A stretch of 48,466 nt of DNA from Sporichthyaceae bacterium (GTDB lineage Bacteria; Actinomycetota; Actinomycetes; Sporichthyales; Sporichthyaceae): the NCBI GenBank assembly GCA_036493475.1, contig DASXPS010000187.1:1-48466 (forward strand), given 5' to 3'. This document shows, one piece after another, positions 1 to 48,466 of the stretch. The position numbers and the translations under genes are program-made. The first letter of the stretch is position 1; every line of letters begins with the position of its first letter. The notes beneath the pieces are model-generated. The model was not told where the DNA came from. It saw nothing but the letters and a program-made list of their open reading frames with translations, and did not search any database.

Positions 1-169
1 CGGCCCTCGCGGCGTTGAAAGCCCGGATGGCCTTGTCCTGTCGCGTGGTGTGCTGGCGGTGGCTGAGCTTCGCCCTATGGGCTTTACGTGGCGCGTGGCA
101 CTCCTGGCCGGCGGGCGCGCTGCAGGTGCCGCAGGGGTAAGCCAGCACCAGGTCATCTATGCCGGTCAT
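1..169 (-). CDS. Small Cys/His-rich Zn-finger-like protein (partial, 3' end outside window)
   Basis: Reading leftward from the ATG at 169 gives 56 open codons to the window edge. The protein carries a C-x2-C and a C-H pair (YPCGTCSAPAGQECHAPR) followed by a basic His-rich stretch (HRAKLSHRQH). This resembles the short zinc-finger-like proteins common in actinomycete phages and integrative elements; the pattern is seen, zinc binding is inferred. Its ATG overlaps the stop codon of the upstream RHH-like gene by four bases (ATGA at 166-169), so the two are probably translationally coupled. The function is unknown. Confidence 0.55.
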   Translation of the reverse strand, partial: MTGIDDLVLAYPCGTCSAPAGQECHAPRKAHRAKLSHRQHTTRQDKAIRAFNAARA

Positions 170-333
170 CGGGTCGCCCGTCGGTCACGCGCCGCCAGCT
201 CGTTGGTGCAGGCCTGCCGGATCCACCGGGAAATATTCCCCTCGGTGTCCTCCTCAGCCGCCTCGATGATGGCTTCGGCAAGCGTCGGCGGCATAGAAAT
301 GTCGAGCAGGGCGCTATGGCTCTTTGTGCGCAT
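166..333 (-). CDS. Small ribbon-helix-helix-like DNA-binding protein
   Basis: This encodes about 55 residues with a short polar N-terminal strand (SHSALLDISMPPTLAEAI) and a helical remainder (NISRWIRQACTNEL), the layout of CopG/Arc-type antitoxins and regulators. A longer frame opens at 396, but that start lies inside the promoter. The ATG at 333 has AAAGGA six bases upstream and is preferred; 339 is an alternative. The gene is probably autoregulated through the inverted repeat at 380-396. It overlaps the downstream Zn-finger-like gene by four bases. The RHH assignment rests on length and pattern only. An antitoxin role is possible, but the partner gene does not look like a toxin. Confidence 0.5.
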   Translation of the reverse strand: MRTKSHSALLDISMPPTLAEAIIEAAEEDTEGNISRWIRQACTNELAARDRRATR

Positions 334-367
334 TCTCATTCCTTTGTTTGAATTCCGGTCCATTTCC

Positions 368-396
368 AGAATAGATACGTTGCGGTTCGCCCGCAA
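368..396 (-). promoter_or_regulatory. Promoter with overlapping inverted-repeat operator for the RHH-like gene
   Basis: On the minus strand TTGCGG (391-396) and TATTCT (368-373) are separated by 17 bases, a near-ideal sigma-70-type promoter in a locally AT-rich stretch. The sequence 380-396 (TTGCGGTTCGCCCGCAA on plus) is an inverted repeat of 6-bp arms covering the -35 and most of the spacer, ideally placed for repression by the small DNA-binding protein encoded just downstream. Confidence 0.55.
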
Positions 397-549
397 CTAA
401 CTGTAATTCACCAGAATTGTGCGCGGTCTCTTGATGCACGGCATTCTTTTTCGGCGTCGATGTCCGCTACATCGAGGCCCACCTCCATGGCGCAGTCCGC
501 CGAACGAATCGGGGAGGGCGTCGTCCGACGGGTGAGCTGGTGACTCGGG

Positions 550-1812
550 TCAGGCCGCGGGCTCGCGGGCTTCTTCTCCCTTGATCGACGCTTCGATACG
601 AAGCAGTTGGGTCTTCAGGCGATCCACGGTGTGGAGCATCTGCTCGTACGTTTCGGTGTCCCCGGTCATTCGGGCATGGACGCCGTTGGCCTCCAGCTCG
701 GCGAACATCTCCACCAGTCGATGGACCCACTTGGTCTGACGCACAGCCAGCCCCGGCCCCTTGTCGAAGGGTTTGGCTCCCTCGACTTTCTCCGCCGTCT
801 GTCGCGCACTGGCGGCTTTGGCCTCTTGGACCCGGGCCAGGTACGCCGACCGAACGGCCTTGGCCGTGGGCCTCCCATCGGTGGCGTTCCACACGTCGGC
901 CCATACGTCGCAGCGGATTCCCTCGGGAATTCGGGCGAGCTCCCGACACTGCGCCTCGTTGCTCGGCAGGGGAATGTCGTCAATTGGAGACATGCCCGCG
1001 AGCACCGGCACCACCGCGATCATGCGGTAGGCGTGGGCCCGGTGCATGCTCCACCGCTCGGCCACGTAATCCGCGAACGTCCGGTGGGTGGCGCGGTAGA
1101 GCCTTGCCGAGTGAATCTCGGCCAACGCCACGGCCACCTGCACGAACGCGTCGAGGCCCTCCGAAACGATCTGTTCGAGGTCGACCAGCCGGGCCGCCTC
1201 GCGCTCGGAGAGCGGCGCCCCCTCCGGCTCGACCAGCTCTGCCTCGATGACGTCCCCGTCGTCGTCGTGCCGGTCGGCCTCGATGAACGTGAGAGCCGCG
1301 CCCACCATGGCGGTGGTGACGTCGCACTTCTGTTGATGTTGTCGGCGTTGCCGGTCGATCGTGCGCGAGTGCGGTTGGCCCGGGACGAACGACGGCTCGG
1401 CCTGGTCGTCCTGCCCGGCCTCCTGCAGGATGTCCACGACGGCGCGGGCGGGGTCGGCCGCCATCTCGCAGATCGCGGAGTCGATCGCGTCGGCCAGGGT
1501 CTCCAGCGATTCGCGGGCTTCGTCGCGAGCGTCGGTGCGCTCCTCCGCGGTTACGCCGGAAGGGTCGTCGCGGTGCTCCTCGACCGTCTCCACCGCGGTC
1601 TCGGCGTCGTCCAGGGCGGCGAGGATGTCCGCGAGGGCATCGGCGTCCTCGAACTCCTCAGTGACAGCACGCAGCTCATCCAGGGCGCTGCGCGTCTTGG
1701 CCACGTAGAAGCGCTCTGCCCCGGCGACCTTGCGCACGGCTTCCGCCAGCGGGAGCAGCTCGGCAGCGATGCGGTCGGTGGCCGGTGCCTCCGCGACCGG
1801 CGCCGCGGTCAC
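550..1812 (-). CDS. Accessory protein of the integrative element, KorB/ParB-like HTH region
   Basis: This is a 420-residue soluble protein. The N-terminal third is acidic and helical, a basic patch follows (RTIDRQRRQHQQK), and the central part contains LYRATHRTFADYVAERW then MHRAHAYRMI. That segment recurs in actinomycete plasmid and ICE proteins and resembles the helix-turn-helix of ParB/KorB-type proteins. The C-terminal half is rich in Ala/Glu/Lys and could form a coiled coil. It overlaps the excisionase-like gene upstream by four bases (1809-1812), so the two are co-translated. Its function (partition, replication control or transcription) is not known. Confidence 0.6.
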   Translation of the reverse strand: MTAAPVAEAPATDRIAAELLPLAEAVRKVAGAERFYVAKTRSALDELRAVTEEFEDADALADILAALDDAETAVETVEEHRDDPSGVTAEERTDARDEARESLETLADAIDSAICEMAADPARAVVDILQEAGQDDQAEPSFVPGQPHSRTIDRQRRQHQQKCDVTTAMVGAALTFIEADRHDDDGDVIEAELVEPEGAPLSEREAARLVDLEQIVSEGLDAFVQVAVALAEIHSARLYRATHRTFADYVAERWSMHRAHAYRMIAVVPVLAGMSPIDDIPLPSNEAQCRELARIPEGIRCDVWADVWNATDGRPTAKAVRSAYLARVQEAKAASARQTAEKVEGAKPFDKGPGLAVRQTKWVHRLVEMFAELEANGVHARMTGDTETYEQMLHTVDRLKTQLLRIEASIKGEEAREPAA

Positions 1813-2033
1813 GAGGTCACCGCCGTTGCGACGGTCGGCACCCGACGGAGTAGCGCCTCCGCGTCCGAGCGCCGGATCCGGACCAACGTCGGGCCGACCC
1901 TGTAAGCCGGCAGGAGGCCACCGGCCACCCAGCGGCGCACTGTGCGCTCCGTCGTGCCGAACATCCCGGCCACCGCGCGCATCGTCATCAAGTCGGCCGC
2001 GGTGTTCGCCGCCGTCGTGCTCTTCCCGTCCAT
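1809..2033 (-). CDS. Helix-turn-helix (MerR/excisionase-like) DNA-binding protein
   Basis: This 74-residue protein carries a winged-HTH core: MRAVAGMFGTTERTVRRWVAGG, then a wing PAYRVGPTLVRIRRSDAEALL. That is the helix_turn_helix_17/Xis pattern found in recombination directionality factors and small regulators of actinomycete elements. The ATG at 2033 is preceded by GAAGGAA at about seven bases. It is encoded directly downstream of the serine recombinase on the same strand, which fits an excisionase or regulator of the element. The DNA-binding fold is well supported; the excisionase role is inferred from position. Confidence 0.7.
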   Translation of the reverse strand: MDGKSTTAANTAADLMTMRAVAGMFGTTERTVRRWVAGGLLPAYRVGPTLVRIRRSDAEALLRRVPTVATAVTS

Positions 2034-2073
2034 CGCGTTCCTTCGCCCCCGGTCGGACCCCGTGTCCGCCCTC

Positions 2074-2086
2074 GTCCTTTCAGGAC
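2074..2086. promoter_or_regulatory. Short inverted repeat upstream of the HTH gene
   Basis: GTCCTTTCAGGAC is a 5-bp-arm inverted repeat with a 3-base centre, about 40 bases upstream of the HTH start at 2033, a plausible operator. The rest of the 294-base gap between the HTH gene and the integrase stop shows no convincing gene; I see no strong -35/-10 pair in it. Confidence 0.3.
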
Positions 2087-2327
2087 AGCAGCGGCCAGGC
2101 GTGGACGTTGGCTGTCTCGCCGCGCTCGGAACGAACGCCGACGCTCGTCACGGATTGCGGTGCAGGTCAGCGGGGGTGCGTGGACATAACGGCCCGACAA
2201 GGCCAAGTGCGGGCTGGGAAAACTCCCGGCTGGCGATGGCAACAAGGCGGGCAATCGCGGAGTGTTAGGGAGCAACGACCACAAAAGGTGACGAACGATG
2301 ACGGATCGTCAGTCGGCTTGGCTGAGT

Positions 2328-3770
2328 TCAGCCGGCCGCGTCCAGGCCCTCCGCCCATCGGACTGTGAACCGGTCGGTGTCTACACCCTTCCGACCGCGC
2401 ACGCCGGGGCGCACCACGATGCGCTCTACGGCTTGCCGCACCAGCGCACGGCGCAGCCCTATCGGGTCGGCGCTGTCCTCCGCCTGATCCCAGGCGCCCA
2501 GGAACGTCAGCCCGGATGCGTGCCAGACCACTGCACCTTCACGCGGCGCAGCCAGCAGCTCCGTCCTGCGTGCCTTCAGGGCCTTCAGCTTCTCGCCCAG
2601 CACCTCCACGTCGTCCTCTCGGTCGTCATCCGCCAGCGCACCGGCCAGCTCGGTGGCGGCGGCAGCCAACGCTTCCTCGACCCGGGGCAACTCCTCCGGG
2701 GCCCCGGTGGTCACCGTGAAGTGTCCGTGGGGCATTGCGCCGACGTGATCCACCCACTGATCCACAATCCACTGCTCCAGCGGCTCAGCGCTGATGACCA
2801 TAGGTTGCGGGCACTCACGGCTGGGACACTTGTAACAGGGCCGGGCGTTGCTCTGGTTGGCCCACATCGGGCCGCCGCAGCCGGAACACTCCAGCAGTCC
2901 CGCGCCGCTCAGAAGCCTTACAGGACTGGATTTCACACCGCGCGTGTCCTTGCGGCCGGGAGCCGCGCCGGTGGACATCCGCTGCCGTAACTGTTGTGAC
3001 TGCTCCTCCGTCAGAATCGGATCCCAGAACTGCATCGGGTAACCCGCCTCATCGCGGATCACCTTGTCCTTGTGCGTCTGCTGGCCCAGCAGGCTGTACC
3101 CGGTCAGCACCACCTTGAGCGCTTGCACCGTCCACTTCTCCGCCCGGTGGGGTCGGTGGCCATTGTCGTTGAGCCACTTCACACAGACGTTGAGCGATGC
3201 ACCTCCCAGCACATCGGCCACCACGCGCTCCACCGCGCCCTTCTCCTCCGGATCCACCTCCAGCACCTTGCCGCCACCATCTCGGTCCACGATCCGATAG
3301 CCGAATGGGGGAGTGCCGCCGCCCCAGCGCTGGCCCTTGCGTAGCGCAGCCCGCGAGGCCAGTACCCGTTCCCGGATCGTCGCCGCTTCGAGTTCGGCGA
3401 ACACCGACAGCAGCTGCAGCATTGCCCGACCGCTGGGCGTGGAGGTGTCGAACGATTCGGTGCAGCTAGTCAGGCTGACGTTCTGCGAGGTCCACTCCTC
3501 CGTCAGCTCCGCCAGGTCGCGCACGGATCGGGCGATGCGGTCCACGCGCCACGTGAGCACGCCGTCGATGGCGCCGGTGACCGCCATGGCCCGGATCTTG
3601 GCGAGGCCCCGCCTGTCCAATCTGCTCTTGGTGGCCGACACGTCCACGTCGTCCTCGATGCCGACCAGCACCCAGCCACGGGCACGGGCCGTCTGCTCGA
3701 TGAGGTCGCGCTGTCGCGCGATGCTGGTGGATCGGTCGGTGTCACTGCTCAGCCGGGTGTATCCGACCAC
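2328..3770 (-). CDS. Large serine recombinase / site-specific integrase
   Basis: The protein is 480 residues, the usual size for large serine integrases. The N-terminal resolvase domain opens with Y-T-R-L-S (nucleophile Ser8), includes ARQRDLIEQ and WRVDRIARSVRDL, and is followed by the long E helix. A Recombinase domain covers roughly 155-260 (GTPPFGYRIV), then a zinc ribbon (CSGCGG...CYKC...ECP), a coiled-coil segment near 365-420 and a short basic tail. GTG at 3770 is the first possible start after an in-frame TAG; there is no good ribosome-binding site, and TAGAAT lies 18 bases upstream (minus strand of 3789-3794). It would integrate and, with a directionality factor, excise the element. 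Confidence 0.92.
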   Translation of the reverse strand: MVGYTRLSSDTDRSTSIARQRDLIEQTARARGWVLVGIEDDVDVSATKSRLDRRGLAKIRAMAVTGAIDGVLTWRVDRIARSVRDLAELTEEWTSQNVSLTSCTESFDTSTPSGRAMLQLLSVFAELEAATIRERVLASRAALRKGQRWGGGTPPFGYRIVDRDGGGKVLEVDPEEKGAVERVVADVLGGASLNVCVKWLNDNGHRPHRAEKWTVQALKVVLTGYSLLGQQTHKDKVIRDEAGYPMQFWDPILTEEQSQQLRQRMSTGAAPGRKDTRGVKSSPVRLLSGAGLLECSGCGGPMWANQSNARPCYKCPSRECPQPMVISAEPLEQWIVDQWVDHVGAMPHGHFTVTTGAPEELPRVEEALAAAATELAGALADDDREDDVEVLGEKLKALKARRTELLAAPREGAVVWHASGLTFLGAWDQAEDSADPIGLRRALVRQAVERIVVRPGVRGRKGVDTDRFTVRWAEGLDAAG

Positions 3771-3806
3771 GCGATTCGTGATGTGGGTATTCTACAGCCG
3801 CGCTGC

Positions 3807-3884
3807 CGGGACTACCCGGACACCGAGAGCATGGAGCTGTTCGCCGAGCGGGTCATCCCCGAGGTGCGCCGCCAGGTCGGCTGA
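3807..3884 (+). pseudogene. Truncated 3' end of a chromosomal flavin-dependent oxidoreductase (LLM-like) gene
   Basis: Upstream of the TGA at 3882-3884 the plus strand reads RDYPDTESMELFAERVIPEVRRQVG. This looks like the C-terminus of luciferase-like (LLM) F420/flavin oxidoreductases, which often end in a helix of the type LFAERVIPxxR. No start or upstream coding sequence remains: the reading runs straight into the integrase promoter region. I infer that integration interrupted the gene and that its 5' part lies at the other end of the element, outside this window. The family call rests on a short tail and is tentative. Confidence 0.45.
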
Positions 3885-3920
3885 ACGCTTTCGGCGCTTA
3901 GCGGGGGCGGTTGTGCTTTG

Positions 3921-4487
3921 TCAGGCCGGCTCGTTGCCCGGCTTCCACTTGATGCCGCAGCCCATGCCGGGGATGTGCGGCTCGGGCACCGGGCGACCGG
4001 CCAACACGTGCTCGACCGCGGCCCGCAGGTCCGCGCCGGTGGCCGGACCCCCGGTGCTCGGCCGGGTCTCGTCGAACTGCCCGCGCCAGGCCAGCCGGCG
4101 CGCGGCGTCGTAGAGGAACAGGTCCGGGGTGCAGGCGGCGCGGTAGGCCAACGCCACCTGCTGCGAGTCATCCAGTAGGTAGGGGAAGGTGAACCCCGCG
4201 CGATCCGCCTGCGCGCGCATCCCCGCCGGACCGTCGTCGGGATACGCCGCGGTGTCGTTGCTGCAGATGCCCACCGTGGCCAGGCCGGCGGCGGACAGCT
4301 CAGCGGTCAGCGCGCCGAACGTCTTCTCGATGTGCTTGACGTAGGGGCAGTGGTTGCAGATGAAAGCGACCAACAGGCCGGGCGCGGCGCCGAGGTCAGC
4401 CAGCGCGACCTGCCCGCGGTCGATCGACGGCAACGCGAACTCCGCCGCCGGGGTGCCCAGCGGAACCATCAACGAGGTGGTAGCCAT
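3921..4487 (-). CDS. Thioredoxin-fold redoxin (AhpC/TSA-like thioredoxin family protein)
   Basis: This 188-residue protein has a thioredoxin fold: a leading segment (LPSIDRGQVALADL), then the redox motif FICNHCPYVKHIEKTF with CNHC as the CxxC active site, then YPYLLDD-type and CTPDLFLYD strands (the cis-Pro region). It ends with PEPHIPGMGCGIKWKPGNEPA, typical of the stand-alone actinobacterial redoxins annotated as thioredoxin family protein. The start at 4487 (MATTSLMVPLG) is chosen because the frame continues upstream only as antisense of the monooxygenase genes. It is divergent from the monooxygenase reductase, with about 70 bases between them, and may handle thiol or oxidative stress. Confidence 0.85.
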   Translation of the reverse strand: MATTSLMVPLGTPAAEFALPSIDRGQVALADLGAAPGLLVAFICNHCPYVKHIEKTFGALTAELSAAGLATVGICSNDTAAYPDDGPAGMRAQADRAGFTFPYLLDDSQQVALAYRAACTPDLFLYDAARRLAWRGQFDETRPSTGGPATGADLRAAVEHVLAGRPVPEPHIPGMGCGIKWKPGNEPA

Positions 4488-4559
4488 GTCCCGATCATGC
4501 CGCGTCGACCCGGGCGGCCCCACCGTGGTTAGGTGTGCGACACCCGAGGGGATGGGCGG

Positions 4560-5591
4560 TTGGTGTACGACATCACGGTCGAGCAGTTCGGCCACACCTT
4601 CGACTGCGCCGAGAACGAGACCATCCTGTCCGCGGCGCTGCGCAACCGGGTGTTCCTGCGCTACGGCTGCCAGCACGGCGGCTGTGGTGCCTGCAAGGTA
4701 CGGCTGGTCGACGGCGACGTCGAGCTGACCGCGTCGAGCTACGCACTGCCGCCGCGGGAGCGGGACGCCGGCGCGATCCTGGTCTGCCAGAGCTATCCGG
4801 TCGAGGACTGCGTGATCGACGTGGCCGAGATGCAGCTGGGCGCCGAGGAGTTCTTTCGCGGCGACGGCGCCGTCGCGCGCGCGACCGTGTTGGAGTCGGT
4901 GGAGTCGCTCACCCCCAACGTCCGCCGCGTGGTGCTGCGCCATCCCGACCGCCCGATGGCGTTCGTCGCGGGTCAGTTCGTGAACGTCACGGTGCCCGGC
5001 CACGCCGTGGCTCGCTCGTACTCGATGGCCAACGGCTCCGCGGACACCGACCGCATCGAGCTGATCTGCAAGATGATGCCCGGCGGGCTGTTCTCCAGGT
5101 ACGTCGACGAGCAGGCCCGGCCCGGAGATGAATTGATCGTGAACGGCCCCTACGGGTTGATGGCGATCCGGCTCTCCCACCGGGACATCGTGATGGTGGC
5201 CGGCGGCGCCGGCCTGGCCCCGCTGCTGGCCATGCTCACCGACCTGGCCGACAAGCGCTCCACCAACCGGGGGGTAACCCTGTTCTTCGGCGCGCGCAGC
5301 ACCGCTGACCTCTACGCACTCGCGGAGATCGCCGCCCTGCAGGACCAGCTGCCGGCGCTCACGTTCGTGCCGGTGCTGCAGGCGCCGCCGCCGGGCTGGA
5401 CCGGCGCGGTCGGCGTGGTGACCGATGCGCTGGCTGCGCATTCCACGGTCTGGAGCAGTCACGATGCCTATCTGTGCGGCCCGCCCGGCATGGTCGACGC
5501 CGCCCGTGACCTGCTGGTGGACCGCGGGGTGCGCCCGCAGAACGTTTACGCCGACGCCTTCGTCTGCACCGGGGAAACCCCGGCTCCCTGA
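4560..5591 (+). CDS. Soluble diiron monooxygenase reductase component (propane/methane monooxygenase type)
   Basis: This is an NAD(P)H-dependent flavoprotein that passes electrons to the diiron hydroxylase. The N-terminal plant-type ferredoxin domain has YGCQHGGCGACK with a later LVCQS, giving the C-x4-C-x2-C...C cluster. The FAD-binding barrel carries RSYSMAN, and the nucleotide domain has GGAGLAPLLAML and YLCGPPGMVDAA with the C-terminal YADAF. GAGGGG at 4546-4551 favours TTG 4560 or GTG 4563 as the start over GTG 4533. It is first in the operon, 78 bases ahead of the large subunit. A weak promoter-like TTAGGT lies at 4529-4534. It is similar to PrmB/MimB-type reductases. Confidence 0.9.
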   Translation: MVYDITVEQFGHTFDCAENETILSAALRNRVFLRYGCQHGGCGACKVRLVDGDVELTASSYALPPRERDAGAILVCQSYPVEDCVIDVAEMQLGAEEFFRGDGAVARATVLESVESLTPNVRRVVLRHPDRPMAFVAGQFVNVTVPGHAVARSYSMANGSADTDRIELICKMMPGGLFSRYVDEQARPGDELIVNGPYGLMAIRLSHRDIVMVAGGAGLAPLLAMLTDLADKRSTNRGVTLFFGARSTADLYALAEIAALQDQLPALTFVPVLQAPPPGWTGAVGVVTDALAAHSTVWSSHDAYLCGPPGMVDAARDLLVDRGVRPQNVYADAFVCTGETPAP

Positions 5592-5669
5592 AGTTGGAGC
5601 GTCCTCACAGGATTGGCGACGCCCGCGGCGTGAAACGATCCGGAACGAACCCAGCACGTCGGAGGATCC

Positions 5670-7244
5670 ATGCCCTCGCTCGTATCCGCGCATGATCGGG
5701 TGAAGTCCGTCGAATGGACCCCGACCTACGTCGATCACCAACCGCGGTATCCGACCCGCTACAAGCTGCCGAAGAAAACCAAGGATCCGTTCCGCACCCT
5801 CGTCCGCGAGTACCTGACCATGGAGCAGGAGAAGGACGACCGGCTGTACGGCGGGTTCGAGGACGTGCTGTCCCGCACCGCCCCCGCGGCCGAGGCGGAC
5901 CTCGGTTGGTTGGAGGGCATCAAGCTCGCGCTGCCGATCGTGGCCTACGGGGAGTACGGCGCGGAGAAGTGCCAGTCGATGCTCGTGGACACCGTGGACA
6001 ACGCCGAATTGCGCGCGGGCTACCTGGCCCAGGCGATGGACGAGCGTCGGCACCTCAACCAGGAGATGTACCTGCTGCGTCACTTCGCCAAGCACGCCGC
6101 CGAGCCATGCGGGTTCGACCGCGGCATGCAGGTACGCGGGGACAACATTTTCGCCCGCGCCGGTCGGGTGTGCTTCGACAACTTCTACGTCAACGACCCG
6201 ATCGAGTGCGCGCTGTCGCTGCAGGTCGTCGCGGAGACCGCGTACACCAACCCGTTGTTCATCGCGTTGACCCGGGTCGCCGCGCTCAACGGGGATCACG
6301 CCACCCCCGGCGTCTTTCTGTCCATCCAGTCCGACGAGGCCCGGCACTCGGCCAACGGGTACGCGACGCTGGCCGCGGTGCTGTCCGAGCCGGACAACCT
6401 GCCGATGCTGCAGGTCGACTTCGACCGCTCGTTCTGGCGCCTGCACGTGTTCATGGACCCGCTGATGAGTGTGCTGTTCGACTACTTCGGTCGCGGCCGG
6501 ATGGACACCTCCTACAACAAGCTGTGGGAGGAGTGGGTGGCCGACGACTGGGTCGGCAACTACATCGGCAGCCTGGAGCCGTTCGGCCTGCAGGTGCCGA
6601 AGTACTTCGGGCACGCCGTCGAGCGGATGAAGTGGTCCGGGCACACCGCGGCGATGGTGGCGGCCGCGTCGTGGCCGTTGCACTACTGGCGCTGGCCGAC
6701 GGTCACCCCGCAGCACATGGAGTGGCTGGAGAACTCCTACCCCGGCTGGTATGAGACCTACGGCCAGTTCTGGGAGGCGTTCAACCTGCTCGAGGACCCG
6801 AACATGGAGATGATCCCGCTGCAGGGTCTGTCCGAGCGGCCGTACTTCTGCCGCACCTGCGCGCTGCCGTGCGTGTTCCCGAAGATCGACGAGGCCACCA
6901 CCCGGGTCCGCTCCTACGACGGGCGCAAGCACGCGTTCTGCTCCGCGCCGTGCGAGGAGATCTTCTGCCAGCAGCCCGAGCGTTACGAAGGGACGATGCT
7001 CTGGGACGAGGTGTGGGACGGCGTCGGCCTGGAGGAGTTCATCGTCACCCGCAACCTGTTGCGCGAGGACGGCCGGACGCTGGTCGCGCAGCCGCACACC
7101 AAGCAGGGCGAGCATCTGTGGACCATCGATGACGTGAAGCGGTTGAACTTCGAGATTTCCAACCCGCTGAACAACGTCACCGAAGCACCGGAGTTGGTGA
7201 AGCAGGCCGACGGGACGCTCGCCCGCGCCGAAGCAACGCCATGA
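5670..7244 (+). CDS. Soluble diiron monooxygenase hydroxylase large (alpha) subunit
   Basis: This 524-residue catalytic subunit shows all six carboxylate/His ligands: E95 (GEYGAEK), E125 and H128 (DERRH), E189 (VAET), E223 and H226 (SDEARH). The spacings 30/3/61/34/3 match those of soluble methane monooxygenase (E114, E144, H147, E209, E243, H246). A C-terminal Cys cluster (CRTCALPC...CSAPCEEIFC) is typical of the propane/phenol-type branch. The start has GGAGGATCC just upstream. It hydroxylates a small hydrocarbon or related substrate using O2 and reductase-supplied electrons. PrmA/MimA-like by pattern; the substrate is undetermined. Confidence 0.93.
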   Translation: MPSLVSAHDRVKSVEWTPTYVDHQPRYPTRYKLPKKTKDPFRTLVREYLTMEQEKDDRLYGGFEDVLSRTAPAAEADLGWLEGIKLALPIVAYGEYGAEKCQSMLVDTVDNAELRAGYLAQAMDERRHLNQEMYLLRHFAKHAAEPCGFDRGMQVRGDNIFARAGRVCFDNFYVNDPIECALSLQVVAETAYTNPLFIALTRVAALNGDHATPGVFLSIQSDEARHSANGYATLAAVLSEPDNLPMLQVDFDRSFWRLHVFMDPLMSVLFDYFGRGRMDTSYNKLWEEWVADDWVGNYIGSLEPFGLQVPKYFGHAVERMKWSGHTAAMVAAASWPLHYWRWPTVTPQHMEWLENSYPGWYETYGQFWEAFNLLEDPNMEMIPLQGLSERPYFCRTCALPCVFPKIDEATTRVRSYDGRKHAFCSAPCEEIFCQQPERYEGTMLWDEVWDGVGLEEFIVTRNLLREDGRTLVAQPHTKQGEHLWTIDDVKRLNFEISNPLNNVTEAPELVKQADGTLARAEATP

Positions 7245-8275
7245 GCGGTGCGTCGGCGGCCAAGCCGCCGCGGGACTTCAGCTATATCAACGCGCGGCGC
7301 AAGCGCCCCAGTGAGTACGAGGCCGTCAACCTGCACATCCAGCCCAAGCTCGGCAACTGGTGGGACAACGGCAACTCCTACCTGCGCACGCCCGAGGGCC
7401 GGGAGGCGTTCAGCGAGGACTCGTCACGGCTGCGGCACCCGGACTGGTACGACTTCCGCGACCCGTCCGCGTTGTGGCAGCGGCCGTACATGCGCATGCA
7501 GGCCGAGCAGGAACGGGCCATCGAGCGGCTGACCGAGGACGTCGCGGACAGCCTCGCCACGGACATCGACCCGACCTGGCTGATCGAGATCGTGCAGAAC
7601 CACTACGCGGTCTGGTCCTTCGTCGAGTACGGGCTGTTCCGCGGCATGTTCTCCGCATCCCGCGAGGCCCTGTCCGACACCGTCGTGGCCTCGATGCTGT
7701 TCGAGACCTTCGACCGGGTGCGGCACTCGCAGGACATCGTCCACTACATGCTGGCGTTGGAGGAGAACGTCCCCGGCTTCGACGCCACCGGCGCGAAGGA
7801 GGCCTGGCTGGAATCCCCGCGCTACCAACCGCTGCGCCGGTTGGTGGAGGAGATCTCTTTCGGGGTCTGCGACTGGGGCGAGACCGTCGTCGCGGTGAAC
7901 CTGTGTTTCGACCCGATCGCGACCGAGGTCGGGGTGCTGCGGCTGATCGGTGCGCTCGGCCCGATCCACGGGGACGTGGTGTCCAAGCTGATCCTCAACT
8001 CGGTGGCGCGCGACCGACGCCGGGAGCGGGCCTGGACCGAGGAGTTCGTGCGCATGGTCACCGGGCCCGACGTGCCGGCCGCCGCGGCCAACCGGGCGAT
8101 CGTCGCGGAGTGGATCGACAGGTGGACGCCGCGGGCCGTCGAGGCCGTCGCTCCGCTGGCCGAACTCTACGAGTGCCTGCCCGCGGCCAAGGTCCCGTTC
8201 GGTGAGGTGCTCGCCGTGGCGATCGTGCACCAGCGCCAGGTCGTCGCCGCGCTCGGCGTGGACGGTGTCGGGTGA
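7241..8275 (+). CDS. Soluble diiron monooxygenase hydroxylase small (beta) subunit
   Basis: This 344-residue protein has a ferritin-like all-helical fold without a diiron ligand set, as usual for beta subunits (WWDNGNSYL near the N-terminus, YDFRDPSALWQRPYMRMQ, VEYGLFRGMFSASREAL). It pairs with the large subunit to form the hydroxylase. The ATG overlaps the large-subunit stop by four bases (ATGA), indicating translational coupling and matched stoichiometry. The length and the placement immediately after the large subunit agree with PrmC/MimC-type proteins. Confidence 0.92.
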   Translation: MSGASAAKPPRDFSYINARRKRPSEYEAVNLHIQPKLGNWWDNGNSYLRTPEGREAFSEDSSRLRHPDWYDFRDPSALWQRPYMRMQAEQERAIERLTEDVADSLATDIDPTWLIEIVQNHYAVWSFVEYGLFRGMFSASREALSDTVVASMLFETFDRVRHSQDIVHYMLALEENVPGFDATGAKEAWLESPRYQPLRRLVEEISFGVCDWGETVVAVNLCFDPIATEVGVLRLIGALGPIHGDVVSKLILNSVARDRRRERAWTEEFVRMVTGPDVPAAAANRAIVAEWIDRWTPRAVEAVAPLAELYECLPAAKVPFGEVLAVAIVHQRQVVAALGVDGVG

Positions 8276-8550
8276 CCGTTCTGGTGCTGATGAAGGGCAC
8301 CGACGCGGACGCCACGATCGACGCGTTGGTCTGCTCCGGGCAGCAGGTCGAGGTCGATGACGAGGGTCCCTACTGGAAGCTGCGGTCGGCCGGGGACATC
8401 GTCGTGGACATGAAGGCGGTCGAGGAGGAACTCGGCCGGCCGATCACGGTCGCCACCTGGTTGGTCAGCCTGAGCACCTACGTCGGGTTCGTGGACAAGA
8501 GCGACACCCAGTTTGCGGTGCGGCACAACATCACGCCTCCAGGAGCGTGA
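8272..8550 (+). CDS. Monooxygenase coupling/effector protein (MmoB/DmpM family)
   Basis: This 92-residue cofactor-less protein (VLVLMKGTDADATIDALV, then VEVDDEGPYWKLRSAGDIVVDM and ELGRPITVATWLVSLSTYVG) fits the MmoB/DmpM effector family, which binds the hydroxylase and gates substrate and O2 access. The start overlaps the small-subunit stop by four bases. Its last 20 bases overlap the convergent PEP-utilising gene. It is the last gene of the four-gene monooxygenase operon; no GroEL-like chaperonin gene follows, unlike several propane monooxygenase clusters. Confidence 0.9.
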   Translation: MTVLVLMKGTDADATIDALVCSGQQVEVDDEGPYWKLRSAGDIVVDMKAVEEELGRPITVATWLVSLSTYVGFVDKSDTQFAVRHNITPPGA

Positions 8551-10270
8551 CGGTGCCGGTGGTGCCGTCGACCTCAACCAGGGCGCCGTCGGGGATCCGC
8601 AGGGTGGCGTCGATGGCGGAGACCACGCACGGGATGCCGAGTTCGCGGCTGACGATCGCGGCGTGGGAGAACGCGGCGCCGACGTTGACCACGACCGCGG
8701 CCGCGGCGGCGAACAGCGGTGTCCAGGACGGGTCGGTGATCGGGGCGACCAGCACGTCACCGGGCTCCAGGTCCTCGGCCTCGTCGGGGTTGAGCACGAT
8801 CCGCGCCCGGCCGCGGGCAACGCCGGGGCAACCCGGCACCCCGGCCAGCGAGGCACCCGTGGCGAGCAGCTCCGCGGTGTGCGCGTCGCGGCGCTCCCAG
8901 GCGGTGTACTCGGCGGGCTGGCCGGCCACGACGAACGGCGGGATGTAGTCGAACAGCTCCAGGTAGACGCGTTCGCGCTCGGTCAGCGTGTCCGCGAAGG
9001 AGGCCGGATTCGCCACGTAGGCAGGCAGTTCGTCGGCGAACAGCATGAACACGCGCTTGGCATCGGGCAGTGCGCCGGCCGCGACACCGCGGCGGCCGAG
9101 TTCGAGCGCGGCCAGCCGAAGTTCGTGGATGAGCATGGCGCTGGAGGTGCGCTGCCGCTCCCGGGCCCGCACCCACAACGCACCGGCGTGCAGGGCGGCC
9201 TCGAACTGCGGCAGCGCCTCGTGGCCGGCCAACGCGGTCCGGATGCCGTTGGCGGCGGCCTCCCGCTCGGCGGCGCGTTGCGCGTTCTTCGCCTCGGGTG
9301 CCTCTTCGTCGGCGACCAACCGCAGTCGTTCGATCATGGACAGCGGCACCTCGGGTTCGGTGCTCCACGTCTGTGCGCGGATCTCCCACTCGCTCTGCCC
9401 GCGGAAGTCCCACTCGTCGAGGAAGCCGTCCAGGTCGACCCCGAACGCCTTGGCGTCGGGGGAGTTGAGCCCCTGCAGTCGGCCCAGCAGACCGGACACG
9501 CCCGCGTCGAAGGCGGCGGTCAGTTCGGCACTGGCGCGCACCTTGCGGGACAGCGTCCACATCCCGCGCGAGGCACCGGCGGAGTCCACGTCACCGATGC
9601 CGGCCACCAGCGTCAGCGACAGCTCCGGCTTGCCGATCGCCGCGCACACCTGCGCGACCGCGCCCAGGCCCACGCCGGCGGCGAGGCTGGCCACGATGTG
9701 GTTGCAGAAGAAGTGCCGCAGGTCGTCGTTGAACGAGGTGATCCGGGCGGCGAGCTCCGCGTCGGACAGTGACGCCAGGTCCGGGCGGGACCGGCGGATG
9801 TCCAGCACCCGCACCCGGTCCGCGTCGTAGGGCGCGAGGTCGGTGGCGCCGAGCACCGAGCCCATCAGCCACCCGCCGGCCTTCTCCGAGGCGGCCTCGT
9901 TCTCGTCGAAGTCGCGCTTCTCGGATTCGTAGGACGGGATCCCCGGCAGGTCACCGAAGTACTGCAGGTCCACCGCCTCCGGGGTGAAGCCGGGCACCCG
10001 CACCCCGAACAGCCGCATCAGCGACATGTTGATGTAGATGTAGCTGCCGAACACGGCGATGGGGTTGTGCGCCACCGCGCCGTCGTAGAGGTCGTGGTCC
10101 CACGCGCCGGTGGCCACATAGGCGTCGCGCCAACCCGCCTCGAGGTTGGCGAAGAAACCGGTGGATGCGTTCAGCGGGGTGACCGGGTCGGGGAAGATCT
10201 CGCCCACGTTGGCCCGCGAGGTGAGCGGGAAGACGGTCGACGCGGTGTCGTTGAGCGGCCAGGTGTGCAC
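8531..10270 (-). CDS. Stand-alone PEP-utilising (phosphohistidine swivelling) protein without ATP-grasp domain
   Basis: This is a 579-residue protein. The C-terminal ~90 residues form a PEP-utilisers mobile domain: GCPGVARGRARIVLNPDEAEDLEPGD..., then FSHAAIVSRELGIP with the phosphorylatable His. The N-terminal ~450 residues resemble the middle region of PEP-synthase/rifampin-phosphotransferase-like proteins, but no ATP-grasp nucleotide-binding domain is present. GTG at 10270 is chosen because GGGAG precedes it and the upstream extension would run into the TetR gene. It may work with an ATP-grasp partner encoded elsewhere, as in phenylphosphate synthase, where the activities are on separate subunits. 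Its substrate is unknown. It is co-directional with the TetR gene upstream (38 bases). Confidence 0.8.
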   Translation of the reverse strand: MHTWPLNDTASTVFPLTSRANVGEIFPDPVTPLNASTGFFANLEAGWRDAYVATGAWDHDLYDGAVAHNPIAVFGSYIYINMSLMRLFGVRVPGFTPEAVDLQYFGDLPGIPSYESEKRDFDENEAASEKAGGWLMGSVLGATDLAPYDADRVRVLDIRRSRPDLASLSDAELAARITSFNDDLRHFFCNHIVASLAAGVGLGAVAQVCAAIGKPELSLTLVAGIGDVDSAGASRGMWTLSRKVRASAELTAAFDAGVSGLLGRLQGLNSPDAKAFGVDLDGFLDEWDFRGQSEWEIRAQTWSTEPEVPLSMIERLRLVADEEAPEAKNAQRAAEREAAANGIRTALAGHEALPQFEAALHAGALWVRARERQRTSSAMLIHELRLAALELGRRGVAAGALPDAKRVFMLFADELPAYVANPASFADTLTERERVYLELFDYIPPFVVAGQPAEYTAWERRDAHTAELLATGASLAGVPGCPGVARGRARIVLNPDEAEDLEPGDVLVAPITDPSWTPLFAAAAAVVVNVGAAFSHAAIVSRELGIPCVVSAIDATLRIPDGALVEVDGTTGTVTLLEA

Positions 10271-10307
10271 TGGGTCTCCCGGGAGAAGAGGCTGGATTGA
10301 TGGAGCG

Positions 10308-10958
10308 TCAGACGGGGGGTAGGGCGCGATGCCAGACGTCGCCGATAACCCGGGCGATGCGTTGGATCTCCTCATCGCGGGGGGCTTTGTCGGGCAGACC
10401 GACCTGCACGTAGGCGACCTGTTCGAGCATGGCGCCGAGCGCCGCGGCGAGTTGCGGGAAGTCGCCGTCGCCGATGCGGCCGGTGGCGTGCAGACGTTCC
10501 AGCCAGCCCTGCGTGCGGGTGACGAAGTTGCCGCGCAGCTGCAGCCACATCTCGTCGAAGCCGTCGCTGCCCACCGCGGCGGCCTCGCGCATCACGCGCA
10601 GGATGTAGCGATGCCGGCTGTAGGTGCGCAGGTACAGCACGGTGTCCGCGGTGAGGGAGTCGGCGTCGGTGTGGTCCTGCAGACCGGAGCGGGCCTCGAG
10701 CAGTGCGTCCAGGCCCGGGCGCAGGGCCTCGAGGAAGATCTCCCGCTTGGACTCGAAGTGCCGGTAGAAGTTGCCCTGGGAAACCCCGGCGCGGGTGACG
10801 ATGTCGGTGATCCGGGTGCGCTCGTAGCCGTACTCGGCGAAGCACGCGGTGCCCGCCTCCACCAGTTGGGCGCGGGTGCGTCGACCGCGGGCATTGCCGA
10901 CCTTGGGCGCCGTTTCGACGTCCGGGGTGTCGGCCGGCGCGAACGCGTCGAACTCCAC
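10308..10958 (-). CDS. TetR-family transcriptional regulator
   Basis: This 216-residue protein has a TetR_N HTH (GRRTRAQLVEAGTACFAEYGY, ITDIVTRAGVSQGNFYRHFESKREIF) after a short disordered leader and an all-helical ligand domain. GTG at 10958 follows CGGAGGTG at a good distance. It probably controls both the downstream PEP-utilising gene and the divergent aldehyde dehydrogenase operon; a TGACGAGTCA inverted repeat sits between the two starts at 10994-11003. The ligand is likely an intermediate of the oxidative pathway encoded around it (inference). Confidence 0.88.
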   Translation of the reverse strand: MEFDAFAPADTPDVETAPKVGNARGRRTRAQLVEAGTACFAEYGYERTRITDIVTRAGVSQGNFYRHFESKREIFLEALRPGLDALLEARSGLQDHTDADSLTADTVLYLRTYSRHRYILRVMREAAAVGSDGFDEMWLQLRGNFVTRTQGWLERLHATGRIGDGDFPQLAAALGAMLEQVAYVQVGLPDKAPRDEEIQRIARVIGDVWHRALPPV

Positions 10959-10993
10959 GCGGGCACACCTCCGGATCGAGTTCAGAATGCGAC

Positions 10994-11003
10994 TGACGAG
11001 TCA
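10994..11003. promoter_or_regulatory. Candidate TetR operator TGACGAGTCA
   Basis: This short inverted repeat (TGAC-GA-GTCA) lies between the divergent TetR (10958) and aldehyde dehydrogenase (11095) starts. Its position in the 136-base divergent gap suits a shared operator; only the symmetry is seen, and binding is inferred. Confidence 0.3.
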
Positions 11004-11094
11004 CACCGTACGCGCTCTCCGGCCCGCTGGGAAGCCTTGTGCTGTGCGTTGAAATGTGATTCGCTCGTCGCAAACAAGTCCAGGGAGGAGGCAC

Positions 11095-12522
11095 GTGTCC
11101 GAGATCGAGGTGGTCAGCCCGATCGACTCCAGCGTGGTCGCCATCCTCGTCGAGACCGCGCCCGCCGACGTGCAGCGTGTGGTCCACGCGGCGCGGGCCG
11201 CCAGACCGGCGTGGGCGCGTGTCCCGGTCGAGGAGCGGGCCGCGGTATTGGACCGCTGGGCCGACGCGGTGCTCGCCGCCGGCGATGAGATCGCCGCCGC
11301 GGTCACCCGGGAGATGGGCATGCCGATGGCGTTGGCCCGGGCGACCCAGGTGGACCTGGTCGCCACCGTGCTGCGCAGCACCGCCGCCATCGCGCGCGGG
11401 TTCGCCTGGACGCAGAAGCACGACGGGTTCGAGGTGCACCACGTGCCCGCCGGGGTGGTCGCCGCGATCACGCCGTGGAACATGCCCGTCTACCAGTGCG
11501 CCACCAAGCTGGCTCCGGCGCTGGTGGCCGGCTGCGCGGTGGTGCTCAAGCCCAGCGAACTCGCGCCCACCGCTGCGACGCGCTTCGTGGAGTTGGGTCT
11601 GCAGGCCGGTGTCCCCGCCGGGGTGCTCGGCCTGGTGCATGGTTACGGCCCGACCGCCGGGGAAACCCTGGTCACCGCGGACGGCGTGGACGTGGTCTCG
11701 TTCACCGGCTCCGGCGCGGCCGGTGCGCGGGTCGGATCCCTTGCCGCAGCGGCCATTCGTCGGGTCGCGCTGGAACTCGGTGGCAAGTCGGCGAGCATCG
11801 TGCTCGACGACGCCGACCTCGACGACGTGCTGCCGCGCGCGGTGCGCGCGGCGTTCCTCAACACCGGCCAGGCCTGCAACGCCCCGACCCGGCTGCTCTA
11901 CCCGCGCGCCGAACAGGCCCGGGTGGAGGCCGCCGCGGTGGCCACCCTCGCCGACCTTCGCATCGGCGACCCGACGCTGGACGGCACCGACCTGGGGCCG
12001 CTGGTCAGCGTCCGCCAACATGAGCGGGTCGCCGGCTTCATCGGTCGCGCGCTGGCCGACGGCGCCCGCGTCGTCGCCGGCGCCGCGCCAACCCCGCCGG
12101 GCGTCCGCTCCACCGTGAGCTATAGCTCACGCTCCGGCGGACACCCGGCGGATGGGTTTGTGCTGCCGCCGCCGTACATCGCCCCGGTGGTGCTCGGCGA
12201 CGTCGCCCGGCACGCGGAGATCGCCCGCGAGGAGGTCTTCGGCCCGGTGCTGGTGCTGCTGCCCTACGACGACGACGCGGACGCGATCGCCGTGGCCAAC
12301 GACACCGACTACGGTCTGTCCGCCGAGGTATGGGGGTCGGATCCGGCGCGTATTGCCGCGGTGGCCAGCGAACTGAGGGTGGGTCAGGTCAAGGTGAACG
12401 GCGTGCGCACCCGCAGCCGGGCCGGGGCACCGTTCGGCGGCTTCGGCCGCTCCGGGGTGGGCCGCGAGCTCGGCGAGTGGGGCCTGCTGGAGTTCTGTGA
12501 GGTCCGGGCGGTGCTGGCATGA
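11095..12522 (+). CDS. Aldehyde dehydrogenase (NAD(P)-dependent, with an in-frame palindromic insert)
   Basis: This 475-residue aldehyde dehydrogenase shows ITPWNMPVYQ, KPSELAP, FTGSGAAG, the general-base ELGGKS, catalytic Cys in NTGQACNAP, EEVFGPVL and a C-terminal FGGFGRSGVGRE. GTG at 11095 follows a strong GGAGGAGG. It would oxidise aldehydes made by the neighbouring oxygenases or alcohol dehydrogenases. Oddly, between GARVVAGAAP and GFVLPPPYIAP it carries about 15 extra residues encoded by a palindrome (12100-12145), in a loop that is usually short. It is the first gene of an ALDH-SDR-P450-DUF7064 operon and overlaps the SDR start by four bases. Confidence 0.92.
   Translation: MSEIEVVSPIDSSVVAILVETAPADVQRVVHAARAARPAWARVPVEERAAVLDRWADAVLAAGDEIAAAVTREMGMPMALARATQVDLVATVLRSTAAIARGFAWTQKHDGFEVHHVPAGVVAAITPWNMPVYQCATKLAPALVAGCAVVLKPSELAPTAATRFVELGLQAGVPAGVLGLVHGYGPTAGETLVTADGVDVVSFTGSGAAGARVGSLAAAAIRRVALELGGKSASIVLDDADLDDVLPRAVRAAFLNTGQACNAPTRLLYPRAEQARVEAAAVATLADLRIGDPTLDGTDLGPLVSVRQHERVAGFIGRALADGARVVAGAAPTPPGVRSTVSYSSRSGGHPADGFVLPPPYIAPVVLGDVARHAEIAREEVFGPVLVLLPYDDDADAIAVANDTDYGLSAEVWGSDPARIAAVASELRVGQVKVNGVRTRSRAGAPFGGFGRSGVGRELGEWGLLEFCEVRAVLA
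12100..12145. repeat. Composite palindromic element inside the aldehyde dehydrogenase gene (copy 1)
   Basis: A perfect 16-bp palindrome GTGAGCTATAGCTCAC (12115-12130) is flanked symmetrically by GGCGTCCGC (12100-12108) and GCGGACACC (12137-12145), which pair at 8 of 9 positions. It keeps the reading frame. A second element of the same architecture is at 32471-32515. Confidence 0.6.
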
Positions 12523-13280
12523 GGATTCTGGTCACCGGGGCGGCCTCCGGCATCGGCCGAGCGCTGGCCGAGCAACTGTTGGCCGTCGGCCATCAGGTGG
12601 TCGGTGTCGATCGCGACGTCGCGGGCATCCCGGCCGGCGCCGTCCCGTTCCGCGTCGACCTCACCGACCCCGCGCAGATCGCCACCCTGGGCGAGCAGGC
12701 CGCGGACCTGGACGGTCTGGCCAACGTGGCCGGTGTCCCCGGCACCGCGCCGGCGGAGACCGTGTTGCGGGTGAACTTCCTCGGCACCCGGCGGCTCACC
12801 GAAGCGGTGCTGCCCCGGCTGCGGCCGGGGGCGGCGGTGGTCAACGTCGCCTCGTTGGCCGGTCGCCGTCCGGTGTGTGACGACGAGGTCGCGTGGCGGC
12901 TGCAGGCCGCCGCGGACGAGGAGATTCTCCGCTACGCCAAGGCGGAGGGCCTCGGCGGCAGCGACGCCTACGACCTGTCCAAGAAGCTGCTGGTGTCCTG
13001 GAGCGTGGCCACCGCGGCCGCGCAGTTGTCCCGCGGCGTGCGGGTGAACGCGGTCAGTCCCGGCCCGATCGAGACCCCGATCATCGAGGACTTCCGCACA
13101 TCGATGGGGGCGAGCGTGGACGGCGCCGCGTCGGTGGTCGGCCGGCACGGCCGGCCCGACGAGGTCGCCGCGGCGGCCGCGTTCCTGCTTTCCCCGACGG
13201 CGTCCTGGGTGAACGGCGTCGACCTCGAACTCGACGGCGGACTGCTCGCCGCCCGTGCTGTTGCTGTCAGAGAGGATTGA
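12519..13280 (+). CDS. Short-chain dehydrogenase/reductase (coniferyl-alcohol-dehydrogenase-like)
   Basis: This 253-residue classical SDR has a Rossmann start ILVTGAASGIGRALAE, the NVAG motif (LANVAGVPG), NVASLAG with the catalytic Ser region, YDLSKK with the Tyr/Lys pair and SPGPIETP. An unusual insert of about 25 residues lies between the Ser strand and the Tyr-x3-Lys (VCDDEVAWRLQAAADEEILRYAK), a feature of the coniferyl-alcohol-dehydrogenase-like 3-alpha-HSD group. It would interconvert alcohols and ketones or aldehydes with NAD(P). The ATG overlaps the aldehyde dehydrogenase stop by four bases, and the P450 starts three bases after its stop. Confidence 0.9.
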   Translation: MRILVTGAASGIGRALAEQLLAVGHQVVGVDRDVAGIPAGAVPFRVDLTDPAQIATLGEQAADLDGLANVAGVPGTAPAETVLRVNFLGTRRLTEAVLPRLRPGAAVVNVASLAGRRPVCDDEVAWRLQAAADEEILRYAKAEGLGGSDAYDLSKKLLVSWSVATAAAQLSRGVRVNAVSPGPIETPIIEDFRTSMGASVDGAASVVGRHGRPDEVAAAAAFLLSPTASWVNGVDLELDGGLLAARAVAVRED

Positions 13281-13283
13281 GCT

Positions 13284-14477
13284 GTGCGCCCCGACCAGAT
13301 CGACCTGATGGACCTCGACCCGTTCGTGCGGGCCACCGACGGCGACCTGTTCCGCGTGCTGCGCGATGAGGACCCGTGCCACTGGAACGACGAACCCGAC
13401 GGCGGCGAGGGGTTCTGGTCGCTGACCCGCTACGACGACGTCAAGGCCGCGGGTTCGGACTGGGAAACCTTCTCCAGCGCCGGCGGTACCCAGATCCAGT
13501 CCCGTCGTGCGGAGGGCCACGGCAAGCCGTCCATCCACAACATGGACGCCCCGCGGCATCGCGACATGCGCGCGCTGGTGACCGCGGAGTTCACCCGGGA
13601 GCGCATGCTCCGGCTGGAACCGCGCATCCGTGACCTGGTCAGCCGCCACCTCGACGGCCTCGTCGCGCTGGGCGAGGCGGACCTGGTGGCCTCGGCGACC
13701 GCCCGCGTCCCGCTGCTGGTGCTCGGCGCGTTGCTCGGGGTGGATCCGGACCACACGTCGCAGTTCATCGCGTGGACCAATGTGATCTCGGGTCAGACCG
13801 ACCCGGACTTCGTTGCCGACCCGTGGGTGATGGCCCGGACCCGGACCGAGATCTACGACTATTTCCACGAGGTCACCGCGCAACGCCGGGCCGAGCCCAC
13901 CGATGACCTGATCAGCCTGCTCACCCGGGCCGACGTCGACGGGGTCCCGCTGGACCAGGAAGAGCTCGACGCCTACTACCTGCTCATGCTGGTGGCGGGC
14001 AACGAGACCACCCGAAACCTGATGACCGGCACCGTGCTGCTGCTGCACGAGAACCCCGAGGAATGGGCGCGGCTGACGGAGGGTCAGGTCAAGCCGAAGG
14101 TCGCCGTGGAGGAATTGGTCCGGGTGATCTCGCCGATCGTGTGCATGCGCCGCACCACCACCCGGGACGTGGAACTGCACGGGCGGGACATTCAGGCCGG
14201 GCAGAAGGTCGTGCTCTGGTTCAACTCGGCCAACCGCGACGAGCGGGTGTTCGCCGACCCGGACCGGCTCATCCTGGACCGCAGCCCGAACAAACACCTC
14301 GCCTTCGGCTGGGGTCCACACTTCTGCCTGGGCACCCACCTGGCAAAGCTGGAGGGCGAGATTCTGCTGGAGGAACTGATCAAACGGGACCTCTCGCTGG
14401 GCGTGACCGGCCCGGTGGAACGGCTGCGCTCCAACTTTTTCCGCGGCATCAAGAAGCTCCCGGTGAAGGTGGCCTGA
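13284..14477 (+). CDS. Cytochrome P450 monooxygenase
   Basis: This 397-residue bacterial class I P450 shows the I-helix AGNETTRN, the K-helix ELVRVISP (E..R), the heme-binding loop FGWGPHFCLGTHLA with the Cys thiolate ligand, and MDAPRHRDMRALV in the C-helix region. It hydroxylates an organic substrate and needs separate ferredoxin and ferredoxin reductase, which are not encoded next to it. The start at 13284 (GTG) is 3 bases after the SDR stop, with AGAGGATTGA upstream. The stop overlaps the next start (TGATG). The pattern resembles CYP125/142/124-type proteins acting on steroid or terpenoid chains, but the subfamily cannot be fixed here. Confidence 0.93.
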   Translation: MRPDQIDLMDLDPFVRATDGDLFRVLRDEDPCHWNDEPDGGEGFWSLTRYDDVKAAGSDWETFSSAGGTQIQSRRAEGHGKPSIHNMDAPRHRDMRALVTAEFTRERMLRLEPRIRDLVSRHLDGLVALGEADLVASATARVPLLVLGALLGVDPDHTSQFIAWTNVISGQTDPDFVADPWVMARTRTEIYDYFHEVTAQRRAEPTDDLISLLTRADVDGVPLDQEELDAYYLLMLVAGNETTRNLMTGTVLLLHENPEEWARLTEGQVKPKVAVEELVRVISPIVCMRRTTTRDVELHGRDIQAGQKVVLWFNSANRDERVFADPDRLILDRSPNKHLAFGWGPHFCLGTHLAKLEGEILLEELIKRDLSLGVTGPVERLRSNFFRGIKKLPVKVA

Positions 14478-15535
14478 TGCTCACCGGCGCTGACGAGTGG
14501 TTCGTCCACCAGACCCCGGAACCGGCCGCGGTCTCCGGCACCGACCGCAACTTCTACGACCGTGCCTACTTCGGGGCATTCACCGCCGACGGGATCGCCG
14601 TCACCGCCGCGTTCGGCATCTACCCGAACATCGGTGTGGCCGATGCGCATCTGTCGGTCACCTTGGCGGGCAGGCAGCACTGTCTGCACGTCTCGCAGGT
14701 GCTCGGTGACCGCACCGCCATGGCGATCGGCCCGGTGCGGATTGAGGTCTGTGAGCCGCTGCACGAGCTCCGGCTGGTCGTCGAGGATGCCGAACTGTCC
14801 TGCGACCTGACCTTTACGGGGCGTCACTTCCCGATCGAGGAACCGCGGTTCATCCAGCGCATCGGCACCCGCTCGTTCATGGACTACACCCGCCTTTCCC
14901 AGGCCTGCGAGGTCAGCGGGACGGTGCAGGTCGCCGGTGCCGCGTACCGGTTGGACGCCGTGGACGGCCTGCGCGACCGGTCCTGGGGCATCCGCCCGGT
15001 GGGTGAGCGCGACCCGCAGCCGCAGCAGCCCCCGGTCGAGCCGCAGTTCTTCTGGCTGTGGACGCCGGTGCACCTGCCCAACCGCACGCTGTGGTGGCAC
15101 GTGAACGCCGACGAGCACGGCCGGGCCTGGAACACGCGGCTGACCGTGTGCCCGCACGGGTCGGTTCCGGACAAGCACGTGCACGGCACCGCCACCATGG
15201 CGCTGGAGTTGGCGCCGGGCACCCGATGGGTCACCGCGGGCACGCTGACCGGCCTCACCGAGGACGGCGAGCGGCTGCGGCTGCGCTTCCGTCCGCACGC
15301 GCATCTGGAGATGCAGGGCATCGGATATCGACACCCGCAGTGGGCGCACGGCCTGGCGCAGGGGCAGTTCCGGCTGAGCCATGAGGTGCTCGACCTCGCC
15401 GCGGCGGACCCGGCGCTGCCGAATCAGTGGCACCGTCAGTTGCTGTGCGACGTCGAGGTGAACGGCGAGTCGGCGCCCGCCCGCGGCCTGCTGGAGCACC
15501 TGATCATCGGGCGCTACCACCCGTTGGGACTCTGA
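14477..15535 (+). CDS. DUF7064/hydroxyneurosporene-synthase-like beta-rich protein
   Basis: This 352-residue protein has many short beta strands and conserved aromatic stretches (NFYDRAYFGAFTADG, GLRDRSWGIRPV, FFWLWTPVHLPNRTLWWHVN). The two-lobed lipocalin-like layout recalls CrtC/AttH-type and DUF7064/7065 proteins that occur in actinobacterial steroid and terpene gene clusters. Its ATG shares a base with the P450 stop, so it is in the same operon. A role in handling a hydrophobic substrate is inferred from the fold and context only; no catalytic residues are obvious. Confidence 0.65.
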   Translation: MLTGADEWFVHQTPEPAAVSGTDRNFYDRAYFGAFTADGIAVTAAFGIYPNIGVADAHLSVTLAGRQHCLHVSQVLGDRTAMAIGPVRIEVCEPLHELRLVVEDAELSCDLTFTGRHFPIEEPRFIQRIGTRSFMDYTRLSQACEVSGTVQVAGAAYRLDAVDGLRDRSWGIRPVGERDPQPQQPPVEPQFFWLWTPVHLPNRTLWWHVNADEHGRAWNTRLTVCPHGSVPDKHVHGTATMALELAPGTRWVTAGTLTGLTEDGERLRLRFRPHAHLEMQGIGYRHPQWAHGLAQGQFRLSHEVLDLAAADPALPNQWHRQLLCDVEVNGESAPARGLLEHLIIGRYHPLGL

Positions 15536-15565
15536 CCACCCTCGCCCCAAAACGCCGCCCCTTAG

Positions 15566-15629
15566 CCCCGAAAGCGCAGAAGCGCGCGTAAATCCGCGTT
15601 GTTTTGCGCTCCGTTCTGCGCTTTCGGGG
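15566..15629. repeat. Intergenic hairpin repeat, copy 1
   Basis: Perfect 16-bp terminal arms (CCCCGAAAGCGCAGAA at 15566-15581, its complement at 15614-15629) enclose a partly paired centre containing GCGCGCGTAAA and TTTTGCGC. It lies 30 bases after the DUF7064-like gene and ahead of a TetR gene. It shares arms and the GTAAA/TTTT centre with elements at 31291-31352 and 46211-46270. It could act as a terminator, but the conserved sequence, not just structure, argues for a repeat family. Confidence 0.7.
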
Positions 15630-15686
15630 GGGTAACGGGGTGCGGAAGTGCTTGTGGGCGCCGAGTGTCGATGTTACAAATCTCGT

Positions 15687-16325
15687 ATGGTTGTTTCATT
15701 GGTGGCGCGGGCGATCGGGGAGCGCACCGGTGGCGAGGCCGTCGAGGACCGCACCACCGACCGCATCATCGACGCCGCGTTGCGCCAGTTCGAGTTGTTC
15801 GGCGTGGCCCGGTCCACCGTCGAGCAGATCACCAAGCGTTCCGGGTTGTCCCGGGTCACCCTCTATCGGCGATTCCCCGGTAAGCAGTACCTGGTCGAAG
15901 CCGTGGTGCTGCGCGAGGTGCGCTCGTTCCTGGACCGCCTCGACGAGCGCCTGGACCAACTGAGCACGCCCGAGGAGAAGATCGCCGAGGGGTTCGTGTT
16001 CACCCTCGACGCCATTCGCAGCCACGTGCTGCTCGCCCGACTTCTCGACGCCGAACCGGAGTCGGTGTTGCGCTACTTCACCGTCGAGGGCGGGCCGGTC
16101 ATCGCCGCCGCCCGGGACTACCTGGCCGACCGAATCGCCAAGGACAACCCCACCGACCGGCGCAGCAGCGCGGAACTGGCGCTGGCCGCGGAACTGACGG
16201 TACGTCTGGTGATCTCCTTCCTGCTCACTCCGGACTCGGTGGCACGGCTGGAAGAGGCTGACGCCGCACGGGAATTCGCCGGGCGCTACCTGGCGCCCCT
16301 GCTACAGGGAGGTGCCCATGCGTAG
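15687..16325 (+). CDS. TetR-family transcriptional regulator
   Basis: This 212-residue protein has an N-terminal HTH (RIIDAALRQFELFGV, STVEQITKRSGLSRVTLYRRFPGKQYL) and a helical C-terminal ligand domain. ATG 15687 is preferred over an earlier ATG because TACAAA at 15675-15680 ends six bases upstream, so the mRNA could be leaderless. It is followed immediately by an SDR, a diiron protein and a flavin monooxygenase on the same strand, and its stop lies beyond the SDR start, so it is co-transcribed with and probably controls that group. Confidence 0.87.
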   Translation: MVVSLVARAIGERTGGEAVEDRTTDRIIDAALRQFELFGVARSTVEQITKRSGLSRVTLYRRFPGKQYLVEAVVLREVRSFLDRLDERLDQLSTPEEKIAEGFVFTLDAIRSHVLLARLLDAEPESVLRYFTVEGGPVIAAARDYLADRIAKDNPTDRRSSAELALAAELTVRLVISFLLTPDSVARLEEADAAREFAGRYLAPLLQGGAHA

Positions 16326-17139
16326 GCGTTCGCACAGTGCCAGGGCCGTGGTCACCGGCGCCGGCAGCGGGATCGGTCGGGCATTCGCGTTGGAGCTGGC
16401 CCGCCGCGGCGGGCAGGTGGTCTGTGCGGACATCGATGTGATTCGGGCTCAGGAAACCGCGGCGCAGATCGGGCCGCGGGCGTTGGCGGTGGCCTGCGAC
16501 GTCGCGGTGTACGACGACGTGGTGGCGCTGGCCAAGCAGGCCGAGGAGTTCCTCTGCGGGCCGGTGGACCTGGTGATCAACAACGCCGGCGTCGGTTCCG
16601 GCGGCAAGGACGTGGGCGAGCTGCCGATCGAGGACTGGCAGTGGGTGCTCGGGGTGAACCTGTTCGGCGTTGTGCACGGCTGCCACGTGTTCACCCCCGG
16701 ACTGCGCACCGCGGGCACCGCGGGCATCATCAACGTCGCGTCCGCGGCGGCGTTCGGCGCGATGCCGCAGATGAGCGCCTACAACGTCAGCAAGGCCGGG
16801 GTGCTCGCCCTGTCCGAGACCATGGCCGCGGAGCTGTCCGGCACCGATGTCGCGGTCACCGCGCTGTGTCCGACGTTCGTGCAGACCAACGTGGTGCGCG
16901 ACGGACGCATCGAGAGCCAGGCCGTGGAGCTGGCCGAGAAGCTCATGCGGTGGACCGGGATGACCGCCGAGGCGGTCGCGGTGCGCACCCTCGACGCACA
17001 TGACAAGGGCCGGCTGTACGTGATCCCGCAGCGGCATGCGCAGGTCCTCTGGCACCTCAAGCGGCACCTGCCGGCGCCCTACACGAAGGTCATGGGACTC
17101 GGCTTCCGCGCCGTGTCCGCCGTCGCCAAGAAGATCTGA
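16318..17139 (+). CDS. Short-chain dehydrogenase/reductase
   Basis: This 273-residue classical SDR has VVTGAGSGIGRAFALELA, CADID (acidic residue at the end of beta-2, suggesting NAD preference), INNAGVGSGG, INVASAAAF, YNVSKAG with the Tyr-x3-Lys pair and a C-terminal extension of about 50 residues ending in a basic patch (YTKVMGLGFRAVSAVAKKI). GGAGGTGCCC precedes the ATG at 16318, which overlaps the TetR stop. It is likely the alcohol/ketone step next to the flavin monooxygenase. Such C-terminally extended SDRs often sit beside Baeyer-Villiger monooxygenases in mycobacteria. Confidence 0.9.
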   Translation: MRRRSHSARAVVTGAGSGIGRAFALELARRGGQVVCADIDVIRAQETAAQIGPRALAVACDVAVYDDVVALAKQAEEFLCGPVDLVINNAGVGSGGKDVGELPIEDWQWVLGVNLFGVVHGCHVFTPGLRTAGTAGIINVASAAAFGAMPQMSAYNVSKAGVLALSETMAAELSGTDVAVTALCPTFVQTNVVRDGRIESQAVELAEKLMRWTGMTAEAVAVRTLDAHDKGRLYVIPQRHAQVLWHLKRHLPAPYTKVMGLGFRAVSAVAKKI

Positions 17140-17152
17140 GGAGCGAACAGCA

Positions 17153-18076
17153 ATGGCGCTGGACCTCGACGAGATCCTCGTCAAAATCAAGGACCGGCAG
17201 TGGGCATTGGCCGACTTCTACTGGGACGCCCCCGGTGCCGAGCTGATCACCGACGAGCAGCGGCCGAAGCTCAAGGCGTTCATGGCCGACCTGGTGTGGA
17301 TCGAGCAGGTCGGCGGGCGGGCGTTCGCCGCCATGGCGACCAAGACCGACGACGACACGCTGCGCGAGATCTACACCTACTTCCACGCCGAGGAGCAGCG
17401 GCACGCCAACGCCGAACTGGCGTTGATGAACCGCTGGGGCATGTTGTCCGAGGGCGAGATCCCCGAGCCCAACGTGAACATCCGGCTGATCATCAACTGG
17501 CTGGACCGCCACGCCGACTCCACCCCACTGGCCACGCTGGGCACCATCATCCCGATGCTCGAGGTGGCGCTGGACGGCGCGTTGCTGAAATTCCTGCTCG
17601 AGGAGGTGCACGACCCGCTCTGCCACCAGGTGTTTTCGAAGATCAACGCCGACGAGTCCCGTCACCTCGCGGTGGACTTCCACGTGCTGGAGACGTTGGG
17701 CGCGGGCCCGCTGTATCGGCTGTGGATCAACGGGTTGGGCACGCTGCTCACCCCGCGCACGCTGATCGGGCTGCTGTACTACACCCCGTTGCTGTCCAAG
17801 ATGCGCGACAACATCATCGCGATGGGCCTGCAGGAAGACCGGCTCTATGACGCCATCGGCCGGTTCGGTCGGGTGGGCGACCGCAGCCCCACCACCGGAC
17901 GCAACCCGGCTTACCAGGTGCTGCGCTATCACGGCGAGATGGTGGCCAACCGCAGCCACCCGTTCCACCGCTTCGTCGGCAACCCACTGGTCGCGGTGTC
18001 CGGGTACTACCCGCGCCGGTTGCTGCGCGGCCTGCCGTCGTGGATCTCCGAGCTCACCCACGAGCCCGCCGCATGA
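17153..18076 (+). CDS. Ferritin-like diiron-carboxylate protein
   Basis: This 307-residue, mainly helical protein has two E-x2-H-type motifs (HAEEQRHANAE and NADESRHLAVDFH) separated by helices containing further Glu (WIEQVGGRAF, LLEEVHDPLCH), the ligand pattern of ferritin-like diiron oxygenases and desaturase-like proteins. The C-terminal third has hydrophobic stretches (LYRLWINGLGTLLTPRTLIGLLYY) that may touch a membrane. GAGGAGCG precedes the ATG at 17153, and the stop overlaps the flavin monooxygenase start. It is probably an O2-dependent hydroxylase or desaturase of the same pathway. No reductase is encoded beside it. Confidence 0.75.
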   Translation: MALDLDEILVKIKDRQWALADFYWDAPGAELITDEQRPKLKAFMADLVWIEQVGGRAFAAMATKTDDDTLREIYTYFHAEEQRHANAELALMNRWGMLSEGEIPEPNVNIRLIINWLDRHADSTPLATLGTIIPMLEVALDGALLKFLLEEVHDPLCHQVFSKINADESRHLAVDFHVLETLGAGPLYRLWINGLGTLLTPRTLIGLLYYTPLLSKMRDNIIAMGLQEDRLYDAIGRFGRVGDRSPTTGRNPAYQVLRYHGEMVANRSHPFHRFVGNPLVAVSGYYPRRLLRGLPSWISELTHEPAA

Positions 18077-19548
18077 GCGCCCGCCGGGTAATTCCGCCCG
18101 CTACCACGCTGATCATCGGCGCCGGGTTCGCCGGGCTGGGCGCGGCGATCCGGCTGCGCCGGGCCGGGCACGACGACTTCGTGATCCTGGAACGTCGCAC
18201 CGAGATCGGCGGGACCTGGCGGGACAACACCTATCCGGGTGCGGCCTGCGACATCCCCTCGGTGCTGTACTCCTACTCGTTCGCGCCGAACCCGCAGTGG
18301 TCGCAGTTCTACTCCGACGGCGAGGAAATCCTGCGCTACCTGCACCACCTGGTCGACGAATTCGACCTGGCACCGTACCTGCGGCTGGGCCGCAACGTCA
18401 CCTCGCTGGAGTGGGACGAGCGGCGCGGCACCTGGACCGCGCACTGCGAGAACGGTGAGCAGTTCCGCGGGCGCACCGTGGTGTTCGCACCCGGCCCGTT
18501 GTCCAACGCCGGCCTGCCCGCGATGCGCGGCATCGAGGACTATCGGGGCATCAAGATCCATAGCGCCAAGTGGGACCACTCGATCGACCTGACCGGCAAG
18601 AAGGTTGCGGTGATCGGCACCGGTTCCAGCGCGGTGCAGATCATCCCGGAGTTGGTGAAGGACGCGGGCAGCGTCAAGGTTTTTCAACGCACGCCGGGGT
18701 GGGTGCTGCCGCGGCTGCAGTTCGGCACGCCGGGCCCGGCCAAGGCGCTGTTCGGCAAGGTGCCGTTCGCGCAGAGCGTGATGCGTCGCGCGGTGTTCGC
18801 CGCGCACGAGTCCATCGCACTCGGCGTGGTGTGGTCCTCGCCGGCCACCAAGGTGGTGGAGCGCGCGGCGCACCTGCAACGCCGCGTCCAGGTCTCGGAT
18901 CCGTGGCTGCGTAGGCAACTGACTCCACATCATAAGATCGGCTGCAAACGCATGCTGATCTCCAACGACTACTACCGAGCGTTGCAGGCCGACAACTGCA
19001 AGCTGATCACCTGGCCGATCGCAACGCTGAGCCCGGTCGGCATCCGCACCGCGGACGGCGTCGAGCACCACGTGGACGCCATCGTGTTCGCCACCGGGTT
19101 CGACGTGGCCAAGACCGGCACCCCGATCCCGATCACCGGCCGCGGCGGCCGCACGCTGGATGAGGACTGGGCCGGTGGCGCGTATGCGTACAAGAGCATG
19201 ACGGTGTCCGGCTACCCGAACCTGTTCTTCACCTTCGGCCCGAACTCCGGGCCGGGGCACAATTCCGCGCTGGTCTACATGGAGTCCCAGATCGACTACG
19301 CGGTGGCCGCTATCTCCCACCTTGTTGCCCAGCAACTGCACTCGGTGGATGTGCGTGCCGATCTGGAGCAGCAGTTCAACACCGACATCCAGAAGCGGCT
19401 GGCCCGCACCAACTGGAACTCCGGGTGCCACAGCTGGTACCTCACCGACGACGGCTTCAACGCCACCATGTACCCGGGCTTCGCCACCCAGTACGCCCGG
19501 CAGCTGGCCCGATTCCGCTCGGCGGACTACACGTTGCGCCGGGCGTAG
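18073..19548 (+). CDS. FAD/NADPH-dependent Baeyer-Villiger-type monooxygenase
   Basis: This 491-residue flavoprotein has GAGFAGLGAAIRL (FAD), EIGGTWRDNTYPGAACDIPS, the second Rossmann GTGSSAVQI (NADPH), and YRGIKIHSAKWDH matching the BVMO signature FxGxxxHxxxW except Tyr for the first Phe; ATGFD is present. It would convert a ketone to an ester or lactone, or oxidise a heteroatom. The ATG overlaps the preceding diiron gene stop (ATGA). It is the last gene of the TetR-SDR-diiron-BVMO operon, with a strong terminator beyond it. Confidence 0.9.
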   Translation: MSARRVIPPATTLIIGAGFAGLGAAIRLRRAGHDDFVILERRTEIGGTWRDNTYPGAACDIPSVLYSYSFAPNPQWSQFYSDGEEILRYLHHLVDEFDLAPYLRLGRNVTSLEWDERRGTWTAHCENGEQFRGRTVVFAPGPLSNAGLPAMRGIEDYRGIKIHSAKWDHSIDLTGKKVAVIGTGSSAVQIIPELVKDAGSVKVFQRTPGWVLPRLQFGTPGPAKALFGKVPFAQSVMRRAVFAAHESIALGVVWSSPATKVVERAAHLQRRVQVSDPWLRRQLTPHHKIGCKRMLISNDYYRALQADNCKLITWPIATLSPVGIRTADGVEHHVDAIVFATGFDVAKTGTPIPITGRGGRTLDEDWAGGAYAYKSMTVSGYPNLFFTFGPNSGPGHNSALVYMESQIDYAVAAISHLVAQQLHSVDVRADLEQQFNTDIQKRLARTNWNSGCHSWYLTDDGFNATMYPGFATQYARQLARFRSADYTLRRA

Positions 19549-19572
19549 CGCCGGTGGGGCGCTGCCACACAC

Positions 19573-19616
19573 ACGTCCGGCCGATCCGTGGCGATGCCCA
19601 CGGGTCGGCCGGACGT
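19573..19616. terminator. Bidirectional hairpin terminator
   Basis: ACGTCCGGCCGA and TCGGCCGGACGT pair over a 44-base hairpin whose inner part (CCGTGG/CCACGG) also pairs. It lies between the convergent flavin monooxygenase (ends 19548) and HtrA-like protease (ends 19631). There is no U-tract, as usual for actinomycete terminators. Confidence 0.75.
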
Positions 19617-19630
19617 CGGGGGTGGCTTGG

Positions 19631-21082
19631 TTACTGCGCCGGGCCGGAGCCCAGGGTCACCGTCGCGGTGTGCTTGGCGCCGTTGCCGTCGGTGTAGCTC
19701 ACGCTGACCGGGTCACCGGCCCGGTGGGTGAGGATGGCGTCGGTGAGCGCGGTCGGGGAGTTCACCTTGGTGCCGTTGATGGCGGTGATGGTGTCGCCAC
19801 CCTGCAGGCCGGCCTTCGCCGCCGGTCCACCGGAGACCACCTCGTCGATGAGCACGCCGTTGCCGTTGCCGGTGGCCCGGTCCGACCGGATCATCACGCC
19901 GAGGATCGGGGTGGTGCCGATGTGCACGCCGTTGGAGGTGTCGCCCTTCTCGATCGCCCCGGCGATGTCCAGCGCCTTGGCGATCGGGACCGCGTAGGCG
20001 GACGACGCCGCCGAGCGCAGCGAGGAGAACTCACCCGCCGTGTCCATGCCGACCACCTCGCCGGCCGAGTTCACCAGCGGGCCGCCGGAGTCGCCGGGCT
20101 CGATCGGGGTGGTGGACTCGATCAGGCCGCCCACCGACTCCGGGCTGCTGCCGTCCTCGCTGGTGGCGGTGATGCTCTGGTTCAGCGCGGTGACCGTGCC
20201 GGACGCCCAGCTCGGCGTGCCACCGGCGCCCTGCGCGTTGCCGACCCCGATCACCGCGTCGCCTACCTTGGCCGCTGTCGGGGCGATCTTGGCGGTGGTC
20301 AGCCCGGAGGCGTTCTGCAGCTGCAGTACGGCCACGTCATCGCCGCGGTCGTAGCCGACCACCACGGCCTTGTAGGTCTTGCCGTTGTCGACGTCGGTGG
20401 CGGTGATCGAGGTGGCGCCGGAGATTACGTGGTTGTTGGTGAGGATCTCGCCGTTCGGAGTGAGCACGATGCCGCTGCCCGCGCCCTCACCGTCGTTCAG
20501 CGTGACGTTGATGTCGACGATCGCGGGGGAGATGGCGGTGGCCGCGGCGTTGGTGCCGGTCGAACGGCCGGAGCCGCCGTTGCCGAGCAGGCCGCCGAGC
20601 GGGCCGTTGCCGCCCTGACCCTGGCCCTGCAGCATTCCCTGCAGGCCCTGCTGCAGGCCGCTGAACGGGTCGGACTGCCCGGAGCCGTCGTCCTGGCCGC
20701 TGCCGGCGCCGTTGCCGAAGCGGAAGCGTGGGAAGGTCAGGCCGGAGTTGTCCTGCTGCTGGCCGCCGTTCTGCGGGACGGTGACCGTGGTCGGGGTGGT
20801 CTGGTTGTCGTTGGTGGCGTGCGCCACCGCGCCGTGGAAGGCGAGCATGCTCACCGCACCCAGGACCGCCGCGATGCCGGCGATCACCGGGGTGGGCAGC
20901 TGCCGCGGCAGCCTGGACAGCGAGAACTGCCGGTGCTGCGTCGGCGGCTGCCAGGGCTGCTCGGGCTGCTGCGGTGCGGGTGCCTGCCACCACGGCTGCT
21001 CGGGCTGCGCCGGCTGCACGGGCTGCTCGGGCTGCCAGGACTGCCACGGCTGCTCGGGCTGCTGCCCTGCGTTCTCTTCCAT
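19631..21082 (-). CDS. HtrA/DegP-like membrane-anchored serine protease with PDZ domain
   Basis: This 483-residue protein has an N-terminal ~65-residue cytoplasmic region made of repeats of the type QPEQPWQ, one transmembrane segment (VIAGIAAVLGAVSMLAFHGAVA), a Gln/Gly-rich linker, then a trypsin-like domain with His in TNNHVISG, Asp in GDDVAVLQL and Ser in GDSGGPLV, and a C-terminal PDZ domain (GLQGGDTITAINGTKVNS). It is an envelope protein quality-control protease like mycobacterial PepD. ATG 21082 with AGGGAC upstream is preferred to the GTG at 21112. The Trp-rich QP repeats are unusual. Confidence 0.92.
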   Translation of the reverse strand: MEENAGQQPEQPWQSWQPEQPVQPAQPEQPWWQAPAPQQPEQPWQPPTQHRQFSLSRLPRQLPTPVIAGIAAVLGAVSMLAFHGAVAHATNDNQTTPTTVTVPQNGGQQQDNSGLTFPRFRFGNGAGSGQDDGSGQSDPFSGLQQGLQGMLQGQGQGGNGPLGGLLGNGGSGRSTGTNAAATAISPAIVDINVTLNDGEGAGSGIVLTPNGEILTNNHVISGATSITATDVDNGKTYKAVVVGYDRGDDVAVLQLQNASGLTTAKIAPTAAKVGDAVIGVGNAQGAGGTPSWASGTVTALNQSITATSEDGSSPESVGGLIESTTPIEPGDSGGPLVNSAGEVVGMDTAGEFSSLRSAASSAYAVPIAKALDIAGAIEKGDTSNGVHIGTTPILGVMIRSDRATGNGNGVLIDEVVSGGPAAKAGLQGGDTITAINGTKVNSPTALTDAILTHRAGDPVSVSYTDGNGAKHTATVTLGSGPAQ

Positions 21083-21198
21083 GTCCCTGAACCCCCTGTC
21101 CGATGTCCCCAATGCGGCGACAGGACGATGATTGCCCGGCCGGCTTCGTGCGATCTGATGATCGGCTTTGCGCTATCTGTGGATCACCCGACGGAGCG

Positions 21199-23361
21199 TC
21201 ACTTCTTCTTCTTCGGCGTGTCGCCCGGCGGGGTGTACGTGTAGGTGACGTGCGCCTTGCGCGGGTCCCCCTCGCCCTTGGTGCCGGTCAGCCAGTCCGG
21301 ATCGGCGGCATGGAAGGTGGCCTTCGGTTGGCCGCGCAGCGCGGCGTTCATCATTTGCTGCCAGATCGGCGCGGCCACACAGGCACCACAGACCTGGTCA
21401 TAGTGGGTGCCGCCGATGGTGATGTTGTTCATCTTGTAGCCGTAGCTGTCCGGATCACCGACCCAGATCGACGTCGACATCTGCGGGGTGTAGCCGGTGT
21501 ACCAGACGGCGACCGCGCCGTTGGTGGTACCGGTCTTACCGGCCGCCTGGCGGTTGTCGTTCAACGTGGCGTTCTGTCCGGTACCACCCGGCTGCATCAC
21601 CGACTGGAGCAAATTGGTGACCACGTCGGCCACCTGCGGCTTGATGGTCTGCGCGCAGTTCGCGCTGGGTGCCGCGATGGAGCTGCCGTCCGGGCGGGTG
21701 ATCGCGTCGATGGCGATCGGGTCGCAGTGCTTGCCACGTGCGGCGAAGGTGGCGTAGGAGTCGGCCACGTTCAACGGTGAGACCTCGTTGATGCCGAGAG
21801 TGAACGGCAGGTACTCGCGCAGCGGCGTGCCGTCCGCGCGGTGTTGACCGGCCGCCTGGGCCATTTGCACGGTCTCGCACAGCCCGACCTTCTGCTCCAT
21901 CTGCGCGAAGTAGGTGTTCACCGATTTGCGCAGCGCCTCGCGCATGGTGATCACCGGGCCGTACACGTTGGGCTTGTTCTCGTCGTTGGACGGGTGCCAG
22001 CCGTCGGCGGGCACCTTCTTGCCGTCGCAGCTCAGCTGCGAGTCGAATCCGCCGATGGAGAACGGTGAGTCGATCTTGTACTCGGTGCCGTACCCCTCGT
22101 CGACCGCGGCGGCCGCGGTGAACGCCTTGTTCGTCGAACCGTCCTGGAAGCCGTTGCTGCCCCCGTACGCGTGGTCGACGGCGTAGTCCACGGTGGTCTG
22201 CCCGTCGCCGGTGCCGTAGGGCCGGCTCTGCGCGATGGCCAGGATGCGCCCGGTGCCGGGCTCCACGGTGGCCATCGCGGCGGCCGCCCGGTCGGTCGGG
22301 TCGGTGCGGTCGGCGATCGCCTGGTCGGCGGCGGCCTGCGCCTGCGGGTTCAGTGTGGAGCGGATGGTCAGCCCACCGCGGTAGAGCAGATCGAGCCGCT
22401 CGGCCTCGGTGGAACCGAAGTCCGGGTCGTTGGCGAACACGTGCTGCACGTAGTCGCAGAACCACGGAACGGTCGAGGCGTCGCAGCCGTTGTGCATGCT
22501 GGACAACCGCAGGCCCAGGTCGCTGTTCTGCGCCTCGGTCATCTGCTCGGTGGTGATCACGCCGACGTCGCGCATGCGGGTGAGGACCAGGTTGCGCCGG
22601 GTCTTCGCGGCGTCCGGGTTGGTCACCGGGTCGTACTCCGTTGGGCTGCGCACGATGCCGGCCAGCAATGCCGACTCGGCCAGCGAGAGGTCGGCGGCGG
22701 GCTTGGAGAAGTAGTGCCGGGCGGCCGCCTCCACCCCGTAGGCGTTGTCCCCGTAGTAGGCGATGTTCAGGTAGTTCTCGAGAATCTGATCCTTCGTCAG
22801 CTTCTTTTCCAGCTCGGCGGCGTAGCGCAGCTCCTGCACCTTGCGCTCGATGGTCGGCGCATGTGCGGCGGCGATCTTGTCCGGGTCGCCGTCGGAGAGC
22901 TGGATGAGCAGGTTCTTCACGTACTGCTGGGTGAGCGTGGAGCCACCCTGCTGGCTGTCGCTGCTCTGGTTCTTGACCAGTGCCCGCAGGGTGCCCTTGA
23001 GGTCGATGCCGCCGTGGTCGTAGAAGCGGTAGTCCTCGATAGCAACCTGGGCCTGGCGCATCACCACCGAGACCGAGGACAACGGCACCGAGATGCGGTC
23101 CTCGTCATAGAACGTGGCGATGCGGGTGCCGTCCGCGGCCAACAGCACCGAGGCCGCGGCGGGCGGAATCGTCGGTAGGTCGGCGGGCAGGCCCTCGTAG
23201 TAGTCGGCGGCCTTGGTGGTGGCGATGGCGGCGGAGCCGACCATGGGCAGCACCGCGCCCATCACCAACGCGCCGGACACCACCGAGACGCCGAGGAACC
23301 ACCCCGCGGCGCGCAACGTTTCCCCCGCGGTCCGTCTGCGGAACCGCCTTTTGAAGCTCAT
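21199..23361 (-). CDS. Bifunctional class A penicillin-binding protein (PBP1-type)
   Basis: This 720-residue membrane-anchored enzyme polymerises and cross-links peptidoglycan. An N-terminal basic stretch and TM helix (LGVSVVSGALVMGAVLPMV) are followed by the GT51 domain (EDYRFYDHGGID, QGGSTLTQQYVKNLL, AYYGDNAYGVEAAA) and the transpeptidase domain with the active-site GSTNK (S-x-x-K), KSVN and AGKTGTTNGAV motifs. The C-terminus is a short Lys-rich tail (PKKKK); no PASTA domain is present. It resembles PonA1/PonA2-class proteins. The neighbouring HtrA-like gene is on the same strand with 117 bases between them. Confidence 0.94.
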   Translation of the reverse strand: MSFKRRFRRRTAGETLRAAGWFLGVSVVSGALVMGAVLPMVGSAAIATTKAADYYEGLPADLPTIPPAAASVLLAADGTRIATFYDEDRISVPLSSVSVVMRQAQVAIEDYRFYDHGGIDLKGTLRALVKNQSSDSQQGGSTLTQQYVKNLLIQLSDGDPDKIAAAHAPTIERKVQELRYAAELEKKLTKDQILENYLNIAYYGDNAYGVEAAARHYFSKPAADLSLAESALLAGIVRSPTEYDPVTNPDAAKTRRNLVLTRMRDVGVITTEQMTEAQNSDLGLRLSSMHNGCDASTVPWFCDYVQHVFANDPDFGSTEAERLDLLYRGGLTIRSTLNPQAQAAADQAIADRTDPTDRAAAAMATVEPGTGRILAIAQSRPYGTGDGQTTVDYAVDHAYGGSNGFQDGSTNKAFTAAAAVDEGYGTEYKIDSPFSIGGFDSQLSCDGKKVPADGWHPSNDENKPNVYGPVITMREALRKSVNTYFAQMEQKVGLCETVQMAQAAGQHRADGTPLREYLPFTLGINEVSPLNVADSYATFAARGKHCDPIAIDAITRPDGSSIAAPSANCAQTIKPQVADVVTNLLQSVMQPGGTGQNATLNDNRQAAGKTGTTNGAVAVWYTGYTPQMSTSIWVGDPDSYGYKMNNITIGGTHYDQVCGACVAAPIWQQMMNAALRGQPKATFHAADPDWLTGTKGEGDPRKAHVTYTYTPPGDTPKKKK

Positions 23362-23490
23362 CCCCCGAAGCCCTCCCCGCCCGCCGGGCGCATCCCGGGC
23401 GGACGACCGCCCGGCGAGGCCAGATCAGAGTGGGGTTTGGATCTTGGTCGTGCTTGGGCCTTGGCCATGAATCAGCTGTGGACATGCGAA

Positions 23491-23528
23491 GGCCGGTCCG
23501 ACGTGCCCTGCGCAACGTCGGACCGGCC
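23491..23528 (-). terminator. Hairpin terminator after the small helical protein gene
   Basis: GGCCGGTCCGACGT (23491-23504) and ACGTCGGACCGGCC (23515-23528) form a perfect 14-bp stem with a 10-base loop, starting 12 bases downstream of the stop at 23541. Confidence 0.75.
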
Positions 23529-23540
23529 AGTTCCAGGTTG

Positions 23541-23864
23541 TCAGGCAGCGCGGCGGTTCTGGGCGCCCTCCATGCCGTGCTCGACCATCGCGGCCAGTTC
23601 GAGGAAGACCCGCCGGGCCCCGGCCAGCATCTGCTCGGCCAGATCGAAGGCGTACTCCACGGCCTCGGTCGGGCGCGTCACCGCGGCCGGCAGGAAGGCA
23701 CGGAAGGCGTCGGACGTGGCGGACACGAAATCGCTGACCGCGACCTCGGTGTGCTTACGGACCTCGACGAGGCTCGGGGCGGCTGTGCCCGCGGGCCGCG
23801 GGCGCTGACCGGGGTTGCGGCGGGCCGTGCTCTCGGCCGCGGCGTCGATGGTGGCGGTGGTCAT
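23541..23864 (-). CDS. Small helical protein, phasin-like, unknown function
   Basis: This 107-residue protein has a low-complexity N-terminal part (ATIDAAAESTARRNPGQRPRPAG) and a long amphipathic helical part (VRKHTEVAVSDFVSATSDAFRAFLPAAV, YAFDLAEQMLAGARRVFLELAAM). The pattern recalls phasins or heparin-binding-haemagglutinin-like proteins, but there is no diagnostic motif. ATG 23864 follows a strong GGAGGAA. It stands alone between two minus-strand genes with its own terminator. The 139 bases upstream hold its promoter region, but no clear -35/-10 pair is seen. Confidence 0.65.
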   Translation of the reverse strand: MTTATIDAAAESTARRNPGQRPRPAGTAAPSLVEVRKHTEVAVSDFVSATSDAFRAFLPAAVTRPTEAVEYAFDLAEQMLAGARRVFLELAAMVEHGMEGAQNRRAA

Positions 23865-24003
23865 GGGATTTCCTCCGTGTTTGCGACGGTGCGACTCCTC
23901 AAGACTCCGGTCGCCGGGCAAGGGAGGCCTGTCCGTGGCCGCACCGGGACATGAACAGCGGGGGAAACGCGGGCGTGGGAGTCACCTACCGCGCGAGTCG
24001 GCG

Positions 24004-25587
24004 TCAGCCCAGGGCGATCTCGCGCAGCGCGGCCCGCAACAGCGTCGCGGTGCCGTCCCAGGAGTCCGCCTCGGCACGGCAGAGACTTGCTTCCTCCTCG
24101 TCGCCGACCATCGATCCCTGCCGCCACTCGATGGCCTGGCGGGAACACTCGATGATCAGTGCCAGCACCAGATCGGTGTCGTGCCGGCAGATCCGGGCGA
24201 CCTGCGCGGGGCTGAGCACGCCCTTGTCGGTGGTCAACTGCACGATGGTGGCCAGTGCCGGATGCAGCGTGTCCGGGTCGGTCCCGCCGTTCGGTTGGGC
24301 GGCGGCCTCGCCGTCCTCGAAGAACCGGCGACCGCCGATCTCCGCGCGCAGTCGATCGTCCATCTCGTCGGCCAGATGCATCATCACCCCGACCGCACCG
24401 ATGAGCAGTTCGGGCACGAACGGGTCGCACCAGAGTTCCTGGTTGGCCATCACCCGGCCGCCGGTCCAGGTCAGCTTGGCGAACCGGATGGTGCGGTTGG
24501 CGCGGTTGATGCGCTCCAGGGCCAGCGCATCGCCGGGCGCACCGAGCAGCAGTGGCGAGAACAGCTCGACCACCGGGGCGTCGGCGGCGACCCGGACGAA
24601 CACCATCGCGCTGCCCGCGCGGATCGCGATGTCCCCGTCCGCATCGCGCAGTACCGGCTCCTGGAAATGCTCGGCGAGCGTTCGCTCCACCTTGCTGCGC
24701 AGGTTCTCGGTGTCGCCGAGGGCGGCGGTCGGGATGAGGCCGGGCAGTTCCAGGAATGACGGGTGCGGCACGCCGAACACGTCGCGCACGGTGGCCACGG
24801 TCATCTCGACCAGACGGGCGGCCGAGGAGCGCGGCAGGTCCGCGACGAAATTCGCCGAGCCGATGGAGAATTCGTCGCCCGGCGTGGCATCCGGGGCCGT
24901 CCACCCCACCGCGAGCAACGCGTGGGTGCGCGCCTCGGACAGCCGCAGGCGGGCATCCAGGTACGCGTCGCCGGACACCTCGCCGCGGACGGAATCCGCG
25001 CCCATGCCGAGGATCTGCACGTAGGGCGCGGCGCCCTCCAGTTCGGCCGGGTCCAACGCGGTAGGCAGGCCGATGATCATCGAGTCGGCGGCGCCCAGGT
25101 CGGCGACGGCGCCGAGCAGACGGTCCGCGAAGGAGGTCCAGGCCGTGTCGATGGCCACGTCCAGGTCGAACGATGAGCTGGGCCGGCGGGCCATGCCGGC
25201 CTGCTCGGCGGTCTCCGGTACGCCGCCCCGACCGGGGCCCGGCGCATCCTCCTCGCCGAGGTCGTGAAAGGCGATCAGCACGGTGCGCCGCAAGGTCTCG
25301 GCGTTGCGGCAGGACTGCAGGTAGCGGACGTCGTCGCCGAGGGAGGCGTCGCCGAGCCCGGCCGCGCGTAATTCGGTGGCCACCCAGGCGCGGGCGTCGG
25401 TGTCGCGGATCAGCCAGCCGTCGCGCAACGTGCCCCACAGGTCGCGCACGAACTGGGTGGTGGGTCGAGCCCCGTAGCGGCGTTGCAGGGCGACCAGGGT
25501 GTCCTCCCCGACCAGGCTCAGTTCGGTGGCCAGCTCGTCCAGCAACTCCGGTGGGATCGACTCCCAACGGAACCGGTAGCGGGGCAT
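24004..25587 (-). CDS. YbjN / T3SS-chaperone-like (TY-Chap) protein
   Basis: This 527-residue soluble protein has a C-terminal half with two CesT/YbjN-like segments: VVELFSPLLLGAPGDALALERINRANRTIRF then LTWTGGRVMANQELWCDPFVPELLIGAVGVM with ADEMDDRLRAEIGG. This matches the T3SS (YopN, CesT) and YbjN peptide-binding chaperone-like domains widespread in actinobacteria that lack type III secretion. The N-terminal region (PRYRFRWESIPPELL, FVRDLWGTLRDGWL) is of unknown fold. ATG 25587 with GAGAGGA upstream is preferred over the long frame before it. It is divergent from an unknown gene across 216 bases. Confidence 0.7.
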   Translation of the reverse strand: MPRYRFRWESIPPELLDELATELSLVGEDTLVALQRRYGARPTTQFVRDLWGTLRDGWLIRDTDARAWVATELRAAGLGDASLGDDVRYLQSCRNAETLRRTVLIAFHDLGEEDAPGPGRGGVPETAEQAGMARRPSSSFDLDVAIDTAWTSFADRLLGAVADLGAADSMIIGLPTALDPAELEGAAPYVQILGMGADSVRGEVSGDAYLDARLRLSEARTHALLAVGWTAPDATPGDEFSIGSANFVADLPRSSAARLVEMTVATVRDVFGVPHPSFLELPGLIPTAALGDTENLRSKVERTLAEHFQEPVLRDADGDIAIRAGSAMVFVRVAADAPVVELFSPLLLGAPGDALALERINRANRTIRFAKLTWTGGRVMANQELWCDPFVPELLIGAVGVMMHLADEMDDRLRAEIGGRRFFEDGEAAAQPNGGTDPDTLHPALATIVQLTTDKGVLSPAQVARICRHDTDLVLALIIECSRQAIEWRQGSMVGDEEEASLCRAEADSWDGTATLLRAALREIALG

Positions 25588-25708
25588 CGGTAGGTCCTCT
25601 CGTCTTTCCCCTGACCTTACGCACGACTGAGCCGAGCGGACGAGGGCACGCTTTTCGCCCTCGATCCCGAGGCGATGGAAGTGCGTTGACGAGCGCAGCG
25701 AGGAACAG

Positions 25709-25717
25709 TTGTCCACA
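25709..25717. promoter_or_regulatory. Single DnaA-box-like nonamer TTGTCCACA
   Basis: The sequence equals the actinomycete-preferred DnaA box and lies in the 216-base divergent gap (25588-25803) between the YbjN-like gene and its neighbour. A single box is not an origin; it may be chance or a DnaA-responsive site. Confidence 0.2.
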
Positions 25718-25803
25718 GGCGGCGCGATCTGCTGCGGACACCGGTGTCGGGACGGCAGGGTGCGGGTCAGCGGTCGCGTCGCGGCCCGCAGGACGGGGGA
25801 GAG

Positions 25804-26754
25804 ATGTCGAACAGGCACCGGATGAAGGACACGTGGCACACCGGGACGGGGGCGTTCGACGCGCGGCTGTCCGGCCTGACGGCGCGTCAGTCACAGCAGG
25901 TGCGCGACCTCATGCGCACCTCGCTGGCCGAGCGGGGCATCGAGGTGGCGGTCTACGCCACCCATCTGCGGGCCACCGACGGCCGCCAGTTCGGGCTGAA
26001 CACCATCGCCTCGATCTGCCACAACGCACGGGAGGCGGACTGGCCGCGGGTGATCAGCACGTTCCTCGACGATGCACTGACCCGTTTCCCGCAGCAGCCG
26101 CCGGCGCTGACCGCGGAGCAGTTGCGCGCCGGTACCCACCTGCGCCTGGCACTGGTCGAGGCAATGCCCGCGGACTGGGCCTCGTCGTATCAGTACACGC
26201 GCCGGTTGGGCGGCGGGTTGATGGAACTGCTGGTGCACCGGGACGGGGACTTCGTGCGCTGGTTGCGCGACGAGGACGTAGCCCTGGTCGGCTACGACGA
26301 GTTGATCACCATCGGGTTGGCCAACTTGATCGCGGCCGATTTCGACCACCTGGACGTGTTGGCGAGCGAACGCGGCCCGACCTATTGGCTGCGCGGGGAG
26401 TCGGGGTTCGTGGCGAGCAAGTTGCTGGTGCTGCCGGAGATCCTGCGCGTGCTGCCGTGCGCGGAGATCGACCCGGCGCACGGCGTGCTCCTAGCGGTGC
26501 CCACCCGGCACGACCTGGTCGTCACCCCGGTGAACTCGGGCGTGGTGTGGAACATAGCCAGGCTGATGTCGGTGGTAGCGCAGGAGTTCAGCAGCGGTGT
26601 GGCGCCGCTGTCCCCCCACCTTTACTGGTGGTGCGAGGGAGCGGTGCACCGGCTCACCGAGGTTGATCGCACGGGCATGCTGGAGCCCGCCCTGCCCGAG
26701 GAGTTCCTCGCGGTCACCGAGGGGCTCTGGGAGGGCGGCATCGACGCGGCATGA
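25804..26754 (+). CDS. Conserved protein of unknown function
   Basis: This 316-residue soluble protein has no signal peptide or membrane segment. Recognisable stretches are QQVRDLMRTSLAERGIEVAVYATHLRATDGRQFGLNTI near the N-terminus, followed later by DEDVALVGYDELIT and VLLAVPTRHDLVVTPVNSG, the last resembling DUF1444-like or immunity-type alpha/beta proteins of actinobacteria. ATG 25804 is preceded by GGGGGAGAG. It is divergent from the YbjN/T3SS-chaperone-like gene, which suggests shared regulation or a functional pair. I do not recognise the family with certainty. Confidence 0.65.
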   Translation: MSNRHRMKDTWHTGTGAFDARLSGLTARQSQQVRDLMRTSLAERGIEVAVYATHLRATDGRQFGLNTIASICHNAREADWPRVISTFLDDALTRFPQQPPALTAEQLRAGTHLRLALVEAMPADWASSYQYTRRLGGGLMELLVHRDGDFVRWLRDEDVALVGYDELITIGLANLIAADFDHLDVLASERGPTYWLRGESGFVASKLLVLPEILRVLPCAEIDPAHGVLLAVPTRHDLVVTPVNSGVVWNIARLMSVVAQEFSSGVAPLSPHLYWWCEGAVHRLTEVDRTGMLEPALPEEFLAVTEGLWEGGIDAA

Positions 26755-26767
26755 CGCCGGCGACGAA

Positions 26768-27313
26768 TCAGACCTCCCGCCCCACGAAGCACATGAGTTG
26801 GGTCACCGCGTCCGCGCCGGGCGGCGGTTCGACGGCCGGCCCGAACAGGCCCGGCCGACGGATCATCGCGTCCAGCGGCTTGAGCCCCTCCAGGGCACCG
26901 GCCGCGGCCTGCTCGTCGACCTTCTCATCCCCCCCGGTGGCCCGGGCCACGTCCCAGGTGTGGATGAGCATGTCCATGCACTGCAGACGCCCGATCAGCA
27001 TCTCGTAAGGCATCGGGCCCATCGGGCCGTCGATGACCTTGCCGGCCCGGGCCGGGTCGGCCAGCGCGTCCTCGACGGCGGCGCGGGCCGCGGCCCACTC
27101 CGCGGGCACGTCGCTGACCTTGCGCTCCTCGTGCGGGACTTCGTTGACCTGGTTCACCCAGGCACGGGCGTTGCCGATCACGTGGTCCATCACGTCCTGC
27201 GCGGTCCAGTCGGGGCAGGGGGATTGGTTGCTCCACGCGCCGGGCGGCACGGCCTGCACCCGGGCGGTCAGATCGTCGGCCAGCTTCCGGTAACGCGCGA
27301 GAGTCTCGGACAT
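26768..27313 (-). CDS. DinB/MDMPI-type metal-binding protein (TIGR03086-like)
   Basis: This 181-residue helical-bundle protein has LADDLTARVQAVPPGAWSNQSPCPDWTAQDVMDHVIGN at the N-terminus and MDMLIHTWDVARATGG later; the spaced His residues are the expected metal ligands. The family, including mycothiol-dependent maleylpyruvate isomerase relatives, is expanded in actinobacteria and often acts in thiol-dependent detoxification; the individual function is unknown. The start at 27313 is ATG after GGGGGAA. It converges on the gene before it (13 bases between stops). Confidence 0.85.
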   Translation of the reverse strand: MSETLARYRKLADDLTARVQAVPPGAWSNQSPCPDWTAQDVMDHVIGNARAWVNQVNEVPHEERKVSDVPAEWAAARAAVEDALADPARAGKVIDGPMGPMPYEMLIGRLQCMDMLIHTWDVARATGGDEKVDEQAAAGALEGLKPLDAMIRRPGLFGPAVEPPPGADAVTQLMCFVGREV

Positions 27314-27371
27314 GGGTATTCCCCCAAGGTGTCGACGGCCACAGTCATCGGCACCTTACGACGCGGCGTAC

Positions 27372-28574
27372 TCAGCGCAGGATCCCGGTGTGCCCGAGTG
27401 AGTACCGGCCGGGCTGCGGCCACACGCACAACCCGTGCGGGCCGGAGCCCACCGGGATCTTGTGCAGCAGCTTGCCGCTCTGCGTGTCGACCACGTAGAC
27501 CACCCGGTTGTACCGGCCGGCCAGCCACAACTGCTTGCCGTCCACGGACAACCCGCCCATGTCCGGGCTGCCGCCACCGGGCAGCCACCACTTATTCGTG
27601 ACCTCGCCGGTGGCGAAGTCGAAGGTGGAGATCGAGCCCTCGCCGCGGTTGGTGACGTACATGGTCCGGGAGTCACGGCTGATGTAGAGGCCGTGCGTGC
27701 CCTTGCCGGTGGGGATGAACCCGGTGAGCTTGAACTGGTCACCGTTGAGTAGGAACAGGCCGTCTTTGTGCATGTCGGCCACGTACCAGGTGGACCCGTC
27801 CGGGGAGATCTTGATGTCCTGCGGCATGCCGCCGGGCAGCGGCAGTACGCCCAGCAGCGAATGGTGCTGCACGTCGACCTTGAGCAGTTCGCCGGTGAAC
27901 TCGCAGGTGACGATCATGTAGCGGCCGTCGGGGGAGAAGTCCGCGTGGTTCACCCCGTCGCAGGGCACGTCGAGGATGTGTTGGATGGACATGGTGTGCG
28001 GATCGCGGAACACGATCTGCTTGTCCTCCGAGGCCATCACCACTGCGGAGCGACCGTCCGGGGTGAAGTACAGGTTGTACGGGTCGTGCACCGGTACCGG
28101 CTTGCCCACCTCGCCGGTGATCGCGTCGATCGGGGTGAGCGAGTTGCCCTTGTCGTTGTTCACCCACAGCGTGCGCAGGTCCCAGGACGGCACCACGTGC
28201 TGCGGGTTCAGCCCGACGTCGATGGTGCGGATGACCCGGAACGTGGTCGGGTCGATCTCGCTGACCGTGTGGCTGTTGGAGTTCGGCACCCAGACCCGCG
28301 GCGTGACGTCGGCCAGGAACGGGGCCAGCGCGCCCGGCCGGTCGGCGGCGTAGAGGTCATTCGGGTCCAGCGGTGCGGGCATGCCGGGCAGCAGATCGAG
28401 GGCCGAGTGCGCCCCGGCCGGCACCGGCCCCTCGTCGGGCTGGGAGTGCTCGGCCATCACCGGGGCGGCCAGGGAGTGCACCGTGGGTCCGGAACAGGCC
28501 GACAGCACCGTGAGCGCCACGAGGGTGAGCGTCGCGGCGGCATCGCGCAGGCGACGCGTAGGTGAAGCGGGCAT
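27372..28574 (-). CDS. Secreted YVTN-type beta-propeller lipoprotein
   Basis: This 400-residue protein has a lipoprotein signal peptide ending in LTVLSAC, so the mature protein is anchored outside the membrane. It then carries seven or so beta-propeller blades with repeating phrases: VWVPNSNSHTVSEIDPTTFRVIRTIDVG, NLYFTPDGRSAVV, HADFSPDGRYMIVTCE, DIKISPDGSTWYVADM, GLYISRDSRTMYVTNRGEGSISTFD. The YVTN/SMP-30-like family acts as binding scaffolds or in redox chemistry. ATG 28574 is chosen because the signal peptide begins there, with AGGAG upstream. It sits next to a Kelch lipoprotein on the same strand. Confidence 0.85.
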   Translation of the reverse strand: MPASPTRRLRDAAATLTLVALTVLSACSGPTVHSLAAPVMAEHSQPDEGPVPAGAHSALDLLPGMPAPLDPNDLYAADRPGALAPFLADVTPRVWVPNSNSHTVSEIDPTTFRVIRTIDVGLNPQHVVPSWDLRTLWVNNDKGNSLTPIDAITGEVGKPVPVHDPYNLYFTPDGRSAVVMASEDKQIVFRDPHTMSIQHILDVPCDGVNHADFSPDGRYMIVTCEFTGELLKVDVQHHSLLGVLPLPGGMPQDIKISPDGSTWYVADMHKDGLFLLNGDQFKLTGFIPTGKGTHGLYISRDSRTMYVTNRGEGSISTFDFATGEVTNKWWLPGGGSPDMGGLSVDGKQLWLAGRYNRVVYVVDTQSGKLLHKIPVGSGPHGLCVWPQPGRYSLGHTGILR

Positions 28575-28736
28575 GGAGGGGCGTGCTCCTAGGTATGGCC
28601 TTGCGATGACAACCGGTCCGCTCTCGGGCGGCAGTCGCGAGCCCGGTTCTTCGCATGGTCGGTTCGGTGCTTCGGCAGTCCAACCCAAGATGTCCAGTTT
28701 GGTGCTCTGCTTACCAGTTGCGTCCCGTGGCGAGTG

Positions 28737-29741
28737 TTATGGCACGGTTTGGACCATGAAAATCTGCAGCCTCGCCGTCTGACGACTTCCCCCGGCCACG
28801 GGGCCACCGCCGGGCAGATAGATCCGGTTGCCCTCCGCGACCGCCTCCACTCCCTGGACCGCGAGCGGCAGATCGGATCCCTGGCGCCAGTGGTCGGTGG
28901 CCGGGTCGTAGCGCCAGGTCTGGGGGTAGACCCGGGTTTCGCCGGGATCCTCACCGCCGAGCACCCAGAACGCGCCGTCCAGCACCACCCCGGCACAGGA
29001 GTTGCGGCCCGCGGGCAGCGGGGCGGCGGTGGTCCAGGCGTCGGTGGTCGGGTCGTAGACCTCGTGCACCTGCAGGCTGCCCGGCCGACCGCCCACGACG
29101 TGGATTTTTCCGTCCAGCAGCCCGAACGCGGTGTGGTCGCGGGCGGTGGGCATGGCCGCGGCGATGGACCAGGTATCGGTGGCCGGGTCGTAGACGTCGT
29201 GCCGGGTGACGTCGCCGTGCCCGTCGCGTCCGCCGATAAGGTGGATCTTGCCCTGCAGCAGCACGGCCGCGGCGGCCGCCCGGGCGTCGGGAATCGGGGC
29301 GCGGGCGTGCCACCGGTCGGTGGCCGGGTCGTAGCGGTAGACGCCGGTGGTTGCGCCGTGCGCGTCGTACCCGCCGATCGCATAGACCGCGTCGGTGGTG
29401 GCCACTGCGGCCATGTGGTCCAGCGCGACGGGCAGCGGGGCGGCGGCGCGCCAGCGTTGGGTGGCGGTGTCGTAGATCAGGTGGGTGGTGGAGGCCGGAT
29501 GGCCGTCCACATAGCCGCCGAGCACGTGGATGCGGCCGTCCAGCAGCGCCACCCCGACCTCGCTGACCGCGGTCGGCAGCGCGGGACCGTCGATCCAGCT
29601 GCCGGTGCCGGGGGTGCCGGTCGGGGTGGGGGCGGAGGGAGGTGTCGCCGGTGTCGCCGAGGGATGATGGGAGCACGCTGCCAGCAGCGTGACGAGTGTC
29701 ATTCCTGCGATGCTGCGGCGGACCGACACGGGACGCATCAT
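28737..29741 (-). CDS. Secreted Kelch-repeat lipoprotein
   Basis: This protein of about 334 residues has a lipobox LVTLLAAC, a Pro/Thr-rich linker (PATPPSAPTPTGTPG) and six Kelch-type repeats (GG-Y...W pattern: IHVLGGYVDG, VYAIGGYDAHG, IHLIGGRDGHG, IHVVGGRPG, FWVLGGED, IYLPGGG). Each blade pairs a double Gly with YDPATDxW. It is probably an extracellular ligand- or carbohydrate-binding propeller. ATG 29741 or a few codons either side is the start; a GTG at 29768 is possible but leaves a longer N-region before the TM. The 162-base gap to the YVTN gene holds no gene. Confidence 0.82.
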   Translation of the reverse strand: MMRPVSVRRSIAGMTLVTLLAACSHHPSATPATPPSAPTPTGTPGTGSWIDGPALPTAVSEVGVALLDGRIHVLGGYVDGHPASTTHLIYDTATQRWRAAAPLPVALDHMAAVATTDAVYAIGGYDAHGATTGVYRYDPATDRWHARAPIPDARAAAAAVLLQGKIHLIGGRDGHGDVTRHDVYDPATDTWSIAAAMPTARDHTAFGLLDGKIHVVGGRPGSLQVHEVYDPTTDAWTTAAPLPAGRNSCAGVVLDGAFWVLGGEDPGETRVYPQTWRYDPATDHWRQGSDLPLAVQGVEAVAEGNRIYLPGGGPVAGGSRQTARLQIFMVQTVP

Positions 29742-29818
29742 GCCTGCCCGTGAGAAGCTGAACCGCACCAGCAGGCAGGGAACTTTCTGATGACCCGTCA
29801 GTTCGCTCGGTCCGGCCG

Positions 29819-30493
29819 ATGAGCCGCGGCGCGCCGGCCCTCGCGCGCACCCGGCGGTGGACCCGGGCCCGACTGACCACAGCCGGCGGCTGGCGGGAGT
29901 TCGTCCGCGGTCGGGACGTCGCGGTGGCCTACGCGATCGCGGTGGCGGGGACGGAACTGGTGCTGGGTCTGCTGCCCGACGACGTGCATCAGCGCACGGT
30001 GATCCGGTGCAGCACGAACCTCTACAACCTGCACCACAGCCCCATGTTCGTGCTCGCGGCCAGCGCCTTCGTGGTGAACAACGCGCTGTCGCTGTGGCAA
30101 CTGCCGATCCTGGTCCTGGCCTACGGCGCCGCGCAGCGCTGGGTGGGTCGGGTCGCCACGGTGATCGTCGGGATCCTCGGCCACGTGGGCGCGACGCTGT
30201 TCGTCGCCACCGTGATGAGCGCGTCGCTCGCCCGCGGCCGCCTGGAGCGCAGCGCCGCGCACGTGTCCGACGTCGGGATCAGCTACGGCCTGATGTGCAT
30301 CTTGGGCTTCATCATCACCCGGGTGCCGGATCGCTACCGCCCCGCCTACATCGCCGCGTTGCTCGCCTTCGCCGGCGGACCGTTGCTGTTCACCCCGACG
30401 TTCACGGCGCTCGGTCACGTGAGCGCGCTGACCCTGGGGCTTGGTCTGGCACTGTTGGCCGAGCAGGTGTCTGCCGCCACGGTGAAGGAGTAG
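29819..30493 (+). CDS. Rhomboid-like integral membrane protein
   Basis: This 224-residue polytopic protein has about six hydrophobic segments, with GISYG (GxSxG, candidate nucleophile Ser) and LGHVSALTLGLGLA with His in the expected last TM, matching the Ser/His dyad of rhomboid intramembrane proteases. TNLYNLHHSPMFVLAASAFV matches the actinobacterial rhomboid-like subgroup. Whether it is a protease or a pseudo-protease needs testing. A 10-codon frame at 29789-29821 ends on the ATGA of this start. The downstream metal-binding gene follows three bases after its stop, so they form an operon. Confidence 0.75.
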   Translation: MSRGAPALARTRRWTRARLTTAGGWREFVRGRDVAVAYAIAVAGTELVLGLLPDDVHQRTVIRCSTNLYNLHHSPMFVLAASAFVVNNALSLWQLPILVLAYGAAQRWVGRVATVIVGILGHVGATLFVATVMSASLARGRLERSAAHVSDVGISYGLMCILGFIITRVPDRYRPAYIAALLAFAGGPLLFTPTFTALGHVSALTLGLGLALLAEQVSAATVKE

Positions 30494-30496
30494 GTA

Positions 30497-31267
30497 GTGC
30501 AGGAGATCGTTGACGCCCTGGCCGGCGAGCACGCCGCGCTGCGGGACCGACTGGCCGGGCTGAGCCCGGCGGACTGGGCGCGGCCCTCGCAGTGCGCCGG
30601 GTGGAGCATCGCCGACGTCGTGCTGCACATGGCGCAGACCGACGAGTTGGCCGGGGGCAGCGCCAGTGGGGATCTGGCCGGCGGCGCGGCGCAGGCCGGC
30701 TGGGACCTGACCACGCTGGGCAACGACGGCCCCGTCGACTCCGACGTCATCGCCGACGCTGCGGTGGTCACCGGCCGCGGCATGGACCCCGCGGAGTTGC
30801 TGGCCCGGTACACGAACGCCGCGGACCGGATGTGCACGGCGCTGCGTGCCTGCGACCCGCGCGCGCCGCTGACCTGGGTGGTGGGCCGCCTGCCCGCCCG
30901 CACCCTGGCCACGACGCGGCTGGCCGAGTGCTGGATCCATGCCGGCGACATCGGTTACGCGCTCGGCATCGAGCCCGAACCCAGCGAGCGGTTGTGGCAC
31001 ATCGCCCGGCTGGCCTGGCGCACGCTGCCCTACGCGTTCACCAAAGCCGGCCGTGCGCTGCACGGCCCGGTTGCGCTGCTGCTCACCGCGCCGGACGGCA
31101 GCACCTGGCACTTCGACCACGACGAGCCCGCCGACACCGTGGTGCAGGGCGACGCGCACGCCTTCTGTCTGCTGGCCGCGCGCCGGGTCGGCCCCGCGGA
31201 ATCCGGCCTCAAGGCCGTCGGCCCGGACGCCGACGCCGTGCTGGAACTCGTCCGCACCTTCGCCTGA
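30497..31267 (+). CDS. DinB/MDMPI-type metal-binding protein (TIGR03084-like)
   Basis: This 256-residue protein has an N-terminal DinB-like helical bundle: QEIVDALAGEHAALRDRLAGL, WARPSQCAGWSIADVVLHMAQTDELA (His ligand), AECWIHAGDIGYALGIE (His ligand). A C-terminal SCP2-like/MDMPI_C region follows (LHGPVALLLTAPDGSTWHF). The family includes mycothiol-dependent maleylpyruvate isomerase relatives. GTG 30497 follows AAGGAG embedded in the stop region of the rhomboid-like gene, so translation is coupled. A hairpin repeat follows 23 bases after its stop. Confidence 0.87.
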   Translation: MQEIVDALAGEHAALRDRLAGLSPADWARPSQCAGWSIADVVLHMAQTDELAGGSASGDLAGGAAQAGWDLTTLGNDGPVDSDVIADAAVVTGRGMDPAELLARYTNAADRMCTALRACDPRAPLTWVVGRLPARTLATTRLAECWIHAGDIGYALGIEPEPSERLWHIARLAWRTLPYAFTKAGRALHGPVALLLTAPDGSTWHFDHDEPADTVVQGDAHAFCLLAARRVGPAESGLKAVGPDADAVLELVRTFA

Positions 31268-31290
31268 TCCCACCCGCCCCGGCTTCCCAC

Positions 31291-31352
31291 CCCGAAAGCG
31301 CAGAAGCGCACGTAAAACCACCGCATTTTACGTACGCTTCTGCGCTTTCGGG
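31291..31352. repeat. Intergenic hairpin repeat, copy 2 (most perfect)
   Basis: CCCGAAAGCGCAGAAGCG (31291-31308) pairs perfectly with 31335-31352, and the stem continues through ACGTAAAA/TTTTACGT with one mismatch, about 27 paired bases around an 8-base loop. It lies between a metal-binding protein gene and the NYN gene, both on plus. Confidence 0.75.
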
Positions 31353-31475
31353 CGTCAAACCGTGGGGCGCCGCAACCGAACGGATGAGGGCGGACGGGAC
31401 ATTCGTCCGTTCCCGGACCGTGCCCCCGGCGGGACAGTGAGCCCAGCGACGCGTGCACCGGGGAGGGTGGAGGCG

Positions 31476-32444
31476 ATGCGGGCTTACTGTTCGCTGTTCA
31501 TCGACGCCGGGTACCTGATGGCCGCGGTATCCACCCGGGTCACCGGGACCTCGCTGCGCAGCGCCACCGACATGGACGTGCGCGGTCTGCTCGACGACGT
31601 GGCGGCCCAGGTGCAGGCCGACTGTGGGCTGCCGTTGTTGCGCATCCACTGGTACGACGCGGGCACCAAGGCCGGCACACCCGACCTGCGGCAGCGGGAG
31701 ATCGCCGAACTGCCCCGGGTGAAGGTGCGGCTGGGCCGGCTGGGCCACAACGGCGAGCAGAAGGGCGTGGACCTCAAGCTCGCCCTCGACCTCATCGCCC
31801 AATCCCGCAACCGGGTGGCCGAGGTCATCTATCTGATCTCCGGCGACGACGACCTGTCCGAGGCCGTGGAGGCCGCGCAGGAACTCGGCGTGCAGGTGAT
31901 CGGGCTGGTGGTGCCCGACGAGGCAGGCGAGGCGATCGCGGTGTCCCGGCATCTGCGGCAGACCCTCGACCGCACAGTGCACATCGACGGCGCGACGATC
32001 GATGAACGGGTGAAGCGGGCGATGGTCCTGCTCACGGCCTTGCCGACGCCGACCGCCGCCATCCCCAGCCAGCCGGCGCCGCGGCCCACGCCGTTGCTGG
32101 TGACGCCCACGCGACCGGCCGGTGCCGCCGTGCTCCGGCTACCGGTGCCGCCCCGTTCGGTGCCCGCCTATGTCACCAGCACCGGCTCGGGGGGTAGCTG
32201 GCCCGACGAGGGCCCGCTGGAGGATGCCGTCCGGTTCGTCGTGGACAAGGTGGTGCAGAACCTGTGGCGCACCGCCGGACCCGGCCTGCGCGAGGAACTG
32301 GGCCGTGGCCGGCCGAACGTCCCGGCCGATATCGACCGCACGCTGCTCAACGACCTGAGCAACAAGCTCGGCAACTACGACCTGTCGCAGCCGGCCCGCT
32401 TCGCGCTGCGCGACGCCTTCTGGGAGAGCGTCGACCGCCAGTAA
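31476..32444 (+). CDS. NYN-domain (PIN-like) ribonuclease-type protein
   Basis: This 322-residue protein has an N-terminal NYN/PIN-like domain with its acidic set: FIDAGYL (D10), KGVDLKLALDL and ISGDDDLSEAVE, which bind metal in this nuclease superfamily. A Pro-rich linker (PTPTAAIPSQPAPRPTP) follows, then a C-terminal domain (AVRFVVDKVVQNLWRTAG, PADIDRTLLNDLSNKLG) that may contact RNA or a partner. GGAGGGTGGAGGCG precedes ATG 31476. It is probably an RNA-processing or decay enzyme; the substrate is unknown. The 208-base upstream gap contains hairpin repeat copy 2. Confidence 0.82.
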   Translation: MRAYCSLFIDAGYLMAAVSTRVTGTSLRSATDMDVRGLLDDVAAQVQADCGLPLLRIHWYDAGTKAGTPDLRQREIAELPRVKVRLGRLGHNGEQKGVDLKLALDLIAQSRNRVAEVIYLISGDDDLSEAVEAAQELGVQVIGLVVPDEAGEAIAVSRHLRQTLDRTVHIDGATIDERVKRAMVLLTALPTPTAAIPSQPAPRPTPLLVTPTRPAGAAVLRLPVPPRSVPAYVTSTGSGGSWPDEGPLEDAVRFVVDKVVQNLWRTAGPGLREELGRGRPNVPADIDRTLLNDLSNKLGNYDLSQPARFALRDAFWESVDRQ

Positions 32445-32470
32445 CCGCGGGTGGCACCCACCACCCCCGA

Positions 32471-32515
32471 GGCGTCGAAGAAGGGTGAGCCATAGCTCAC
32501 GCCTGCTCGGACGCC
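32471..32515. repeat. Composite palindromic element over the nitronate monooxygenase stop (copy 2)
   Basis: GTGAGCCATAGCTCAC (32485-32500), one base away from the aldehyde dehydrogenase copy, is flanked by GGCGTC (32471-32476) and GACGCC (32510-32515). The gene's stop codon lies in the core. The spacing of outer arms and core is nearly the same as at 12100-12145. Confidence 0.55.
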
Positions 32516-33561
32516 CACCGGGTGGCGACGGCGCGGAGGGCTTCCTGCGTCTCCTTGTGCAGCCGGGCGAGCACGTCGGCGGCCGATTCGGCGACCGCCA
32601 ACGGGTAGGCCTGGCCGGCCCACAGGTGCAGGTTCTCCCGGTTGCCGGTCTGCTTGGCGTTGGCCCGCAGCGGTGCGGTCACGTGATGGATCTGCGGGTA
32701 GGCGCTGATCGCGTCGGCGTTGTGGCGTGCCATGAACTCGTTGCGAATGCCGCGGGCTCGCCGGCCGCTGAACGCACGGGTGACGGCGGTGAGCGGGCCG
32801 GGGGAGGAGATCGCCTCCCGGTGCACCGGCGCGGTGCCCGCCTCCGGGCAGAGCATGAGCGCGGTGCCGATGGCCGCCGCCGATGCGCCGGCGGCGAGCA
32901 CCGCGGCAATCGCGCGCCCGGTGGCGATGCCGCCCGCGGCCACCATGGGTAGGTCGACCCGAGCGGCGACCAACTGAAGCAGCGTCAGAAGGCCGATATC
33001 GGCGGGGTGCGCATCGTCGAAGCTGCCCCGGTGCCCACCGGCCTCGAAGCCCTGCACAGCCAGGCCATCCGCGCCCACCGCGGCCGCCGCTTCGGCGTCC
33101 TCCGGACAGATCACTGTCACCCACGCCACGCCGCCGGCCGCGTGCACCCGTTCCACGTCCAGCGCCGAGGGGCAGCCGAAGGTGAACGAGACGATCGGCA
33201 CCCGCCGCGCGCAGACCATCTCGAGCTTCTCGAGGGACCAGTCCTCGGCCCAGCGCGGCGCGCCCAACTCGACGCCGGCCGCGGTCGCCGCCGGCTGGAT
33301 GCGGTCGGTATACGCCGCCACCCGGTCCTCGTCCGCCCCGTGTCCGGGCGGGGCGAACAGGTTCACGCCGAACGGGGCGTCGCCGATCTCACCGGTCAGC
33401 GTGTCCAGGTTGGCGGACAGCGCCTCGACGCTCTTGTAGCCGGCGGCCACGAACCCGAGCCCGCCGGCTCGAGTGACCGCGGCGCTCAGCGCCGGGGTGG
33501 ACGGGCCGCCGGCCAGCGGCGCCTGCACGATCGGGACGCGAAGGGAATCGAGACTGAACAC
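32497..33561 (-). CDS. Nitronate monooxygenase (2-nitropropane dioxygenase-type flavoprotein)
   Basis: This 354-residue FMN TIM-barrel enzyme has an N-terminal PIVQAPLAGGPSTPALSAAVTRAGGLGF and the phosphate-binding MVAAGGIATGRAIAAVLAAGASAAAIGTALMLCPEAG typical of the family, with EAGGHRGSF as the catalytic His region. It oxidises alkyl nitronates or a related carbon acid. GTG 33561 is preferred because the minus-strand -10 TACAGT (33569-33574) ends exactly seven bases before it, which suggests a leaderless transcript; GTG 33570 is the alternative. It is divergent from the F420 PPOX gene. Confidence 0.9.
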   Translation of the reverse strand: MFSLDSLRVPIVQAPLAGGPSTPALSAAVTRAGGLGFVAAGYKSVEALSANLDTLTGEIGDAPFGVNLFAPPGHGADEDRVAAYTDRIQPAATAAGVELGAPRWAEDWSLEKLEMVCARRVPIVSFTFGCPSALDVERVHAAGGVAWVTVICPEDAEAAAAVGADGLAVQGFEAGGHRGSFDDAHPADIGLLTLLQLVAARVDLPMVAAGGIATGRAIAAVLAAGASAAAIGTALMLCPEAGTAPVHREAISSPGPLTAVTRAFSGRRARGIRNEFMARHNADAISAYPQIHHVTAPLRANAKQTGNRENLHLWAGQAYPLAVAESAADVLARLHKETQEALRAVATRWASEQA

Positions 33562-33574
33562 GTTCAGCACTGTA
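33562..33574 (-). promoter_or_regulatory. -10 element for leaderless nitronate monooxygenase mRNA
   Basis: TACAGT on the minus strand (33569-33574) is followed by seven bases and GTG. There is no Shine-Dalgarno-like sequence between, as for leaderless actinobacterial transcripts. Confidence 0.45.
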
Positions 33575-33605
33575 CGAGCCGATGCGCCCTGCCGGTCCCA
33601 ATGGT

Positions 33606-33617
33606 TAGCGTGCTCAC
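33606..33617 (+). promoter_or_regulatory. -10 element for leaderless F420 PPOX mRNA
   Basis: TAGCGT at 33606-33611 ends six bases before ATG 33618, placing the expected transcription start at the A of ATG. The gap to the divergent nitronate monooxygenase is under 60 bases, so both promoters lie back to back. Confidence 0.45.
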
Positions 33618-34052
33618 ATGGTTGCCATCCCCGCGCCGCTGCGCGAACTCATCGAATCCGGCCCGCTGGCTCACCTGGTCACCCTGGACCCCGACGGCTC
33701 GCCGCAGGTCACGATCATCTGGATCGGGCTGGACGGCGACGACATCGTCAGCGGCCACATGAACCTGTCCAAGAAGCTGCGCAACGTGGCGCAGGACCCG
33801 CGGGTGGTGTATTCGCTGGAGGCACCCCGCACGCCGGGGGTGTTCCTCGCCGAACACGCGGTGCTGCGCGGGCACGCGGTGGTCGAGGAGGGCGGCGCAC
33901 ACGCATTGCTCACCAAGCTCGGAAAGATCTACGTGGCCCCGGAATTCGCCTTCCCCAGCGCCGATCAGATTCCCGGCGTGCCCGCCGACAGCCAGGGCTT
34001 CATCCTGCGCACCACCGTGGACCGGGTCACCGGAATGGGACCGTGGGCGTGA
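33618..34052 (+). CDS. F420-dependent PPOX-class oxidoreductase
   Basis: This 144-residue split-barrel protein (LRELIESGPLAHLVTLDPDGSPQVTIIWIGLDGDDIVSGHM, KLRNVAQDPRVVYSLEAP) belongs to the pyridoxamine-5'-phosphate-oxidase-like fold; the pattern is that of actinobacterial F420-binding FDOR-B/TIGR03618-like members. It reduces a substrate with F420H2. Its stop overlaps the start of the following LLM gene by four bases, so the two are made together. The promoter appears leaderless (TAGCGT). Confidence 0.85.
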   Translation: MVAIPAPLRELIESGPLAHLVTLDPDGSPQVTIIWIGLDGDDIVSGHMNLSKKLRNVAQDPRVVYSLEAPRTPGVFLAEHAVLRGHAVVEEGGAHALLTKLGKIYVAPEFAFPSADQIPGVPADSQGFILRTTVDRVTGMGPWA

Positions 34053-35089
34053 GCCAGGAGTTCCCCGAACTGGGTTGCTACGTGCTGCCCGGTGGCGCGG
34101 CAGATCCGCGCGCCGCGATCACCGAGGTACAGACCGCGGAGGAGCTCGGGCTGGGCACCGCGTTCATCTCCGAGCGGTGGAACGTCAAGGAGTTGGCCTC
34201 GCTCAGTGGCGCGCTCGGTGCGGTCACCTCACGCATCCGCATTGCCACCGGTGCCACCAACATCAACGTGCGCCACCCGGTGGTCACCGCCGCCTGGGCG
34301 AGCACGCAACATCTGATGACCGACGGCCGGTTCGTGCTCGGCGTGGGTCGCGGCGTCTCGTTCGTGTTCGACATGTTCGGGCTGCGCGTGGCCACCACCG
34401 CGCAGGTGGAGGACTTCGCCGGGCTGATGCGCCGGTTGTGGAACGGCGAGGTCGTCGCGAACCACGACGGGCCGGTGGGCCGCTATCCGATGCTGGTGCT
34501 GGACCGCAGCTTCCGGCTGCACATACCGATGGCGCTGGTGGCCTTCGGTCCGCAGTCGCTGGAGTTGGCCGGCCGCGCCTTCGACGAGGTCGTGCTGCAC
34601 ACCTTCTTTGCCGATGAGACGCTGCAACGTTGCGTGCGCACGGTGAAATCCGCCGCCGAGCGAGCCGGGCGGGATCCGGACACCGTGCGTGTCTGGTCGG
34701 TATTCGCGACGCTGCCCGATGACCTGTCGCATGAGGAGATGCTGCGTCGCTCGGTCGGCCGGCTGGCCACCTACCTGCAGGTGTACGGCGACCTGCTGGT
34801 GCGCACCAACGACTGGGACCCGTCCGCGCTGCAGCGGTTCCGCGCACACCCGATCGTGCAGTCCTACGGCAGTGTCATGTTGGACGGCAAGGCCACCGTC
34901 GCCGAACTCGAGGCGCTCGCCGAGGTGATCCCGCCGGAGTGGTTGGCCCCGGCTGCCTACGGGTCGCCGGAGCAGTGCGCTGCCGCCGTTCGCCATCAGC
35001 TCGATCTCGGCGCCGACGCGGTAATCCTGCACGGCGTCGTCGCGCAGGACCTCGCGAAGATCGTGGCGGCGTACCGCGGAGGGGTGTGA
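34049..35089 (+). CDS. LLM-class F420-dependent oxidoreductase (TIGR03857-like)
   Basis: This 346-residue luciferase-like TIM barrel has AEELGLGTAFISERWNVKEL, ATGATNINVRHPVVTAAWASTQHLMTDGRFVLGVGRG, and YGSPEQCAAAVRHQLDLGADAVILHG at the C-terminus. It is the F420-linked group rather than a true bacterial luciferase. The start GTG (34049) shares four bases with the PPOX stop (GTGA). The tight pairing of a PPOX and an LLM protein suggests a common F420-dependent step. The substrate is unknown. Confidence 0.88.
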   Translation: MSQEFPELGCYVLPGGAADPRAAITEVQTAEELGLGTAFISERWNVKELASLSGALGAVTSRIRIATGATNINVRHPVVTAAWASTQHLMTDGRFVLGVGRGVSFVFDMFGLRVATTAQVEDFAGLMRRLWNGEVVANHDGPVGRYPMLVLDRSFRLHIPMALVAFGPQSLELAGRAFDEVVLHTFFADETLQRCVRTVKSAAERAGRDPDTVRVWSVFATLPDDLSHEEMLRRSVGRLATYLQVYGDLLVRTNDWDPSALQRFRAHPIVQSYGSVMLDGKATVAELEALAEVIPPEWLAPAAYGSPEQCAAAVRHQLDLGADAVILHGVVAQDLAKIVAAYRGGV

Positions 35090-35184
35090 CGTGCGGCGTC
35101 GCATGGGGTCCGGCCGTCGTGTCCGTGGCCAGAAGTCGTCGATATGTGTCCACCGCCGCACTGGTGATCGTCCGACTCGACGTC

Positions 35185-35197
35185 TACGCTCCGGCGC
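35185..35197 (+). promoter_or_regulatory. -10 element for leaderless HD-domain gene mRNA
   Basis: TACGCT at 35185-35190 is followed by seven bases and ATG 35198, with no ribosome-binding site between. The 108-base gap before it shows no other feature. Confidence 0.4.
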
Positions 35198-35953
35198 ATG
35201 AGCGCGCCGGCAGGAATCGATTACGACTGGGCCGTCCGCACCGGCGGCAACCTGACGAAGGGTCAGGGGCGGGCGCTGGCGCGTCCGCTGCTGCGCAGCA
35301 TCGCGCGCTATCCCGGCCTGCGGCTGCGGCTGGCCACCGGCCGACGCGGCAACGGCGGCATCGATCTCGACACGCTCGCCATCCCGGACTCCCGGTTGGC
35401 GAAGGATGCCGAGGCCGAGGCTCAGGAGGTGCTCAGCGCGTCGGTGCGCGAGCACTCCTATCGGACGTTCCTGTTCGGCATGTCGCTGGCGGCGGTCGAC
35501 GGCGTGGCCGTGGACGTCGAACTGGCCTACGTCTCCTCGTTGTTGCACGACCTTCACCTCGAGCACCCGACACCCGGCCGCTGCTTCGCGGTGGTCGGCG
35601 GCCAACGGGCCGAGCGCTTCGCGCTGGACCGTGACGTGCAGCCGGCGCGCGCGGCGCGCATCGGCGCCGAGGTCGCCGGCCACATCACGGCGGGCGCGAT
35701 GGAGGACCTTGGTTCGCCGGGCGGGTTCGTGTCCGCGGGCGCCTTCGTCGACGTCTCCGGCGGCCGCATCGACGAGCTCGACCCGGCCTGGGTCGACGCC
35801 GTGCTCGTCCGCCATCCGCGGCTGGAGTTCAAGCGGGTTGCGCGCGCCGCGTGGGCGGCGGAGTGCAAGGCCGTCCCGAACGGCCGCGCCAACTGGCTGC
35901 GCGTGTGGGCGACCTTCCCGCTGCTGGTCCGCATGTCACCGTTCGACGAATGA
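35198..35953 (+). CDS. HD-domain metal-dependent phosphohydrolase-like protein
   Basis: This 251-residue protein has the HD pattern: VREHSYRTFLFG (first His), SSLLHDLHLEH (HD pair) and ARIGAEVAGHIT. These are the metal ligands of HD hydrolases, closest to the cyanamide-hydratase/HDDD-like group by layout. It probably acts on a phosphorylated or nitrile-type small molecule; this is uncertain. The start at 35198 fits a leaderless transcript. The stop at 35953 is followed 10 bases later by a strong terminator hairpin. Confidence 0.8.
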   Translation: MSAPAGIDYDWAVRTGGNLTKGQGRALARPLLRSIARYPGLRLRLATGRRGNGGIDLDTLAIPDSRLAKDAEAEAQEVLSASVREHSYRTFLFGMSLAAVDGVAVDVELAYVSSLLHDLHLEHPTPGRCFAVVGGQRAERFALDRDVQPARAARIGAEVAGHITAGAMEDLGSPGGFVSAGAFVDVSGGRIDELDPAWVDAVLVRHPRLEFKRVARAAWAAECKAVPNGRANWLRVWATFPLLVRMSPFDE

Positions 35954-35963
35954 GTCCGAAAAG

Positions 35964-36004
35964 CCGTGGCCGACGATCCCGCCGGATGGGATCGTCGGCC
36001 ACGG
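35964..36004. terminator. Bidirectional hairpin terminator
   Basis: CCGTGGCCGACGATCCC and GGGATCGTCGGCCACGG form a perfect 17-bp stem with a 7-base loop, between the convergent HD-domain gene (ends 35953) and the adaptor gene (ends 36017). Confidence 0.8.
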
Positions 36005-36016
36005 AGCTTGTGGGGA

Positions 36017-37999
36017 CTAGCCGCCGCGACGGGCGCCACCGCCGTTGGCACCGCCACCGAAGTTGCCGCCTGCGGCGCCGCCGGTGAAAGTGCCGCCGCC
36101 GAGGCCGCCGCCGCCGAAGCCGCGGGTATTGGTCGAGGTGTTACTGGCCGGCACGTCCTGGGAGGGGTCGGCGATGACCACCGACTGACCCGCCGTCACA
36201 CCGCTGGTGATCTCGGTGACCGTGGAGCCCACCGCACCGGTGGTCACGGTCTGCCGGGTGGCCTTGCCGTTCTGCATGAGCACCACGAAGCCGTTGGCGC
36301 CGGTGCCGGTGGCGGTCACCGCGGAGTTCGGCACGGTCACCACGTTGCTGACCGCCTTGAGCGTGATCGCCACGGTCGCCGCGGCACCCTCGGCCAGGCC
36401 GTCGGCCGGGTTCGGTACCACGATGACCACCGGGTAGGTGCTCGACCCGTTGGAGCTGCTCGGCAGGATGCCGATCGAGTCCACCGTGCCCGCCGACGGG
36501 GCGCTCGCGCCGTCCGCGGTGACCTGTGCGGTCATCCCCTTCTTCAGCTTCGCCGCGGTCGTGGCGGGCACGTCCAGGCTGACCTTCACCGCGCCGTTGC
36601 CGAGGATCGTGATGGTGTTCGACGTCGACGCGCTGGAGCTCTTGGTGATGCCGACGCTGCCGACGATGCCGTCGATCGGCGCGGTCAGCACCGCCTCTTC
36701 GCGGTCCTCCTGCGCGGATTCCAGCGCGGCCTGCGCGGCGAGGATCGCCGCGTTGTCCACCGCGACGCGGGCGGCCGCGTCGACCGGGTCGAGGGTCTGA
36801 CCGCCGCGACCGCCGCTGCCGGAGCCGCCGGTGGTGGTGGAGGCGCCGCTGCCGGTGCCACCGGTCGAGCCCTTCGAGCCGGTGCCGGAGCCGCCCTTGC
36901 CGGTGGAGCCGGTCGCGCCGGTCCCAGTGCCGGTGCCAGTGCCGGTGCCGGAGCCGGTGCCGGTCCCAGTGCCGGTACCGGCACCGCCGGTGTTACCGGT
37001 CGGCTGCGCCTTGAGGTTGGCCACCGCCTGGTCCATGGCGGTCTGCAGCGCCGTTTCCTTGGTCTGCACGTCGTTCTGGTCGGTGGCGACCGCGTCCTGC
37101 AGGTCGCTGACCGCCTTCATCGCGTCGATGCAGGACTGCAGGTCTGAGGTCGACGTGGAGTCGCTGGTCTCCACCGAGGTGGTGTGGGTCTCGCTGTCGG
37201 AGGACGGCGTGGCCGACGGGGTCGGGTCCGCCGAATCGGTGGGCGCCGCGCTCGGGTCCGACGTCGGGTCGCCCGACGGGTCCGGGCTCGGGGTGCTGTC
37301 GCCCGAGCCGGTGTCCGTCGAGCCCGCGTTGAATACCGGGTCGCACGCGGTGTCGCGGGCCTTGACCGCGTCGCTGACCTTCTGCAGGTCCGCGGTGGCC
37401 TTGGCCAGCGCGGTGACCACAGCCCGGGTCGGGGCGGCCAGGTCGACCCCACCGACCGTGGTGCTCGCGCCGGTGCCGGTGCCGGCTCCCTTGCCGGAGC
37501 CGGGCTTGTCCGAGCCGGTGCTGGGCGTGGGGGAGGGCGACGGGGACGGTGTGGACTTGGTACTGGAGCTCGACGAAGAGGAGGTAGTGCTGCTGCTCGT
37601 CGAGGCGTCCGCGGCGGTCTGGTCGGTCTCCAGCGTCGCCTTGGCCCTGGCCAGCGTGGCCTCGGCCGCGGTCACCGCGGCGTCCAAATCGGACGGGTCC
37701 AGCTCGGCCAGCACCTCGCCCGCGGAGACCTTGTCGCCGCTGGCCACCTCGACCTTCTTCACCGTCCCGGACACCCCGAACGAGGCGTCCTCCTGGGTGA
37801 GCTTGGCCACCGTGCCGGTCAGCGTGACCAGCTGGTCCACCGACCCGACCGAGGCCAGCCCGGTCCGGTACTCCGGCGCGCTGTCCCCGTGCCCGGCCCA
37901 GGCCATGCCCGTGCCGGTGATGACGATGCCGCCGAGCGCGATCGGCACGCCGCGGCGCAACAGGACCGTCTTCCGGTCACGCAGTACGGAGGGCAACAT
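36017..37999 (-). CDS. HlyD-family membrane fusion/adaptor protein with long low-complexity inserts
   Basis: This 660-residue protein has an N-terminal TM (GVPIALGGIVITGTGMAW) then the adaptor core: VASGDKVSAGEVLAELDPSDLDAAVTAAEATLARAKATLE (lipoyl and hairpin), and a C-terminal beta-barrel (TAPIDGIVGSVGITKSSS, VTVPNSAVTATG). Within the hairpin lie very long low-complexity stretches: Ser/Thr/Pro-rich near residues 110-140, Asp/Ser/Pro-rich near 220-260, and a Gly-Thr-rich run near 330-395 encoded by repeated CCGGTGCC units at about 36900-36990. The C-terminal tail is Gly-rich (GGGTFTGG). It is the last gene of the export operon, the second adaptor. AAAGG precedes ATG 37999. Confidence 0.8.
   Translation of the reverse strand: MLPSVLRDRKTVLLRRGVPIALGGIVITGTGMAWAGHGDSAPEYRTGLASVGSVDQLVTLTGTVAKLTQEDASFGVSGTVKKVEVASGDKVSAGEVLAELDPSDLDAAVTAAEATLARAKATLETDQTAADASTSSSTTSSSSSSSTKSTPSPSPSPTPSTGSDKPGSGKGAGTGTGASTTVGGVDLAAPTRAVVTALAKATADLQKVSDAVKARDTACDPVFNAGSTDTGSGDSTPSPDPSGDPTSDPSAAPTDSADPTPSATPSSDSETHTTSVETSDSTSTSDLQSCIDAMKAVSDLQDAVATDQNDVQTKETALQTAMDQAVANLKAQPTGNTGGAGTGTGTGTGSGTGTGTGTGTGATGSTGKGGSGTGSKGSTGGTGSGASTTTGGSGSGGRGGQTLDPVDAAARVAVDNAAILAAQAALESAQEDREEAVLTAPIDGIVGSVGITKSSSASTSNTITILGNGAVKVSLDVPATTAAKLKKGMTAQVTADGASAPSAGTVDSIGILPSSSNGSSTYPVVIVVPNPADGLAEGAAATVAITLKAVSNVVTVPNSAVTATGTGANGFVVLMQNGKATRQTVTTGAVGSTVTEITSGVTAGQSVVIADPSQDVPASNTSTNTRGFGGGGLGGGTFTGGAAGGNFGGGANGGGARRGG
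36900..36990. repeat. Low-complexity coding repeat of CCGGTGCC units
   Basis: Tandem GGCACC/CCGGTG-type units encode a Gly-Thr run (GTGTGTGSGTGTGTGTGTGA) in the adaptor. Such a tract is prone to length change by slippage. Confidence 0.6.
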
Positions 38000-38044
38000 C
38001 TCGGTGGGCCTTTCGGTCTGTCGGATCGATGGACTGACGCTGCG

Positions 38045-39097
38045 TCAGGAGCTGGTGGTGCCGGTCGCCGCCCCGGCACCCGCGCCGTTGCGTCGGCCGC
38101 CGAAGCCACCGACCGTGCCGGTGGTGCACGAGCCGTTCTCGGCGGGGCGCAGCGCGATGGTGGTCGCGGTCAGCGTGCCGTTGCTGTCCGTGGAGCCCAG
38201 CGCGGTCACGCACTTGCCGACCTTCAGGTCCGACGCGGAAGCCGACGCGGACTTGGTGTAGGTGGTTGCCGAGGACAGCGTCACGGTGCGGGTCACCGTG
38301 GTCATGGTCGGCGTGGACGACGCGGCCGAACCCGCGGTGCCGGTGGAGTTGAACTGCGGGCGCTGCGTCTCCACGGTCACCGTGTCGCCGTCGATCTTGG
38401 TGATCGTGCCGTTGGCGCCACCGCCACCGAAGCCGCCGCGCGCACCCTGCCCGCGGCCCTGGCCGTTCGGGTTCTGGCCGTTCGCGTTCTGCCCGCCGGT
38501 GGCGCCCTGCGCGTTCGGGTCGCCGGTCGGGGCCTGGCCGGTCTGGCCGCCATTGGCGCCCTGGCCCCGGCGGCCCTGGCCGCCGTTGCCGCGGGCACCG
38601 CCGACGCCGGCACCGCCGAAGCCGCCGTTGCACGAGCCGCTCACCGGGTCGGAGATGCTCACCGATCCGGCGGCGATCGGGGTGGAGTCGTCGGTCTGGG
38701 TCGGCGCCGCGTTGGCGTCGGTGGACTGCACCGGGCGCACCGAGACGCACTTGCCCACCGCGAGGTCGGACTTGGCCGCGCTCACCGTCTGGCTCATCGT
38801 GGTCGACGCGGTGTAGGTGACCGCGGTCTGCGTGGTGTCGCTCTGCACCTGCAGGGTCTTGCCGGAGATGTCGGCGATCTTGCCGTTGGCGCCGGGAAAG
38901 GCGCGGCCCTGGCCGTTGCCCCCGGTGTTGTTGCCGGCGGCGCCGTTGTTCGCGCCCGCGGCGTTGTTCGAGTTGTCCGGCGCCGAGGAGGCCGAGGCCG
39001 AGGTGCCGCCGCCGCAACCGGCGAGCAGCAGCACGAGGCCGGCGGCCGGCGCCGCGGCGAGCGCCGCGCGATTGGTGCGCAGGGTGGACAGTGACAT
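38045..39097 (-). CDS. DUF5666-like lipoprotein with Gly/Asn-rich linker
   Basis: This 350-residue protein has a signal peptide ending LLLAGC (lipoprotein) and two beta-domain copies, each with a NG-x-I-x-x-I-x-G-x-T-x-x-V strand (NGKIADISGKTLQVQSDT; NGTITKIDGDTVTVETQ) and VGKCVSV/VGKCVTA with paired Cys. Between them is a Gly/Asn/Gln-rich linker of about 80 residues. It fits DUF5666-type extracytoplasmic proteins. It is encoded between the ABC permease and the second adaptor of an export operon, so it is probably an envelope accessory. The start at 39097 follows GGGGAG. Confidence 0.75.
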   Translation of the reverse strand: MSLSTLRTNRAALAAAPAAGLVLLLAGCGGGTSASASSAPDNSNNAAGANNGAAGNNTGGNGQGRAFPGANGKIADISGKTLQVQSDTTQTAVTYTASTTMSQTVSAAKSDLAVGKCVSVRPVQSTDANAAPTQTDDSTPIAAGSVSISDPVSGSCNGGFGGAGVGGARGNGGQGRRGQGANGGQTGQAPTGDPNAQGATGGQNANGQNPNGQGRGQGARGGFGGGGANGTITKIDGDTVTVETQRPQFNSTGTAGSAASSTPTMTTVTRTVTLSSATTYTKSASASASDLKVGKCVTALGSTDSNGTLTATTIALRPAENGSCTTGTVGGFGGRRNGAGAGAATGTTSS

Positions 39098-39147
39098 GGT
39101 GGGCTCCCCCGAAGAAAGTGGTGGGTAATCAGCAGTAGACGGGTGGA

Positions 39148-40382
39148 TCAGGGCGTGCGCAGCGCGTCGATCGGCGTGAGCTGGGCGGCTCGCGCCGCCG
39201 GGTACACCCCGGCCACCGCGCCGATCGCGAGGGACACCGCGAGGCTGCCCATCGCCACACTCGGCGAGACCGTGACCGGCTGATCGATCATCCGGGGTAG
39301 CGCCCCGGCCAGGCCGAGGCCGAGCCCGAGGCCCAGTGCGCCACCGGTGAGGCCGAGCGTGCCGGCCTCGGTGAGGAACTGGGTGCGGATGGCCCGCGGG
39401 GTAGCGCCCAGCGACTTGCGCAGACCGATCTCCTTGGTCCGCTCGGTCACCGAGACCAGCATGATGTTCATGACGCCGATGCCGCCGACGAGCAGGGAGA
39501 TGGCGGCGATGCCGGCCAGCATCACGGTCAGCGTCTTGTTGGTGGCGTTGGCCGCGGTCACCAGCGATTGCTGGGTGGTGATGGTGAAGTCGGCGTTGGC
39601 CGCGGTGACCCCGTGGTTGGTGGCCAGCGCCGCGTTCACCTCCTGGTAGGCCGCGGACAGCGTGTCCCGGGAGGCCGCCTGCACGTAGATGGTGGACACG
39701 GTGCCGCGGGCCGAACCTGCCGCGACGCGGGTCGCGTAGGTGGTGGACGGCATGATCACCTGGTCGTCATCACTGGTGGAGGACGTCGAGCCGATCGAGT
39801 CCAGCACACCGATCACGGTGAACGTGGAGCCGGCGATGGACACCGACTGGCCGACCGGATCGCGCCCGGAGAACAACTCCGAGGCGGTGTCCGGACCGAG
39901 CACGATCACCGAGTTGGAGTCCGTGACGTCGGCGGCGGTGATGAACCGACCCTCCGTCAGTTTGCGCTCCCGCACGGACAACCACGACGGGCTGGTGCCG
40001 TACACCGGCGAGGTCCAGGTGGTGGACCCCGCGGTCAGGTTCTGCGACCCCCCGGAGACCGCCGCCACCCCGGACACGTCCGGCGCCACGTCCTTGGACG
40101 ACAGCGTGTTGGCGTCGGCGGTGGTCAGCGTGGTCGCCGAACCCCGGCCACCGCGGAATCCGGTGGAGGTGGTCGATGACCCCGGCGCCACGATCAGCAG
40201 GTTCGAGCCCAGGGCGTCGATCTGGTCGCGCACCTGCTTCTGCGCGCCCTGGCCGAGCCCGACGGTCACGGTGACCGCGGCGATGCCGATCAGGATGCCG
40301 ATCATCGTCAGGCAGGAGCGCATCCGGTGCGACCGAATCGCCTCCAGCGCGGTGCGCGTGGTGTCCCGCGCCTTCAGCCGGC

Positions 40383-40386
<4 letters not shown>
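39148..40386 (-). CDS. MacB/FtsX-type ABC transporter permease
   Basis: This 412-residue protein has TM1 near residues 20-45 (SCLTMIGILIGIAAVTVTVGLG), a large extracytoplasmic MacB_PCD domain, and three C-terminal TM segments (LAGIAAISLLVGGIGVMNIMLVSVTERTKEIGLRKSLGATP with the MacB/FtsX signature). This is a mechanotransmission-type exporter (type VII ABC). The start ATG overlaps the ATPase stop by four bases (40383-40386). It works with the ATPase, adaptors and DUF5666 lipoprotein. Confidence 0.92.
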
Positions 40387-41144
<758 letters not shown>

Positions 41145-41145
41145 G

Positions 41146-42477
41146 TCAGCCGCCGCCACGGTTCGCGCGGCCGGTGAAGGTGCCACCGGCGCCGCCGGTG
41201 AAGGTGCCGCCACCGCCGGTGAAGGTGCCCCCGCCGACGCCCGCGCCACCGAAGGCGCCACCGGTGCCACCGGTGCCGCCGGTGCCACCGGTGCGATTGC
41301 CGCGGTTGCCGTTGGTGTTGCCGGTCGCCGGGCCGGCGCGGTTGACCGTGATGCGCACCTGGTCGCCGTCGGACAGCCCCGAGGTCACCTGGGTGCTGGC
41401 GCCGTAGGCGGTGCCTACCACCACCGGCACCGTGGTGTCCTTGCCGTTGACCACCTTGGTCACCACGGTCTGCCCGTTCTCCTGGCGCAGCGCCGCGGTC
41501 GGCACGGTCAGCACGTCGGGGATCGACTTGGTGACGATGACCACGGTCGCGGTCTCGCCCGGGTGTAGGTCGGTCGGGGTGCCGGTGACCTTGATGGTGA
41601 CCGGGAAGGTGGACGAGCCACCGGAGGCGGTGGAGGCCACCACGCCGACGGAGTCCACCAGGCCGAAGATCGGCGAGGTCGCGCCGCTGGGCGTGATCCG
41701 TGCCTGCTGGCCCTTCTTGATGTTCGCCAAATCGGTCCCGGAGACCGAGGCGTCGACCTCCCAGGTCTTGGTGCCGACGATCTCGATGCCGGAGGACGAC
41801 GAGCCCGAGCCGGAGCCGGAACCCGATGAGGTGCGCGACGAGCCGGTCGAGCCGCCACCCGAGCCGGACACCCGGTCGCCCTTGGCGAGACTCACCGAGG
41901 CGACCGTGCCGCCGATGGTCGCCTTCAGCGTCGCGTTGCCCAGGTCGTCCTTGGCCTGCGCCAGCTTGTCGTCGGCGGTGGCCAGCTGGGCCTTGGCCGA
42001 ATCGATCTGGGTGGCCGAGGCGGCGGCGTCCTCCGCGGCGGTCACCTGCGCGGCGGCGGAGTCGCGGTTGGCCTGCGCGATGTCCACCGCGCGGGAAAGG
42101 TCGGAGTCGTCGATTCGGGCCAGCACCTGGCCCTTCTTCACGGTCTCCCCGACGGTCACCTTGACCGAGGTGATCTGACCGGAGACGGCGAAGTCCTGAT
42201 CGGCGATGTTGGCCGGCTCAATCGTGCCGGAGGCGTTCACGCTCTGCTCGATGGCCTGCGACGAGACCGTCGACAGGATCGAGCGCGAGGTGCCGCCACC
42301 GTTCGTGGCGCTGTCGCCACCGCGAGTGATCGCCCAGGCGCCGGTACCACCGGCCGCCGTCAACACCACCACGGCGCCGATCAGCGCCTTGCGCCGGCGC
42401 CGGAACAATCCGCGCCGCGGGCCGCCGACTGCCGTCGCCGCAGCCGTTGCCTGCTCATCCTGCTCAGCGCGCAGCAT
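41146..42477 (-). CDS. Periplasmic-adaptor (MacA/HlyD-like) membrane fusion protein
   Basis: This adaptor of about 443 residues has a TM near the N-terminus (ALIGAVVVLTAAGGTGAWAI), a lipoyl/barrel-sandwich domain (SVKVTVGETVKKGQVLARIDDSDLSRAVDIAQANRDSAAAQVTAAEDAA), a helical hairpin and a beta-barrel (GIEIVGTKTWEVDASVSG, IPDVLTVPTAALRQENGQTVV). Two low-complexity regions stand out: a Gly/Ser run near 215-240 and a C-terminal Gly-rich tail with GGGTFTGG repeats. It is the first gene of the operon. ATG 42477 is the preferred start; GTG 42492 or 42483 are possible. Confidence 0.87.
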   Translation of the reverse strand: MLRAEQDEQATAAATAVGGPRRGLFRRRRKALIGAVVVLTAAGGTGAWAITRGGDSATNGGGTSRSILSTVSSQAIEQSVNASGTIEPANIADQDFAVSGQITSVKVTVGETVKKGQVLARIDDSDLSRAVDIAQANRDSAAAQVTAAEDAAASATQIDSAKAQLATADDKLAQAKDDLGNATLKATIGGTVASVSLAKGDRVSGSGGGSTGSSRTSSGSGSGSGSSSSGIEIVGTKTWEVDASVSGTDLANIKKGQQARITPSGATSPIFGLVDSVGVVASTASGGSSTFPVTIKVTGTPTDLHPGETATVVIVTKSIPDVLTVPTAALRQENGQTVVTKVVNGKDTTVPVVVGTAYGASTQVTSGLSDGDQVRITVNRAGPATGNTNGNRGNRTGGTGGTGGTGGAFGGAGVGGGTFTGGGGTFTGGAGGTFTGRANRGGG

Positions 42478-42508
42478 GACCACCCGCGCCACCCCCCGGT
42501 GGAAATTC

Positions 42509-42527
42509 GGGACGGACCTCCCGTCCC
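42509..42527. promoter_or_regulatory. Short inverted repeat upstream of the first adaptor gene
   Basis: GGGACGG and CCGTCCC with a 5-base loop lie 17 bases upstream of the earliest possible adaptor start. They could be an operator or a 5' leader hairpin. Confidence 0.3.
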
Positions 42528-42584
42528 TACGACAGCTAGGATCGCCACACTCGCTTGGCGGTTCCGGTGTCCCTGCCTTGAATT

Positions 42585-42608
42585 GGCTGTGGGGCTCTAT
42601 TCACAGCC
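42585..42608. promoter_or_regulatory. Inverted repeat in the gap between adaptor operon and acetyl-CoA synthetase
   Basis: GGCTGTG and CACAGCC are separated by 10 bases. They end 31 bases upstream of the acetyl-CoA synthetase -35, a position suited to a transcription activator. The spacing is two bases too long for a CRP/GlxR site. Confidence 0.35.
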
Positions 42609-42639
42609 GGCGCATAGTCCAATACTGGTTCCACCCCAT

Positions 42640-42669
42640 TTGACCTGGGCTTTTCGGGGGAGGTATAGC
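42640..42669 (+). promoter_or_regulatory. Promoter of the acetyl-CoA synthetase gene
   Basis: TTGACC (42640-42645) and TATAGC (42664-42669) are 18 bases apart. The expected start falls about 70 bases upstream of the ATG at 42746. Confidence 0.5.
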
Positions 42670-42745
42670 CCGGGCCCAACGGTGGAACAGCTAAGTGATA
42701 GACCGTGTTGCCACCGAAGGCCCCAGTCCCGGGAGGAGCCCCCGC

Positions 42746-44728
<1,983 letters not shown>

Positions 44729-44747
44729 CACGTAAGTTGCTATAAAC

Positions 44748-44755
44748 TGTTAGTT
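44748..44755. promoter_or_regulatory. TGTTAGTT motif in the aldehyde dehydrogenase upstream region
   Basis: TGTTAGTT, just after a TATAAA box (44741-44746), matches TGTTAG copies in the promoter of the downstream TetR gene (46869-46882, minus) and of the substrate-binding protein gene (47018-47023). It is a candidate operator half-site. Confidence 0.3.
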
Positions 44756-44789
44756 ATTCACGATTAACTGCGACCCAGGGACGGCTGTC

Positions 44790-46196
44790 ATGACCTCCGT
44801 TGCCGATCAACCCACGGGCACCGTGGCCGAGTTCAGTGCGCAGGAAGCGACCGATCTGGTCGCCCGCCTGCGCGCGACGCATGCCACCGGCCGCACGCTG
44901 TCCTACGAGTGGCGGCGTCGCCAGCTCGAGGGGATCGTCAAGCTGGTCAGCGAGCGCGAGTCCGACCTCGCCGAGGCACTGGCAGCCGACCTGGGTCGCA
45001 CCCCGCACGAAACGTGGTTCGGCGACGTGGCCTCCACCGTGGGTGAGGCCGAGTACGCCATCAAGCACTTGAAGAAGTGGATGCGCGCGAAGCGGGTCGG
45101 CGTGCCGTTGTCGTTGATGCCGGGCAAGGCGGCCTACCACTACGAGCCGCTGGGCACCGTGCTGATCATCGGGCCGTGGAACTACCCCTTCTACCTGACG
45201 CTGGGCCCGATGATCGGCGCCATCGCGGCGGGCAACTGCATGGTGGTCAAGCCCTCGGAGCATGCCCCGCGGGCCTCGGCCACCCTCGCCCGGCTGATCC
45301 CGGAATACCTGGACTCCTCGGCGATCGCGGTGGTGGAGGGCGAAGCGGCGGCCACCACCCGGCTCATCGAGGCGAAGATGGACCACGTCTTCTTCACCGG
45401 TGGCACGGAGATCGGGCGCAAGATCGCCCAGGCCTGCGCGCCGCTGCTCACCCCGTGCACGTTGGAACTGGGTGGCAAGAGCCCGGTCATCGTCACCAAG
45501 AATGCCGACCTGAAGGTGGCCGCGCGGCGCGTCGCGTTCGGCAAGCTGCTCAACTCCGGGCAGACATGTGTGGCGCCGGACTACCTGTTGGTGGAACGCA
45601 GCGTGCGGGAAAAGTTCGCCGAGTTGCTGCAGGCGACGATCTCTGAGTTCCGGGCCGGTGAGCCGGACACCCAGCGCATCGTGAACGGTCGCCAGTTCTC
45701 CCGGCTCAAGGGCCTGTTGGACGGCCAGCAGGTCCTCGTCGGCGGCAAGGAGAGCGCCGATCACACCGCCCTGGAGCCGACCGTCGTGCTCAACCCCGAT
45801 CGGGCATCAGATCTCATGCAGAACGAGATCTTCGGCCCGATCCTGCCGATCATCGACGTGGACTCGCTGGACGAAGCGATCAAGCTGGTCAACGAGGGCG
45901 ACAAGCCGCTGGCGGCCTACATCTTCAGTAACGACAAGCGGGAGATCCAGCGGGTGTTCACCGAGGTGCCCTGCGGTGGCGCGGTGGCCAACCACATCGC
46001 GGTGCACGTGCTCGCCCCGCAGCTACCGTTCGGCGGCGTGGGGGCCAGTGGCACCGGTGCCTATCACGGCAAGTGGGGCTACGAGGCGTTCAGCCACCGC
46101 AAGGCCACGCTGATCATGCGCACCCGGCCGGACCTGAAGATGGTGTACCCGCCGTACTCGGAGCGGGACAAGAAGCTCCTGCGCAAGCTCGCCTAG
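44790..46196 (+). CDS. Class 3-type aldehyde dehydrogenase
   Basis: This 468-residue protein has the short class 3 (fatty/aromatic aldehyde) ALDH layout: IIGPWNYPFYLTLGPMIGAIAAGNCMVVKPSE, FFTGGTEIGRKIAQ, ELGGKSPVIVTKNAD and the catalytic Cys in NSGQTCVAPDY, ending with HRKATLIMRTRP and a basic tail (RDKKLLRKLA) typical of membrane-associated or dimeric class 3 enzymes. AGGGACGG precedes the ATG. It lies downstream of acetyl-CoA synthetase and convergent with a TetR gene, with hairpin repeat copy 3 between them. It is probably controlled by that TetR. Confidence 0.93.
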   Translation: MTSVADQPTGTVAEFSAQEATDLVARLRATHATGRTLSYEWRRRQLEGIVKLVSERESDLAEALAADLGRTPHETWFGDVASTVGEAEYAIKHLKKWMRAKRVGVPLSLMPGKAAYHYEPLGTVLIIGPWNYPFYLTLGPMIGAIAAGNCMVVKPSEHAPRASATLARLIPEYLDSSAIAVVEGEAAATTRLIEAKMDHVFFTGGTEIGRKIAQACAPLLTPCTLELGGKSPVIVTKNADLKVAARRVAFGKLLNSGQTCVAPDYLLVERSVREKFAELLQATISEFRAGEPDTQRIVNGRQFSRLKGLLDGQQVLVGGKESADHTALEPTVVLNPDRASDLMQNEIFGPILPIIDVDSLDEAIKLVNEGDKPLAAYIFSNDKREIQRVFTEVPCGGAVANHIAVHVLAPQLPFGGVGASGTGAYHGKWGYEAFSHRKATLIMRTRPDLKMVYPPYSERDKKLLRKLA

Positions 46197-46210
46197 CCCG
46201 ACCCGTACCG

Positions 46211-46270
46211 CCGAAAGCGCAGAACCGCTCGTAAAACGGCCTGTTTTTACGCGCGCTACTGCGCTTTCGG
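46211..46270. repeat. Intergenic hairpin repeat, copy 3
   Basis: CCGAAAGCGCAG (46211-46222) and CTGCGCTTTCGG (46259-46270) pair perfectly; inside are GTAAAA and TTTTAC. It lies between the convergent aldehyde dehydrogenase (ends 46196) and TetR (ends 46273) genes, almost touching the TetR stop. Confidence 0.7.
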
Positions 46271-46272
46271 TG

Positions 46273-46866
46273 TTAAACGGGGGCGACGGCGGGCGCGCCG
46301 ATGAGCACGTGCAGGGCCATGGATTCCAGTGTGCGGCCGAGCGTGTCCGCACTCAACCGGGTCTGGAACTCGGTCGCCGATTGGATCAACGCGATCGCGC
46401 CCTGGCACATGGTGCGGGCTTCCTCGACGCTCAGCTCCGGGCGCTGCTGACGCAGCGTGCGTACCCATTCCTCGGTGTAGAGCCGCTGCAGGTAGCGCAG
46501 GCGGTGCCGGTCGCCGGGAGGCAGGCTGCGGAACTCGGTGCGCCAGGTCTGAATGTTCGCGCCGTGGTTGAGCACGAACTGCACGTGGTTTGCCACCATT
46601 GCCTGCAGCGCCTCGACCGGATCGTTGATGGAGCGCACCAGGTCGACCGCGTCCTCCAGGTGCGCGGTGATCGCGTCGTCGAGCACCGCGATCAGCAGTG
46701 CTTCCTTACTGGGGTAGTGGCGGTAGAAGGCGGGGCCGGTCAGGCCCAGTTCGCCGCTGATGTCGTTGATGCCGACCGCGTGATAGCCGCGCCGGGCGAA
46801 CAGCCGCGCGGCCGCGGTCATGAGCTCCCGTTGTCGCGGGGTGCGGTTGCCAGTCGGGTGATTCAC
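46273..46866 (-). CDS. TetR-family transcriptional regulator
   Basis: This 197-residue protein has an HTH (RELMTAAARLFARRGYHAVGINDISGELGLTGPAFYRHYPSKEALL) and a helical C-terminal domain with NDPVEALQAMVANHVQFVLNHGANI. It is similar in layout to mycobacterial KstR/FadR-like regulators of lipid and acyl-CoA genes. GTG 46866 is preferred over 46890 because TAGCGT on the minus strand (46874-46879) ends seven bases before it, a leaderless arrangement. The promoter holds a TGTTAG direct repeat that also occurs in neighbouring promoters. Confidence 0.88.
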   Translation of the reverse strand: MNHPTGNRTPRQRELMTAAARLFARRGYHAVGINDISGELGLTGPAFYRHYPSKEALLIAVLDDAITAHLEDAVDLVRSINDPVEALQAMVANHVQFVLNHGANIQTWRTEFRSLPPGDRHRLRYLQRLYTEEWVRTLRQQRPELSVEEARTMCQGAIALIQSATEFQTRLSADTLGRTLESMALHVLIGAPAVAPV

Positions 46867-46882
46867 AACTAACACGCTAACA
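46867..46882 (-). promoter_or_regulatory. Leaderless promoter and TGTTAG repeats of the TetR gene
   Basis: On the minus strand two TGTTAG units (46877-46882 and 46869-46874) overlap the -10 TAGCGT (46874-46879), followed by seven bases and GTG. The overlap suits autoregulation. Confidence 0.4.
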
Positions 46883-47007
46883 CGCCCCACAAGGCCGGCC
46901 GATCCCGCCCTTCAGATTCAACCGCTTACAGGCATTTGACCTGCATAAATGAGCTTGCCGCCGCGACCGGGCCGAGGAACGAAAGGGGACGCGGTGGCAC
47001 GGATCGG

Positions 47008-47036
47008 TTGACAGCAATGTTAGTAGCGGTTAGCGT
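47008..47036 (+). promoter_or_regulatory. Promoter of the substrate-binding lipoprotein gene
   Basis: TTGACA (47008-47013) and TAGCGT (47031-47036) are separated by exactly 17 bases. TGTTAG (47018-47023) and GGTTAG (47028-47033) lie between and over the -10, possible regulator sites shared with the divergent TetR promoter. Confidence 0.6.
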
Positions 47037-47075
47037 CTGGACATTCCCCCAGTGCCTGCGAGAGGGCAGACAGCT

Positions 47076-48466
47076 ATGTCGACTAGAACCAGGCCCCGTC
47101 GGCTGATCACAGCCGTCGCGGCCACCGTCACGGCGATGGCGTTGATCGCCGGTTGTGGCGGGTCCCGAGTGGCCTCGAGTGCCGACACGGCAACGCAATC
47201 CACGTCCGGCGACACCGCCGCATCGAGCACGGACAGCGGCGCGGCAGCCAACACCGGCGCCGCAGCTTCCACCGATACCGGCAGCGCCCCGGCTGCTACC
47301 GACACCGGCAGTGCGCCGGCGGCGAGTTCGACCGTTGCCAATGCCGCTGCTCCTGCGGCCGCCACGAACACCGACGCTGTTACCAAGGGCGCCGCCACGT
47401 CCACCAAGGCGGCCGCGAAGGGCGCCACGAAGACCAGCGCCGCCGGCGCGGCAGTCAACAACGCCAAGCTCGCCGGCGCGGGCGCGACGGTTGCCCAGAA
47501 TGTGGCCAGTCAGCAGATCTTCGGCGGCAAGGCGCCCTGCCAGCCGGCCAACCTCAGCCCGATCAACATCGGAAACGTCTCGACGCTGTCCGGTGTGCTC
47601 GGCCAGCTGTTCGCCCCGGTCGTGCCGGGCCTGAAGACCTTCGTCGCCGCGCAGAATGCCTGCGGCGGTCTGAACGGTCACCCGATCAGGCTGTTCGTCG
47701 AGGACGACCAGGGCGACCCGTCGACCGCGGTCACCAAGATCAACGACGAGATCAAGAACGCCAAGGTCCTGGCTTTCGTCGGCAACATTCAGGTGCTCAC
47801 CGTGGACGCGGTCGTCGCCACCATCAAGCGGGCGGGGATCCCGGTCATCGGTGGGGACATCACCAACAACACGTGGTTCAGCAACCCGCTGATGTTCCCG
47901 CAGGGCTCGCCCCCGCAGGCCATCTCCTACGGGTACACCGTGGCCGCCACGGACTACTTCAAGAAGAAGAGCCTGGGCGACATCTGGTGCCTCGAGGTAC
48001 CGCAGGCCTGTGCCCAGATCGACAAGGCCTTGAAGGAGATCGGGCCCCAGGTCGGCGTCAACGTGGTCAAGACCACCCAGGTCTCGATCACCTCGCCGAG
48101 CTACACGACCCAGTGCCTGGACTTCAAGAACGCCGGTGTCGAGGTGCTTGCCATGACCTTCGACGCGGCCTCGCAAAACCGGCTGGCCAAGAGCTGCGAC
48201 CAGGTCGGGTTCCACCCGAACTGGGCCGCTTACCCGCTGGGGGTGGGTAACGAGAAGCAGTTCCTCGGCAGCCCCCTCCTGGGCAACACCTACGTTCCGC
48301 TGAACACCTTCCCGTGGATGGGCAACGAGACCCCGGCCGAGCAGTACTACCAAGCCTCGGTGAAGAAGTTCAACCCGGGATTCACCTCGGGTGACGCGGC
48401 CAGCCTCGGCTGGACCGCTGGTGCCCTGCTGGTCGCGGCGTCGACCAACCTGTCGGCGAACCCGAG
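47076..48466 (+). CDS. Branched-chain-amino-acid-type ABC substrate-binding lipoprotein (partial, runs off window)
   Basis: At least 463 residues are encoded before the window ends. A signal peptide ends in MALIAGC (lipoprotein Cys27), followed by a long Ala/Thr/Ser-rich low-complexity linker to about residue 140. The periplasmic-binding type 1 (Leu/Ile/Val-binding-like) fold then has INIGNVSTLSGVLGQLFAPVVPGLKTFVAAQNACGGLNGHPIRLFVEDDQGDPSTAVTKI and DVTTIKRAGIPVIGGD-like second-lobe strands. It captures an amide, amino acid or aromatic acid for an ABC importer, presumably encoded downstream. ATG 47076 has a weak AGGGCAGA upstream and an excellent promoter. Confidence 0.9.
   Translation, partial: MSTRTRPRRLITAVAATVTAMALIAGCGGSRVASSADTATQSTSGDTAASSTDSGAAANTGAAASTDTGSAPAATDTGSAPAASSTVANAAAPAAATNTDAVTKGAATSTKAAAKGATKTSAAGAAVNNAKLAGAGATVAQNVASQQIFGGKAPCQPANLSPINIGNVSTLSGVLGQLFAPVVPGLKTFVAAQNACGGLNGHPIRLFVEDDQGDPSTAVTKINDEIKNAKVLAFVGNIQVLTVDAVVATIKRAGIPVIGGDITNNTWFSNPLMFPQGSPPQAISYGYTVAATDYFKKKSLGDIWCLEVPQACAQIDKALKEIGPQVGVNVVKTTQVSITSPSYTTQCLDFKNAGVEVLAMTFDAASQNRLAKSCDQVGFHPNWAAYPLGVGNEKQFLGSPLLGNTYVPLNTFPWMGNETPAEQYYQASVKKFNPGFTSGDAASLGWTAGALLVAASTNLSANP

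Follow-up and report, generated by a model that had tools for sequence, protein, structure and literature searches.

The window, by which we mean the whole 48,466-nucleotide stretch of Sporichthyaceae DNA that was analyzed, contains two copies of a short palindromic element, one in frame within an aldehyde dehydrogenase (ALDH) gene and the other between convergent genes, and a third palindrome of the same superfamily. The window is part of a draft genome (G000); G001–G004 denote other genomes of its family. The features are as follows (the palindromes are given without strand):

11056..12522, + strand: aldehyde dehydrogenase gene, PF00171 (E 3e-133), split in frame by the element
12088..12159, + strand: 72-bp (24-codon) insertion relative to the orthologous ALDHs of G001–G004, from protein and DNA alignment, palindrome included
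12100..12145: copy 1, a 46-bp palindromic element of subfamily A, in frame within the ALDH gene
12115..12130: core of copy 1, a perfect 16-bp palindrome, read from the sequence
19572..19617: third superfamily member, CACGTCCGGCCGATCCGTGGCGATGCCCACGGGTCGGCCGGACGTCG, shortly 3' of a stop codon (TAG, 19546–19548)
30939..32444, + strand: NYN-domain gene, stop codon some 26 nt to the left of copy 2
32471..32515: copy 2, A-type, between convergent genes and across the stop codon of the right-hand one
32497..33570, – strand: nitronate monooxygenase gene, PF03060, stop codon (32497–32499) inside the core of copy 2

The true start of the NYN-domain gene probably lies further in.

As the initial annotation proposed, palindromes are present at both 12100–12145 and 32471–32515, and they have in common a 16-bp core flanked by outer arms at nearly equal spacing. 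Copy 1 has the layout GGCGTCCG-N7-GTGAGCTATAGCTCAC-N7-CGGACACC and encodes the peptide GVRSTVSYSSRSGGHP; its core is a perfect palindrome, and inverted symmetry reaches out to positions 12094–12151. Copy 2 is 45 bp long, with a one-base deletion in its left arm (GGCGTC-GAAG) and a single mismatch in its core (32485–32500). The A core contains GTGAGC and TATAGC, which hold TGA and TAG in two of the three frames, and the core thus has a single open frame. Because it has stops in the other frames, copy 2 is able to carry the stop codon of its neighbor; indeed, the nitronate monooxygenase gene ends within the core, as had been claimed. The palindrome at 19572–19617, a more distant member and an addition to the two copies recognized initially, has exact CGTCCG/CGGACG arms at the spacing of the family and a core different from those of copies 1 and 2. 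Within the window, the core pattern gave four strand-matches against 0.34 expected, a number reached in 1 of 100 shuffles. Another palindrome family, of about 62 bp and of the form CCCGAAAGCGCAGAAGCGC...GCGCTTCTGCGCTTTCGGG, is represented in the window at 31291–31352 and 15566–15629, apparently in intergenic positions, and its arms, CCGAAAGCGCA, are also found in G002 (three pairs at locus L275, and L196).

The ALDH gene has gained 24 codons (12088–12159) relative to its orthologues in G001, G002, G003, and G004, and the insert is missing from all other ALDHs that we aligned. At the corresponding position the loop of solved ALDHs is shorter. An earlier estimate of about 15 added residues holds for the palindrome itself, which supplies about that number, but the insertion as a whole is larger (72 bp). 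No target-site duplication was evident at this site in an alignment with the relatives, which are strongly diverged.

A search of the genome for the core and its arms revealed many further copies. With up to two mismatches allowed, the core had 19 forward and 17 reverse matches in G000 (36 against 1 for the reversed control, whose matches were 0 forward and 1 reverse), and arms at fixed spacing, TGCGTCCG-N30-CGGACGCA, were found at 56 sites, as compared with 1 for the reversed control pattern. At least 55 copies are present in the window's genome. The same arm pattern yielded 66, 34, 30, and 15 sites in the four other genomes of the family, against 7, 5, 4, and 8 for the control. In nearly every copy with readable flanks, GGCGTCCG and CGGACGCC formed the outer arms and were equally spaced. 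A search with half-elements uncovered a second, asymmetric subfamily, B (TTGCGTCCGAAGAAGTGTGGGTGCCCGGACACTGTTCTTCGGACGTAACG), and covariance models together with the fixed-spacing pattern placed all of the subfamilies in one 46-bp frame. The model searches scored the best candidates per genome, and copy numbers based on them are lower bounds; copy numbers are also underestimates because the hairpins seem to break short-read assemblies.

Beyond the family, we scanned 394 genomes of the class. Two genomes, from one genus of another family, stood out (28 and 27 sites, against 5 for the control in each); they carry a variant, TGCGTCCTGCA...TGCAGGACGCA, that retains the 46-bp frame, and several of the copies examined are again directly 3' of stop codons. 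Three convincing copies are present in a genome of a third family (G157), and most of the other genomes were at background level. Palindromes with GTTGTGTCCGAAG...CTTCGGACGCAAG arms and a slightly different length were seen at two loci (L122 and L135) of G036, from another family, and are possibly distant relatives of the 46-bp family. Viral contigs contained no exact matches to the pattern, and no similar plasmid DNA was found; on these grounds we rejected carriage by phage or plasmid. Contig ends or a scaffold N-gap fall in the middle of a palindrome at the starts of G000:C20 (L024), G000:C169 (L185), G000:C91 (L059), and G004:C9 (L017), at the end of G000:C122 (L040), and at about position 14800 of L272 in G003.

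All of the subfamilies have the same 46-bp length and the same arms, with CGTCCG almost invariant across the family, and differ in their cores: A (GTGAGCTATAGCTCAC), B, T1 (GAAGAAGTGGCTGC-TATT-), T2 (GGCCAACTGTGGCC-TATA-), and F, several of which occur side by side in each genome. The consensus runs about three bases further outward (C[CG]T...A[CG]G) and ends in TTGCGTCCG/CGGACGCAA. The hairpins are stable (median RNA MFE –30.8 kcal/mol), yet the halves showed no covariation beyond shuffling within subfamilies, the paired cells being equal to the shuffled ones. Each half is thus conserved independently, with no clear sign of selection on pairing as such, so that covariation offers no proof of an RNA structure. 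Sequence-specific recognition fits this pattern better than selection on base pairing. Rfam covariance models had no matches in the window or in the loci, and a T-run followed the element at only 1 of 286 ends.

An approximate gene caller based on codon-position GC was used to place 143 sites in five genomes relative to genes. Sixty sites were between convergent genes, 56 between tandem genes, and 3 between divergent genes, and 22 were called inside genes, many of the latter lying 5' of true starts or at C-termini. Approximately 119 of the 143 sites are intergenic, with a strong preference for 3' ends, and the stop codon precedes the element by a median of 8.5 nt. The element fits a REP in the general sense, namely a short dispersed palindrome at 3' ends, between genes that are convergent or in tandem.

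In-frame insertion is the exception, most copies being intergenic. In addition to the ALDH gene, the RimO gene of G000 harbors a B copy in the linker that joins its UPF0004 and radical SAM domains; RimO of G001, a genome of the same genus, lacks 14 residues exactly at the B copy, and the inserted stretch is also missing from RimO of G002 and G003. A further in-frame copy lies between domains of a PKS in G002, a molybdopterin-oxidoreductase/flavodoxin fusion gene (L185, G000:C169) has two in-frame B copies, one after each domain, and PurF, LipB, PaaA, and a sensor kinase have copies as C-terminal extensions. Nine in-frame copies of the B/T1 type, in eight genes, are read in one common acidic frame, [VL]ASEE...SSDA, which is used in all nine cases even though B is open in all three frames. 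A copy in a CoA-transferase III gene (L179) is likewise in frame; as Pfam gave no match for the N-terminal half of that protein, we left it out of the proven cases.

Orthologous sites were identified by blastn matches on both flanks, as low-threshold tblastx was too noisy, and occupied ones were found in G000, G002, G003, and G004. G002 and G003 share 16 alignable occupied sites, whose flanks are mostly 90–97% identical. The core type is the same at 12 of these and is swapped at the other 4, at which the inner sequences are identical at only 10–17 of 30 positions and position, arms, and flanks are conserved. In all four swaps the core is T1 in G002 and T2 in G003. The clearest is L212/L109, at which the left flank matches exactly over about 60 bases, the arm included. 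A B-type copy in G000 corresponds, at four additional sites, to a copy with its own core type in G002, G003, or G004, and at one site the counterpart in G002 of the 46-bp element of G003 and G004 is a CCGAAAGCGCA-armed palindrome of the other family. Tandem copies 65–73 bp apart are present at L006 (G000:C129:3247 and 3312), L053, and L250, and such pairs are plausible intermediates of replacement by insertion and deletion. At L006 the flanking bases appear to be duplicated as well.

The search for an enzyme or a parent element that could account for mobility gave negative results. No PF01797 (IS200/RAYT) protein was found in seven carrier genomes (G000–G004, G101, and G226), although control genomes gave matches, and mobilization by RAYT/IS200 was rejected accordingly. 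Isolated half-elements were absent from G000 except at contig ends and in degenerate copies, and no clear one was found in G002 or G003. Because half-elements almost never stand alone, no parent insertion sequence is seen, and none ending in half-elements was found in G000, G002, or G003. Inverted pairs of DNA-uptake sequences were likewise rejected, single copies being essentially absent, and integron attC sites were rejected, as their ends have the reversed orientation (GTT...AAC).

The palindromes, then, have a fixed 46-bp frame, near-invariant CGTCCG arms, and a strong preference for positions a few bases 3' of stop codons; some are lineage-specific in-frame insertions, and different cores occupy one fixed site among relatives. 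We consider it probable that they are copies of a non-autonomous dispersed element of the REP class that is specific to a lineage of Actinomycetes (the Sporichthyaceae and a few other families). A putative enzyme acting in trans would spread the copies by recognizing the arms and the inner half-site of each subfamily. Fresh insertions would be retained at 3' ends, where they are nearly harmless or of some benefit and where, judging from position, a hairpin stable on either strand may end or protect the transcripts of both convergent genes. Intragenic copies would survive only in an open frame at linkers, surface loops, or C-termini. An old copy could be overwritten by one of another subfamily, most simply through adjacent insertion and a subsequent deletion between the arms that both have in common, or alternatively by conversion through the arms. 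A more far-reaching version would treat the 46-bp frame as a docking site, with constant arms that allow cores to swap in place. The mobile palindromes would then form a homing-like core-exchange system, with subfamilies competing for shared 3'-end sites and a putative arm-recognizing enzyme carrying out the exchange; we regard this as conceivable but doubtful.

Independent conservation of the two halves, the almost invariant outer CGTCCG, the fixed 46-bp spacing, and the conservation of positions between genera would also be expected of functional protein-binding sites, such as a dyad operator or a chromosome-organizing site whose outer half-site stays constant and whose inner one varies with the dimeric protein. 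We think this unlikely, as the copies follow stop codons and are almost never found at divergent genes, where promoters are; moreover, some lie inside the coding sequences of ALDH, RimO, and a PKS, and each genome has several unrelated core types that differ at one site between relatives. Quite unlikely, in our judgment, is that the palindromes are immobile hairpin terminators of convergent genes that are kept by selection and are merely similar in sequence. Their 3'-end position, their bidirectional hairpin, their retention at orthologous convergent gene pairs, and the site that in G002 is taken by a palindrome of another family instead of the element are all in keeping with termination. Terminators, however, need not be of one 46-bp length or have an 8-bp arm and a core in common at dozens of sites, and here there is no U-tract and no pairing covariation, and insertions occur inside genes (ALDH and RimO).

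A MITE of an ordinary DDE-type insertion sequence, with the arms as its terminal repeats, would likewise have symmetric ends and many copies, insert in genes, and be absent from relatives. Half-elements, however, occur almost exclusively as palindrome pairs, no such insertion sequence was found in G000, G002, or G003, no target-site duplication was seen against diverged relatives, and nothing but the core lies between the arms, which makes this origin very improbable. Finally, 16-bp palindromes are not rare in so GC-rich a window, which contains others, and the two copies might have been unrelated palindromes brought together by chance; the genome-wide counts (36 to 1 for the core and 56 to 1 for the arms) refute coincidence and leave it a negligible probability.

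The REP-class element that we favor resembles known REPs and REPINs, which are GTAG-tagged and associated with RAYTs (PMC3733652, PMC3116915), in being a short palindrome of high copy number with several families per genome and some copies in ORFs, and in lying directly 3' of stop codons where the neighboring genes are convergent or tandem. GTAG and CGTC REPs, too, are found at convergent and unidirectional sites less than 20 bp from stop codons, with some copies intragenic (PMC3733652). In contrast to REPs and REPINs, however, the present element is 46 bp long, combines constant arms with differing cores, and is hosted by Actinomycetota; neither consensus end has an unpaired GTAG tag, and the seven carrier genomes have no PF01797 transposase. 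The CGTC-tagged REPs (Di Nocera et al. 2013), which include RPE-4 and RPE-6 of Rickettsia conorii, have an unpaired CGTC at one end, a stem of 8–9 bp, a loop of 4–5 nt, and a CCA-like tail, and have been reported from five phyla, Actinobacteria not among them (PMC3733652). Our element shares with them a CGTC motif at its ends, 3'-end and intragenic sites, and the lack of a known dedicated transposase, but here CGTC lies within both paired arms of one long, interrupted 46-bp hairpin with a stem of about 20 bp. It is therefore not a GTAG/RAYT REP, nor does it conform to the structural definition of the CGTC REPs. It is like MITEs in being non-autonomous, dispersed, and bounded by inverted repeats, but no parent insertion sequence was found in G000, G002, or G003 and no target-site duplication was evident at the ALDH site, and it differs from an intrinsic terminator in that its stable hairpin is almost never followed by a T-run.

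The initial annotation had likened the palindrome to the in-frame elements of Rickettsia, and part of that comparison is borne out: this is a dispersed palindrome of an actinobacterium that is found in frame in ALDH, in RimO, in a PKS linker, and in C-terminal extensions. As with RPEs, it is inserted in unrelated housekeeping genes and is absent from their orthologues (ALDH and RimO), and one peptide frame is used repeatedly. Neither of the outcomes that the initial annotation named as refuting it, a loop shared by all homologous ALDHs or a lack of further copies, was observed. The remainder of the comparison is not supported, as most copies follow the 3'-end pattern of REPs, and the element has neither the size of the Rickettsia elements nor the unpaired CGTC tag and short stem. 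RPEs are about 150 bp long and lie in ORFs in nearly half of cases (reviewed in PMC10969869), and their descriptions set them apart from a 46-bp, mostly intergenic element. It acts in the manner of RPEs and REPs and would be at most a candidate member of those families. What we have described is a dispersed palindrome of the REP class that is occasionally inserted in frame, as RPEs are. In the literature we found the core sequence in no paper, and nothing on palindromes of Sporichthya or on actinobacterial RAYT-REPs; the family of 46-base repeats is previously undescribed.

REP-like palindromes have been well studied in Proteobacteria, and the survey of tagged REPs (PMC3733652) lists no Actinobacteria. 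With constant arms and length and interchangeable cores at conserved sites, the present superfamily allows the spread of REP-type elements that lack a RAYT to be tested, and it makes replacement of such elements in place testable as well. Its in-frame cases, meanwhile, represent a second lineage, outside Rickettsia, in which a palindrome has repeatedly given the same peptide to unrelated proteins.
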